Origin: Acarospora socialis
Lineage: Eukaryota > Ascomycota > Lecanoromycetes > Acarosporales > Acarosporaceae
Assembly (NCBI GenBank): GCA_025617375.2
Contig: JAMYGW020000008.1
Location: 1,798,001 to 1,862,000, forward strand
DNA: 64,000 bases
Direction: 5' to 3'
Within the stretch, counting starts at the first letter, position 1, and every line of letters starts with the position of its first letter. The notes beneath the pieces are model-generated. The model ran no database searches. It saw only the letters and a list, made by a program, of their open reading frames with translations, and was not told the origin of the DNA. The position numbers and the translations under genes are program-made. Positions 1-64,000 of the stretch are shown piece by piece.

Positions 1-1034
1 CGCAGATCTGCGAGAAGCGAAGGGTGAGCGTGAGCGTGGCAGAGAATCCAGAATGTGGTTGGCACCGTGTTGGCGAGAACAGCTATCAGAAATGGCACCT
101 CGAGCTTGGCAGCGTCCAGTAGTGTCAAGTTGTGGTTTAGCGGTGCTTCCATTCGAGAGCGGGCAAGACGGGAGCCCTGTTTGTAGCCTCCATTCTCGTA
201 ATACTCAAAAATGCGTTGCGTGAGCTCCTCACGGGCCCTAATGGCTTTCTTTGCGATTAGTCGCGGTGCTATACTAAGAAGCAATAGCGCAGCGTTGTTT
301 TCGAATGTCCTATACAGCTTAGCGTGGTTCCGAAGCAAAGGTTAATAACTTACCAAAAAGCGTCCTCAGCTTTTGGGTCCAAGAAAGGGTTTGCTGGACC
401 GTATATGGCATTAGTACTGGCTTGTGTGACTACATGTTGGATCCAGGATAGAAAGTTTTGGGGCCCCTGAAAAGCTTGAGGTTCATCCATCAGATCTTGA
501 AGATTCGAGAGCATTCTCAGATTGAGCTCTACTGTCTCAGGTCCCGGTCTCAGGGCGTGTGCAATACCTTTGAGAGTTGCAGTGCTGAGATCATCTCCTT
601 CATCTTTCTTGTGTTCAAAGGCTGTTAACTTGTCCGGGCCAAGACCTGAGAGGCATTCGGCCGCAAGCTGTACCAACGGCTCGACTCTCAATGTCGTGGA
701 GTTGCGATGGACAGCGGAGACAAGAGGAAGGGAGTTTATTATGTAAACTTTCTTTGTAAAAAGCCTGAGAGTATATGCTGGAAGTGAGGTTCGGGAACTA
801 TTACTGACTGAGAATCTCTCCGGTAATGACAATAGAAGCTACTCACTAGAGTTGCATGTAATAGTCGGTCCCATATCTGTAAAGACAGATCACATGGCCA
901 AGGAACGGGATTCTTGGCCGCACGATTGGAGGCTCATTGAAATTGATAGCAAGGTTATAGCACAACTCAAGAATCCAACAAATTCCATACGCAAGAAAAG
1001 GAGTGAGCAATAATGCACCAAGTTGACCGTCCAT
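1..1034 (-). CDS. Cytochrome P450, 5' part (runs off window start)
   Basis: Heme-thiolate monooxygenase, anchored in the ER membrane. The ATG is at 1034. Exon 1 (847-1034) encodes a hydrophobic N-terminal anchor followed by a proline-rich hinge and FLGHVICLYRYG, the usual start of the P450 fold. Two introns fit the frame: 798-846 and 310-353; splicing the second gives AFWTFENNAALLLL. The third exon reaches the window edge in what looks like the I-helix (AVLANTVPTTFWIL), where the N-T-P pattern resembles fungal CYP7/CYP8-like enzymes. The K-helix ExxR and the heme cysteine lie outside the window. The substrate cannot be told. It is divergent from the P450 gene at 2309. Confidence 0.85.
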
Positions 1035-2308
1035 GTGGCTGACTTTGACCGAGAAATTAGAACATCAAGTATAGCACAACTGAATCTACTTTTGTTCACC
1101 ACAGTTAAATGAAAAGGTAGCTTCACATCAAGTCTTTGTGAGTACAACGCAGCGTGTGTAGACGAAGATTTGACAAACCCACCAGATGGGGCGTCATAGC
1201 AGGGTTTGAAAAAGTAGCCCTGTTTGGTACATGCGGACAGGCTTTTGCATAAGGTAAGGTAAGTTTGTATGTCGGGTAAGGCAACTATCTTACTCAGCTA
1301 AGGTGGACTTGCTGCAAGAGGTGCATCTTGCCGATGACGTCTCCCAATGTCTGCAGGCATATCACCAGACATCCTGGTAGTGACGCTCTTATTTGTGTTA
1401 TTAACACTGCTGGGCATTGGGCCTTATTGGTTGGCCAACTCCAACCCCCCAAAAAAAACGCCGATCTTGGGGACAACACGGCGGCTGTTACTTGACGGCC
1501 TACTGTAGCTCAGAGTTGTTGCCTAGAGTCACTGCTTCAAGCTTTAATACAGTGCCTCCTCAGGGCATTTTCCAAAACTGAGACCTGAAGGCTCAAGCGC
1601 AGCAATCAGACACCTAGGTGTGTCTCAGAAGATGACTCGGTGCAAGCAGGGATGATCATCATACGTGAGACTTTGCTGAGATGTCCGTCATGAGAACTAG
1701 CACACAAGCCCACTTTATGCATATCAGATACTGTAGGACCGTAAGTAGCTATGTTAAGTATTAGACCGTGCATAGATGCTCTGTCCGTACCTTAGCGATG
1801 TCTTTGCTCAAAGTGGTGGGAAATGAGGCTCAAAGTCATGTGATGGGATCCTAGCATCCACCATTGCGTTGAAGTGACATCAGAGATGCTCTGTGAGATA
1901 GCACGATACAGTTGTCTTCAGCCTTCGGGGACTACTGCATGCAATATACTCAAGGCATACATCTCCGTGACCAGGACAGTGCTCGTATCGAGAACAAATG
2001 CTGTGTTTTGGACCCCAAATGCTGTGCGCCGGACCCCAATGCTGTGCGCCGGACCCCACACTGTGCGCTGTCTCCGGTGTGCCCAGGCCTGATGTTACAT
2101 TGACCGTGCCTTATGGATGAAGCCTGAGGAGATCCGTGCCGCGGGTTAAGACGGTGTGTATATGCTTATCCTCAGGTAAGCCTAATTCGAGACACCTCGC
2201 TCACCTACTCAATTTTCATGATACGGAAGATATAACTTTTAGCTCAATTTCTGTCAACCTAAGAGGTCCTTTTTGCCTTGGTCATTCTACATAGTTCTGA
2301 GCATTAAC
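1035..2308. other. Intergenic region between divergent P450 genes
   Basis: About 1.3 kb shared upstream region of two divergently transcribed P450 genes. No convincing coding frame was found; open frames are short and lack homology I can recognise. It holds a 20-bp tandem repeat at 1997-2057, listed separately. It may contain both promoters. Confidence 0.6.
1997..2057. repeat. Short tandem repeat, 20-bp unit, about 3 copies
   Basis: Three consecutive copies of AATGCTGTGCGCCGGACCCC-like units, at 1997-2017, 2018-2037 and 2038-2057. The first is diverged (a TTTTGG core instead of CGCCGG) and one base longer. A fragment of a fourth (CTGTGCGCTG) follows at 2061-2070. Copies two and three are identical, which suggests recent slippage or unequal exchange. 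Confidence 0.85.
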
Positions 2309-4432
2309 ATGGCCAGTTCTACATTGCCTGTAATCTCCCTTCGCGCAATCAGAGATCACATCAATGAGAATTATGCATCTTTTTTGCTCGTCTTGGTTCT
2401 AGTCATCATTCAGATTGCTGGGGAATACTCTCTGGTACGTTCAGTTGCTTGTATCTCTTCAGAGCCGGTCAAGGAAGAGGCTAAAAAGTGATTGCAGGGC
2501 TTAGGCACCTCCGTGAAATACTTGATATCATTGCCATATCGGTGGCTGAACAAACTTGTTGCTTTTCAGCAAACCACGTTGCAAATCTTAGCCGACTATG
2601 TAAAAGCTCATTGAAAGCTTCATGTCTTCTGCTAATCAGCTAATGCCCTTCAGCGCAAAGGACGGTTTTATGTACCATATCGCAAGAAGAAGCCATATAT
2701 CGTCCGATCATCCAGCCACTTGGATGAGCTTGCCGATTCCCCTGCATTATCGCAACGAGCCGTCTATGCCGATGTAAATCAAGGTGGCATCGTGCTGTTG
2801 GATCATAAACTTACAGGAACTAGATTTTCGGGTTCAAATATACTATGGCTCACGAGGACACGACTTTGGACCCAAACGAACAAACAGCTGCCCGCTACCG
2901 GCTCTTCAGTCGCGCGATCAAAGTCAACGGAACAGCACAACTGCCAGTCCTTCAGCCATACCTTCTAACGGCAATAGAGAAGATAGGTTCTCGGTATATT
3001 GAATCTCAAGAACCTGTTGATGGTACGTTATCAGCTTGTTCCCTTGCCTCTGGACTAACGGTGGTTAGGGTGGAGGACTGTGAAACTAGCTCCTTTCATG
3101 AGAGAGATGGCGACCGAACCGCTGGCAGTATACTTCTTTGGAACCAAACTTTGTCAGCCAGTTTCATATCAGAAGTATATACTGTCTACTGACTTTATCC
3201 CAGGCGAAGAAGCAGAATTTGCCGCCGCAATACAAGGCTTCTATAAGGATGTGATGAGATTTATGGGTGCTTTGCAGTTTGTACCAAGCTTCATGGCTCG
3301 GTGAGGCTTACTGCTGCCGTGTATTGTTGTTTTGGATTCTAATTGGAGGTAGGTCCGCATATTCTTGGCTCACAAATAATGGGCAAAATCTCCGAACCAT
3401 CTTCAGCCGCTTAACTCTTGCCATGGACTCGACCAAGAACGGATGGGAAGAGCATGACGAGCTGAAATCGGTGAGTAGCGTAATCCCCACGAGCTAATGA
3501 AGTCAAGTACGCAAGCAGGGTCCTGACATGTAGACAGATTACCCTTTTGTACAATATGATGAAGCTGTCTGAGGGGTCTGCATATTGGACTCCTACCATG
3601 CTTGTCCAAGCCATTGCCGGAATATGGTTTGCAGCATCGCATCAACCATGGATCGTAAGCCAGCTCCCTGGCGGTCAATTCCCTAGCACTTACATATTTA
3701 GAACCTGCACTTTATTATCCTCGAACTTTGCTTACGCCCCGACTACGCTGATCTAATCCGTCGGGAAGTCGTCGCCCAATCCTCCTTGAACTCCGCAACG
3801 CTTAGCCATCTCCCGATACTGGACAGTTTCATCAAGGAGTCCCTTCGACTTAATCCTCTGGACGAGAGTGAGTCGCTCCCTTGCTTCTGATCTCACCAGC
3901 GTTGCCCCTTTGCGTGCACTCACTCAATCTCATAGTGGGCATCCGCCGCAAAGCTCTTCAGCCCTTCAGCTTCTCCAACGGCGGCCCAGACCTCGCTATC
4001 GGTGAGATCGCCTGCGTCTCCGCCTACGATATCATGCACAACACAGCCAATTACCCTAACCCGTATGAGTTCGATGGCATGCGGTTCGTGCAAAGCAGAA
4101 CTAGGGCTCCTGAAGGCGCACCACCAGAGCTGATGCGAGGCACATTTGTGACCGATGCATCGAAGGACTGGCCAATTTGGGGGCTTGGGTCAAGGGTCTG
4201 GTAAGGTGTCTTATCGGAGATTGACAGTGTCAAGGAATTAACTGACACTCGGCCCGCTAGTCCTGGAAGGTGGCATGCGGCACTGGTCTTGAAGATGGCG
4301 GTTGCGCATTTGCTCATTACCTACGATTTCTGCCTCAAAGACGAGAAAGCAAGGCATAAGTGGTGGTGGGAGACGTTTCAGATGCCGTCAGGATCAACAG
4401 AGGTGTTGTTTAAGAGGAGAGACAAGGTCTAG
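2309..4432 (+). CDS. Cytochrome P450 monooxygenase, complete, multi-exon
   Basis: Complete ER-anchored P450 of roughly 520 residues in about nine exons. Exon 1 (ATG 2309, context AACATGG) encodes an amphipathic leader and the membrane helix SFLLVLVLVIIQI. Joining the exons gives YADIFGFKYTMAHED, then LFSRAIKVNG, FMREMATEPLAVYFFG, the I-helix region LVQAIAGIWFAASHQ, the K-helix ESLRLNP (ExxR) and the heme loop WGLGSRVCPGR, which is split by the last intron (about 4202-4259). The cysteine of that loop is the heme ligand. The usual first phenylalanine of the loop is tryptophan. The layout resembles fungal CYP families grouped with ent-kaurene-oxidase-like enzymes, but the substrate is unknown. 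The stop is TAG at 4430. Confidence 0.88.
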
Positions 4433-5864
4433 ATAGGACCAGTGGTAGTACATATGGCGACGGAATCGTGGCAAAGGTATGAAGTATAAGAAATTGCGAA
4501 GCACGACTGGACACGGTTGTAGTTCATATAACAAGAGCCTGAAATTAGGCTTTCAGAGAGACGTGAAACTCGGCGAACTCAGCGCGCTCATCATGAGTTT
4601 CTATATTGCAGGCTTATTGATTACAACTGAGAAGAAAGTAGGTTCGGTGCACGTCAGGGCTTACTAACTACTAAAGCTGTGGAGTAACCTGAGCGCAACG
4701 ATCCTTCCATCACCATTGTCAAGCCAAGGGGACAGAGTGATACGATCGCCTCAACCTAAGAAACCTCCCTCAAGATCGGCTGAGCTTGGTAGGTAACAAC
4801 GTCCGAGGCCATGAAGTAACAATAATCTAGTCTGTCTGAGTTTCTCCCACCGATCGCCGTTCAGACCGTGGAGAAGAACCATGCCAAGAAGTAGGAGCTT
4901 GATGAGAGGACTGCAGGTAAAGGCTCCACTCTGAGGAACAACCCACTCTATTATCGCAAACTTCGCCTCAGGGAGCTCAAAACCAAATAAAGTATTATTC
5001 CATCACCACGAGGTAGTTCACAGCAACCCAGCCGTGGATGGATTAGGTAACTTCCAATGAAAGCTCCCACACATAGGTGAACGGGGTGGCACTCTCACAG
5101 CTCACGAGAGAGCATGTCCTGAGCTCAGTTCATGCTTATCACCGATTCTGGGATTGGAATCGCTCATCGAGCCTGCCCAATATCAATGCTCGAACCTCGT
5201 TGTGCTATTCTTTCCACGTTTTCGGCACCTTGCCATCCCAGCTATTAGGGTGCGCTTGAAAGGTTTTTACACTTGGTTTGGCGAGCTGTACACAGATATC
5301 ATAGAGACAGGTTGTCTCAAAGAGTAGAAGAGGCAAAGTGCATTTGAAGTGAATTGCAGAAGAGAAAGGACATTAATAGTATGAAGTATCTCTGTAGCTC
5401 CGTACATGCTTAGTCAGACGGATCATGCCGAAACTCGTCCGACCGGAAAGCGCATCGTTAGTTAGCCGAGTGAACCTCGAATTTTTGCGAAGAGAAAGAC
5501 CGAACCCCTCTCCACACTCCACACATCGCCGTCTCTTTCTTCCGGTCCCGAGTCAAACAACGCCGTCCTCCGCTCCGCTATTAGAGAGACTTCGTAGACT
5601 CTCGAGTCGTTCAGGCACATCAACAAGACTAAGTCGTTACCATTGAGGAAATCCCTCGGCATTGCGGTCGCGTAACGCACTTGAAGCTCCTGACACCTCA
5701 CTGAGTCCGAATCACATTCCGATCGACGGCAATGCCCGGCCTTACTCTCTGAACCGCAGACCGCGTGGGTAACCGATTGAACCTCACCTTGGTCGGCTAC
5801 TCTACCCTGTTTCAATACTCGAACCGTTTTCGGAAAGGCGGATTCGAACGGAATCGCGTTCGAA
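4433..5864. other. Intergenic region upstream of RGT1-like regulator
   Basis: About 1.4 kb without a credible gene; open frames are short and unsupported. The distal part (roughly 5400 onward) probably includes the promoter and 5' leader of the regulator starting at 5865. A TTCGAA-rich stretch at 5815-5865 precedes the start codon. Confidence 0.5.
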
Positions 5865-8145
5865 ATGCCTGCAACACAGTCATATCCCTCTCCGACCGCC
5901 GCCCAAATGGGCGACGGCGCGCACCCTTTCTATACAAGTCAACAACAACAGATGCCGTCGGCCGACGAGCTACAATTGTCGGCACAATTGTCGCGTAATG
6001 CGGCTCCGAACATGACGGGAAATATCTCGGACGGGCAGGAGATGGTGCCTTCCAATCAGCCAGCGCAAGATATCAGGCAACCGGTGTCTGCAGAAGAGTT
6101 GGCGCAGGGCGGAGTCGATCCGAATCATGACCCGAGTTTCGGTGACCCGACTCCGAGGAAGAGATCCAAGGTCTCGCGCGCTTGCGATGAATGTCGGAGG
6201 AAGAAGGTGAATCATCCAGTATCATCTGTAGTCCACACGTAGTCCACAGCTGACGCGTGATAGATTCGTTGTGATGCGACTTCGGAGTCTGGAGTGGAAC
6301 AGTGCTCGAACTGCAAGCGGGTCGGATCGCGATGTCAGTTCAGCAGGGTACCCATGAAAAGAGGTCCAAGCAAAGGGTATATTATTGTGGTGACATTTCC
6401 ACCGACAGGGCGCTGACCTGGAGGGCTAGGTACATCAAGGAGCTCGCCGATCGACTAAACACGCTAGAAAACCAACTTCCAGTACGGCATCCAGACTTGC
6501 AGCAGTATGCCCACATGAGCCAGGATGGCACCTCTCCTCGAGCTATGCATGAATTTTCTCCACCATCGGATGGAGATCCATCAAGGAAGAGAACCCATTC
6601 AATGTCAGAAGGTCTTCACAACCCTGCATACATTCAAGCCCAGATACAACGATCTGGCGAGAGACTCCCCTCGATCGGAGATTGGCCGACTCCGGACGCG
6701 CCGAGGCACTTACCGCATCCGGGCGCAGCCCTACATATCCCTCAACCATCGCAATCAGATACCAACCACATCTCATCCAACTACCGATCACAGGTCTCCC
6801 CCAACGGCACAGCACAGTCTCTTTGGAGGTATGGTCAATCCGATATAGGAAGACGTGAAAGTATCAGTATGGCCTTCGAGTCGAATGACGTCAGATCATC
6901 AGACCAAGATCACAACAACAAAATCTTGGAGTGGGACGACGAGATTATTGATGAGTATGTAATCATGTTGCTCTTTGAGGTTTTCACCATGTTGACAAGA
7001 TTTACTAGATACTATCGCATAATACATCCTACATATTCACTTTTGCCCAACTCGACAAGTCGATTACGTTCGCGCTTGCTCGATTGCCCGGCTGTCTTGC
7101 GCAGTGCGTTCCTCGAGGCCCTCTATGCAGTTGTGCGATCATCTCCAGCCTCAACACTTGGTCCGGCACGAGATGCTCAAGGTGCGCGAAAGGCGTCCGA
7201 GCTAATCGCTAACTTCCAATTCCAAACTCTCGCTTCTCAGACAAAGTCTGTTAATCTCATCTATCTCCAAACAATGATCCTGATGGTGTTAGAAGCCGAC
7301 AATCATGCCACAAGGCGAGGCCAATCCGGTCCGCCCAGGGCGGTATGGCTAGGCGCTGCTGTAGGCCTTTCTTACACTCTGAAGCTTCATATCAATCCCT
7401 CTCGCAGCAGATATGCACTTAGCGATCTTGACGCGGATGAGAACCTAGGGCGAAGAAACTGGTGGATACTGGTCATTCTGGACCGATGGCATGCTGTCAG
7501 CACATCTAGCCCGCTATTGATCCCGGACTCCAGCGTCATTATCATGCCCGAAGACCAATCCCTCCTCGGCGATTCAGTCTTCCACCTTCTCCGTAAGTCC
7601 TAATCCCTACCAAACGTCTCGATGAAACTAATGTTACCATTATCCAGGTCTCTCCTGCATCGTCGGCCATCTCGCCGAGCTTTTCGTGGCGCCGGAAGAC
7701 CTCATGGCTCCAACCTCCCCCAGTGGCCCCTTAATCAGTAAACTAATTGCTGGCGAAATGGAACGATTCCGTGAAAGCGTCGACGCCATCCTGGGATCCC
7801 TGCACCTCGTGCACCTCGCCTACTGGCACATCCGCCTCCTCCTGAAACGCCACACCCCCGGCGCGGAGCCCATCGACCTGCTCGGGCCCGCCGAAATCAT
7901 CGCCCGCATCCTCAATTCCTCCAACGCACCTTTTACCCCTCTGACGCACCACTTCGCCGCCCTCGCCGCCCTGACGCTCTGCGAAGTCGCCGACCTCCCT
8001 GACGTCCGGGATGTCGCGCTGCAGGGCATCAAGGAGCTGCAGGACGCGCTCGATCAACGCCGTCCTGCATGCGCCGACGACAAGCACACGCCCATCACCA
8101 CCGGCTGGGTCGCGACCATCCGCGACCTCCTCGCCTCCAAATCCC

Positions 8146-8194
<49 letters not shown>

Positions 8195-8459
8195 GCCCTC
8201 CACATCAACAACCGGCGGGAACGGAGCATCGTCCTCCGTCCCCAATCAAGGCAGTCTCCAGCATCTCGCCGACCTCGCCGTCGGCGGTCTGGAAAGCGAG
8301 AACGCCGCGCCTTCTGCGTCAGCGCAAGCGGGTGCGACTGGAGGCGGGAGTGCCGAGAAGGTGGCGGATGCAGCGTCGCCGCGGTTGGAGTTCACGGCGC
8401 TGACGAGGACGGGATATTTGTCTGCTTTGACGGGGATGGGGATGGAGAATGGGCGGTGA
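5865..8459 (+). CDS. rgt1: Zn2Cys6 transcription factor, RGT1-like glucose regulator
   Basis: Nuclear DNA-binding regulator, by family likeness a homologue of yeast Rgt1, which controls hexose-transporter genes in response to glucose. A disordered N-terminus leads to DPTPRKRSKVSRACDECRRK and, after an intron at 6207, the rest of the zinc cluster: C-x2-C-x6-C-x10-C-x2-C-x6-C, ending in CSNCKRVGSRCQF. A second intron precedes the linker and coiled-coil YIKELADRLNTLE. A third (GTATGT donor within 6955-6960, acceptor near 7010) gives DEYYRIIHPTYSLLP, the start of the fungal-specific regulatory domain. A fourth lies near 7595-7648. A 17-residue glutamine run (8145-8195) lies near the C-terminus. 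The total is about 800 residues. It is next to P450 genes but there is no evidence that it controls them. Confidence 0.85.
8145..8195 (+). repeat. (CAA)16-CAG microsatellite encoding polyglutamine
   Basis: Sixteen CAA codons followed by one CAG inside the last exon of the RGT1-like gene, flanked by serine/threonine-rich sequence. The near-purity of the CAA run suggests length polymorphism between strains. Confidence 0.95.
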
Positions 8460-10002
8460 GGTGTTAGCGTCGGGGTTGGAGAAAAGCTGAGTTGGAAGGG
8501 AGCGATAGGGTAGGTATAGCTTGCTCTGGGCTTCGAGGTTGTTTGCTCGTTTTTCATGCTATTGCTATTGCTGTTTCAATGGATTGTGTTGCGCGTGTTA
8601 TCTACATCTCCTTGCATTTGTCGTCCCGGAAACGAAATATAGAGAATGCAAAAGGTGGAAGGGAACCTGTACGATGCGTGGATGAACAGGCTTGCATTGT
8701 GCGTGCGCGCTTCCTGCGATAGGCTGGGCTGGGCTGGGCTGAATTGAAAAGCCCGTAAGTAGGGGTTTGGGATAGAGAATAGAGACGAATATAATGTACG
8801 ATACACATGTACCGCCACTATAAGATCTGGGAACTCTCACTCGTCCGTGCTGCGGGCAGAAGCGAATCAAATGGAAGGGAAGAAGGGACGCAGGGTAGGG
8901 AAGGTGACGCACGTCGAAGAGCACGAGGACTTCACCGATACATTACCTACCTTGACACTATCCCCATGCTCTTGAGTAGCCTAGCAACCGCCGCGTAGTC
9001 GAACCAACAACGTAACTCTACAGTTGATGGAATTGCATAGCAATACCTAAGGTACTCAATGCCACAGATACTCGTTCATCAGGTACGGCAACTGTGTTGG
9101 TGACCACCTTAGCTCTCCCCATCACACCAGCCTACAGATCCCGACGTCGGCACCGTCCTGTCTCTCTCATCTCATCTCAGCTTGTCTTCCTTACCCTATC
9201 ACTCAATACTCTTCCTCAACCAAACACCGATATCCGTCTCGAACACATGGGGCAGCACCACGTCTCGTCTCGTGCTTGCCAACCACCGGAAGCGGCGCCT
9301 GGGTCGCTGTCTCAGCCCTTACCTAGCCGTTTGCCATTTGGGATCTCGGAGCATGGATGTAGGGAGGAGGAGCGGCGGGCGGGGAAGCTCGAGCCGGTCA
9401 GTTATGATGCGAGGGGGGCGGCTTCTGACGCTTTTGGTATGTTTGGTTGGTAGGTTAGGGCCGTGTAGAGGTCAAGGGAAGGAGGGGGATGTGAGGACTC
9501 ATTAGGTGCTGTATGTTCGCTAGGTATAGGTGGATGGCGAGGGAAGTGTCTTTCCCGTGGGCGCTTTCAAAAACTGTAGGTGGGGACAAGGGTGTAGGAG
9601 GCTGGGCAAAACGCTATTGCTATTTTTTTGATTGGTTTAGTTAGGGGTCAAGTATGTAGAAATGGTAGGGAAAAGTGTGCAAAACCCCTCATGGAAAGCG
9701 CCAGATATCCTGTCTCTGCCTCGCGGTGCCCCAGCTGACCTGATACGCCGTCCATCATCCAATGCACAGAAAGCTGTTCCCCGCCCGAAGCATACCCAAG
9801 AGCCTCTTGTCCGTCCGTCGATACGGAAAGCAGATGGATTGCATTCAATGCGATGCCCGTAAAGCCGTTCATCCCGAGAAAAGCGCCTTCCTTGACATTG
9901 CCGGAAGCAAGATATCCAGTATGGGTCCAACGCCGCCCGTGTTCTCAACCCGACGAAAAGCACCCCCAACGCAAACTACACCTCAAACATCCCACAGCCA
10001 TT
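8460..10002. other. Intergenic region, convergent gene ends
   Basis: About 1.5 kb between the 3' ends of the RGT1-like and Rec114-like genes. It holds a short GGGCT repeat (around 8724-8741) and several short open frames without recognisable domains. I see no gene that I can support. Confidence 0.5.
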
Positions 10003-11969
10003 TCAATCGCAGCAGAGGTTCTCAAACAGAGCCGCATCAGCCGATCTCGAAATCTGTGAGATCCGTTGCGAAAACCTCGACCCAACCCCAGCATGAGAGG
10101 GTCCGAGTCCGATCCTACGCCACGACCTTTCGACGTCCTCGCACAGCTTCAGGAAACTATCGTCCATGAGGTTCCGGCAGAGGAAGGTGTCGACGGCAGC
10201 GAGTCGGTCCTCGTCCGATTGCGCGGCATATGCTGCTAGGCTGTTGTTTGGCTCAGAAGGAGGTACTGTAGCAGACTTTGATACCCCTGCTTCGATACGG
10301 TTTGGGTGGTCTAAGGGAGGGTCATCCGCCCCGCTTGCCGTTGGAGCAGCGCTGAGAGTTGGGTCTGCTTGAGCAAGTGGCATCTTGCCATTGATTTGTC
10401 CGTCCTGGCTGTTGGGCTGGGTGAGTGCTTGTTGGCATGTAGGACATACCGCTGAACGTGGCTCCTGCTCATTGTCCTGTCCTGACTCCATCTCTACCGA
10501 GGGGCGTTTACGGCCAGTTAGGTTGACCGGCGAAGGACCAACCCCCACTAAAGGAATTGGCGCAGCAGGTTCGGCCGGTTGTCGTGCCGGTTTGTCACCC
10601 ATCGCGTTGTTGTCAGCTTGTGAGTCGAATACCCCAGAGCTCGCGGCTTCCAGTGGAGTTGCGGCAATATCATCTGTCTTCTGGCCTTTTTTGGCTTTCG
10701 GAGCTTTTACCGGTTTCGCTTTTGGCTTTGGCTTCGGCTTTGGCTTTGATGGTTGCTTTCCTCGCGTCGCGAGCTTCTTTGGTGCAGGAGGTTCCGGACC
10801 ATTTTGCGCATCGGGTGGTTGTGTGCTTTCAAGGCTATCGCTTACTGTCTTGAACTTTGGTCCGTTTGCTGGCAAGTCAAAAGGAAGGATCCGTCGGGGC
10901 GGGAGCATTTGACTAAGGGGGTCTGGCATCTGGAGGAGCGAAGCGGGAGTGGTGGATGGCCTGGGTAGCGTCTCTGGTAGGGATGAACCTTGCGCATTGA
11001 TCGCATTCCATTGTTTTGTTGACGGTATCGCTCCTGCTGATCGAAGCCGGTTATCGGGAGGTGGCATACTGAAATCAAAGGTGGAACGTCGCTCGAATAA
11101 CGACGAGTCACGGGCAAACGCCGGACTGGGTAGCAAACTGGAGAGTGACGCAACTGGGTGGGCTTCTTGATTTCCAGGTCGTTTAGGTGGAAGTTCAGGA
11201 CTCTTAGCTACTGCCAGAGTCTCTTGGGAGGAGATTAACTGCTCCTGAGCGGTAGACGTTGGTCGAGACTGAGATGAGGAGTCCGGCCGAATAGAAGCTG
11301 TTCCCGCCGAGGAAGCATTGGACGGTAGAGCTTGATGTAGAGGGAGACCGATGTTTTTCAAAATAGAGACGGCACTTTCAAACACCTGATGAGAAGGAAA
11401 CCTCAACTGAAAACGCCGAACCTACACATGATGAGACTGCCATCAACGTACTACCAGCATGATACAGAGCGACCCTCTCTCACCTTGCTCTCCGCTGTAA
11501 CGTAGCGGATAGCCACGCAGGGAGACCTGATTAGTGTACTGACACTGGACTCTGAGATTGGTAACTTCAGCTCGCGAATTCGTGCTTCTTCTACCACAGC
11601 CACTCGCACGAGAAAATTCAGGTCGAGCTTTTCCTACAGAGTCAGAACAGTTAGTATCAAAGCATGGATTCAGAACAGAGCAGACCATGATTGCGTTGGT
11701 GCATCTTCGCCAGCGCATACCATGAGTTCTGCACCCCTAAGAACCTTGAGAACTTTGCTGTCTTGCCATTGCCCGTCAGGACTCTTGACTTGGGAGAAGT
11801 CAAGAACGAGGACCAAATCGTCGCGCTGTGGGATATGAATCCAATTGACGTGAACGGGGTTCAGGTTATCGTTCGTTGCATGAGAGAACCTTGTTAGCTG
11901 CAATGTGGTCCATGGCGACTCCGCAATTTGAGATGATGGTTGGGAGATTGAGGACCTCTGCCCTGTCAT
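10003..11969 (-). CDS. rec114: Rec114-like meiotic recombination protein
   Basis: Probable homologue of Rec114 (Asy2 in Sordaria), which with Mei4 activates Spo11 double-strand breaks on meiotic chromosome axes. First ATG at 11969. Three exons join in one frame: the first ends KVLRGAELM (GTATGC donor), the second runs EKLDLNFLVRVAVVEEARIR to AIRYVTAESK, and the third starts VRRFQLRFPSHQVFESAVS. This gives an N-terminal domain of about 150 residues with the beta-rich pattern and the RRFQLRF signature expected of the Rec114 PH-like fold. A long disordered, proline/lysine-rich middle (PKPKPKPKAKP) follows. The C-terminal helix LCRNLMDDSFLKLCEDVERS resembles the Mei4-binding end of the family. 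Length is about 600 residues. Identification rests on pattern memory only. Confidence 0.6.
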
Positions 11970-12534
11970 ATCTATCAGATAAGTAGACTTGTGTGAAGAT
12001 AGTTTGCGTTTAGATGTTAGTTGTGTTATGTTAGTGATATCAAGCAAAACGCTTCATCCAGTTCACAATCCAGTGTGCTGACTGGCCGTCGATCTAGAGA
12101 AGTAATCCTACAGTGTAAGAAGTAGGAAATGCCTCGTAGACAATCGCAGCAGAGTGCGTAGTAGACTAGGAGTAGGGCTTAAAGCCTTTTATATTCGGTT
12201 AGGTAATGCCGGTTAAGGGTGCTTTCGCAGGGCTGCTAGCGGATCTACGTTACTTCCGACAATCCCGGTGAACCTGTTCAAGTTTAGCGTCAAATGTCGC
12301 GCGAACCAAACAAACGTCTTCTGTGATGGTCATGGTCGGATTCTTCGTGTAAGTACAGCGAGATTGGAACAGAATTCTGGAACCTTACACTATACCTCTG
12401 CTTCCCATGAAGTGCTAAGGAACCATGCCGCGCATGTCAAGAATGTCATTGATACTACAATAACACTGCGCTTGAGTTATATCCCCTCTCGGAGACCCTT
12501 TTATCCACAGCCTACATCAGACCCGAATTTGACG
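11970..12534. other. Divergent promoter region, Rec114-like / RSC9
   Basis: 565 bp between divergent start codons. It should hold both promoters and 5' leaders. No separate gene is visible; an open frame runs upstream of the RSC9 ATG in the same phase but is not needed. Confidence 0.5.
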
Positions 12535-15500
12535 ATGGCTCCCCCACGCGGACCTCGAGAACCCTCGATAGACCGGACGGTCGAGTATGAGGAGTTCATG
12601 AAACATCTGGCAGCTTACCATGAGAAGAGAGGGTACGTCTGCTGCAAGGTGGATTAGCAAGTAAACCTCAGCTGATCGCGCGCTCAACCCAGAACGAATC
12701 TCGATCGTGAACCAAGGGTCGGTAGCAAACATGTCAATCTTCTGAAGCTCTACAGGGTTGTTAATGCTCGCGGTGGTTATGATGCTGTGAGCGCGGAGAA
12801 GCTGGCGTGGAGGAAGATCGGTCAAGAGTTCAACCTTGGAAATGCCAATTTACCGGCACTGGCTTTCAACCTCAAAAGCACATATTACAAGAACCTAGCG
12901 TAAGGCGGCAACACTCGCCAATTGGCCACGTATTAACTCATGGCATCCAGTGCATACGAGATTGCGACCATTCATCAACGAGAGCCACCGCCGAAAGAGA
13001 TCCTCGAAGACATTAGTGCACGAGGGGGGGATTTATTGAATCGAACCATAGAGAATTTCAAGCCACCGGCAGCACGAGAGACCGGCAATCTTGCGAATGG
13101 ACATGAGTCAGAGGGTTCTGGCGACGAGGAACACAAAACACCCAAAGCTGAGAAGATGGATGTGGACGAACAAGGCAGCGGCGGTCGCGTTACCAGGGGT
13201 AAGCTTATCCTACTGAACTTTTAGCGGTTAAGGTGCAACGCCGTACTATCCTACACGATGTACCCTCTGTCAATCCTTTATATGTGGCTAACCTGTGATC
13301 CGCTGTAGGTCTGCGTCAAGCGCCACCTCAGCGCGTTCTCTTCCAGCCTGATCTTTCATCATCACGCCAGACACGACACTCCGGCAACGCGCACTCCCCT
13401 CAACCACCAGCTCCATCATCAGGTGGGTCTTACACGTTGAATGCGTCTTCTAATCCAAACAGCATGTCTTTTACCATTGCGAATTATGAACCCCGTCTCC
13501 AGATGCCTCTTACCCTTCGTGGCGTTATCACACCTGCAAACAATCCGACTATGTTCAAAGAACGGCAACGTATCACAAAGGAAGCCACAGCTCCCAAGGG
13601 TAGCAAGTTCTTACCGACTCATAAGGGTTTGATGCTACCTGGAAGTAAGTCAACCCTAAACTGGCAGAGTTCTCAGATTCTGATACTTCATTAGCGGGCT
13701 TTGATGGACCAAACATCTACATACGTACCCTTATGGCTCTTCGCTCGCGTATACCAGAGGAGCAGGCCTATGCACTCCACCACCTTGTTAAGATATCACA
13801 TGAGCGAGGTGATAAGTACAAATTTGAAGCTTTCCCAGGATTGGCAGAAGCTTTGATCGAGAGAGTATTAGAAGTCAGCTCACTTTACTATGATGTGAAC
13901 TGGGAGATATCCTATGCAGACGAGGGACCTTCAACGGAAGCAAACATCCTGGATGGTATGAGCGGCACGGCAGACATTCTTCAGAGGATCCAGTCACTTC
14001 GACTATTGGACGCCCGAGATGATATGGAGACTGAAGAGTTTAATGAGAAGCTGAGGATGATTGACGAGGCCGGACTTGTGATTCGAAATATGGCCATGTT
14101 GGAGGAGAATGCTGTTTACTTATCTCAACAGTATCCGCTCCGGGACTTCCTCTGTATAGCGCTGAACCTACCAAATCGCGCTGCTGTTGTGGAGTTGCAA
14201 CATTACGCTCTTGACATTGCAGAACAACTTACTCGGTATTGGTCTCTCGATGCAGAAGATCCACTTTACATATCTCTGTTAAAACAACTCGACGGTCCTG
14301 ATAGAGGGGCAATTCTTACCGCCTTACGGGCAATCAGTCGCATATCGATGAATCTGGAAGAAAACAATCGTCTCAAAGGCGTACCTATCGGAACAATTCA
14401 GCGCATATGTGAATGGACTCTCATCGACGATGAAGAATTTGTTCATGCCTGCCTTGATTTCTTATACCAGTATACGGCCGTGATCGAGAACGTCGAGCTC
14501 ATGCTGGACGAGATGGAGATGGAAGGTCTCATAAGTCAACTTGTCCGGCTTCTTCTCCACGGCGCCAAAGAAGTCGACACGCGGATGATGCTCAAGCCAC
14601 CCGTGAAGGGCAGGGGCGCCACCGACATCTGCGCCATCCCAGATGACTTACTTGAGCAGATTCTAAAACTCGAAGAGCCGGAGCGAAGCGCCCACTGGCT
14701 CCGCGCCTGCTTCGAGGAAGACGCCGACAGCGACATCACCCAGATCGCGCTGTGGCAAGCCTACCAAAGCCGTTTCTCACAATTTAGCACGCCCCAGCGC
14801 GGACTCCTTCCCGCCGCCGAATTTATTAAAACGGTCAGCAACACCTTCAGCGGCGCCAACGCCCAAGTCATCAACGGGCCGACCGCCAAATTTATCATCA
14901 AAGGCATCCGGCCGCGCCACCTCCCCATGGACCTCAAAGGTCGTCTCTACGCCCGCTGCTTATGGAAAGAACGTGACGCTCCCAACATCTGCGGCGAATT
15001 CCTTCTCAAACCACAGAAGATGTGGGAACATCTCATCGACGACCACCTTCACGTTACCAAACTCGCCGACGGCCGCTACGACTTCACGCCCGCCCCGTAC
15101 CCGAAGTACAACTGCCACTGGAACGGTTGTCGGCACTTCGCATCCACGAACGGTAATCCGTCCCCGTATGATGTCGGCATGCACATCAAAGTCCACCTCC
15201 CCGACACCAGTAAGAAAGCCCCTCTCCGCGCCAAACACAACAAGTTCGTCGGGCCAGAGTCGCCGCGCGAGGCGGAGTACATGACCTTCTCCTGGTTCAA
15301 CACGGCTGTCGACGAGCGCGGCGACGCCGCCGGTCTCCCGCTCACCAGTGCGCTAGTTCTGCGGAATCTGGCGAGGAATATTCCCAAGACGAACCCTGGC
15401 CGCAACGCGGGAATAGGAGGAAGCGAAGAAGGCGAAGACGATAAAGACTCGTGGATGAGGAAACTGTTCGGGCCGGTCATGGCGAAGTTGTGGTTCGTTA

Positions 15501-15562
15501 TGGCGCATAACCGGCCGTTGGCGGGTTATATGGCTGATCTGATGGCTGTTATTGCTGTTTGA
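12535..15562 (+). CDS. rsc9: RSC9-like chromatin remodelling subunit (ARID, zinc finger)
   Basis: Subunit of the RSC (SWI/SNF-class) nucleosome remodeller. The ATG at 12535 starts MAPPRGPREPSIDRT. Four introns restore a continuous frame: HEKRG|TNLDREP, KNLA|AYEIA, VTRG|LRQAPP and MLPG|TGFDGPN. The N-terminal ARID domain (about residues 15-115) shows EEFMKHLAAYHEKRG, LLKLYRVVNARGGYD and WRKIGQEF. A disordered, acidic linker (KAEKMDVDEQ) is followed by a long helical region in the large last exon (from about 13695). Near the C-terminus a C2H2-type zinc finger is visible (YNCHWNGCRHF...GMHIKVHL), as in Rsc9 orthologues. The protein is about 920 residues. The 3' half of the gene has clearly higher GC at third positions than the 5' half. 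Confidence 0.9.
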
Positions 15563-16153
15563 TTGGAGGGTGCGATGTCTGTTTCTCTTGAATTATCAGA
15601 AGCGGAAGGCTTCAACTTTGGGTCGGTTTTTGACGAATTGTTGTCACCGTTTGATGGCTGGCCTACAGGAGACAGACGGCTTGTTCATCCTTTCGCTGGC
15701 GCTGAGACATGATCCGTTAGGGCTTCGGTCAGGGTGGATGGTGTTGGTGTTGTTGGTCAACGGAGATATAGCACTGCCTCCCTTCTTATCGAAGTATTGT
15801 ACAAGTTACAATAAATCTATATTGGCTCATGCGGCCCTTTGATAATTCAATCTGCCAACCACAGCTAAAGGGATGGAGCAAATGCCACCCTATAAATTCA
15901 GTTGCGCCCTACAGAGCCAATGGTTCATGGTTTGTATGTGAGTCTTATCATCCTTAGTATTAGACACTCCTTGGATGCTTTCGCCACTTCGCAAGAATAC
16001 CGTAGCCACACGCTGCGGTATTAGCAGAGACCCCTCTGTTTCGGTATTATTGGCACTGAAGACTATTGCGTAGGTTAGTAGTGATATGGGACAGGCATTT
16101 GAGTTTCAAGGTTCCGGCTGGTATTTGAAATTCTACAGAAATCGACTATCAAA
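15563..16153. other. Intergenic region, convergent ends of RSC9 and nuo-30.4
   Basis: About 590 bp holding the 3' untranslated regions of two convergent genes. An AATAAA-like string (ACAATAAATC near 15808) could serve polyadenylation of RSC9. No gene seen. Confidence 0.5.
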
Positions 16154-17212
16154 CTATTTCTTTGGCTCTTCTTTCTTCTCTTCAGGCTTGGGCGTAGGCA
16201 GCTTGAACTGTAAGTAGCAATTTTAGCTTCGAACAAGGAAAGTTTCATGTCTTGAAGAGCGTCATACCTGGTCTGGCTTCCTGTCCTGTCCCGGGCCCAC
16301 CTGTTCCCAAGCAGATGTACCACCCTGAAAATTCCTAAAAGCCTGCGACATCTCCAGAGGCTCCACCACGATTCTTTTCTTCTCTTCATCATATCTGATC
16401 TCGGTGTACCCGGTCATCGGATAATCCTTCCTCAACGGGTGACCGTCAAACCCGTAGTCCGTCATGATCCTCCTGAGATCGGGATGGCCAACGAAGAAAA
16501 CTCCAAACAAGTCGTACACCTCCCTCTCATACCAGTTCGCGCCGTCGTAGAGGCCGCAAATGCTTGGTACCGGCGTAGCTTCATCGGCATATGTTTTCAC
16601 TCGTATCCGGGCGTTGTGACGTACGCTGAGAAGATTGTATACGACCTCGAACCGTTGGTCTCGCGTGGGGTAGTCGACAGCGGTTATGTCCATCACCGAA
16701 GTGTACTCGGCTGCTGTGTGGTACTTCAGGAAAGACATGACGGGGAAGATGCCGGAGGGCGGAACGTATATGGTGAGCTCGTCTTTCCAGACCGAAAATT
16801 GTTGGATGTATTTAGGCAGGCAGGAGAGCAGGTATTGACCGTAAGTGTGAAGACCGGTAGCTTTCTCTTCGTATTTGTCGGCGGGGTTAATCATGGGGAC
16901 ATGAAGCTTTCCAGTAGCTAGATACCGCAGTCAGTTAATGGGCTTCAATTTGAAGAGCCAGGGAGAAGTCGTACGTGGTCGAGGAGCATGTCGCATGTTC
17001 GGCGTCTGATGCTGCGCGGCGACATCCTTCTGATGATGCGACGATGCAACAAAGCCCCGTCTTGTATTTCCTCGAACGATTAATCCTCTGAAGAACTGTA
17101 CCCCAGGCGATCTTGACTGGGCTTTCACCAACCGCAATGCCCTCTGAGTCGATGCCATTGCTGTCGTGCAAACAGGCCGGAGTTGGAGGTACTTCATAAC
17201 CAAAGCGCTCAT
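16154..17212 (-). CDS. nuo-30.4: NADH:ubiquinone oxidoreductase 30.4 kDa subunit (complex I)
   Basis: Peripheral-arm (Q-module) subunit of mitochondrial complex I, equal to human NDUFS3 and bacterial NuoC. Exon 1 (ATG 17212, alternative in-frame ATG 17197) encodes an arginine-rich, acid-poor mitochondrial presequence ending around [13 protein letters not shown] short intron (about 16919-16970) leads to [19 protein letters not shown]. The family signature is clear: [20 protein letters not shown] followed by [21 protein letters not shown] second intron ends before the last exon [17 protein letters not shown], stop at 16154-16156. The length of about 310 residues fits fungal orthologues. It is divergent from NOT4, with only 302 bp between start codons. 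Confidence 0.95.
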
Positions 17213-17514
17213 ATCATTACCATTCGGGATGAGGGAGACGCTTGTCCGTATTAGATTAGTGCGATCAGCTGACTTAACTTAGCGGATTAGTTACTGGTGC
17301 GACTTTCAAGGTTCGTTTCCAATGCTCTCGCTCTCTCTCGCCTTTCCACCGCATCATCTTTGTACTCACTACTCACCACCACCAACAGCGCGGCGTTCGG
17401 TCTTTTCGGGAGCTTATTGAAGACAGCTTTAGTTCTATGTCTTTGTAACAACACCTTACCTCTTCAGCTGATCCTTATTTGGCGCGATATTCGCCGCGTC
17501 CTAGATTCTCCAAC
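17213..17514. promoter_or_regulatory. Bidirectional promoter, nuo-30.4 / NOT4
   Basis: 302 bp separate the start codons of two divergent housekeeping genes, so both core promoters must lie here or overlap the leaders. The region has pyrimidine-rich stretches (CTCTCGCTCTCTCTCGCC near 17323-17341) on the NOT4 sense strand. No clear TATA box was seen. Confidence 0.5.
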
Positions 17515-20500
17515 ATGGCCAGTCGCGTTCAGCAAGATACTTTCATAGATGACTCCGATGATGCATGGTAGGCGAGCATGGCAGTGGTTGTCTATAGCCG
17601 GTGTTGACCCTTTCACACTAGTCCACTCTGTGTCGAGGAGTTTGACCTCTCCGACAAAAACTTCAGGCCATGCCCCTGTGGCTATCAGGTATGCCTCGAG
17701 GATAGGATTCCGACCTCGAGTGTGACTGGTTCTAGCCATAAGAACTTCAGTCTCACCTAGGTACTTTCTGCTTCATAGCTTTACTCACTCGACCTATTTT
17801 AGGTTTGCCAATTCTGTTACAACAATATCAAGAATAATATGAATGGCCTTTGCCCCGCTTGCCGAAGACCCTACGACGAGAAAAACATTGAGTGGAAAGT
17901 CGTCAGCCCAGAGGAGTAAGCTAGCTATCGTGGGGCCCCAAAATTTACCAGCTGATGGTTAAGTGTCGCTAGGTTCAAAGCAGATGTCGCACTACAAGCT
18001 CGGAAAAAAGCAGCAGCACGGCAGAAGGAAGCAGAGAGAAGACAAGTCGAAACTCTCAATCGAAAACACCTTGCCGGATTACGGGTCGTACAGAAGAACC
18101 TCGTTTACGTTGTTGGACTTAACCCTCGAATACGGGAAGAAGATCTACTGCAGACTCTTCGAGGCGACCAATACTTCGGGCAGTATGGCAAGATCATCAA
18201 GATCGTTGTCAGCAAAGCAAAAGAAGGAGCGAACCCCAACCAGTCGATGGGTGTGTATGTAACTTTCGCCAGGAAGCAGGATGCGGCAAGTTGCATTGCT
18301 GCTGTGGATGGATCACAGAATGGGGATAGGGTACTAAGGTATTGCTTTGCTATAGCTGAAGGATGTTGCACATGTTGCTGACATGGGTACTTATAGAGCG
18401 CAGTATGGTACTACTAAATATTGTTCAGCATACCTACGCAACGAGACTTGTAACAACAAGAGCTGCATGTTTCTGCATGAAACAGGGGAGGATAATGACA
18501 GCTTCAGCCGACAAGACTTGTCCTCAATGAATGTAGTATCGACACAACGGCCCGCGGCATCGGCAACGTCAGGAACTGTTTCGCAGCAGGGACCGTCCGA
18601 TACTCAGGTTCCTCAACCACAACCACCACCACAGCAAGCGCCGCAGACGGTAGCTGCCGCCACCCAACCCATGGGTCGCCAAGGAAGCAAAGACGATACT
18701 ATGAGCAGAAGTGATAGTGGAGATGGATCTGCATTGCCGTCATCCGCAAGTTGGGCCAACAAGGGCTCGCAGATCCAGCCGAGCAGGAGTACGAGTCAGG
18801 CCGCCAGTCGATCCACCCCAAGTCCCAAGGCAAACTCTGCGACGCTTACGCACCCCACCGAGGCCAAGCATGACGACGGGCACGTGAGTAGTTCGAACCC
18901 ACAGTCTCGATCCCAACCCACTAGCGGAAGGCCTTCCCCCTTGCCTCTACCCACAGCAACGGTCCGCGATGCTCCAGTAGCAGATTCCCATCCACCTGCA
19001 CCTTTACTCAATGGCTTGCTCAAGTCTGTCAATTCTCCCGACTTCAAATTCGTCTTCTCACCCGCTGGATTCACCACAGATGATCTAAAGGCGATTGCCA
19101 ACATCCCGCCTCTGATTGATGATAATGGCGGTGCCAAGCGGCAGTTGATGCACGAAGAAGAGGAGCAGGAGCGTCAAAAGCGCGAACAGGAGGAGGATAA
19201 GATTCTGCAAGCCGTGTCAGCGACTGAGGAGGATGACAATCGCGAGAGTGGAAGCTTGCAACTTGGTGGAGAGCCTGAAGGGGCGAGTAGATCGGGTCAC
19301 GTCTTGAATCGTGATCCTCAACAACGACATGCTATACAGCCACCCTCTCAAAATACTCTTGGCAGACACTTTTCTTTCGATATACCCAGGTCAGCGACCA
19401 ACGACTCAGGCAATCTCCCAATCAACAACCAAGGCCTCACGCCACTGCAGCAACAGCAGCTTCTACTTCTCAAATCGAATGGCGGTCAAGCTAGCGTGGT
19501 CATGGACCATTCACAACCTGGTTTCCCAAGCAATCTTGGATCAAACCGGTCTTATCGAAACCCGCCAAGTTTGTTTCAGGCGCGCAACCCTCAGGCTAAC
19601 CAGCCATTACCTCTTGTGCATACACACGGTAGACAGGCGTCCCGATATACTTTTGCCAATGACTCTAACTCCGCCTCTGCGGACGTGAAACTCACAGCTA
19701 ATGCCAAGCTTATGGCCCAGCAATCTGCGATGATGCCGTCAAGCAGCTCAACTCAAGGGGCCATCCAAGCCACCCAGCAGCACCCGTTAGGCGCTCAGTT
19801 CTATGGTAGTGTAGCCCAGGGACCACCGCCGGGCCTCAAGACGGCTGGCACGCCTCCGATCAGCGGAGGTGGTATGTTTGGCCAGGGGCATGGATTTGCC
19901 AGTGCTATGGGTGGCGGACTGAATTATGGAGGATTCAACTCCGGTAAAGATGGTAACGCGGAGATGATGCGTGAACTACTACGTGGGCGGACTGGATCCG
20001 GAATCGGTCAAGGAGCAGAAGTCGGAAAGCGTGAGTACACATTTCCTTCCTATCTGCACCAACACCCTTCGACCACAACGCCAGCCCCTGCCCCAGGTCT
20101 TTCGAGCTCGCTCTATGGCGCTCAGCTTGGGGCCTACCAAGATCTTGGCGTTCATAAGCAGAAGAAGAAGGGGAAGAAGCACAGACATGCTAACACTTCC
20201 TCCTCTGGGGGAGGTGGGATAGTCGATCTTGCGGACCCGAGTATTTTGCAAGCTAGGCTGCACCACGGTGCATCTAGCAATGGGCAGGGGCTATTTGGCG
20301 GTCAAGGACAAGGTGGGTACAATCCAGCTAGCATGATGTATGGCGGCAACTTTGGCAGGTGGTAGTCTTTCGCCGTTGGTTTGCAGTAGCGCTCTTCTCG
20401 CGAGCCCTGGGGCTTTCTTTTACATTCCCTTTCTGCTTTTCGAATTACGATGACGAGGTGAACGACCATCTCTTCTTCCGAACGAAGCATTGGCAGCACG

Positions 20501-23281
20501 GTACGAACATAAGGGTTCAGTCTGCTACAGGCGTTCTAGATGGCTCATGGTTTTCGAGAATCCTGGCGCTTTGGGTTATAAAGGAGCATGCACACGGTCC
20601 TACTTGCTTTGGTTGAGGCCTACGCGCTGTAACGGGCCGTGCGGTCGGGGCTTGGCCGAGTCTCACAGATGCCCTGGAGTTCCGTCATGGTCGATTTGAT
20701 GTATGTTAACTCCCCTTCCCTGACCTGGGCGCTCAGGCAGGTTGGAAAAGATATCTTTCTTACATATTTCTGCCATATAGAGTTCATACTTGACATATGC
20801 CTTGACGAAGTCGATAACTGCAGGGCGCTGAAGTGACTCTATAGCCCTGCTTTCTCTGGCCATCTTACAACACCTCAAATTAGACTTATATACTCTAAGC
20901 TATGTCGTTCATTTACTGGGCCTGCCTGCCATTGTATCATTGCTGTGTCGATTCTATATTGCTGCTGCCTTGTTGTTTTCTTACCTGCCATCTATATTCA
21001 CTTTACTGCTCTACCAGACAACAACTAATGAGTATCTGAGACAGGCAAGGAACTTCTTCCTTCTTTGGATGAGGTTTCGCACTCCGTGGACGCACTCGTT
21101 GCTGACAGCACGACTGAGCTCACATCTCAAACTATTGCAACTGTAGGCTCGAAGCGCACCGCGACATCAGTAGTGCCTTCAGCTCCGCCTGGTCTTCCTG
21201 TACCGCATGCGCATCCACTTTCAACAGTAACAGAGGACGAGCCTCTTGGGGCTCAAGTTCACGCACCCCAACCAGTTATGGAGGCAAATCTCTCAACTGC
21301 AGCGGTTCTCCCTGCTGTTCCAGCTTTACCTGTCACGTCAGCTCAACGCGTGCCCCCTGCAATGAAGGAGCACGACCCGGCTCAATCCATGTTACCACAA
21401 CCAGTCAAGTCGAGCTCACCCAAGACCAGTGCGGATCCCCACAAGCCACAGTCAAATGCAGGTCAGACTGCCACTCAAGCTGTCGGGTCGATCACAAACT
21501 CACCTAAGCGTGAAGCAATGGGTGGCACCAGCTCGGCAAGAGTCACAGCACAAAAGCCCAAAAAAGCACAGGAGAACGTGGCTACAGGCAGCACTTCTGG
21601 TGTGAAACCGGCCGTTGCTCACGCACATGCAAAGGGTCAAGATGGCACGAAACGGCAACAGCCCGGGAAGCTCAATATTTCCGCCGCGACAGAGGCCTTG
21701 AAAGAAGTACAGGCCGGCCCTGCAAGCTCAGCATCAACTGCCACTGAGTCGTCAGTCAAGACCTCACACACAGTTCCAACGTCCACATCAGCCGGCCCTA
21801 GGACAATTCGCGTTCTACCTACGCCGAAACCGGAGACTCAATCTACCGCATCGACCTCTGCTCTACCAGCAGCAGCACCGAGTCCAGTAGGCGCAAGCAA
21901 ACAACCATCAAGACAGCCCAGCCTTGCTTCGATCAACCGTCCCGCCACTCCAGTTGGAGACCTGATATCCGATAACGCATCAATGACCTCCGCGTCCATG
22001 TCTCGTGCAAACTCCCCTCCACCAAGTAAGGTCGGCGTTGCGCCGGTCAGGCAGACGACGAAGAGCCAACAGAAGAAGGAGAGGCAAAGCCGGGCCAAGA
22101 TGATCGAGGAGAGTAAAAAGACTGAGGAAATGGTGGAGAAAGTCGTGCCAGAAGAACCGGTCCAGGCACCCATTATCGGGCGGAAAAAGAAGACCAAGAA
22201 ATCAACAGCGGTTGATGCAACCGCCAGCTCCACACCAGCTCCCAGCAGACCGGAGTCTCCTGCAGAGAAAGAAAACGTCAACGCACCTGAAGCTGAGAAA
22301 GCTGTCCCTTCCGTTCCGGCCAAAGAGTCGAAGAAAGAGACGAAAAAGGACCTCCCGAAAACGCAAGAGAAGAAGCCTTCCAACACCTCTGCCGCAGCCC
22401 AGTCATCCACTGTCAACGACCCGGCTCAGAAGGGCTCCTTAACCGCCGCTTCCATCATCGCCGACCTCCAAGCCCACGGCGAACTCACCTCGGCCGCCAT
22501 GCTCCATTTCTTCAACAACATCCCCGGCATCAATTACCGCCACGACATCACCTCGGCCGACTTCCTCGACCTCGACCGCAAAATCCTCCTTACCGACGAC
22601 GAACGCCTCCGCCTCTCCCACGGCCAACCCATCCACCTCGCCCCCTCCAACAACAAGACCTCCGCCCGCATGATGATCTCTCCCGCGGGCGCCTTCCTCC
22701 GCGGCCTCAGCGCGGAGCAGGAAGCCCGCTTCGTCGAGCTCGAGAAAGCCACCATCGCCGCCTCCGGCCCCGCGAAATTCAACCCCAGCACCCGACACAG
22801 CAGCAGCAGCGCCGAAACGGGAGCCTCTCGTCCATACCAGACGCACCACGACGTCGCCATCAACACCGGCGTCGGCCCACAACACCAACAGCAGCAGCGC
22901 TCCGCGCCCGCAGACGCCAACGCCGCCGTGAGCCGGAAACTCGACGAAGCCCTCAGCTACGTCAATCAATTCCTCGACTCGACGCCCTCCTCGACCTCTC
23001 TACCGCCCTCCTCAACAACCACGACAACAAAACCCAACTACGACGTCGACGACCCCACCGTCGGGCACAGCCGATACGCATCATCCGGCTCCACGCGCTC
23101 CGTACCGCAGCTGCAGCACCAGCAACAGACGTGGTCGCCTGCCGATCCGCCGCTGATGTCCGTCGAGGAGGCCGAGACGGCGATGCTGGGCGCTAGGAAG
23201 GAGACGGAGGCGTTGGAGAAGAGGTTGAATGGCCTGTTGAGGAAGAATCGAAGGTTTGTGTTTGGGGCGGGGGGTCATTGA
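17515..23281 (+). CDS. not4: CCR4-NOT complex ubiquitin ligase subunit Not4 (long form)
   Basis: E3 ubiquitin ligase of the CCR4-NOT mRNA-decay and translation-quality complex. The short first exon MASRVQQDTFIDDSDDA splices into a C4C4 RING finger (CPLCVEEF, RPCPCGYQ, CQFCYNNI, CPACRRPY), then a basic coiled linker, an RRM (LVYVVGLNPRIREEDLL to GVYVTFA) and a C3H1 finger (C-x8-C-x4-C-x3-H at YCSAYLRNETC). A Q/S/P-rich region follows. The frame from the third finger ends in GGNFGRW and a stop at 20365. However, a GTGGGT donor at 20313 and a CAG acceptor at 21044 join in phase to a 745-codon open region. That region has no early ATG and ends with the block AASIIADLQAHGELTSA to SPAGAFLRGLSAEQEARFVE, which I recall as the C-terminus of long Pezizomycotina Not4. 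The joined protein is about 1,580 residues. Confidence 0.82.
20313..21044 (+). other. Putative 732-bp intron of NOT4 (retention gives short form)
   Basis: Donor GTGGGT at 20313 follows GGQGQ in the upstream exon; acceptor ACAG ends at 21044. Splicing is phase-consistent and yields GGQGQGKELLPSLDEVSH. If the intron is kept, translation ends at 20365 after GGNFGRW. No other exon was recognised inside. At 732 bp it is far longer than other introns in the window. Confidence 0.5.
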
Positions 23282-24155
23282 GGGAGGGAGGGATGTATGT
23301 ATCCATGTATGGCTTGGTGAGGGAGGGGGGTACGGGGTGAGGTGGGAAGTGAAGGGAAGTCGAGGTTGAGTAGGGGCTGGTCCTCTTGCTTGCTTTCAGT
23401 CATGGCTGGTGCGAGGTGGTGCGTTTGTGGGGCCTTTATTTTCGCACGTGGGGAAGGGGTTTCTGAGGGAAGGGACCGGTGGGTGTGGCGAAGCAGAAGA
23501 GGAATTGAATGGGTGGACATGAGGGTTTCTCGGGGGCGTATAGAAGGTATACTCCACTTCTAGGTAACATAGCTAAGATTACATAGATAGATATCTACAT
23601 GCATGCACAGGTACGATGTAGATAGATAAGAGTACATATATCATCAGTCCCATCTATCTCTCGAATAAATATAGCTGGGTTCCATTCTATAGCCACACCA
23701 CCTCTGTACGCGCTCCCTCTACCTACATACCTAACTATCTGCCGATCTACCTACGTACTCATTCCGAATACTGTATGTGCACCGCTTGCATCAGCTACCT
23801 ACCTGCCTGCCTGTCGTACGTAGGTAGCGTAGCGAAGGAAGGAAAACTTCTAACGCCCCATGCACTCACTGTATGTATAAACGCCTCGCTGTCCAAACAC
23901 GGTGCCTTCCTTACGGGCCCAATCAGTCTGGTTCTCGCTCGCTCGCTCGCTCCGGTGCCCAGGAATGGAATGGTAAAGGGAACAGCAGTTTAAGACAGAT
24001 GAGGTATGCTCGAATGAAAATCGAAGAGGCGGAGCTACAGAAGCCAACGCGCACTCGAACAACCCTTGATGAGTTCCCATATCCAAGACTCCGACCGAAT
24101 ATGTCAATGTCTTCCGTAACGCTATGTAGACCGAACGACCAACCACCATATCTAA
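23282..24155. other. Intergenic region, convergent ends of NOT4 and ATG13
   Basis: About 870 bp rich in CTAC/GTAG simple motifs (ACCTACATACCTA, CTACCTACCTGCCTGCC near 23799) and a short GCTC run (23938-23952). It includes both 3' untranslated regions. No gene seen. Confidence 0.55.
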
Positions 24156-27100
24156 CTAACTCCAAGGACGCAACGGAGCCCCGCGTTTACTTCCCCTCGA
24201 CGAGGCCGAGTCCGCACCCGCACCCGCACCAGCCCCACGCTCGCTGGCGACGGCACTGAATCCTCCCCGCCCCTCCTCGAGGCTGCGGCGCGACTGGCCC
24301 GCGCCGAAATCGCTCATTGCGAAGAGGAAAGGCTCTTCTTCCTCGAAATTGCTGCCGGGTCTCGTGAAGCTGTACCGGCCTCCTCGCTGATCGGAGCTGC
24401 CGCTGCCGCTGCCTCGGTCGCCTGCGAGGCTGGAGAACGATCCGTGCGGTGGGGTGTAGCCTCTTCCGCTTCCGCCGCCGCCGCCACCACCACCTCCTCT
24501 ACTCAGTCGATGGCGGTATGGGGAGCTTAGGGAGCCGGCAGCGGCATTCCGGGGTGCTGGAGGGGGAGAGTCTTCGCGGTTTTCTGGGGCGGGAGAACGT
24601 TGTCTGCTTGAATCTGCGGCTTCGTCGTTCGAGGGTGGGAGGGTGTTGTAGGCCCTTTCTGGACTGTCGATCGGTTGCATGACCATGTCCAGACCGCCTT
24701 GCAATGCGAGCAAGGCGCTCAGGCTGAGTGGTGGCCGGTCGTCGGCTCCTAGGCTGGCGCTACGCATACCGAACGGTAACATATCCCCGATTTCATCTTC
24801 GATGGGCAAAACGCGATGTTGTTGCGCGACGGAGCTCGATCTTCGGTAGCTGGGGTGGTAGGGCCTCGGCGAAGTAGGGATGTCGATTGCATTTGTTCCC
24901 ACGTCATGGGTTGTACTCTCACTGGTAACATCTTCAAGTTGCTCATCGTTTTCCTCCCGTGATAGCCTATGTCTATCTTCTCTACGAGTCCGGTGAGGAT
25001 ACTCTGCGATGCTGTTGGCGCTCAATCTCGACGGAATGGCAGGGGTGTGTGGAGTGTGAGGCGATATGGGCTTGCCTGGCGACGATGAAGTCGAGATGGA
25101 TGTGCCTGCAATCATCGGTGGCACACTGGACAGCTGACGACTGGACGACGTAGAAGATCGATGCAACAACATGGAAGAAGACATGGAATCCGATAAGGCG
25201 GCATTGGAGTCGCGCATCCGCTGAAACTTGGATAGAGCAGCAGTGGTGCGCCGCGTGGACGCATCGACGGAAGCGGAATCGTTCGGGGCTTGAAAACTTT
25301 TAAGGTCCTTTTTCGTATCAAGTAGCTTGAGGAAGTCAGAGATATTGTCATCATCCGTCTGGACCGAGCCTGAACTGCCACCTCCTCCTTCTGCAAGCAT
25401 ACCCGAACCAGGTTGCGCTGCTGATGAGGTAACGCTGGCCTTTCCGCTGCTGTTGTTGTCGTCTTCGGTCTTGCTACCAGCCCCAGATGACAGTCGTGCT
25501 CTCCTATGACCAAAGCTGCTAGAATATCGCGTAACCAAAGCGGGCTTTGGAGAACTGGAAACTGACGATGTGACAGCATTGTCACGTGGGGACGACGACG
25601 TTCTTGGAGACGATGGTGACTGTGGTCCTAACGGAGAAGGATTCCTAGCTTCAGCGAGCGCGCTCAAATTCGAAGCCCTACCAATCGAAGGACGTGGCGA
25701 AGCTGGTTGCGACTGGTCTGCACGTGATGGGGATGCTGATAGCGAGGGGGCTTTGAATGGACTGAAAGATACCGAAGGTCTTCTCTGAATACCAGGAACA
25801 CCCTCCGTAGATCGCAACGAAGATCTTGATCCTTGAGCAGAGTGACGCATCGGCAGCATTTTTTGGGGTGGCGATTCCGAGGGAGACGGCGCGTTGAGCT
25901 CTCTCGCAGCTCGCAAAGCGGACAACGGGCTCGAACTTGCGCGAGGCTCAATTTGATGGAACGTCGACAGGCTGCCATAGGCCTGGCTACGATCGGGTCG
26001 ATCCGCGCGATCGCTTCTCTGCGGCGGTAGAGAACCGACTTCCTTGGTGCCTTTGAAATATCCAAGTTCTTGATTGCCTGGGCCTGCAAGTGATGGTTTG
26101 AAGAACTGTTCATCCATGCCCATGAAATGGGAACTCAGCAATGCTTCCGAGTCGTCAACTCGAAACTCACAGTTGGTGCGGTAGGAAACCTGAATGGAGA
26201 ACGGTCCAGCAGGTGAGTCCGTGGCACCGAACGAGAATGTTTCGACCGGTCGACCACCGCCCCCAGTTAGAGGAGTGAACAAGGTATCTCCGGTTTTAGG
26301 GGTCTGTATGTGGGCGCCGTTAAGGATTCGGTAGTTGACCGCTAAAAAACTGGGGTTGGACCTCCATTTGGCGACGCGCTTGGCAAACTTCCAAGCAGGC
26401 AGGAATTTCGAATATGTAAATAATGATCGGAACAAAACAATGCTCTTCTTGTAGATGGTAGGCAACTGCGAACCTAAGTCTGCCGGGGTTGCTGCTGTAG
26501 ACTCCCCCAACTCAATCTTCCATCGCTCCAGGATTACCTGTGTTTGCTTGGTACGACGCGAGCCAGGAACGGAGCTACCAGACGCATTAAGGGTTTCCAG
26601 AACGTCCCAAACCTTTCCTTGATCATCAATGATTACGAGGCTCTGATTGTTCGTCAGTTCCGCAGTATCGACAAAGGTTTCGATTATCAGCGGTGGAGGT
26701 CGCTTCTCGAATGCATCACAGGTCTTCCATGGTCGAAGGTCATCTCGAAGAGCATCTGTCTCGTCGAGCTCTACGTTGAACTATAGAAAGAAAGGCATCA
26801 GCAATGAAGAGATACATCGGTATACAGCACAAGGCATAAGGCAATGCCGACATGTGCTGAAGCCACCACGATTGAGAGCGACTGACCCATTTGTTCACCC
26901 TCTTCGTCTCCGAGCCTCGACTATACGCGGGAGGTAAGGGTACCCTTGACTGTAGGATAATGAGAGCGGCTTTGGTGTGAAAGTTCTGTTTACAACAGCT
27001 CTCGTCAGCACCCAGATCCAGCTGGAGTATTTGCAGTTGCTGTGGAGCGTACTTGAATGATCTGGGCCAACTTTGCTTTTGCCTCTTTACCCTGGCTATT

Positions 27101-27289
27101 TGATTGTTGGCTATGTAACCCTATGTCGAGTCCTTCGGTCGAACTTCTTTCACCCATAACGCCTAAGTCTGAACCAGAACTCGCCGGTCCTTGATCCTGG
27201 TTTCTAGGATTATTCGTCCTCGTAGGGTTTGTTCTCGGAGAACTCGCCGGAGATGCCGTCGCCGGCGGTCCTCTAGGATATTGATGCAT
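24156..27289 (-). CDS. atg13: Autophagy-related protein 13 (Atg1 kinase complex)
   Basis: Regulatory subunit of the Atg1 kinase complex at the phagophore assembly site; in the family it is phosphorylated by TORC1. ATG at 27289 ([13 protein letters not shown]). Exon 1 ends [11 protein letters not shown] and splices to [20 protein letters not shown]; a second intron (about 26784-26888) precedes [19 protein letters not shown]. Together these form the N-terminal HORMA domain, continuing through [25 protein letters not shown], and [11 protein letters not shown] to [15 protein letters not shown]. The rest (about 650 residues) is disordered and Ser/Pro-rich, as expected for the Atg1- and Atg17-binding tail, with a run of nine or more glycines near the end. 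Length is about 985 residues, stop at 24156-24158. Confidence 0.93.
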
Positions 27290-29819
27290 ACTGCAGGTGG
27301 TATATGCACTAGCTTCGGCTCCAGTATTGTGATGTACAAGCGGCTTCTACTTCTTGTTATGGAGAGACGAAGTAGGAGATCGAAGTTGCAGCTCTCGCCA
27401 ACTAGGACGATCGTCGGAGAGAAATAGGGGATGCTATGATGGATGGTCGATATCACTGAGGGCATATGTCTCGTCGAAAGCCATCGCCACGAGTGTGTTG
27501 TATCTGGAGCTGTGATGATGTGGTCTATGCCGTTTGTGTTAATGCCGTAGCCGGACGTCCACGTCAGGGCATCATGACGGATAGAGAGCAGGTCTTTTGG
27601 GCGTTCTACCAAGCACACTACTCGGACTTCCAGTGTCTCAGGCAGCAGACATGATTGTAAGGCCACGAGGCAACATCCAAAAGTTTTTCCCCTATCTAAG
27701 GCTGCCGCTTGTTCGAGTTTGATGATCCGGCGGAAAGGGTTCTATCTCAGACAGTAGTCCAGCTATAGCTGTGGTCGAATTTAATGCATCGAAAGAAACA
27801 TAGGTGTCGATGATCCAAAAAATTGAGCGAGGTCAATCGGCGAGGAGGCAGGCGATACAGGCGTGCAGCCTAAAAGTTGCTATCTCGTGATGCAGGGCCG
27901 GTGACTCGATAATACAGCGGTTGCCGGAGACAAAGAGGTTTGCCGAAGAAACAGAGACAACGCCAACTCCAACGCCGACGATGGGATTTAATGTTCAGAT
28001 ATGATGGATCATGCACGGCTTTCTCCAATGAACGAGATGTCCACGAATATCGCCCAAGCAGAAAAGCTACGATAGGTAATGCGTAGGTAAGTATAGGTAG
28101 GAAGAGGACGAAAGAGAGAAACGGAGCTTGTCGATCTTGAGCTTAAGGTAACTTACGATACCACTACAGAGGTACGTACCTTTTTCCGAAGCGGATAAGG
28201 TACGTTAAAGTTGGGGAAGCGATCAGGACTATACCCAATTCGGACAAGGCATTGTCATGGACCCTTTGTTCGTTTTGGGTGCCACATCATGGATGACTAA
28301 GGTAAGATATCGATGTCCGGGGCATTATTAAGGCCTACCTACCTTAGGTATGGAAATAACAAGGTGATGAGTTGCATGCAAGAAAGATGATAATGAGCTT
28401 TTCTTAGTTTTCGATTAACTATCTCCGTACTGCGAGTCCTAGGAGATGAAGAGATGCCCATCGGGAAATGAACAATAGGTAGGATGAGTAATGGAGCGGC
28501 TGTACAGCACACATCTATGCCCTTCTTTCCGCCATGACTGCCTTGCCTTATCGTGCAGCTACGTCTTGATTGCCTTGACTTCGTGTATATAGAGAGGTTT
28601 ATTATACTTTGTTGGGATAGCAGAGCCGTTGGTTACTCAACCGACTCCACCTGCTTCGTCCTCGAGGATAGATAGCGATCACTGCGGTCATCCCACGAGG
28701 TAAGGGTGTCCCGCCCATCAGCAGCTGTCACTACACAAAGTACGAGCACTCATTGGGGTGGATTGGACTTCAGCTTCCGCAACACCACCGGAAGTGGTGA
28801 GGTAGGTTTGTGAATGCGAGGCTCCGGGGATGATGTCACGCTGGGATGAAATGTCTTGTGCCACCCGGACACTGCTGTGATCAGGCTTCGGCAGCCGCAA
28901 CGTCGCTGTCCAGCTGTCCGATTTGGCTGGCGCAACCGGAGGCGAATTACACAACGTTACCCCCGTAAGGTAATACAGTGACAACCCCTCCATCCAGTGC
29001 AGAACCTCCGGAAATCTCTGGCAGGACTTCGGCATATCTTGATCATGGGCTAAATCTTTGACGGACCAAGCTGATTGCCAGGTCCCGCATGGCAAAGCTA
29101 GGACTACTCGGACGAAACTTGCAGCACCCATTCTCGTGTAAATTGGTTTGTTACCTTATATCGTGTAAAGGTAGGTACAGGGTACATGGTCACTAAGTTA
29201 ATCAGACACTTCCTGTGAAGGCTTCCTGGACTGCATAATTGCGGAGATATCATTGTGAACAACGGTTGGTATCGATCGCCAGCTGATGCGAAACTACAAC
29301 CCGGAAAAAGCTAGATATAGGTAATGATCAAGAGGATCGCTGTCACAGAAATGTAGTCCCGTGTGTTTGTCGAGTCGAGTTGACACGGTCGAGACACTAC
29401 GAGTACGTGCGGCAATGATTGGCTAGCGATGATTACATAAATAGAGTTCGGCATTCTTGGTGATGCCCTCTGTCTTCGCGGAATGCGACGACTGTGTTGC
29501 AATCACATTCGTTCAAAAGTCTGCTCCTGTGCTTCTTGCTTCGAGGAAAACACAACAACCTACACGGAGCCATAGGTGATCCTGCAAAGAGTGCTAATTT
29601 GAGTGAGCGCGCATCGGCGAGAATATATCCCAATCCAGCCAAACCAGCTTTGACATCCGATCAGCGCAACTCCTTCACCTAGACGTTAGCTCCTTCCTCG
29701 CTCACCGGAATCCTTTCGTCCTCCAGGTAGCGCCTTTAAACACGCCGTGATCCTCTGTGGTTACGGCGAGGTGCCGTTCTGGAGCGACGAGAGGGTAGTT
29801 CATCCCCTCTCCACGGCAC
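27290..29819. other. Large intergenic region, ATG13 / IBTK-like divergent
   Basis: About 2.5 kb between divergent start codons. It contains scattered AGGTAGG and CCTACCTACCTTAGG strings (28080-28105, 28335-28350). One ATG-initiated frame of 137 codons (28718-29131, minus) has no recognisable domain and was not accepted. Otherwise I see only promoter or leader sequence. Confidence 0.5.
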
Positions 29820-32800
29820 ATGAGTAGCCACCTCTGGAGATTCTACCTTGAGGATGATGTCGAAAGCTTTCAGCAGCTGTTGGCGAACGCCAACCACAGT
29901 GTTCGGTCATACCCGCAGAAAGGCAATACTGGCGGGACGGGAGGCAATGCGGGAATCCCAATAGGTAGTCCTGGCGCAGCTTTGGCATCATCTCCGAAGT
30001 TGGCTTCAAAGCAACGAAAAGTCTCAGGATGGACTCAGGCAGGACAAGGATCCGGAGGCAAGGGCCAGAAAGCTTTCACAAACATAAGCTTAAATCGCTC
30101 GGACATCAACTCCACGGACGCGCAAGGCATGACGATCCTTCACCATGCTGCCTCTTCGACTTCTCCGAATGCCAGCGCGTTTGCTTTTGCTTTACTAGAG
30201 GTTCCTTCGCTGGACCTGTACGTTCAAGATGCCGAGAGCGGTTGGACGGCTCTGCACAGGGTAAGTGCTGTCTGCAATCTTGGACATGGCGCGGGCAATC
30301 TAAGGCGAATTCCAGGCTCTTTACTTTGGAAATATTACCATCGCTCGTGCTTTGATGAACAGGGATTTCGGGGATGCCTTTGCTCATGGCAGTAGCGGAA
30401 GCGTTCCTGGTGCAGGTGGATTGATCAAGATCAAGGACAAAGAAGGCAACAGTCCATTCGACGTGTTCGGGGCGACAATCATCAACAGGAATCTGGGCCA
30501 CGGCCAAACCCCGCTGACGCTCTCGGCTACCACGGACCAGGACGACAATGAAGCACCCCTGGAGTACTCTAGCAGCGACGATGGCGATGGTCATGAAAAG
30601 CATGTCGTAAAGCCAAGGGTGTGTCTCAACGGTGATGATCTCTTCACGTTCGGGAGCAACAAAAACTTCTCCTTAGGCTTTGGTAACGAAGATGATCGGC
30701 AATATGCTGAGCGCATTGGCTTGAAGCGACCTGATCACCTCCTCCATCGATTTTATCTCGAGCAACTTTCACGCAAGCCTGGTAAGTCGCGGAAACACAA
30801 TGAAGATGTCGCTGAATCGCACTCGGGATCTGTTCAACCTCTAAGCACAACAGATTTGCCATCCTTGATTAGATATCGGCCACTGAAAGTTCAAGATGTG
30901 TGCATGTCCAAGTTCCACACGGCCGTTTTGACCACTGACCCCGAAGCCAACCTTTATATCTGTGGTTTTGGCCCTAGCGGTCGTCTTGGCACTGGTGACG
31001 AGGTCACGACGTTTAACTTTGTCTGCATCGAAGGTGGTGGTCTTACGGGAAAGAAGATTGTAAATGTCGGACTCGGCCAGAACCACACGCTCGCCATTTC
31101 GGATGAGGGTGAAGTTTTTACTTGGGGCTCCAACACCTATGGCCAGCTTGGATACGTGCTGCCCAAGTCAGGGGTAAATGGCGACGAACCAGTACAGACT
31201 CTGCCACGTCAAGTCTTCGGACCTTTGAAACGAGAGACGGTGGTGGGAGTGGCAGCCTCGAGGATTCATTCTGTCGTCAATACGGCGACTTCACTATATA
31301 CCTTCGGGAAAAACGAAGGTCAGCTTGGGCTCGTGGATTCCGACGCTCGATCCCTTGAGACCCAGGTCACCCCCCGGAGAGTTGCCGCTTCTCTGTTCCA
31401 CTCCAATATTCTCATGGTGTCTGCTATTGATCGAGCTACCATCTGCCTGCTCGACAATCACGATGTGTGGGTCTTCGCGAATTACGGCTATACAAAGATG
31501 TCTTTCCCATTGGATGGCTTTACCAACTACTTCCTCAAGAATAGCGTATTCACAACCAGGTATGACAAAATACCAAACCACATCACCAAAATCACATCCG
31601 GTGGCGACACGATCTGTGCCAAGTCAAGAATGGGTGACGTCTTCGTGGTCGTTGCCGGCCAGAAGACTGAGGTCACATCAATGTCGGCGTCGACTACAAA
31701 TCCGACAAAGATTCGGAACGCCTTATCACAGCCACAGCGAGTGTGGTCGTTGAGAAAGGGTCACATGGCTGTCAGAGACGTCGATGTGAGTCAAGATGGA
31801 TCGATCATTATCTGCACGGAGTCAGGTTCGGTTTGGAGACGCGTAAAGCGCGCGAAAATCCGGGATACTAGTGCAGCTGGCTCCTTCGACTACAAGCCAA
31901 AGGATTACAAATTTTCAAGAGTACCAAGTCTAACGAGGGTTATCGCGGTCAGAAGTAATATCTTCGGAGCTTATGCTGCCGTGCGAATGGATTGCGACAT
32001 TACTAAAACCCAAATAAATGTCGAGAGCCATACGCTATGGAGGGACCTGTACAATTTGCTTCCACTTCGTGGACTCCAACCAGAAGACGAAGTCTCGGAG
32101 ACCGAATTCCCGCGACCTCGTTTCTGGAGGCCTCTCACAGCAGAGAATGATCCGGCAAGCATCAGAGCAGCAGTTTTGACCTCAACCGATATCGAAGCAG
32201 ATGTGCGTAAATTTCTAACAGAGAAAGACTCTTTGACAACTGTGTCATACAATATGCGAATAGGGACGACTCAGTCTGACGTACTCATTCCAGTTCACGG
32301 GTTCATGTTGGCAGGAAGGAGCAGCGTCTTCAGCAAGGCCCTTGCAAGCTTTCGACAGACCTACTTCTACTCCATTCCTGACGTTCTTACTATGGAGTAT
32401 GATAAAGATGGGCAGCCTGTTATCTTATTCCAAGACTTCGATTTCTTATCTATCCTCAATCTGGTACTGTATCTTTACTCCGACACTGTGGTGGACGTGT
32501 GGCACCATACTCGGCATGCATCGAAGTCAGCACATCGGTACAGGCTGATACGGACTGAGCTCATGAAAATCGCTTCTGCTCTGAACCTGAGTAATCTGGA
32601 GTCCGCAGTGAGAGTCATGGTGGAGCCTGCGAAATGTATGCATGTCGATATGGAGCGTGCGGTAACCGACCTTGGGTACTTTGAAGACGGCGATCTAGAT
32701 ATCGAACTTGACGGTGGACGCGTACGAGTGCACAGTGCTTCTATTTGTCAGAGGTGCCCTTTCTTCGAAGGGCTCTTCAACGGCCGTGCCTCTGGACGAT

Positions 32801-35020
32801 GGCTTCATGATAGACGAGAATCGCTCAAGGACTCCTTTGAAGCTGTTAAGGTTGACCTTAAGCATGTGAACCCTGCCATTTTCAGTCTTGTTCTGCGACA
32901 CATCTACGCTGACACGGGAGAAGAACTTTTTGACGAAGTTGTAACTGCGGACTTGGAAGAGTTTCTGGATATGATAATCGAGGTGATGTTCGTGGCAAAT
33001 GAGTTGATGTTAGACCGCCTCTCACAGGTCTGCCAGAAAATTCTTGGTCGCTTTGGTAAGTGCCTCGAACAGCAACCGTCGACGTGTGTGAGCTAATCAA
33101 TCTCAGTTACAAACCGCAATGTCTGTCAATTGCTGAACGCCGTAGCACCGTGTTCGGTCACAGAGTTCAAAGATGCTGCCTTGGAGTACATTTGTCTCAA
33201 CCTGGAGGGAATGCTTGAGAATCAGTGAGTATTGCATGGCGCAGTAGTAAGAATGTATTTGCTAACTTGTTAGCTTACTCGACGACCTCGACGAAGACCT
33301 TCTTGTTGAGCTCGATGATGTAGTTCGGGAGAATCAGCGAGCTTGCCTTCCTGTTGTGAAAAGCGGCAGAGCCGAAATGGAACTGTTGGAGAAGTACCCT
33401 GAACTGCCGGAACTTATGGAACGAGGACGACGTGCAAAGATTGACTCTATGGCCCTGCAATCGCGCTTGCACCAGGACGAGAGTCGTCTTGCGAACTCAG
33501 TAAGGGCCAAAGGCGGCAGCTTTGACGAATCCACATTCTCGCCTTCTATTGAAAAGGCTAATAGAGCATCGTCTAAGGTGGCAAGACTTACTTCTACGAG
33601 TCCTATACTGAGAGCTAGAACTTCCGCTACCGATCTCATGTTTGACATGGAGGACGAAATTGGCCAGACCAGAAGGGTGCCTATGGATCGTGCAAATCCG
33701 AGGTCAACCAGTCACGGAGAAATTCGCGTATCCACATCACTACAGGACTATTCAAGGCCGTCAGAGACCTCTGAAACCATCTTAAGATCCGATGCCAGGG
33801 GCAAAACTCCCGACTTTGAGTCTGCAGTGTCCTTGAGTCCAGCCTCGACACCCAGATCACAGCATCCATCTATAGTCGATTCCACGGAAGTCGCAGGATC
33901 TGCTATACCTGGACCAGACCTGAGTAGACCTACTCCCATAGCTATCAAGCCATGGGGACCGTCGGCACTGTCCTCCACCAAGCTAGATATGAGAGCTATT
34001 ATGGCCCAAGCGGCCTCAAGTCAACCGTCAAATATCTCCCTGGGCTTGGCGCAGACGAGCAAGGAGCAGAGAGTCGCCAGCGCGTTTACCGGAAGAATAT
34101 CACAGCGTGAGCGCAAAAAACAGCATCAGCAACAATATACTCCTCAAGCGGAGCAGCAGCAGCAGGAAGTGGCGCCTTCTGCTGCATCAAAAATCCCTTC
34201 CACGCCAGCGACGACAGCAGGAAGGTCGGCACCCAAGTCTCCCTGGCAAGGTGCCTCCACAGGACCAAAGGTTTTATTGAAGGATGTCCTCGGCAATGAG
34301 CAACAATCACAGGCGAATCTGCCATCAAATACAACCCGGAGCCCCTCCATCCCTCCCTTAACCCTCCAGCAGACGGTACCCGGCGGTCCAACAAAAAGAG
34401 CCGCCATCGACAAACAACAGTCATCTTCAGCCCTGCCAATGACCACGCACGCGTCTCCATCATCGCCCTCGCCAGCCCTTTCTAGACCACCACGCCCATC
34501 TCCCCAACAACCTCGCGACACACGACCACAATCACAACCACAACCATCCCACCCGATCTTAACATCTACTTCCATTTTCTCTCCACCGACCATCAAATCC
34601 ATCCGCCATAACCAACCTGCAACTCCAGCCGAACCATCCCTCCAGCTCTCCATGGCCGACATCCTCTCGCAGCAACAGACTGAAAAGGATATCATCAAGG
34701 AAGCCGTTGCGAAACGCAGTCTGCAGGAAATTCAGCAGGAGCAGGAATTTCAGGAGTGGTGGGATCAGGAGAGTAGGAAGGTCAGGCTGGAGGAGGCGGA
34801 GGCGGCGGCTGCGGCAAGGAAGGGTGCAGAGGGAGGAGTTCGCCGGGGAAAGGGAGGTGGGCCAAGGGGTGCGAGAGGGAAAAGGAGCGGTGGAGATAGG
34901 GGTAGGGGCCGGGACCGGGGAAGGGGGAGGGGTAGAGGGAGAGGTGAAGGCTCAAATGCGAGTCCAAGTGCGAGGGGCGGTCGGGGAGGTGGAAAGTCTA
35001 GAGAAAGGGAAGCTGTCTGA
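29820..35020 (+). CDS. Ankyrin-RCC1-BTB protein, IBTK-like
   Basis: Large adaptor of about 1,680 residues with the order of domains seen in IBTK (inhibitor of Bruton tyrosine kinase) and S. pombe Btb3; such proteins serve as substrate adaptors of Cullin-3 ubiquitin ligases. The N-terminal ankyrin repeats include DAQGMTILHHAAS and SGWTALHRALYFGN, spliced over an intron at about 30259-30313. RCC1-type repeats follow (LFTFGSNKNFSLGFG, ICGFGPSGRLGTGD, VFTWGSNTYGQLGY, LYTFGKNEGQLGL). Then come two BTB domains (SDVLIPVHGFMLAGRSSVF; DIELDGGRVRVHSASICQR). Introns at about 33055 and 33222 connect to a helical BACK-like segment (LLNAVAPCSVTEFKDAAL). A disordered tail has EFQEWWDQESRKV and ends in RG repeats. 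The substrate is unknown. Confidence 0.88.
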
Positions 35021-35477
35021 TTGGATCGTTATGCTGTACAGTGTTGGTTGTATATCTATAAGGTGGGTCGGGGCGTTCAGAGGATGGATAACTAGACTTG
35101 TAGATAGCCGCAACAGACAGGGAAAGAGTAGAGGAACTGACCACGCGGTCTGCAGACCCTCAGCCAATCCATGAAAGTACATCATTCCTAGTTATAAGTT
35201 GACTAACAGCTGAGTAGTTTTTGAACAGTACATAGATCTCAAGGGAGAAGTAGATGGATTTTATTGATTTTTGAAAACCTTCGGGGGTGATGCCAGCCTG
35301 TACTCTACCGTAGCTTGCAACTTCGACCTCTAGCAGCTCACGTCTGCCCTCCACCTTCTGACCTCAGGTAATTGTACAGACTGGAAAGTATAGAGAACTA
35401 GTCTGGCATCATTATTAACCTCAGTGTATTTCTCATCATCTTGCATACTGTGCAGTCCGTGCGTATGATATACTCTC
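35021..35477. other. Intergenic region between IBTK-like gene and BUD22
   Basis: 457 bp between two genes in the same direction: 3' end of the first and promoter of the second. No further gene seen. Confidence 0.5.
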
Positions 35478-36983
35478 ATGGCCAAAGGTATGGGTGCAGA
35501 GTCTACTCGTCGTCTTGATCAGCCTACCGACGAGGCTGTCTCTGAACTGGGCGTTCCCAAACATGGATCGAAGCGGAGGAGACTCGACTCCGGCCACCGT
35601 GACGGGGAGCTTCCCTCCCGAGGCATAACCCTGCAGAGAAGTCACCTAGAGTACGAGATCGAACACGGGACAAAAATTCTACATCGGGCGCTGAAAGTCG
35701 CAAGAGGCTTCGAGCGCCAGAAACTAGGTAGACGCCAAAAGGCCGCCAAAGATAAGAACGACAAGGCGGAATCAGCACGCTTGGAGGCTGAGGTCACTGC
35801 CTTGAAGGTGTGTGTAGCAAGCATCAACCCAGTTGGCGATGTTAATCGGATGTAGGGCCTTGATCTATCGGGGGTAGCAGAGACGCATCTTCACAAGACC
35901 CTTCTCAAGATAAAGTCAATTGCCTCAGTGCCGGCTTTCCCACCTCATATTACAGCTAGTACCCAAAATGCAGGTCATCTCGGCAATAACGCAACTATCA
36001 ATGTCATGGCACGTTTGTACAATTCCAATCCGGTCAAGACCGCCATGCCAGAAGTTTTATATAGGATCCGGGCGATTCTGGGACTGGACAAAACCGATTC
36101 TACATCCAAGACAACTATCAGGGAAGGGCCTCATGCGTTAGCGGACGACGTATCAGAAGTCCCCGGGTCACCTGCCATAAATATCAATGGGAAGACGACC
36201 TTGGATTCTGGCTGGCGTGCTAGCATATCTCTGAGTCCGGAGTGGACTGGATTCTCTGACGATCAACAGGTGGCATTCAACGCTGATGATGATCAAGAAC
36301 TGGACTACTCATTGTATGACGCAAGGCTTGCTAGTTCATCCGACAGCGAATCTAAGGACGACATGACTTCACATCCGCATTCGACTAGACTCATGAACAT
36401 GCCTCACCCGCACTCCACTGACGTGCCCAAGTCACGCTCATCCTCAGTCTCGTCCTCATCGAATTCACCACCACCCAAAATACGCACACCAAAGGTACCA
36501 GCAACAGCGTCAAATTCTACCTTCATACCTTCACTGATGGGCGGTTACTGGTCTGGATCCGAGTCTGCAGAGGACGATGATACGATGGAAAGAAATGCAC
36601 GGAAGAACAGAATGGGTCAACAAGCCAGACGACTGTTATGGGAGAAGAAGTTTGGCAAGAAGGCCAACCACCTAAAGCGCAAAGAGAGGGACGAGGGTTG
36701 GGATCCCAGAAAGGGTGCTGGAGGTAGTAATGGACGAGGAGGGGGAGGAGGTGAGAGAGGGCGAGGGCGAGGGAGAGGAAGAGATCACGGTAAAGGATCG
36801 GGACGCAATCAAGGTTCGAGGAACGGAGGGCACAGCAGTGGGGCGAATAGTGATCCCGTGGCGTCTCGAGGGAAGGGCACGAAGGAGGAAGGTCCGTTAC
36901 ATCCGTCGTGGGAGGCCGCGAAGAAGGCGAAAGAGCAGAAAAAAAATGTGGCGTTTCAGGGGAAGAAGGTCATCTTTGATTAG
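35478..36983 (+). CDS. bud22: BUD22/SRFBP1-domain ribosome biogenesis protein
   Basis: Nucleolar factor of small-subunit pre-rRNA processing by family knowledge. ATG at 35478. Exon 1 has a basic nuclear-type stretch (GSKRRRLDSGH) and the helical block EIEHGTKILHRALKVARGFE RQKLGRR that typifies the N-terminus of the family. One intron (about 35809-35855) joins AEVTALK to GLDLSGVAETHLHKTLLKIK. The C-terminal half shows PSLMGGYWSGSESAED, the block RKNRMGQQARRLLWEKKFG, and the closing LHPSWEAAKKAKEQKKN followed by VAFQGKKVIFD, all characteristic of Bud22. Between them is an RG-rich insert. Length is about 486 residues. Confidence 0.88.
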
Positions 36984-37240
36984 AACGACTCTCCGATGCT
37001 CACTGTTGCAGCTTCGCACCTTGACCGTTACTTTAGGTAGTTGACTCAGATCTCATAGGGCTGAACTTCGGCTCCTCCCGCACCCTGACAAGATCGGGCT
37101 CGAATTTAAGCGATGACGTTCTACTAGATTTGCATCTGTATAAACTTTGCGCTCAGGTAAATGTTTACATGCGCAATATTTCAACGATATCAATTCGCGC
37201 ACTGAAGCAATCAAGATCTCTTTCGGGTCTACGAAGGAGG

Positions 37241-38408
37241 ATGGCAGACCTCCCAAACAAATATGAAGGTGAGGCCAACTCAATTCCTTCTATGGGACTT
37301 CAATGTCCCCACTTCCAGAATCTGATCACTCATCACCTTACGCAAAAACAACCCTCAAATCCACTCCTCCACTAACACAGACTCATCCTCTCCCAGGACC
37401 CGTTCGCATCGGGGTAATAGGCGGTACCGGCCTCAAAGAACTCGCCAACTTCACCCCCGTCGCGTCCCTCCAACTCACGACCCCCTGGGGCGCCCCCTCC
37501 TCGCCAATCTCCATCCTCCACCACCCCTCCCCAACAACCGGTCAACCAACCCCAATCGCCTTCCTCTCGCGCCACGGTCTGCATCACGAACTCGCCCCGC
37601 ACGAGGTCCCCTCGCGCGCCAACATCGCCGCCCTCCGCTCGCTCGGCGTCCGCACCATCATCGCCTTCTCCGCCGTCGGCAGTCTGCAAGAGGAGATCCG
37701 ACCGCGGGACTTCGTCGTGCCGGATCAGGTCATCGACCGGACGAAAGGCGTCAGGCCGTGGACCTTTTTCGAGGGAGGAGTTGTCGGACATGTGGGGTTC
37801 GGGGATCCGTTCGACGAGCGGCTGGCGAAGGTTGTGCGTGGGTGCGGGCACAGTCTCGAGGGGGAAGGCGTCCGATTACATGATAGGGGGACGTTAATAT
37901 GCATGGGTACGTTCTTTGAGACATATCACACCGCCCTTCGCCCAAACAGGGTGAGATGACTACAAAAGCGTCCATGCCATTGGGTTGACTCACTTTGGGG
38001 AGATATATAGAAGGACCTCAATTCAGCACCCGAGCCGAATCAAACCTCTACCGCAGCTGGGGCGGCAGCGTCATCAACATGTCCGCCCTGCCGGAAGCCA
38101 AGCTGGCGCGCGAAGGCGAAATGGCCTACCAGATGATCTGCATGTCGACCGACTACGACTGCTGGCATTCGACCAACGAAACCGTCACGGTCGACATGGT
38201 CATGGGGCACATGAAGGCCAACGCCGGGAACGCGAGGCGTGTTGTTGGAGCCGTGCTGGATGAGTTGAGCAAGGAGGAACATGCGGATCTGGTGCTGGCG
38301 AGGCATTTGGAGGGGCAGACGAAGTTCGCGACGGGCATGACCGCGATGCAGGGGAGGGGGGAGGAGGCGGTGAAGAGGCTGAGGTGGTTGTTTCCTGGGT
38401 ATTTTTGA
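37241..38408 (+). CDS. meu1: S-methyl-5'-thioadenosine phosphorylase
   Basis: Cytosolic enzyme of methionine salvage: it splits methylthioadenosine with phosphate into adenine and methylthioribose-1-phosphate. ATG at 37241 opens a 28-bp exon (MADLPNKYE); a ~130-bp intron leads to GPVRIGVIGGTGLKELANF, the phosphate-binding loop. SRHGLHHELAPHEVPSRAN and IIAFSAVGSLQEEIRPRDF follow, then a second intron (about 37903-38010) joins LICM to EGPQFSTRAESNLYR. The base-binding end NMSALPEAKLAREGEMAYQ and STDYDCW matches the MTAP subgroup of the PNP/MTAP family rather than guanine-specific PNP. About 310 residues, with high GC at third positions. Confidence 0.95.
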
Positions 38409-39908
38409 GTGAGGGCGGAGACAGAGCTTAGATCGGGTTCGGGAAGCATATAGATGGAGTTGCATCCTGTCGCATGTGATGAGAGAAAAGGTAACTGTAG
38501 GTAGGGTATGCCCAGCTTTGCAGAGATAACCCCCGTGGTAGAATAACAGTATCAGCTTGCTCCACTGACACCAACTATGACTCGTTGCTCTGGGCTGACA
38601 AGATGCTAAGGAAGGCCTACAACCACACTTTCCCCTGAGATACTTAAAGGTAGGATAGTAAGGTACCTGACTTGCGGCTGGCTCTTCTTAACTCCATCTT
38701 AGTCATCAAGGTGAACGGCAGCTTCCGGATCCTTATCGTGATAACTTCGCTTGTAACTTAAAGATACGGTAACTTATCTGATCCTGAGAGCTACCCCGTG
38801 CTACCCCGCAAAACGACGGCGATAAGGTATCATAGACCTCTACGAGAACAGAGTTACCAATAATACGGACTTGAGAATCAATATCTTTGGGCGTACTTAT
38901 AGTTGACCTTGTAGGCAGAGAAGAACAAGGCATTCTCAATGGGTTGCCCTAATAGAAGCCTCTTCTTTTGCCCTTCGAATTAATTGCCACGACTTGTCTC
39001 TAGTGTGGAGTAAACGGACCGCTCTCTCTCCCTTGTCCCGGTGGAGCACAGAATAAGAAATGACCCTTTTCAATAGAAGATATTCATACTTACTTAATCC
39101 TTCATACATCTACCTAGCTGCCTACCTAGGTAGTTACTCATCCTTTCTCTGCTCTTTGTTTACCCAAACAAGGCATGGCAAGAACTGTACCTACCTACCT
39201 ATGGCGCAACCGCCACAGCTCACCCTTCCCCGCACCCTTGCCCGCGAACCGCACGAACGAAACGATACGAAACGGGGCCAACGAATGAGGGGTTCTCAAC
39301 CCTCCCGAACCCTCGAATCCATCTCCCAGTTCTCTTCGGCGGCTGACATTCTGCTGACTGTCAGGCACGGTATGAGTACCTTTGTATGTACAGCTTCCTT
39401 CTGTCAGCTATCCACCTAGCTGGGAGCTCCGACAAGATCGTTGCATGCCTGTAAGCATATAGAACTGGACTGGGTTGGACCGGAGAGAGTACGTGCGACC
39501 ATCGAGGCATTGCCAGTAGGTAAGCTATTTATACCTTCCTTACTACACGTTCTCTACCTTTACCAATTCTGCTGCCGTGATGGACATTGGGTGGGGGTGG
39601 TGAGTGAGGCATTATCTTCCCTCCCACCCGGTGTGTTCCACCGACGCACATGCACGGTCACTAGACTTCTCAACAGTACCCTAGGTGATCTCGCCATTGC
39701 CCTCAGTTGGAAGAGAACATCATGATTCCTATACACTTGCATATACACTGACAACCCTGATCAAAGTATCCACATTAGATAGCTGAATTTACCTCGCACA
39801 CGTTCTCGTCCCTGTTCCCGAGTTCACTGGTCTACCCATCCTCTTCCACTGAGGTTTTGTCCTCTCCATCCTCAATCCACCTCGGCCTCAACCTCCACCA
39901 CCCCCATC
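38409..39908. other. Intergenic region upstream of carrier gene
   Basis: About 1.5 kb with several ACCTACCT/AGGTAGGT strings (39109-39135, 39191-39200) but no supported gene. The part next to 39909 is C/T-rich and probably is the leader of the carrier gene. Confidence 0.5.
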
Positions 39909-41009
39909 ATGTCGACGTCTCCTCCCACCTCCCAACAAGCCGTCGCAGCAACCAAACAAGCCACCACCGAGGCCAACGCGGCGAAGAACGACCTTCTCCA
40001 CAAGCCCTGGATGCGCGCCGCCCTCCCCTTCATCAACGGCGGTCTAGCCGGCATGACGGCCACGACCGTCATTCAACCCATCGACATGGTCAAAGTCCGC
40101 CTACAACTAGCCGGCGAGGGCGCCAAGACCGGTCCCCGCCCCAGCCCCTTACAGGTAACGCGGGAGATCATCGCCAGCGGCCGTTTTCGGGACCTCTATA
40201 CCGGTCTCTCCGCCGGCCTCCTGCGGCAAGCCGTCTACACGACCGCACGTCTCGGCTTCTTCGACACCTTCATGAATACCCTGACCGCACGCGCCAAGGC
40301 CAAAGGCCAGGGCGTCGGCTTCAGCGAACGGGCCGTCGCCGGTCTCTCCGCGGGCGGCCTGGCCGCCATGATCGGCAACCCGGCCGACCTGGCCCTCATC
40401 CGCATGCAGTCCGACGGCCTGAAACCGAAAGACAAACGCGCCAACTACCGCTCCGTCTTCCACGCCCTGACGCACATCTCCAAGTCCGAGGGCGTCTCCG
40501 CGCTGTGGGGCGGCGCCTTGCCGACCGTCGTGCGCGCCATGGCGCTGAATTTCGGCCAGCTGGCCTTCTTCTCCGAAACCAAGGCCCAGCTGAAGACCCG
40601 GACGCAGTGGTCCGGCTTCACGCAGACCATGACCGCCTCCGCCGTCGCGGGGTTCTTCGCCAGTTTCCTGTCCCTGCCCTTCGATTTCGTCAAGACCCGC
40701 TTGCAGAAACAGCAGCGCGGGCCCGACGGCACGTTGCAGTATAAGAGCATGGTCGATTGTTTCCGCAAGGTCGCGACCGATGAGGGTCTCTTGAGGTTTT
40801 ATCGCGGCTTCGGAACGTATTACGTTCGGATTGCGCCGCATGCGTACGTTTTCCTTTTCTTCTTGCATTTCCTTCCCTTTCCCTTATTCGGCCGCTGTAC
40901 TTTTTCTTTCTCTCCTCTGTGTCGGAGTTGTCCTTGCTGACGTTCGATACATCGGTACAGGATGGTGACGCTCATCGTGGCCGACTACCTCGGTTTCCTC
41001 ACCAAGTGA
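39909..41009 (+). CDS. Mitochondrial 2-oxoglutarate/malate carrier (SLC25 family)
   Basis: Inner-membrane exchanger, closest in pattern to SLC25A11. Three Solcar repeats are visible: the first with PIDMVKVRLQL, the second with NPADLALIRMQSDG and the third with PFDFVKTRLQKQ. The second repeat lacks the usual basic residue at the sixth position of the PxDxxK signature and instead has ALIRM, as the oxoglutarate carrier does (recalled ALIRMTADG), which supports this subfamily over citrate or dicarboxylate carriers. An N-terminal extension of about 35 polar residues precedes repeat one. One intron (about 40845-40961) splits APHA from MVTLIVADYLGFLTK. About 325 residues; codon use is strongly C/G-ending, suggesting high expression. 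Confidence 0.9.
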
Positions 41010-41498
41010 ATATTGCCCCTTTGACTGATTCCCGAGTTCCCATGAGATCCCCAAGATTTGGATCAGCTTAGACGTCGCGTCTCGTCATCTTTGTGTAGAA
41101 TGCACCCTGTCGACCGATATATCACATCTTCTCATACCATATCATATCAGATCAGATGAGATCAATTTTCAAAGACCCAAGTATTGATACTCCAGCCCGA
41201 AAAAAGGGAAGAAACGAAGTAACAAGGCAAAGACTTCTACAATAATCAGAACGTAGTCAGTTCCCATCAAAGTCTCTTATCACCCGTTGTCGTCGCCGCC
41301 CCGATCGAATGCCCGTGTTCCACGGAACGGACTTTCGCCGCCGAGCGATTGGTAGCCTTCTGTCTCGGCTCTCAAGCAGGTATGCGTGGGTTCGCTACTG
41401 ATACCTCCATGCCGAACTATACGTATAACGCCCGAACTAACCAACTCTTCCATCGCTCCCTGTCCTCCTGTCCCCGCTCGCCACCATGCACCTCTACC
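41010..41498. other. Intergenic region, convergent ends of carrier gene and NSE2
   Basis: About 490 bp holding two 3' untranslated regions. A small repeated ATCATATCAGATCAGATGAGAT string lies near 41140-41165. No gene seen. Confidence 0.5.
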
Positions 41499-43229
41499 TT
41501 ATTCCTCCTCCATATACGAATCTTCCCCCTCCCCGTCCCCCTCACCCATATCCCCCTCCTCTTCATTCCCCTCCCCCAAATCAACCACAACCGCGCCCCG
41601 CTCCGTAACCGTCTGTGTCCCCACCAACTCCCCTCCCCCTCCACTCCCGCCGCCACCCCCTTGCATCGTCCCCGGCGCTAAACTCGCCATCCGCTCGGCC
41701 TTGACCCTCGGCGCCAGACTCCGGGCTCTGGTCGCTGCATTTCCGTCGTTCTCGCCATCATCGACGATTTCCTCGGCTCTCCGACTATCGTCGCGAGTCG
41801 TGCACCCGTCACCGTCGTGGTCGGACGAGTAGGTCGTTTCGTCGGCGGCGCGTGCTTCGGCGGCTTGGATGCGCGCGACTTTGCGCAGGAGGATGGGATC
41901 CGGGTGCAGGGTTGAGGGGGTCAGCATCTGTTTGTTTCGAGAGTCGTTTGTTAGAATCGGTAGGCTGCCTTGTGTGCTGGATGTGATGGGTCAGGTGAGG
42001 TGGAGAAGAGGTCCGGCGCGGTGCGTTGCGGAGGGACAGGTAGGTATAGAGGAAGGGTAAGAGAGGGGAGTGGGGAAGCAACGACGTACCATCTCGCAAA
42101 CCGGACACTTGACGGCCTTCTCGCCCGCGACGCGGCCCGCGCTCCGCGAAATCATGTCGAGGATAGCGGCCTTCTCGAAACTGTGCGGGCATTTGCTGCT
42201 GGTGACGGGGTCTTTGTAGGGCAGGAGGGTGAGCGGACATTTGATGCTTATGCGCTCGCTGGCGATGGCCAAATCGTCGTCTTCGTCGGCGTCGGCGTCG
42301 TTGGCGCGGGCTCGGGTGCGGGTGTTGCTGGATGGGTGGAGGGCCGGGTCGGTGGGGAACCAGGTTGACGGGTTGGGCAGCGGCGGCGCGTCGTCGCCCG
42401 GGTGCAGGGCGTCGTGCACGATGCGCTTGAAGCCGATGTAGGAGTTGTTGGTCGCGTAGCTGTACGTGGGAGCGAGAATCGAATCATTAGTTTTTCCGTC
42501 ACAGCGAATAGTATAAGGGTATTGAAGGGGGTTGATCTGCGACACGTACCGAGTCCGTAACGGCAGCCCATCATACCGCACCTTATGCTCCTCCATCTTC
42601 TTCCGCAGCAACTGCACCGGACCCACATTCTCCTGCCCCTCCTCATCCTGCGTCGCCGGCTCCTCTTCAAACTCGCTCCCCTCCTCCTCCTCCTGCTCAT
42701 CATCCTCTCCGCGTCTCCTCCTCTTCCTCCCCTGCCGAAACTGGCTCGCCCCAAGCGTACTCTGCGTCCCTGCCACGCCCACCACCCCACTCCCATTCCC
42801 CGCCACCACATTCGCCGCCACCTCGACCAACGCGCTCTCCGTCCCCTCGACCCGCGCCTTCGCATCAATCACCCTCCTCACGCTCTCCTCCATCCTGCCC
42901 GTCAACCCCTGCACTTCCTCTCGCATCTTCTCCAACTCCCTCACCCGCTCCTCCTCCGCGCCGCCGTCCTCGTCCTCGTGCCCCTGCCCCGCCCGTCGCG
43001 CTTTCCGTCGCCGCAGGTACTCCGCCCGCTGCCAGTAGCGGTCGTTGACTTCGCCGGCTAGTTCCGTTACGCTGTTGGTCGCCACCTCCAGATGCCGTTT
43101 CACCCGCGTCAAGGGGTGCGTTTGCGGGAGGGCTTGGAGCATGCGTTGCGCGGCGGGCGTGAGTGGGTGCGTGGGGGGTTCGTAGGGTGGGAGGGCGGTC
43201 GGAGCACGGGAGGGGCGCGGTGGTGCCAT
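41499..43229 (-). CDS. nse2: SUMO E3 ligase Nse2/Mms21 of the SMC5/6 complex
   Basis: Subunit of the Smc5/6 DNA-repair complex that attaches SUMO to partners. ATG at 43229. The N-terminal half is helical and charged (coiled-coil that binds Smc5 in the family) with a basic RKRRRRGEDD stretch and an acidic segment. An intron (about 42464-42551) joins LPLRTR to YATNNSYIGFKRIVHD. The SP-RING follows: ISIKCPLTLLPYKDPVTSSK, C-P-H-SFEKAAILDMI, and KCPVCEM, interrupted by an intron (about 41928-42090) before MLTPSTLHPDPILLRKVARI. A C-terminal acidic/glycine-rich extension of about 110 residues is longer than in yeast. About 490 residues. It is the last housekeeping gene before the accessory island. 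Confidence 0.9.
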
Positions 43230-43878
43230 GGTTTGAAGGCTATGCGTCTCGTTGTTGGGTGATGGTTCTTGCGAGGTTGGCGGTGAGGTGCCCTTGAGAT
43301 CACTCCGTAGAAGTTGTGGTACAAATGCGCGTGGAAGAATTCGGCGAGTCGAGAACGCGTTTAACGTGAGGCGCTAGCTCGATGAGGGAACGGGAACGGG
43401 CCAGTAAACTCCGTCAGTGATAGGAAGGACGTCCCATCGACGGCAGCGTATGAATTCACCGACAATGCAGTAATCGTAAGCAGCTACTTCTCGACAGATT
43501 TTTTTTTACCTATCTTATACAAAGCTTTTTATAGAGAAGCAACATGCTTGTCGAAGGCGATTTGCAAGGTTCTCCGCCACCTCACCACTTTGCTCCTTGA
43601 GGAGAGAACAGTATTTATTTACACAAATCCTCGTAACTGAGCTCAATCGTGTGTTTCTCTATGATCTTTGTATTCTGTCACACTTTTCTGGGTCTCAGGA
43701 GTTATTGTGGGGCGAGGCCTTGCTATGTTTTGGTCTCCTAGGTCTTAGGCGGAGGTCTTGAGGATGGCGGAGAATTTGTGAATCACTTCGTATGTGTACT
43801 CGTATCCGTGGCCGCTTATTTATGGCACGTCCTAGCATTTTTTCTACACCTTCGTATCACTTTTCAGTTACTTCCAAA
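43230..43878. other. Intergenic boundary between NSE2 and the metabolite island
   Basis: About 650 bp between divergent genes. It has an A/T-rich patch (43495-43535, with a run of nine T). It marks the left edge of the accessory island. No gene or repeat element recognised. Confidence 0.5.
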
Positions 43879-45694
43879 ATGCCAGCGCCCAGAATTCTGG
43901 AGCTAGCTGCGATTATTAGCACATCAACCGCCACGATCTACGACCTCTTAGCAGCCAAGAACCATCCTCTACCCTCCTTTGATGCAGACGCGCCGGGTTC
44001 TTTCCCAGAGGAGCTGGATGCAATGCGAAACGCGGTCCTCGACGCGACCTCAGAGCTCCACGACCTCTTGTTGGCGCCCGAAGATCTGATCCGCAAGCAC
44101 GCCCGAGTTCGTCCCACCAGGCCACGTTCTGAGATGAAACTAACGCTCGAACTCGGGAAAGCATGCCAATATCGTCAGCTTGCATGCCATACAGCGGTTC
44201 GATATCGCGTCAAGTTTTGGCCCAGGTGATCAAGTCTCGTTTGCGTATGTGGCGGACAAGTGCGGTCAGCCGGAAGCCAATATCCGTCGCATGCTCCGCC
44301 ATGCCATGACCATGAGGGTGTTTCGCGAGCCAGAGAAGGGTGTCGTCGCTCATACGGCGGCGTCACGCTTGCTGAGAAACAGACACATGGCTGACTGGCT
44401 GGGAGCTACTTGTGAGGACAGCGGGCCGGCGGCTCTGAGGGTGAGTTCGAGCTCAACTGTATACAAAGTGACCAAGGGCCAATTAAAGTCACTTGAACGA
44501 TCTACACTTTCTGGTGCTCGTTTTTCTTGTCATATTGAGCTTGTTCCGTTCTTAGTATGAGATTTCTAGAGCAAGGTGCAGCTCGGTAGGCTGTCTACAG
44601 CTCGAGCTGACCGACCGGCTCCGTCGCGAACACACTGCGTGAAGGAAAAGCTGATGGAACTGGCTGGCAGGCTGTTGATGCCATGTGCAAGTGGCCTCGC
44701 TCGCAGGAACCACACCACTCGGTATAGTCTCCCACGACATTCAGCCCACAAACAAGAATCGCGTGAACTCTTGGCTGACCGTGAGACAACACTGCAAGGG
44801 CATGGCTCTTGCGAACAACACCACAGACAACATGTACCAGATATTTGCGCGTTCACCTGCCCGTGCCGCCCGATTCTCCTCCGCTATGGTAGCCTGGGCG
44901 ACGGGCAAAGGCTTCGAGATGCGGCACCTTCTCGACAACTACGACTGGGCGGGCATCGGATCGGGCTTGGTGGTCGACGTCGGCGGTGCGCAAGGACACA
45001 TCAGCACCGAGCTCGCCCGGCTCCTCTCCTCTCCCACCTTCGTGGTGCAGGACCTCGACGACGTGGTGCAGAAAGGCGTCTCGGCGCTTCCACCGGAGTT
45101 GGAAGGGAGGGTGCGCTTCATGGCCCATGATTTCTTCACCACTCAGCCCGTCCGGGCCGATCTGTACTACTTTCGCTGGATCTTTCACAACTGGTCCGAT
45201 GACTACTGCCTTCGCATCCTGCGCGCTTTGATCCCCGCGCTGCGACCGGGGGTGAAGGTGCTGATTCACGACATCTGCATGCCCGAGCCGGGGACGGTTC
45301 CGCATTGGAAGGCACAGCTGTTAGGGTCAGTGGTAGCCCCATGGCTCTGCCCTCGCCATGTTGAAATATCTAACATAGCATTTTCGATGGCGCTGCTAAC
45401 GTTTCCCATTCTTTCAGATCTCTCGACATCGGCATGCTGGGCATGTTGAATGCGCGCGAGCGCTATTTGGACGAATGGCAGAGCCTGCTGCAGCAAGCAG
45501 ATACGAGGCTCAAATTCCTCGGGGCCAAGACGCCACCTGGATCGAATTTGGCGCTCATCGAAGCTTGCTGGGAAGGTGAGTGATGGGTGCATCTTCTTAG
45601 AGCGTTGTACACAACCATATGTATCTCTTATGATGGCTTCGAACAATTGATTGGTCAGTGGAGCTCTGCCTCTCTCTTTGCAGCGACGAACTAA
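43879..45694 (+). CDS. SAM-dependent O-methyltransferase (Methyltransf_2 type)
   Basis: Class I small-molecule O-methyltransferase. ATG at 43879 (MPAPRILELAAIISTST). Exons fit as 43879-44106, 44162-44440, 44671-44721, 44799-45325 and from 45418. This joins LIRKHAR to HANIVSLHAIQRFD, GPAALR to AVDAMCKWPRSQEP, and HHS to GMALANNTTDNMYQIF. The winged-helix dimerisation part is followed by the SAM loop VVDVGGAQGHIS, DLYYFRWIFHNWSDD (the histidine of HNWSDD is the usual general base) and WKAQLLGSLDIGML. The end is either WEGE with stop at 45583, or, using a perfect GTGAGT donor at 45576 and a CTTTGCAG acceptor, WEATN with stop at 45694. It is convergent with the NRPS-like gene and probably methylates its product. 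About 430 residues. Confidence 0.85.
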
Positions 45695-45833
45695 GCCCAA
45701 CTACGTGAATACTGTTACTTTTGCTCGCAACGTATCTACTAAGGTGTACATCCAGCAGAAGCAACCTGCAGGAATCTGAAAAAAAGAGACAAACAAATAG
45801 CCGATGATATGTGGATAAAGCAATGGCACGAGA

Positions 45834-48731
45834 TCAAATACCCCTCTCATCCAAGACAGCCTGCAGCTTGCCGTAAAACGACCTGACGTGAGCATTATCC
45901 AACATTTTCACATGGTGACCACCGCACTCGTGGAAGCTCGGCGCGGATCTCGAGAAGTCCGCCCAGAGCGTCAAATGGTCGCGCAACCACGTCTCTTTAC
46001 TCATACACACCATTGCCAACGGCGTACAATAAAACACATCCGCCTTGCGTACCGTGCCGCGCGGACCATACTCTTTGGCCGCGTCGCCAAACGCGTTTGT
46101 GACGGTCGCGATGCGCAACAGCTGCGCGGCGTCTAAACTCAGCGCCTCGCGCTGGGACGGTCGGGCGATGCGTAGGAGGTGCGCCACGATGTCCTCGTGC
46201 GACGAGTCTTTGACGGTAGGTATCGTCGTGCGGACGCTCTCTTCCGCGATCAGGTCGAGGAAGAAGGAGACCAGGACGGCGCCGGTGGCCCAGTCGAGGG
46301 GTCGGACGATGGATGCCGGATGCGGCGGCGAGTCGATGGCCGCGAGCAGGGCGACCTCGTTCCCGTCGGCTTCGAGCAGCTTGGCCACCTCGAACCCGAC
46401 CGTCGTGCCGAGCGAGTAGCCCGCAATGGCGTACGGGCCCTGCGGCTGCACGCGCTTGACATGTGTGTAGTATGTTTCGGCCGTGTCTGCGATGCTGTCG
46501 AAGGGCTCCTCGCCGGGGTTCAAACCCCTGGCACGCATGGCGTATACCGGCCTGTCGGTGAAGCATCGTGCTAGCGGCAAGAAGCAAAAGACGTTGCCTG
46601 CGGCCGGATGCATTAGCCACAGAGGCGTTTTGGTGCCTTGTCTTCGTAGCGGAACCACGGGGTTGTATTGTTGCCGGCCATGGTTGTCGATCACCCGAGC
46701 CACGTCCCGAATGACCGGGTTGCTTAAGAGATCGAGTACTGAAAGGGATTGTTGTAGGGCGAAGACCTTATTGACATGCTCCAACAGCTCAATGAGAGTG
46801 ATGGACGTTATGCCCAGACTGAACATGTCATCATCCATGCCAAACTCATCCGGTGACAATTCGAGAGTATCGCATAGTAGCTTCAACACCGTTTCTTCCG
46901 TCTGCGTCCTGGGGCTCTGTCGGCGTTGGCTGCGGTAGGATTTGATGATGCGGGTGTTTTCAACCTCGATGTCTCGGTACGATCCTCGCTCGAACTCCTT
47001 TTGGATTTTCGCTCTTGACAGCTTTCCCAACGACGATCTCCAGAGCTGCGACTTCGGGAGCGGGATGATGCGGTACGGCTTAGTCCCGGTGACGGTGCTG
47101 GCGACCATTACGATCAAGTCAGCCGTCTCTGATCTTGCCTTGGCATCTTCGAGGTCAAACGTAGGGTGATAGGCAACGCAGAACCCTTCCGTCTGCGCTC
47201 CTGGCGGGCGATAAGGGAAGGACGCGACGTAAGAAAGTTCGATGCCGGGAATGTGACTTGCAGCCAGAGCGTTCTCGATGTCTTGAGGGAAATGTTTGAC
47301 ACCATTGATGACGATCATCTCCTTTGTTCGACCGGCGATGTTGTACTTCCCGTAGGAGTCTACGTATGCCCTATCGCCGGTCGTGAACCAGCCATCATCC
47401 GTGAAAACCGCTCTGGTGGCATTGGGATCGTTGTAATAGCTTTTGAAAACAACGGGGCCGGTCATTTGAAGATTTCCCACTTCATATGCGTTTGCTACAA
47501 GTCCTGCATCTGTCATTACTCGCATTCGAGCACCAGGTATAGGATTTCCTATCGACGAAAACTCGTGCCCCTCGGCCAATTCATATGAAGGACAAAAGAG
47601 ATGGTAGGTAGCTGCAGCACAAGATTCGGTCAAGCCGTATCCCGGGGCGATGATATCTCTTGTTACACAACAAACGGACAGTCGTCTTGTTAGATTGATC
47701 GCAGTTTGCACTACATTGGCTTCTCCACCGGATAAAATCGACCTCAGGCATGACAGGTCGAGGTTCAGGTTATTTGTAGGAGATTCTTTAGCTGCTAGCT
47801 TTCTTTCGAGTAGGTCAAGAAAGAAGTTGGGTGCAAAGGTTCGCGAGACACGGTGCAGATCAATTGACCGCAAGAAAAGCAGCGGATCAGCAAGAAGGTC
47901 TGCGGCTTGGATGTGAATCTGTTCTGCCCCCAATGATATGGCATGTAGATGGATTTCGAGGAGGTTTGCGACGTGGTCGAAGCCGATCCAGTTGAAGAAA
48001 ATGTCATGGCTTGTTGTTCCATACGCCTTGCTTTTACCTCGGACTGAGGCCCAGATCTGGGTATTGGTCAGGCACACGGCTTTGGCGTTCCCGGTGCTCC
48101 CAGACGTAAGCATGAGAACCGCCAGATTATCATGTCTCGTGTGGACCTGGCGACGCGGAACCTGAGCAGCGTGACATGGTTTGATGAAGTGCTCGACCGA
48201 GTGAATTTTGAGTTGATCAAGACCTAGAAACTGCCCCACGAGTCGCTCACTGGTCAAGATCACCGGGTCATGTAACAGCTTGTACAGATGAAGCAGATGT
48301 GCTTGACGTTGAACAACATCAACTGCTAAAGGAGTCGAAATGGCCGGTAGAAACCCTGCTGCTAAAACAGCCCAGAACCATTCAATGTTGTCCTTATGGT
48401 TGTCGAAGTGTATCAACACAACGCAGTCAGTTGACAAGCCCTCCACTTGGGTCAAGAGTCGAGCCTTGGCCTCTGCTCTATCCAAGAGAATTTTATAAGA
48501 GATATGAGCAACGTCACCCGAGGCCTGTCCCGCTGATTGTATAGATATGCCGGTGTGTCTTGTAGCTGCCGCCTGAAGCATCTGCAGTAAAGTTCCACTC
48601 TCATCTTCACCCTTTCCTTCGCCTCGAACATCGCGTCCTGAGTAGGACAGAGAGGAGTCGTCAAAACTGCCAGAAATGGTCAACATGTTTGACGGGTGTA
48701 ATTCGGCTTCGATCCCCAGTACGCTTCGCAT
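45834..48731 (-). CDS. NRPS-like synthetase, A-T-TE (aryl-oxo-acid dimerising type)
   Basis: Cytosolic multidomain enzyme in a single exon. First in-frame ATG is 48731 (965 residues); the frame stays open a little upstream, so a short 5' exon is possible. The adenylation domain (about 40-575) shows VLMLTSGSTGNAKAV, FFNWIGFDHVANLLEI, PGYGLTES, TGDRAYVDSYGKYNIAGRTK and the catalytic-lysine region SSLGKLSRAKIQ. The thiolation domain has FSLGITSITLIELL with the carrier serine at about 643. The thioesterase (about 703-965) has GPYAIAGYSLG (serine about 773), AAIDSPPH and CGGHHVKMLDNAHV (histidine). There is no condensation or reductase domain. This is the layout of atromentin, terrequinone (TdiA), microperfuranone (MicA) and butyrolactone synthetases, which activate arylpyruvates and dimerise them on the TE. 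Product not predictable. Confidence 0.9.
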   Translation of the reverse strand: MRSVLGIEAELHPSNMLTISGSFDDSSLSYSGRDVRGEGKGEDESGTLLQMLQAAATRHTGISIQSAGQASGDVAHISYKILLDRAEAKARLLTQVEGLSTDCVVLIHFDNHKDNIEWFWAVLAAGFLPAISTPLAVDVVQRQAHLLHLYKLLHDPVILTSERLVGQFLGLDQLKIHSVEHFIKPCHAAQVPRRQVHTRHDNLAVLMLTSGSTGNAKAVCLTNTQIWASVRGKSKAYGTTSHDIFFNWIGFDHVANLLEIHLHAISLGAEQIHIQAADLLADPLLFLRSIDLHRVSRTFAPNFFLDLLERKLAAKESPTNNLNLDLSCLRSILSGGEANVVQTAINLTRRLSVCCVTRDIIAPGYGLTESCAAATYHLFCPSYELAEGHEFSSIGNPIPGARMRVMTDAGLVANAYEVGNLQMTGPVVFKSYYNDPNATRAVFTDDGWFTTGDRAYVDSYGKYNIAGRTKEMIVINGVKHFPQDIENALAASHIPGIELSYVASFPYRPPGAQTEGFCVAYHPTFDLEDAKARSETADLIVMVASTVTGTKPYRIIPLPKSQLWRSSLGKLSRAKIQKEFERGSYRDIEVENTRIIKSYRSQRRQSPRTQTEETVLKLLCDTLELSPDEFGMDDDMFSLGITSITLIELLEHVNKVFALQQSLSVLDLLSNPVIRDVARVIDNHGRQQYNPVVPLRRQGTKTPLWLMHPAAGNVFCFLPLARCFTDRPVYAMRARGLNPGEEPFDSIADTAETYYTHVKRVQPQGPYAIAGYSLGTTVGFEVAKLLEADGNEVALLAAIDSPPHPASIVRPLDWATGAVLVSFFLDLIAEESVRTTIPTVKDSSHEDIVAHLLRIARPSQREALSLDAAQLLRIATVTNAFGDAAKEYGPRGTVRKADVFYCTPLAMVCMSKETWLRDHLTLWADFSRSAPSFHECGGHHVKMLDNAHVRSFYGKLQAVLDERGI

Positions 48732-49972
48732 GAGATCGAGACTCAATGCTGACGATCCTAGTGCGCTGGAAAGGAGAACATTAATAGAAGTTTGTATGAA
48801 GGCTCACTGAATGTTTGAAGTTTACAGGCATTCACTGTGGCGGTAATAGCGCCGTGCGGTCACATTGCATCTCCGCAGAGACGCAGTTGACGCGGCCCAC
48901 TCGTTGCGTTTGATGGCCATGCTGCAAAGAAATCATTTCACTTTAGACTGCATCAAGAAAAGACGACACACATCAATACCCGCCTCCAGGGCAGGAGCCG
49001 AATACAACCAGGCGGCCGAAAGACACCATACCATAGCACCACACACATATGAAAGGCGGAACGAATCCAGTCAGTGTGTAGAAGGATAGGAAGGGCACAC
49101 CAAGGGCTATGACACAGCGGAGTGGCCCTCAGGTCACCTGAGTTAACCCAGATGCCCCACAAACAAGGCCGTAACCACGGTTGTAGGAGTACTGCCGACT
49201 GGATGCTACCCTGACTATCTGAAGCCCCAGAGTTCAAGACTCAGACTCGCCGGCAGGCCGTATTCAGGGTCAAGCATAGAAGGTGTAGCCAGTAGCCAGG
49301 TATCTGTATGCTGTATGGGGCCCTAATCACCTAACTACCTTAGGAAATTAGATGTTTGATGCTTACTTCATGCGCGGATTGGTTTGCCTAAGCCTAGAGA
49401 GACCTACCTACTCTACTCCGTCGCAAGAATGAATGTCAATGTCACTGCCAACTACCTATAGGAAGGGATCTGTAGAATCGAAGACAATCCAGACCGTGTA
49501 CTGTCATCTCTCCATGTTCTGGAAACCAAGCAATTTGAAGAGCCAATGCGGCAGCTGATGGGTGCATCAGCCTACTGCGAAATACTACACGATGCCAATC
49601 ATACGATACTGATTGACCACCCACAGCTAAACAATTCAGATTACCTCATACCTACTTTGGAGGAAAACAGCCGAAGACATTGTTTCAGAGAGCACATCTC
49701 TGACACTGTTGGCGTCAGGAAGTTCGAAAATACATTCACACAATATATAGAGAAGCATGGCTTCGGATACCATGATCCAAGATTTGAATCAATCGTTGAG
49801 TTTCAACTTCAATTTGCATACTCTTCTTCGTGAGACCTTCCTATTGCAGCAAGAATTCGAATTGCGTGACACAAGCGGTCTGGCAGCCATGCTACCTTTC
49901 ACCCAACAACTCAGCCTCGCTTTCCCCCTCCTTACCCATCTTTTACTCGGATCACTCTATCCATCATCCACC
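48732..49972. promoter_or_regulatory. Divergent promoter region of the NRPS-like and AusD-type genes
   Basis: About 1.24 kb between the divergent starts of the two core biosynthetic genes, so it probably carries shared control elements. TAGG/CCTA strings occur at 49325-49345 and 49398-49412, and an ATATATAG string at 49744. No separate gene was accepted; frames here are short. Confidence 0.45.
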
Positions 49973-50874
49973 ATGGCTGCTATTGATCCGAATGCGGGCC
50001 AAGCAAGGCCGCCATGGTATACGGAGCAGATCACGAGCATTCCAGAGAACGCGCGGCAGTTGCTCGAGCAGTACAGCCATATCCCTCCCGCTCAAGTGAT
50101 CCCATACGTAACAGAGCTAGTGGGTTGCTTCCTTTTGCCTACGTTTTGGTCTATGGGGCAAAATCTGCTTACACGCCTCCTGTAAAGCGCGATAGGGCAT
50201 TTAACATCTTCCCCTACCCATGTATCGGGCAACTGCGATTCCTCAACCTCAATCTCGCCTCCCAGCCCGGTTACGGCATCGTTGTGAAGCGTCTCAAGGG
50301 CGGCCAAAAGCTTCTGGATGTCGGTTGTTGCTTCGGGCAAGACATCCGGAAGCTCGTTGTGGACGGCGTGCCGGCCGAGAACGTCTACGGTCTGGATGTG
50401 GAGCGTCGTTTCATCGACTTGGGATATGAGCTGTTCCGCGACCGCAAGACCCTCACCTCCAAGTTCGTCGTGGCGGATGTCTCGGACCCAAGGTCGGATC
50501 TCGGCGAACTGGAGGGCAAGATGGACATTTTCTTTCTGTCGTCGTTCCTGCATCTGTGGAATTGGAAGGATCAGGTCAAGGTTCTACGACGGCTGATCTC
50601 ACTCGCCGAGGACAGGAAGGGAACGCTCTTTCTTGGCCGCCAACTCGGAACAACGGTTTCCGGCGAGTTCCCGCTCCAAAGTCCGACTCAGCTTAGTTAT
50701 CGTCATAATGTGGAGTCGTTTGACCGGCTCTGGAAACAAGTCGGTCAAGAAACGGGCACGCGTTGGCATGTGGAAGCTTCCCTGTACATGGCTCCCGAGG
50801 TCTCCGGAAATCGAGGCCAGAGCTGGGCTGATCCGAACATGCGCATGCTTCAATTCAGTGTTGTCCGAGAATAG
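49973..50874 (+). CDS. AusD-type SAM methyltransferase
   Basis: Small methyltransferase of about 278 residues, of the family first known from meroterpenoid clusters (AusD, TrtF and relatives). ATG at 49973 (MAAIDPNAGQARPPWYTEQI). One intron at about 50121-50186 joins YVTEL to RDRAFNIFPYPCIGQLRFLN. The SAM loop is LLDVGCCFGQDIRKLV, followed by NVYGLDVERRFIDLGYELF, DIFFLSSFLHLWNW and LFLGRQLGTTVSGEFP. The C-terminal SYRHNVESFDRLWKQVGQET and MRMLQFSVVRE also fit the family. In AusD-like enzymes it methylates a carboxyl or hydroxyl group. Here it neighbours an NRPS-like synthetase and no polyketide synthase or terpene cyclase is in sight. It is convergent with the membrane protein, 69 bp apart. 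Confidence 0.88.
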
Positions 50875-50943
50875 AGCTCACTTGCGTAATGAACGGAGCC
50901 AAGTACTATCTATCATGATGACCTAAATGGATGATTGGGTGGT

Positions 50944-52460
50944 TCACTTGCTGCCGTCTCCATTCCGCAGCCTATCTGAGTTCCAGTGAAGACCGGTCTC
51001 CACCCTGATCTGACCCGTAGGCATTTCCGGTTGCCCAACATAAGTGCCAGCGGATTCAATGGTCGTAAGGTCCCTGTTCTGCAGGTTGACTTCGCTGTCC
51101 CCTTGCCCTTCAGAGGGGCTGTGTTGGTCATTCAGTCGTATCCCTCGACTGCCTGAGTAGCTTTTCGACCGGGAAGGCCGGGTACGTAGTTGTTTGATCA
51201 CCAAGCCGATGTGAGAAGCAATGATGGGTATGCAGGCACACAATATGGCGACACATTGCTCAGCACTGGTCCACGCAAGGAAATTCGCGATACCCCCTTA
51301 AAGAGCATTAACATTAGCCGGGTCTTGCAAGTCAATAGCTACAGAGGACAGATTACGTACAGGTCGGATCCCGGTTGACATCTGTGTTGAAAACAACTAT
51401 GATTCGGACCAGCGCACAGATACAAGCACTGTGTTCAGCCATTAGTCGATTGACACGAATCGTCCATGTTGGCGGCTCACAAAGTCCCAAAGGAGAAGAT
51501 GATGATCAACCCAATCCTCCTGCGTTTGGAGATTTGCAGACGCGCGAGAGCGGCCAGCGGCAAGGCCAGGATCGCGATATCAGATATCAAGCTCGTGATC
51601 AACGGACCAGATACCTGCTGCACCTGGTTGGGGCATTCTCCGCTGAGGCGAAACGGTGGCTTGACTTTCGTGGCCACATACCATCGGTTCCAGTAGTAAT
51701 CGATCGGGTGGCACTGAAAGATGTAGAAGAAGATTGAGCCTATCGACCACAGCACGGCATAGACCACATTGGCCCACCACGCTACCTTCAGCCACGTCTG
51801 GCCGACGATGAAGAGTCGGCGATAGAGAAATAGGAGCGAAAGCTTGACGCATACGAGACATGCGCAGGTCAAGATCGCCGAGGCCCAAACAGCCTATCAC
51901 GCAGTCATTAGCATTTTTCCTCATCGCGAGTGACGGTAGACTCATTCACCTTGAAAATAACAATAAGCTTCCCAGGAAGGTTAGGATCATCTGCTATAAC
52001 CCTATAAATGTGCAGACCGAGACCGTTATGGACGCCTGAGATATGTTATATATGGGATCTTGGAAGAAGATATAACTGCAAGCTTCCTTCACGATGGAGG
52101 TTGCCGCTCAACACGACTCTGATTTTCGGAAAGCATTGTTGTTTTAAGGATAGGGATCTTCGCAACGACGGATGCAAGAAAGGTACTGTAACATACTCAA
52201 CAAATAGCCAACGATGATGCCATCCGCGCATGCCTGCGAAAGAATGAGTTCTCATTTCTGGTTGTGGAACGTAAAGGCAGACATACAGTTGCGAGGATAA
52301 GCAAGTAATCCTCGATTTTGAGGCTCAAGTGTTTGAATTGTAAGATGGTCCGCGCAAGAACAGCGCCATTGTTCACAAGAAGCAATATCACGAACCCGGC
52401 AACAAGCGAAGGTTGCTTCGAGTCGTTGAAATGGGCCAATTGATCCGGCGTTAGGGCCAT
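50944..52460 (-). CDS. Rhodopsin-like seven-helix integral membrane protein
   Basis: Fungal rhodopsin-domain membrane protein of the PTH11-related group that is often annotated in metabolite clusters. ATG at 52460 (MALTPDQLAHFNDSKQPSLV) with an extracellular short N-terminus and first helix GFVILLLVNNGAVLA. Several short introns: the exons read ACADGIIVGYLLS, VHNGLGLHIYRVIADDPNLP, AVWASAILTCACLVCVKLSL with LLFLYRRLF, then NVVYAVLWSIGSIFFYIFQC with HPIDYYW, and ITSLISDIAILALPLAALAR. The last exons (ACICALVRIIVVFNTD; WTSAEQCVAILCACIPIIAS) complete about seven helices, followed by a polar cytoplasmic tail, stop at 50944-50946. About 390 residues. Its ligand and role are unknown; cluster membership is only suggested by position. 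Confidence 0.8.
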
Positions 52461-53927
52461 TGCTTGAAGGATGAGCGAATGGGGACACAACAGCGGCTTT
52501 GAGCAAATGATAACAATGCCAAATAAACGGAAGGGTTTCTGAGAGGATTCTCGTCGTTCTCGTAGACTACCTTGACAGGACGTGGGAGGGGGTCACATTT
52601 ACAGCATGGAACGGCATGAACACGCACATGGTAGGCCGGTGGCTCGAGCAAGATCTTTGGCTGGCTGCGGAGCGGATAGCAAACAGCTTCTGTCGGTGAT
52701 GGCTGCAATAGCGAACGCTGATAAGGTGGGCAGGCAAGGTCATCCGTTATTTGAGACGAGGACGGAGCCACATACGCTTTTTCAACTTCCACCTCCTCCC
52801 GATGTGTAGCATTCGTAACGCATGGAGATCCTTGGAGCGGGACTCGATTGAAATGATTGATGTATGCACGCATGCACCTCTGCCATCTACCGACGAGAAT
52901 GTCATGCTTCCCAAGACCATTCCTTGAACTGTTTGCTGATCGTTCCCACCTTCTATGACACATCTACCTGTGCCGTCAGCTAGATCGCAAGCATCGGCAA
53001 GCAGCTTCCAAAAGTTTGCTAAGTTCGACACCTTATAGATACCTTATGTTGTCGTCTGTACACAGTGTGGGGGGTTAATCTCGTTGGCGTGCCACTAATG
53101 CATGAAAGGCTTGGCAGTGCTTGGTTTGCTGCTCCTAATAACAGATTGGGTGAGCAACTTTATCTCTCTCAGAGATCTTTCAAACTCAAGATAAACAGCA
53201 CTGCCAAAACGCCATGCAGTAAAGTAGCGGACCGCCAACGTATTGTAACTTACCCTTTCACACTGTGTACTCCTCTAAAACATGTACAGGGCTTGTCCAT
53301 ATAAGGTAGTAGGACTGCCCTCTTAAGGTCTGCATTCACACCACATATGCGACCATACTGCATCAGAATCTCTCAAATACATTCATATTGTACAAGCTTT
53401 GACATGGATCGACGTGTGTTTCTCTGTCACAAGCCTCGGTTCTCTTGCTGTTATCATGATTACTGGATTTTATTGAATTCGACTGATGTAATTGGTACTC
53501 TTTGTGTGCCCGTTCCTGTGGTCCATCAATTTCATCAGGTTCCACGCTGCGCTCACTAAATATGAAGATCAGGTCAATCACCTCTGAGTTTATACCCGTT
53601 TGGGATAAAAATGTGTAAAAGACCGCTGAAGTCAGAACAGAGATGCTGTCAATGCAGCATATCGGGTTCTCTAGACTCAGGCGGTCCAATAGATGTCACA
53701 AATACGAGCAAGAGCCCTGCTGAGTTCCACCAGCATCTGGTCGGTGATGTCACACACGATGATTGAGGCACAAACTGTTCTATTTTCAGCTTAACACCAT
53801 CTTGCAGCCTTATGGCGAAGAATAGGTGAATCTCCAATGTATAAATCCGGGTCTCTCACCTTAATTCTCGAAGACTTCCGAGAGACACAACTGGAGCCCT
53901 TGTCATCATCCCCGTCGGCTCCGAACC
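52461..53927. other. Intergenic region within the island
   Basis: About 1.5 kb between divergent genes (membrane protein and SnoaL-like). Short frames on both strands have no recognisable domains. A TATA-like site for the SnoaL-like gene lies at 53840-53846. Nothing else seen. Confidence 0.5.
53840..53846 (+). promoter_or_regulatory. TATA-like box of the SnoaL-like gene
   Basis: TATAAAT, 82 bp upstream of the ATG at 53928, a plausible distance for a fungal core promoter with a short leader. Based on sequence match only. Confidence 0.4.
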
Positions 53928-54554
53928 ATGCATTTTCCGCTCCTGCTCGTCCTCTGGCTCCAGTTTACCACCCTGGGCCTCGCCACCCCGGACCCCTCCC
54001 GCCATCGAGCATCCGACATCGTCGAGATCAACCAGACCATCAACCTCTTCGCCGTCCTGGTCGACACGTCCCAATACGACCAGCTAGGCCGGGTCTTTAC
54101 CCCAGACGCCACCGTCAACTTCAACCTCCCCAACGGCTCGATCCTGCACGGCCTCTCGGCAATCACGAAGCTGCTCTCGGGCCTGGCGAACGTCAGCGGC
54201 CAGCACGACATCACCACCCAATATGTCGACCTCCTCGGCCCGAGCACCGCCAATGCGACGACGTATTTCGTCGGGAACTTCTTCGGCGTGAAGGCGCAAG
54301 CCGGGCAGATTTTTACCGAATATGGAAAGTCAGTCGTCGGAGATTTCTTGTACGGGTTTTGCTGTGTGCTGATTGCAGGGAAGGTATGAGACTGAGATGG
54401 TCTTGACGCGAGATGGCTGGAGGGTGGACTATTTGACGTTGATAACCGTTGTATGTCAAGTTGTCAGCATGCTGCAAGTGCGCACGGCTGACCGTCTGTC
54501 TAGGCACAGTTTGGAAATCTCTCCATCGTGTTTCCCAATGGGCCTGGGAGCTGA
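53928..54554 (+). CDS. Secreted SnoaL-like (NTF2-fold) protein
   Basis: Small protein of about 170 residues. ATG at 53928 starts a signal peptide (MHFPLLLVLWLQFTTLGLA, likely cleaved after GLA or nearby). The mature part matches the NTF2/SnoaL fold: ASDIVEINQTINLFAVLVDT, QLGRVFTPDATVNFNLPNG, HDITTQYVDLLG. Two introns: the first (GTCAGT donor near 54329) joins FTEYGK to YETEMVLTRDGWRVDYLTL, the second leads to FGNLSIVFPNGPGS and stop at 54552-54554. Such folds serve as cyclases, dehydratases or isomerases, including scytalone dehydratase, but many are of unknown function. A secreted copy next to biosynthetic genes might act on a pathway intermediate; this is inference. Confidence 0.8.
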
Positions 54555-55673
54555 GGGGGTTTCGTGGTATGAGTAGCGCGTACAGTGTACAGCCGATCCA
54601 TCCATACATATGATGTTTAAAAGCTGTGGTGAAGTGTCGTTGGATGTACATAGACCGGAACGGCGCCGTCGAAGAGCGTGGCATTGATGGATGGCATAGG
54701 AAAAGCTTCTAGACATAGAAACAATTAGCTGGGCTGGAAGTCAAGTTGTATGCTTGCCCTCAAAGAGCAGAAAACTGACGGGTCTTGGTCAACACTTGAC
54801 GCTGCGGCATTGTTAGGTAGTGAGCTACACCTCCTTACTCGAGGGTACCACCACGTACCACGCCGCTTTTCCTCCTCCTACTCTTCCTCCTCTTCCCTCC
54901 CACCCACACCTCCACATACCACCCCCTTTCCCACCCATCCACTCCCTCACTCACTCACCGCACCCCTCTCAATTCCCAGCCCCCCACCAACATCCACCCT
55001 CTCTCACCCGCTCAGCCTTGCCCGTGCATTTCCACACGCTTACATACATACTTACACACCTCAGCTCTGCTCTGCTCCGCTTTGCTTTCTTTTTCAAACT
55101 TTGGAAGGAAGGAAGGAAGGAGGCGGCCGGTTGCTGGTTTCCGAGCTTCCGGCTCTACGGAACGCGGCCCGGGGGATTGAGGGCGGCGTGTGTGTGTCTA
55201 TGTGTGTTGGTGTGGCGGTTGAGATGGCGGTGGGCGGGTTTGGAGTGGTGGAGGGTGAGAGGGAGGTTGGATTGGGGGATGACGATGGCTCGTTGGGTTT
55301 GTTGGCTGTGAATTGGGGAGGGGGGTTGTAAGCTGCAGGACGGGTGTGTGTTGGGGGATTTACTGCTATAAGTGGGCATGTCGTGGATGGCTTCGGTGGT
55401 GGTGGGTTGGATCAGAACGGTACTTTATGGCCTATATAAGGTGTAGGTTTAGGGCTATAGTTGTCAGTTGAAAGTCACGTCGCTACACATAGTCTTTTAT
55501 TCAAGTATATGCTCTCAGTCATGGCCCGTTCAATGCTCTCCGTACATGGTACCTATCGTAGCGACCGTCAACTAGGAAATCCCCCATAACTCACAACATG
55601 TTCGCATGCACCCAAGAAAATGGCGGCCCAAGAACAGGAAGCACACATATACAGTTCCCCTTCAACCGGACGA
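54555..55673. other. Intergenic region with strand-asymmetric low-complexity tract
   Basis: About 1.1 kb between convergent genes. From about 54870 to 55080 the plus strand is almost all C/T with some A (CTCCTCCTACTCTTCCTCC and similar); from about 55095 to 55335 it turns G/T/A-rich (GGAAGGAAGGAAGGAGG, then GTGTGTGTCTATGTGTG). A 193-codon frame over it (54750-55331) is compositional and was rejected as a gene. Confidence 0.6.
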
Positions 55674-57748
55674 TCACGAGTAATTGTCGCCCTTGACAGC
55701 CCTCTTCTGGTCCGAAGCGACCGCCGACTCGAAATGGTAGAGCGGTTCACACTTGGTGTTCTTACGCTGCAGCACCCACCGCTTGAACCAATATGGAAGC
55801 GCCTTGGTGAGTTGATAGTGCATGTGCGTGCGGGTCGGAACGGCAAAGATATAGTCGAGCTCCTCGAGGGTCCGTTGCTTCGTCTCCGGCACCCAGAAGA
55901 AGATCATGACGAAGGCGGCGACGTTAAGGAATGCGTAGAAGCCGAAGGCGCCTTGCGGTGTGAACGCCGCCAGCATCTTCGGGAAGGTGATGGACAGGGT
56001 CGCGGCCCAGAAGAGGCAGGTCGCCACCGCCCAGCTCATGCCGACCTCCCGGTGCGATAACGGGAATACCTCGGCAGAGTACGTGAATGGTACGGGGCCT
56101 TCGCCGGGAGAGTAGAAGGCCGCGAAGAGGAAGACGAATAAGGCGATAAGGCCGAGGTGAGCACGACTGGATTCGGGGATCCAGAAGCAGAAGCCGGCTG
56201 CGAGTAGCGTCCATGCCATGTTGGGGAACGTGAAGAGGAGTAGCGTTCGGCGTCCGTAGGTGTCAATGGTCCATACCGCGGGCCAAGCAAACACAAAATT
56301 GACGAGACCAAAACCCCAGGAAGCGAGGAGAGCCTCTAGATTGCTCGCACCGGCTTCCTTGAACACGGTCGATGAGTAGAATGCGATGATGTTGATGCCG
56401 CACATCTGCTGAGCGATCATGACCGTCCACGAGGCGAGCGTTGCGCGGCGCACCCGGGGAATGGTGAAGAGTTCAATAAACCGGGAGATATAAGTGCCTT
56501 GTCCGATGACGACGGCCTCCTCGATGACTTGGGCGTGGATATAGTAAAGATCCCGAGCTGCCTGTAGGGGCGTGCTTCGTAGGCGACACAGGGATTTGTA
56601 CGCCTTTTGATACCGATTCTTCTTGATATACCAACGGGGTGATTCTGCACCAAGTCAGTCTCGGAGTAACCGTTCAACGAAGACATGAAGACTTACCTGG
56701 ACAGAGGTACACTCCAAGAACCAAGGGCACCGCCGGGATGAAGGCAGACCCCAGCTGCAGACGCCATGCGATATCACCGACGTTGTAGACGGCCAGGTTG
56801 GCACAAAAGCCGAGGAAGATGCCAAAGGCGGTCCACATCTGCCAAGTCATCACCAACCCACCACGGATGGAGGCCGGGCAGTTTTCGGCGGCGTAGATGG
56901 GGACCACCGACGCCTTACAGCCCATGCCCACACCTAGGAGCAGACGTGTCACGAAGAGTTGCTGCCACGTCTGGGAGCATGCGGAGCCGATGACGGAGAG
57001 GAGACAGAAGATGGCCGAGACGAAAATGGTGCCTCGACGGCCGAAGTAGTGGTTCAGCGGGTCCGAACACCAGCAACCGAAGAAAGCCGACGCGATATAA
57101 GGCGCCGCATTGATCAAACCGACGAGCCAATTGTCACGCTCCTGATTCGGAGCTCCGGGCGTTTCGCCGTTGCCGATCCCGAATGCAGCCGGGAAAGAGA
57201 GATTGGCCCCGTTGGAACCGGTCTGATCCCAACCCTGCACCGCCGCACCGATGGAGCACAGGATGACGGTAAAGTACAGGGACTTTGGCTGCCGCCACTT
57301 GTGCAAGAACTCGTTGCGGAGCGCATTGCGCTCCACGTCGTCGAGCTCTCCGATCGACTCGAACGCCGGCGGGTCTTGGGCGACGAGGGCGCCCTTTTTC
57401 ATCAACGGGATGATGTCGACCATGTCCACCTCCCGCGCAAACTCCTCGACATTGCGCAAAAGCGTTTCGCGAGGGATACCCGCCAATGGGTTTTGAATCC
57501 TGCAGGAATGAGGTCAGCAGCAGCACACGACAGAAGTGAAGTTCATTGGGTACCGACTTGGCGGTCGTGTTGCGGTTCAAATTGACCGACTCCGACCTGC
57601 CCTTCTCCATGCCGGCCATTTGATTGTAGCTGTCCGGTCTAAAGACGATGAGGTCAGTTTTCGGCGTAACTTCCGACAGCAGATGTCAGATGGAGACGAA
57701 CCCATGGTTCTCGACCAAGAAGGCCTCATCTTTACCGGTGGCAGCCAT
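55674..57748 (-). CDS. MFS sugar porter family transporter
   Basis: Plasma-membrane sugar or polyol transporter with 12 helices, about 620 residues. The ATG at 57748 ([16 protein letters not shown]) splices with an unusual GTTCGT donor to [20 protein letters not shown] and again (GTCGGT donor) to [16 protein letters not shown], a long cytoplasmic N-terminus typical of one fungal subfamily. Family marks: [54 protein letters not shown], then after an intron (about 56643-56694) [48 protein letters not shown] and [19 protein letters not shown]. Stop at 55674-55676. It may import sugars unrelated to the cluster; export of the metabolite is less typical of this family. Confidence 0.9.
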
Positions 57749-57824
57749 GACAGTGATTTTGACAATTTGCTGAAGTGGTGTAACAAAGAAAGAAGGATTA
57801 GGTGGCAGTGGGGTAGGAGTGATG

Positions 57825-57832
57825 ATTATATA
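57825..57832 (-). promoter_or_regulatory. TATA-like box of the sugar-porter gene
   Basis: TATATAAT on the minus strand, 77 bp upstream of the ATG at 57748. Sequence match and spacing only. Confidence 0.4.
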
Positions 57833-59118
57833 GCGCGGCCTATCTATGCTAATGCCGTGTCACAGAAGGAATAGTCCTCGATGGCCACTGTTAGTGGGTG
57901 TGCGGGCAGATTCTGTTCAGTCCCATGTAAGAGACGGCCGACCAGGTTTGGCTAGATTCACAATAGAACAATGAATAATAGCAATATCACCGGGTTGTTT
58001 TTGGCATTAGCATTGCTTGATTGTCCGTCATCAAAGCCTTTCCCAATGCATGATGATGATAATAATAATATCGTTCACTCAGACATCAGGCTGTCAGTCA
58101 GTCTGTACCTGAACAAAGCGTGAGTCGGTGAGGGAGAAGGAACAATTCTGCCTTGGCCAACACAAATTCTGTCCCATCATCGGGGGCTTTCCAACAAACA
58201 CCCGCATAACTGCAGGTGATCAATGATCGATGCAATAAGGTATCCATGACTCGGTGGGCGTTGAGAGGAGAATCCTTAGCGTACAATACGTGCTCAACGA
58301 GGTAGCAAATCCGCCTCATTGTTGGAGCTTACTTGCTTTAGTGGCCTTTAGTTCCAGCCACCAACAGCGCTAGAATCCGTCTAGCGGCCTGAAAAGTCTG
58401 CCTTTTCGTTTGCTTGTGTTTAGCCGAAGAAGACTCGTCAGGCGGGGATATCTCGGAGAAGGCTACCTAGCTGGCTTGGCACTGCTAGGCCCCGGTGCCC
58501 CACATTACCTTACTTCTACCCGTGCTAAGGTAGAGTAGGTAGGTACTTCATGCTTACCTTCACTGTCGTCGGGTGAGTACCTTACGCGACGTTGTACGAT
58601 GTCTGAGGCTGACTTTATACATATCAGATCTTGAAGAACCAGGTATTCGGTATATGAGGCTGTGAGAGATTCCATCATCCATGCATGCGTAAGATTCTGT
58701 CAGATAAGTCACTGGTCTCGAAGGATCTCGCGCCGCAAACGGCGTCGTATTCGATCATCCATACGTTGTATGTATGACGTGACCGACTTTCTCCATCTGG
58801 CTTGAAAGACCGAAAGGCTAAGGGACACTTGATCCGTCGATAGAGGAACCTTGGAGGTCATCAGTCCCCTTACGCAGAGAGGGTAAGCTCCGTTACAACT
58901 CTACCTAGGTAGTCGCTGCGAAATAGATGTAGCCGGATGTGTTGCACCGAAGATCGAACTGGTGTGTTATGTCGAGATTGACCGAAGTGACCGAGGGCAA
59001 TCCCGAGGGAGTAGCTCCGAATCCTACGTCTGTCTCACTTCATGGAAAATTTAGCACGCAACGTAGGGCTACCACCTTTCCAAGGATCAGCCACTTGGCT
59101 TTCGACTACCTAAGGTAC

Positions 59119-59144
59119 CTACCTTACCTAGGTAGGTAAGGTAG
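59119..59144. repeat. Perfect 12-bp inverted repeat built from ACCT/AGGT words
   Basis: Left arm CTACCTTACCTA (59119-59130), 2-bp spacer GG, right arm TAGGTAAGGTAG (59133-59144), the exact reverse complement. An ACCTAAGGT palindrome lies just upstream (59108-59116). It belongs to the ACCTACCT/AGGTAGGT words found in many intergenic stretches of the window. Confidence 0.85.
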
Positions 59145-59692
59145 TAGGGCACAGACCGCCAAGACGGCCTCACTGTGCGTGACGTTCTCTCGGCCAAATA
59201 TCGGTCTCACATCCTTGCAGACGCCTCGTCAAAAAGCCTCGCAACTACCTGGTATGAAACAGACATGTACAGTTGATTATTCCCGGCAGGGCTCTCTTCA
59301 TGGCTTACGAATGGGTAGGCTCCCTGATGGAGGAAAGTGCTTGTTTGGTGGCCAAGGCAGTGAAACATTCATAAGACGTTCTCCGGCCGTACGGAATTCA
59401 CGTGATCTGAGAAGGTTGAAGTCTTGCTCATATACGTCGAGTCAAGTATTATCGACATCCAACTATTGCACGCAGACGTTTAGCTTCAACTGGGAGAGCA
59501 AATCGGACTACGAACCTGCCGATAGAATACAGTCAATGGGTGTAAACAAAAAAAGTCCTGATATATGAGTAACAGATGCCAATGCTCCCATAACCTTCCT
59601 GTCTCCGGCACTCGGAGCGATGTTGCCCTCTCCGTCCCTTACGATACTTGATCCTGCCCTAAGACAGGATCACACAGTAGTTCGCGTGACCT

Positions 59693-60655
59693 CTACGCAG
59701 TTTTCTTCCACACTCCCCACACTCCAATCAGACTGCTCACCGTGCCCGCAAGGCCGACGATGCCGTCGTCGAGGTTGGCGTAGCCCAGCGCAGCAGTCGG
59801 TACCGTCAGATCGCAGAGGTCCGATATAAGTTGCAAGTTCGTAGCCGTGCGCTCTCTACGTATCACATCTCGTCAACACTCCCATCCAGCACGACATACT
59901 CCCTCTAGAAAAGAAACGGGTACTCATACCGCTCGAGCTTCTTGCTCTCCACCACCCCCTCGCCATCCTTCCGATCCACCGACTGCGCCTTCTGTCGCAG
60001 CTGATACAGCGTATACACGCCCGCCACCGTATTGAACAGCAGCCCCACAAACCACGCCTTGTACGCCTCCCGCTGCAACCGTTTCGCCGCCGCCGACGGC
60101 CGGATCCCCGCCGCATCGAGCTATCACCGTAAACAACCCTATCAGCGCCCAAACTCTCCTTCCCATCCCCTTCCAACCTCGGAGACACCCACATAAGTAA
60201 CCGTATCCAGCGTCAAATAAGTCGCGTACCCCAACTGCCTCCCGACGGCACAGTACTTCAGCACCGGATCCATGCCCTTGCTATCGGCCGCCACGGCCGC
60301 CGCCTTGAGATGCTCCACGTTCTTTCCGACGCGCAACAGTTTCCGCGAGAAGCCGAAATGCTTCTTCATCGCTTCGAAGGGCGCGATCGCGCGTGCAGGG
60401 TGGTTCGTCCGGAACAGGTACCAGGCGTAGAAGCGCGAGAAGTATTGGAGCGTTCGGAGGACCTTGTCCCGCCCGACTGTGGGGCGACTGTCAGTTTTCG
60501 TAGCTGCTTGAGAAGAGGGGCAACGCAGGGTGGAGGGACGTGATGGGAATAGGGATGGGGATGGGGAAGGGGGGGGGGAAGGGCTTGCCTGTTAACGCGA
60601 CGAATTTGAGGTAGTGGGCCACCGTTGGGTGGTAGACTAGAGCGTCTGCTACCAT
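59693..60655 (-). CDS. pex11: Peroxisomal membrane protein Pex11
   Basis: Peroxisome-membrane remodelling protein that drives elongation and division. ATG at 60655 (MVADALVYHPTVAHYLKFVA). Exon 1 is 67 bp and ends LT plus one base; the only donor that keeps frame is GC (GCAAGC at 60588-60583), with a CAG acceptor, giving ALTVGRDKVLRTLQYFSRFY. Then FGFSRKLLRVGKNVEHLKAA, the best conserved block of the family. A second intron (about 60122-60192) leads to LDAAGIRPSAAAKRL and the amphipathic YKAWFVGLLFNTVAGVYTLY. A third (GTATGA donor) leads to NLQLISDLCDLTVPTAALGY and NLDDGIVGLAGTVSSLIGVW, stop at 59693-59695. About 240 residues, the usual length. Confidence 0.9.
60477..60588 (-). other. GC-AG intron of PEX11
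   Basis: 112-bp first intron of PEX11. Donor is GCAAGC after ACAG, acceptor CCCCACAG. It is the only join found that links ALT to VGRDKVLRTL in phase. The plus strand of this intron carries a G-run series at 60552-60583. Confidence 0.7.
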
Positions 60656-61117
60656 GATGAGAGGTTTTGTCGAGATGGAGAAAGTTTGGAAGGTAGGGAG
60701 TTCGTGAAGTGATTGGGAATCTGTGATGAGGTTGTTCTCGAACGTCCTCAGTTGCGCGGATGATGGTGATCGCTTGTTGAGCCTCGGCTGTTCGTGCACT
60801 GCGATTTCTAGGTATACCTTACAGTATTTACTTCACATGCACATGCCTGCAGCGGCCACTCGTGTTGTCCTTTCGACATAATCTGGTAATACTCAATGGG
60901 AGCACTCCTGTTAGGGGTCTGTAGATTTTAGGGCACGGTGAAACAAGAAGGCAGTTCTGAGTGTCTTTCACATGCTACTTCGCTGCTAAGCATGGTTCAT
61001 AAGTCTGATCCATCAAGCCATAAACAGACGACCAAGACATGACCGGAATCCTATTCCAAGAAGTAGAAATTGCACGCCCAGCCTGGTTCATGCCCTGAAC
61101 CCTGATCGGTGACCCAG
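60656..61117. other. Intergenic region upstream of PEX11
   Basis: About 460 bp between the PEX11 start and the 3' end of ABD1, both on the minus strand. It should contain the PEX11 promoter. No gene seen. Confidence 0.5.
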
Positions 61118-63253
61118 TTATACCTTGTAGAAGCAAAAGGCATGATAGAAACCTAGGGAAATAACCTTGTTAGTACTTTGACGAACGAGACGAAGGGAGC
61201 CAGACATACTTGCTGCTTCCATCTCCTCGTCGCTGACCAGCAACTGGCCCCGCCCCCTTTCCCTGACTCCCATCCGCTCACTGAGAGGCCCTAACACGGG
61301 ATCGTCCTTTTCTTCCTTCCAGATGTCAAGAAAAGGTCGGCGATACTGGAGTTCTAGGTTGTAATCTTCCGTGACGCTAAACAGTATCTGAGTCTCTGAA
61401 TCCAAACTTTGGGGTTCTAGGAGACTTACGCTCGAAATGCTTCCCATGGAACAACATATTCCGGGACCTCCTCCACGGCCTCTTCCATGAAGTAACTATA
61501 CTTCCAGCCAAAGGGAGGTCTGAATATCCCGTCCTCAGGAGTCTTGCCTGGGAACCTCACACGGTAGATGCTGTTGCCCCACTCCGGCACGGCATCTGCC
61601 TGAACTTCTTCCCCATCCTCCACATTCTTCTCATCGCTCGCCTCACCATTGACGTGGCCGTTCGTTGAAGATATCCCCCTGCCGTCTTCTCGCTTCTTGT
61701 GGAAGTCCTCAACCCTCTGGGTGATGACATCTGAATTCGGAATGACACCGATGAACCGTCCCCCCTTTTTCAAACTCCCAGCAACATTGCGTAACATACC
61801 CCTAGCTTTTGCTTCGCTCTCAAAGGCATAGTGCATGCAGAACATCATCGTGACCACGTCAAAGCCACCACCTCCCCAGCGTGAGCTGCTACCTCCTCCG
61901 CCCGGTCCGACGCCGCCATCAATCCCCACCTCTCTAATAATAGGAATATCACCCAACCACTCGCCGAATCCATCCTTGACGAAGAATTCGGCCCGAAAGA
62001 TCCTTTGTGGCCTGCCTCCTCGTCCCTGTCTCCCACCTCTTCCACCACCGCCTCTCATTTGCGCATACCTTTCACGGGCTTGATCAATCGACACCTCGGC
62101 AGGATCGATACCAACGTAAAGGTCGACTGACTGAGGAGCTTGCTGCCATTTCATGAGATCACCCCCTTTACCGCAGCCGATGTCGAGCACCAAGATACCA
62201 GGGTTTAGGCCACCATATCCATCCATACCATCAGCCCACCTGTTATTACCCGCCCCGCCAGGTGTGTGATTTTCGTTCGGAGAAAACTTCTGAATAACCG
62301 TGCTCTTGATCCAGTTATTGAAGCTCCGTAACCCTTTGATCCTACTGTCAGTCTTTCGCCAGTCCCGGCCACGCTCTGGCACGGCATTATAGTGCTGCCG
62401 CACAACATCGTGAACGCCTCTGGTCGCTGCCGCCTGCTTCACCCCCTCAAGCTGTTCTTGCTCTCTTTCATGTTGCCGCTGTCGTAGCGCTTCTTTCTCG
62501 GCATTGCCGATCCGGGACGCACCGCCAGGTCGTTTTCTTTGCCGTGGAGGAGATTTGGGTGGCGGTGTCGGTGAACGTCGAGCTGGCTTCGGAGACTGTG
62601 ATTTGCGAGAGAGTGGAGGTCGTGGTTCTCTCCTTCTTTGGTCTGAGGATCGTCTGTGAGGTGAGCGTGAACGTTGCCGGTCGGCGCCGTTCCTTGATGT
62701 TTTCCTGATATGTTTGGAAGGCTTCAAAGTATCATCGTCGGCTTTCTTTCGAGAGAAGCGAGGCAGGTTGGAGGTAGTCATCGGGACGGGAGAGTCATAA
62801 TCCCCGGCTTGTTTGCTGGGGGATGCTGAGTTGGGTAGACGGAAGTCCTTGTCTCCAACCGCTTGCTCCGGCGGAGTTGATAGCCTCCTCTTTTTGGTTG
62901 AAGACCTGTTATTTCTGTTTTCGCTTGCTGAGTCGGCAACTCCATGGTCAACTTCGTCGAAAGCTCTTTTCGACCTGTTCCTAGCTTGAATGTCGCTACT
63001 ATATTGCATTGGAGTCTATAGACGATTAGCTGGTGTGTCAAGGTCGAATTGATTTCTCGCATACTCTCGGTTCCGAACTAGGTCTTCTTTCACCGTTTTC
63101 CCTCAAGTCCACTTCGGGTTTGGGCATGTTTTTGACAGATTCCCCGGGCTGAGGTCGTGCCTCGACACCGGTATTGCGCTCCGCAGGATCCTCGTCTTGG
63201 TCCACGGGTGCCTCTTCAGAAGAAGTAAATATGTCCCTGGCAGGGTCGTACAT
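61118..63253 (-). CDS. abd1: mRNA cap guanine-N7 methyltransferase
   Basis: Nuclear enzyme that methylates the guanine of the 5' cap. I place the start at 63253 (MYDPARDIFTSSEEAPVDQD): this exon ends SSEPR, and a GTATGC donor with a CTAAT branch site and CTATAG acceptor joins it in phase to TPMQYSSDIQARN. An internal ATG at 63009 is the alternative start. A disordered basic N-terminal third is followed by RGVHDVVRQHYNAVPERGRD, the SAM loop LVLDIGCGKGGDLMKWQQ, LYVGIDPAEVSIDQAR, FDVVTMMFCMHYAFES and GGRFIGVIPNSDVI. Two 3' introns give EAFRAVTEDYNLELQYRRPF and EAASFYHAFCFYKV, stop at 61118-61120. About 655 residues. A glycine-rich insert (GGGGRGGRQGRGGR) after the YAQM block is not typical of yeast Abd1. 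Confidence 0.92.
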
Positions 63254-63563
63254 ATTGGTCAGAGCTTGTTCACGAGCCTTTAGCCGTAACACACGTTACA
63301 GAGTATCCTAGTCTGGAGGCGCCTTTCTTTCCGTCTTTCGGTTTGCGTTGTACCCAATCAGACAAGGCTGCGGTCATACACCAAATGCTGCACCGTAGCG
63401 AAACCGAGCTAGCAGCGCGAGCTCTCCGGCCGATCACATAGCTGCAGATCAACAATTGCTTCTTACACACGACTATCCATAAGTGACTACAACGATTAGG
63501 CATTTCGGTTCTAGACCATATCTGCTTTAACCTCCTCTGTCTTTCTCTGTTCCGGCTTTGATT
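63254..63563. promoter_or_regulatory. Bidirectional promoter, ABD1 / RPN7
   Basis: 310 bp between the divergent starts of two essential genes; both core promoters should lie here. No obvious TATA box seen. Confidence 0.45.
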
Positions 63564-64000
63564 ATGGGCTCAGACCCGCAGTACACCAAATACCCCGACC
63601 TGTCCCTTGCCCAGGACATCTTTCTCTTGACAAACCCGTCATCCTCCAAAACCTCACGACAGACCTCTTTTCAAAAGCTCCAAGATGCCATCACAAAGTT
63701 CAAGATGGCGCCTCTATATAGACATCTCGCACATCCGGATGAAGGACTGCTAAATGCATCTGGTGAGGGTAGCGCTCAGAAACCAGCTCAAACTGGGGTC
63801 AAAAAGAGCAGCGATGCGGCAAACCTACTGGCTAGCAAAAAGTCGACATCACTTCTCGACTTTCCGTGGGATGAGAAGCTTTACGAGTCATTAGTCAAGG
63901 AAAACGAAAAGGAGTTGGAAGATATACAGAAGGAGGAGGACGAGGCGGCAGAAAAGGCTGGGGAGACCGAAGTGCAGGCGGCAAGGGGGAAGAGAGCCGA
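63564..64000 (+). CDS. rpn7: 26S proteasome lid subunit Rpn7, 5' part (runs off window end)
   Basis: Non-ATPase subunit of the 19S regulatory particle (human PSMD6). ATG at 63564 starts MGSDPQYTKYPDLSLAQDIF, the conserved N-terminus of fungal Rpn7, then MAPLYRHLAHPDEGLLNASG, FPWDEKLYESLVKENEKELE and a charged helix (DIQKEEDEAAEKAGE). The frame is open to the window edge with no intron visible. The PCI domain expected at the C-terminus lies outside. Divergent from ABD1. Confidence 0.88.
   Translation, partial: MGSDPQYTKYPDLSLAQDIFLLTNPSSSKTSRQTSFQKLQDAITKFKMAPLYRHLAHPDEGLLNASGEGSAQKPAQTGVKKSSDAANLLASKKSTSLLDFPWDEKLYESLVKENEKELEDIQKEEDEAAEKAGETEVQAARGKRA

Follow-up and report, generated by a model that had tools for sequence, protein, structure and literature searches.

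The A-T-TE synthetase of butyrolactone I biosynthesis uses 4-hydroxyphenylpyruvate as its substrate. Synthetases of this class are paired with one or more methyltransferases in the ric, cor and alf clusters and among the butyrolactone genes (PMC8403587, PMC9603100, PMC12105029, PMC12387979). The ric cluster of Hypoxylon rickii (rickenyls) has an A-T-TE, two O-methyltransferases and no nearby aminotransferase, as does the locus that we describe here; compared by description, it differs in its NADP-dependent oxidoreductase RicF, which was not found in the window (the whole 64,000-nucleotide stretch of Acarospora socialis DNA analysed), and in 4-hydroxyphenylpyruvate as the predicted substrate of RicA (PMC8403587). 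The cor cluster of Terana caerulea (corticins) resembles our locus in its A-T-TE, the polyporic acid synthetase CorA, with adjacent methyltransferases, in two frames without clear homology and in the lack of a backbone-oxidising gene nearby, and differs in its basidiomycete host and its three putative O-methyltransferases (PMC9603100). The alf cluster of Allantophomopsis lycopodina (allantofuranone) shares an A-T-TE and an O-methyltransferase, AlfD, but adds a DAHP synthase, a ring-cleavage dioxygenase, a dehydrogenase and a transcription factor, none of which was found in the window (PMC12105029). The butyrolactone I genes of Aspergillus terreus (btyA) share an A-T-TE and a SAM methyltransferase and differ by a prenyltransferase, with no PF00891 O-methyltransferase mentioned in the accessible part of the source (PMC12387979). 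The acyN cluster of Ascocoryne sarcoides also shares the A-T-TE; its adjacent DAHP synthase is a feature common to a paralogous locus of our genome, not to the window locus, and its three co-expressed genes include no methyltransferase (PMC9047271). Since ric and cor, as described, already combine an A-T-TE with two or three methyltransferases, the window locus joins a known kind of cluster. This weakens an earlier, sequence-only reading, in which the combination was proposed to be undescribed, although its exact gene set was not found described in a limited literature search.

All six genes and both flanking genes of that reading are present in our Pfam scan of frames, in which NSE2 and PEX11 flank a 14-kb, six-gene stretch (43879-57748, Table 1). 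The prenyltransferase, aminotransferase, oxidase and regulator that it had reported as absent are likewise missing from the frames scanned with Pfam, and the lack of an aminotransferase at such a locus is ordinary. The GC content of the A-T-TE (54.0%), the MT exon (56.1%) and the OMT exon (61.7%) gives no clear sign of foreign origin when compared with NSE2 (64.6%) and the window (52.7%). A 123-aa frame (49462-49833, plus strand) inside the A-T-TE/MT intergenic region matches nothing in Pfam up to E 0.1; the idea of a DAHP-synthase remnant between these two genes was dropped, as the frame has no family and the place is not among the four DAHP-synthase loci of the genome.

Table 1. Features of the locus and its flanks, in window coordinates
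Feature	Position	Strand	Basis or detail
NSE2, flanking gene	41991..43373	-	open frame; zf-Nse 3.7e-20
PF00891 O-methyltransferase (OMT), 416 aa	43879..45583	+	Methyltransf_2 4.9e-25
OMT exons	43879-44106, 44162-44440, 44671-44721, 44799-45325, 45418-45583	+	five exons, hand-built from splice sites, frame open
A-T-TE NRPS-like synthetase, 965 aa, intronless	45837..48731	-	AMP-binding, PP-binding, Thioesterase
Divergent intergenic region, 1.24 kb, A-T-TE start codon to MT start codon	48732..49972	.	from gene models
Second SAM methyltransferase (MT), 277 aa	49973..50874	+	exons 49973-50119, 50188-50874; one intron
Fungal-rhodopsin-domain membrane protein, multi-exon, partial model	50944..52460	-	PF20684 3.2e-25, exon 51477-51893
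SnoaL-like protein, apparent signal peptide	53928..54560	+	SnoaL_4 2.8e-11; several exon options
MFS sugar porter	55674..57748	-	Sugar_tr 1.9e-52 and 4.9e-32 on two main exons
PEX11, flanking gene	60142..60591	-	one exon frame; PEX11 3.8e-36

We consider it probable that the locus holds a compact biosynthetic cluster, built around a core of the OMT, the A-T-TE and the MT (43879-50874). The synthetase is a single uninterrupted frame with AMP-binding (residues 72-433, 1.1e-33), PP-binding (614-681, 2.2e-10) and Thioesterase (703-950, 4.8e-23) domains, and none of its seven Pfam matches up to E 1 is a condensation or reductase family, which is the domain organisation of the non-reducing NRPS-like (A-T-TE) class. 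Alignment places in it an intact TSGSTG motif, a late A-domain lysine (K570), a T-domain serine (S643) and a TE triad of Ser773-Asp800-His940, residues that we take to serve the core A, T and TE functions. By motif alignment, V254 occupies code position 1 in GrsA numbering, and L333 occupies position 5. Val at position 1 marks activators of alpha-keto acids, while position 5, which contributes to the substrate without deciding it, is Ile or Val with phenylpyruvate and Asn with 4-hydroxyphenylpyruvate (PMC10316625). Leu333 is aliphatic and not Asn; it lies outside the published Ile/Val set, which counts against the core reading.

In the proposed pathway, the A domain would adenylate a 2-oxo acid of the aromatic kind, with phenylpyruvate from general cellular aminotransferases as the likeliest candidate, and the T domain would hold the activated acid. 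The TE would then couple two such units, closing one of the rings reported for the class (a quinone, furanone, butyrolactone or dioxolanone), after which the OMT and the MT may cap acidic oxygens of an enol, quinone hydroxyl, carboxylate or phenol, with the three core genes expected to be co-expressed. PMC8403587 describes the TE triad as determining the ring and cites van Dijk 2016 and Geib 2019 on TE triads. The proposal of the sequence-only reading that the synthetase and methyltransferases fit an O-methylated dimer of aryl-2-oxo acids is supported; its inclusion of the whole six-gene, 14-kb island in one cluster goes beyond the evidence, which concerns the OMT, the A-T-TE and the MT, with the SnoaL-like gene as a possible further member.

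Among the best 60 of 107 PDB matches listed, the top relative of the A-T-TE is McyG (4r0m, 7.3e-75), with CoA ligases and luciferases ranking behind it, which speaks for the core reading. Given the substrate range of McyG, the same kinship would also suit an enzyme that activates an acid other than an aryl-2-oxo acid, for example a phenylpropanoid, and whose TE product falls outside the usual dimers before it is methylated. Leu333 and the acidic TE residue, Asp here vs Asn in the paralogue introduced below, point the same way. Val at code position 1 argues against such a substrate, as does the statement that, as of 2025, no non-reducing NRPS-like enzyme had been reported outside the scope of aromatic alpha-keto acids (PMC12105029), and we regard this alternative as highly improbable. 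Among the matches listed, the A-T-TE has none over the NCBIfam cut-off. A scan of bacterial and archaeal genomes with two peptide patterns matched 79 stretches, three of which were confirmed, in Streptomyces fumanus (34%), Steroidobacter agaridevorans (35%) and Scopulibacillus (26%, partial); a model of the A-T-TE built with two bacterial relatives had a mean pLDDT of 43.0, too poor for use.

Support for the compact core also comes from the pairing of the A-T-TE with the MT, which lie head-to-head (divergent) in the window. A second A-T-TE in the same genome (C1:24071-26839), 46.4% identical to the first over 964 aligned positions, has as neighbours a DAHP synthase (one of the four loci in the genome), a P450 and a relative of the MT, the last of which is again divergent and head-to-head with its synthetase. 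The two MTs are reciprocal best in-genome matches: the window MT finds its C1 counterpart at 44% identity and 237 bits (next match 160 bits), and the reverse search gives 221 bits against 170. With the MT family counted at five loci, a minimum, and with three A-T-TEs and uniform placement over 31.1 Mb, the chance that such a locus lies within 5 kb of at least two of the three A-T-TEs is about 8e-6, for a distance picked after inspection of the data. New here are the recurrence of the pair within this genome and a third, divergent A-T-TE (C5), whose TE nucleophile is Cys and whose code position 1 is occupied by Ser. We speculate, with considerable doubt, that the head-to-head pair represents an ancient module that has kept recurring, its MT acting on a feature common to different TE products. 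The MT, a putative AusD-type enzyme in the sequence-only reading, matches generic families only (Methyltransf_25, 9.7e-8, and Methyltransf_11, 4.1e-6, both over cut-off), and its exon model was picked out of six open splice options. Nothing in the PDB matches it more closely than E 0.047, it has no NCBIfam match over cut-off, and a structure prediction of its exon 2 alone (mean pLDDT 43.2) was too poor for use. In the reverse search, identity to the window MT is close to that of the next match (44% vs 43%), so that only the bit scores separate the two, which counts against the core reading.

The OMT is a member of PF00891: it scores 88.6 bits for Methyltransf_2 against a cut-off of 22.3 and carries VVDVGGAQGH and FHNWSDDYC, which we take to be the SAM motif and the catalytic His motif, respectively. 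Its closest PDB relatives, out of 55, are the OMT-fold chains 7bqj (2e-43) and 7bqo (2.9e-41). A GC-donor first intron was replaced by a GT-donor intron in the five-exon model. With 16 PF00891 loci in the genome, one would fall within 5 kb of a given A-T-TE by chance in ~0.5% of cases, and within 5 kb of any of the three in 1.5%. These figures argue against the view that only the A-T-TE and the MT are functionally linked and that the OMT is a chance neighbour from another pathway, as do the O-methyltransferases AlfD, RicB/RicC and CorB-D of described A-T-TE clusters, whose Pfam family is not given in the parts of the sources available. In favour of that view, no PF00891 match adjoins the C1 or C5 A-T-TE; we consider the view quite unlikely. 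The nearest in-genome OMT paralogue (61%) has thiolase and tyrosinase genes as neighbours, at a distance from the A-T-TEs, which favours the chance-neighbour view and counts against the core reading.

A larger cluster, which would add the SnoaL-like gene to the core or span the full six-gene stretch that starts with the OMT and ends with the sugar porter, is in our view unlikely, if slightly less so. In it, the SnoaL-like protein would shape or bind the product, the porter would move the product or a precursor and the rhodopsin-like protein would sense. The common position of the six genes between NSE2 and PEX11 is in its favour, as is the character of the surroundings, where six of nine further frames scanned score above cut-off for families with core roles in the cell (ATG13, BUD22, a phosphorylase, an RCC1/BTB protein, a mitochondrial carrier and an mRNA cap methyltransferase) and the other three have no match over cut-off. 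The SnoaL_4 family has only three loci in the genome, the window gene included (~0.001 expected per 14-kb stretch, by arithmetic framed after the fact), and with this gene 3 kb past the MT, the cluster may extend to more than three genes. A weak SnoaL_2-like frame also lies ~8.6 kb past the C1 A-T-TE, but it is sub-threshold (0.0056, 17.7 bits vs 27) and unrelated in sequence to the window protein (BLASTP E 0.60), and the latter carries NxS/T motifs and what looks like a signal peptide, which would be unusual for a cytosolic step. The rhodopsin-like protein and the sugar porter tell little about the cluster because their families are large (105 Fung_rhodopsin matches in 72 merged loci, 0.03 expected per 14 kb; 159 first-look sugar porter candidates, nine of them scored). 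No Fung_rhodopsin locus occurs at C1:17-37 kb and no sugar porter among the 12 frames scanned there, A-T-TE included; cluster membership of either protein is not supported.

If the compact three-gene core is correct, the A-T-TE class gains a very small, as yet unassigned pathway that would be easy to rebuild in Aspergillus oryzae or a similar host. The window enzyme, whose position 5 is Leu, or else the C5 enzyme might conceivably yield a core or accept a substrate outside the reported set. The TE triads of the three A-T-TEs differ (S-D-H in the window, S-N-H at C1 and C-D-H at C5), and with related MTs beside two of them, this genome offers a natural series for comparing triad with ring.

Pfam bore out the six genes and domains named by the sequence-only reading, as well as the interval between NSE2 and PEX11 in which they lie (zf-Nse 3.7e-20; PEX11 3.8e-36). 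The window spans C8:1798001-1862000 in a genome of fungal character. That reading had also joined all six genes into one secondary-metabolite cluster; of this claim, a core at 43879-50874 is supported, comprising the O-methyltransferase (OMT, PF00891), the NRPS-like synthetase (A-T-TE) and the second SAM methyltransferase (MT). Rebuilding from splice sites gave an OMT of five exons and 416 aa and an MT of two exons and 277 aa, the latter model being one of six open splice options, chosen by the fit of the joined protein to its relatives. The A-T-TE occupies a single frame of 965 aa, and none of the three genes is broken. A 123-aa open frame (49462-49833) in the divergent region upstream of MT had no Pfam match.

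The rhodopsin-like and sugar-porter neighbours are little informative on cluster membership because both families are numerous in this 31.1-Mb, 38-contig genome: the rhodopsin family (PF20684) has 105 matches, merged into 72 loci, and a first look at sugar porters gave 159 candidates, nine of which were scored. Less easily set aside is the SnoaL-like gene, which is kept as a candidate member, since SnoaL_4 has just three matches across the genome and the window gene scores best among them. Its product, however, carries an apparent signal peptide, and the A-T-TE cluster on contig C1 of the same genome has no relative of it: a sub-threshold SnoaL_2-like frame ~8.6 kb past the C1 A-T-TE (L022:8573-9085) showed no similarity to the window protein (E 0.60).

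Searching the genome with the window A-T-TE (tblastn) gave 21 matches, including two further A-T-TE genes, on C1 and C5 (table). The best in-genome match of MT is the methyltransferase of the C1 cluster (44%, 237 bits), followed by matches at 38% (160 bits), 35% and 32-37%. In the reverse search the window MT ranks first by score (221 versus 170 bits), while identities are near-equal (44% versus 43% for the next). At both loci methyltransferase and synthetase are divergent, with a DAHP synthase between them on C1. Under uniform placement of at least five MT-family loci and three A-T-TEs, with the 5-kb distance picked post hoc, the chance that two or more A-T-TEs have an MT-family gene within 5 kb is ~8e-6. 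Should a single duplication have given rise to both pairs, they would not count as independent cases, but the pair would then have been retained together.

Relatives of the window genes (G000, the genome of the window; C, its contigs; L, extracted stretches and bacterial loci)
Feature	Location	Identity to window protein	Context
Closest OMT paralogue	G000:C7:947179-947844 (L031, L032)	61%	beside thiolase and tyrosinase genes
Second A-T-TE	C1:24071-26839	46.4% over 964 positions	~24 kb from contig start
Second A-T-TE cluster	G000:C1:17001-36800 (L021, L022)		P450 (two pieces, 1.8e-6 and 1.3e-10), methyltransferase (Methyltransf_25, 2.2e-7), DAHP synthase (two pieces, 1.2e-45 and 2.3e-25), A-T-TE (TE S-N-H)
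Third A-T-TE, divergent	G000:C5:1729779-1732850 (L023, L024)	33.2%	near BAHD acyltransferase, FSH1 hydrolase, ketopantoate-reductase-like and fungal transcription factor genes
Streptomyces fumanus A-T-TE	L042:6938-10691	34%	
Steroidobacter agaridevorans A-T-TE	L041:6702-10376	35%	

The tie of OMT to the synthetase rests on proximity and precedent, as its nearest paralogue is found on C7, next to thiolase and tyrosinase genes. A genome-wide search for PF00891 gave 17 matches, counted as 16 loci. The chance of such a gene within 5 kb is ~0.5% when a single given A-T-TE is considered and 1.5% when any one of the three may have it. The C7 tyrosinase is a Tyrosinase_C protein, and a DUF346-repeat protein also adjoins the paralogue there.

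Among the best 60 of 107 PDB matches (E <=1e-8), the window A-T-TE is closest to the McyG protein (4r0m, 7.3e-75), followed by the adenylation-domain proteins 6ulw and 6ulx and then a thioesterase-side match, with CoA ligases and luciferases far lower. When aligned with the two paralogues and two bacterial enzymes, it keeps the core motifs, has V254 and L333 at code positions 1 and 5, and shows the TE triad S773-D800-H940. According to PMC10316625, Val at position 1 marks activators of alpha-keto acids, and position 5 is Ile or Val in enzymes that use phenylpyruvate and Asn in those that use 4-hydroxyphenylpyruvate, although residue swaps indicate that it contributes to substrate choice without strictly deciding it. 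Given this rule and these swaps, Leu333 leans toward phenylpyruvate as the predicted substrate, and nothing firmer. The C1 paralogue has Ile at position 5; its identity to the window enzyme is 51.5% in the A domain and 44.4% in the TE.

Alignment of the three enzymes places the triads S-D-H (window), S-N-H (C1) and C-D-H (C5) in one genome. In the C5 sequence, assembled by hand from frame pieces, the nucleophile is a Cys (GYCLG) and code position 1 is Ser. PMC8403587, citing other works, states that which ring arises depends on the triad of the TE. As MT recurs with two different triads, its methylation site may be a feature common to different cores.

The most likely route leads from phenylpyruvate through a TE-formed dimer to two methylations. 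A general aminotransferase would supply phenylpyruvate, which the window A-T-TE would convert to an acyl-AMP and load as a thioester on its T domain; its TE would couple two units, and both methylations would follow. The acidic oxygens of candidate products, namely 2,5-dihydroxyquinone hydroxyls, tetronic enols and butyrolactone or dioxolanone carboxylates, could all be capped by such methyltransferases.

Proposed as undescribed, the cluster is a further example of an already described type. The sources list A-T-TE, dehydrogenase, O-methyltransferase and dioxygenase for allantofuranone (alf, PMC12105029); A-T-TE, transcription factor and DAHP synthase for acyN (PMC9047271); CorA and three putative O-methyltransferases, with no backbone-oxidising gene nearby, for cor (PMC9603100); A-T-TE with two O-methyltransferases plus an oxidoreductase, and no nearby aminotransferase, for ric (PMC8403587), most clusters similar to which hold several O-methyltransferase copies (PMC8403587); and btyA, a methyltransferase and a prenyltransferase for butyrolactone I (PMC12387979). 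The setting of the island resembles that of apvA in A. terreus, which PMC5523082 places among conserved essential genes.

In the bacterial loci, the Steroidobacter agaridevorans enzyme has a short TE, poorly alignable beyond the acid residue, and is immediately followed by a frame that looks by eye like a short-chain dehydrogenase. The Streptomyces fumanus A-T-TE directly follows a TIGR00027 SAM methyltransferase, so that a synthetase and a methyltransferase are again adjacent, here with a methyltransferase of another named family.
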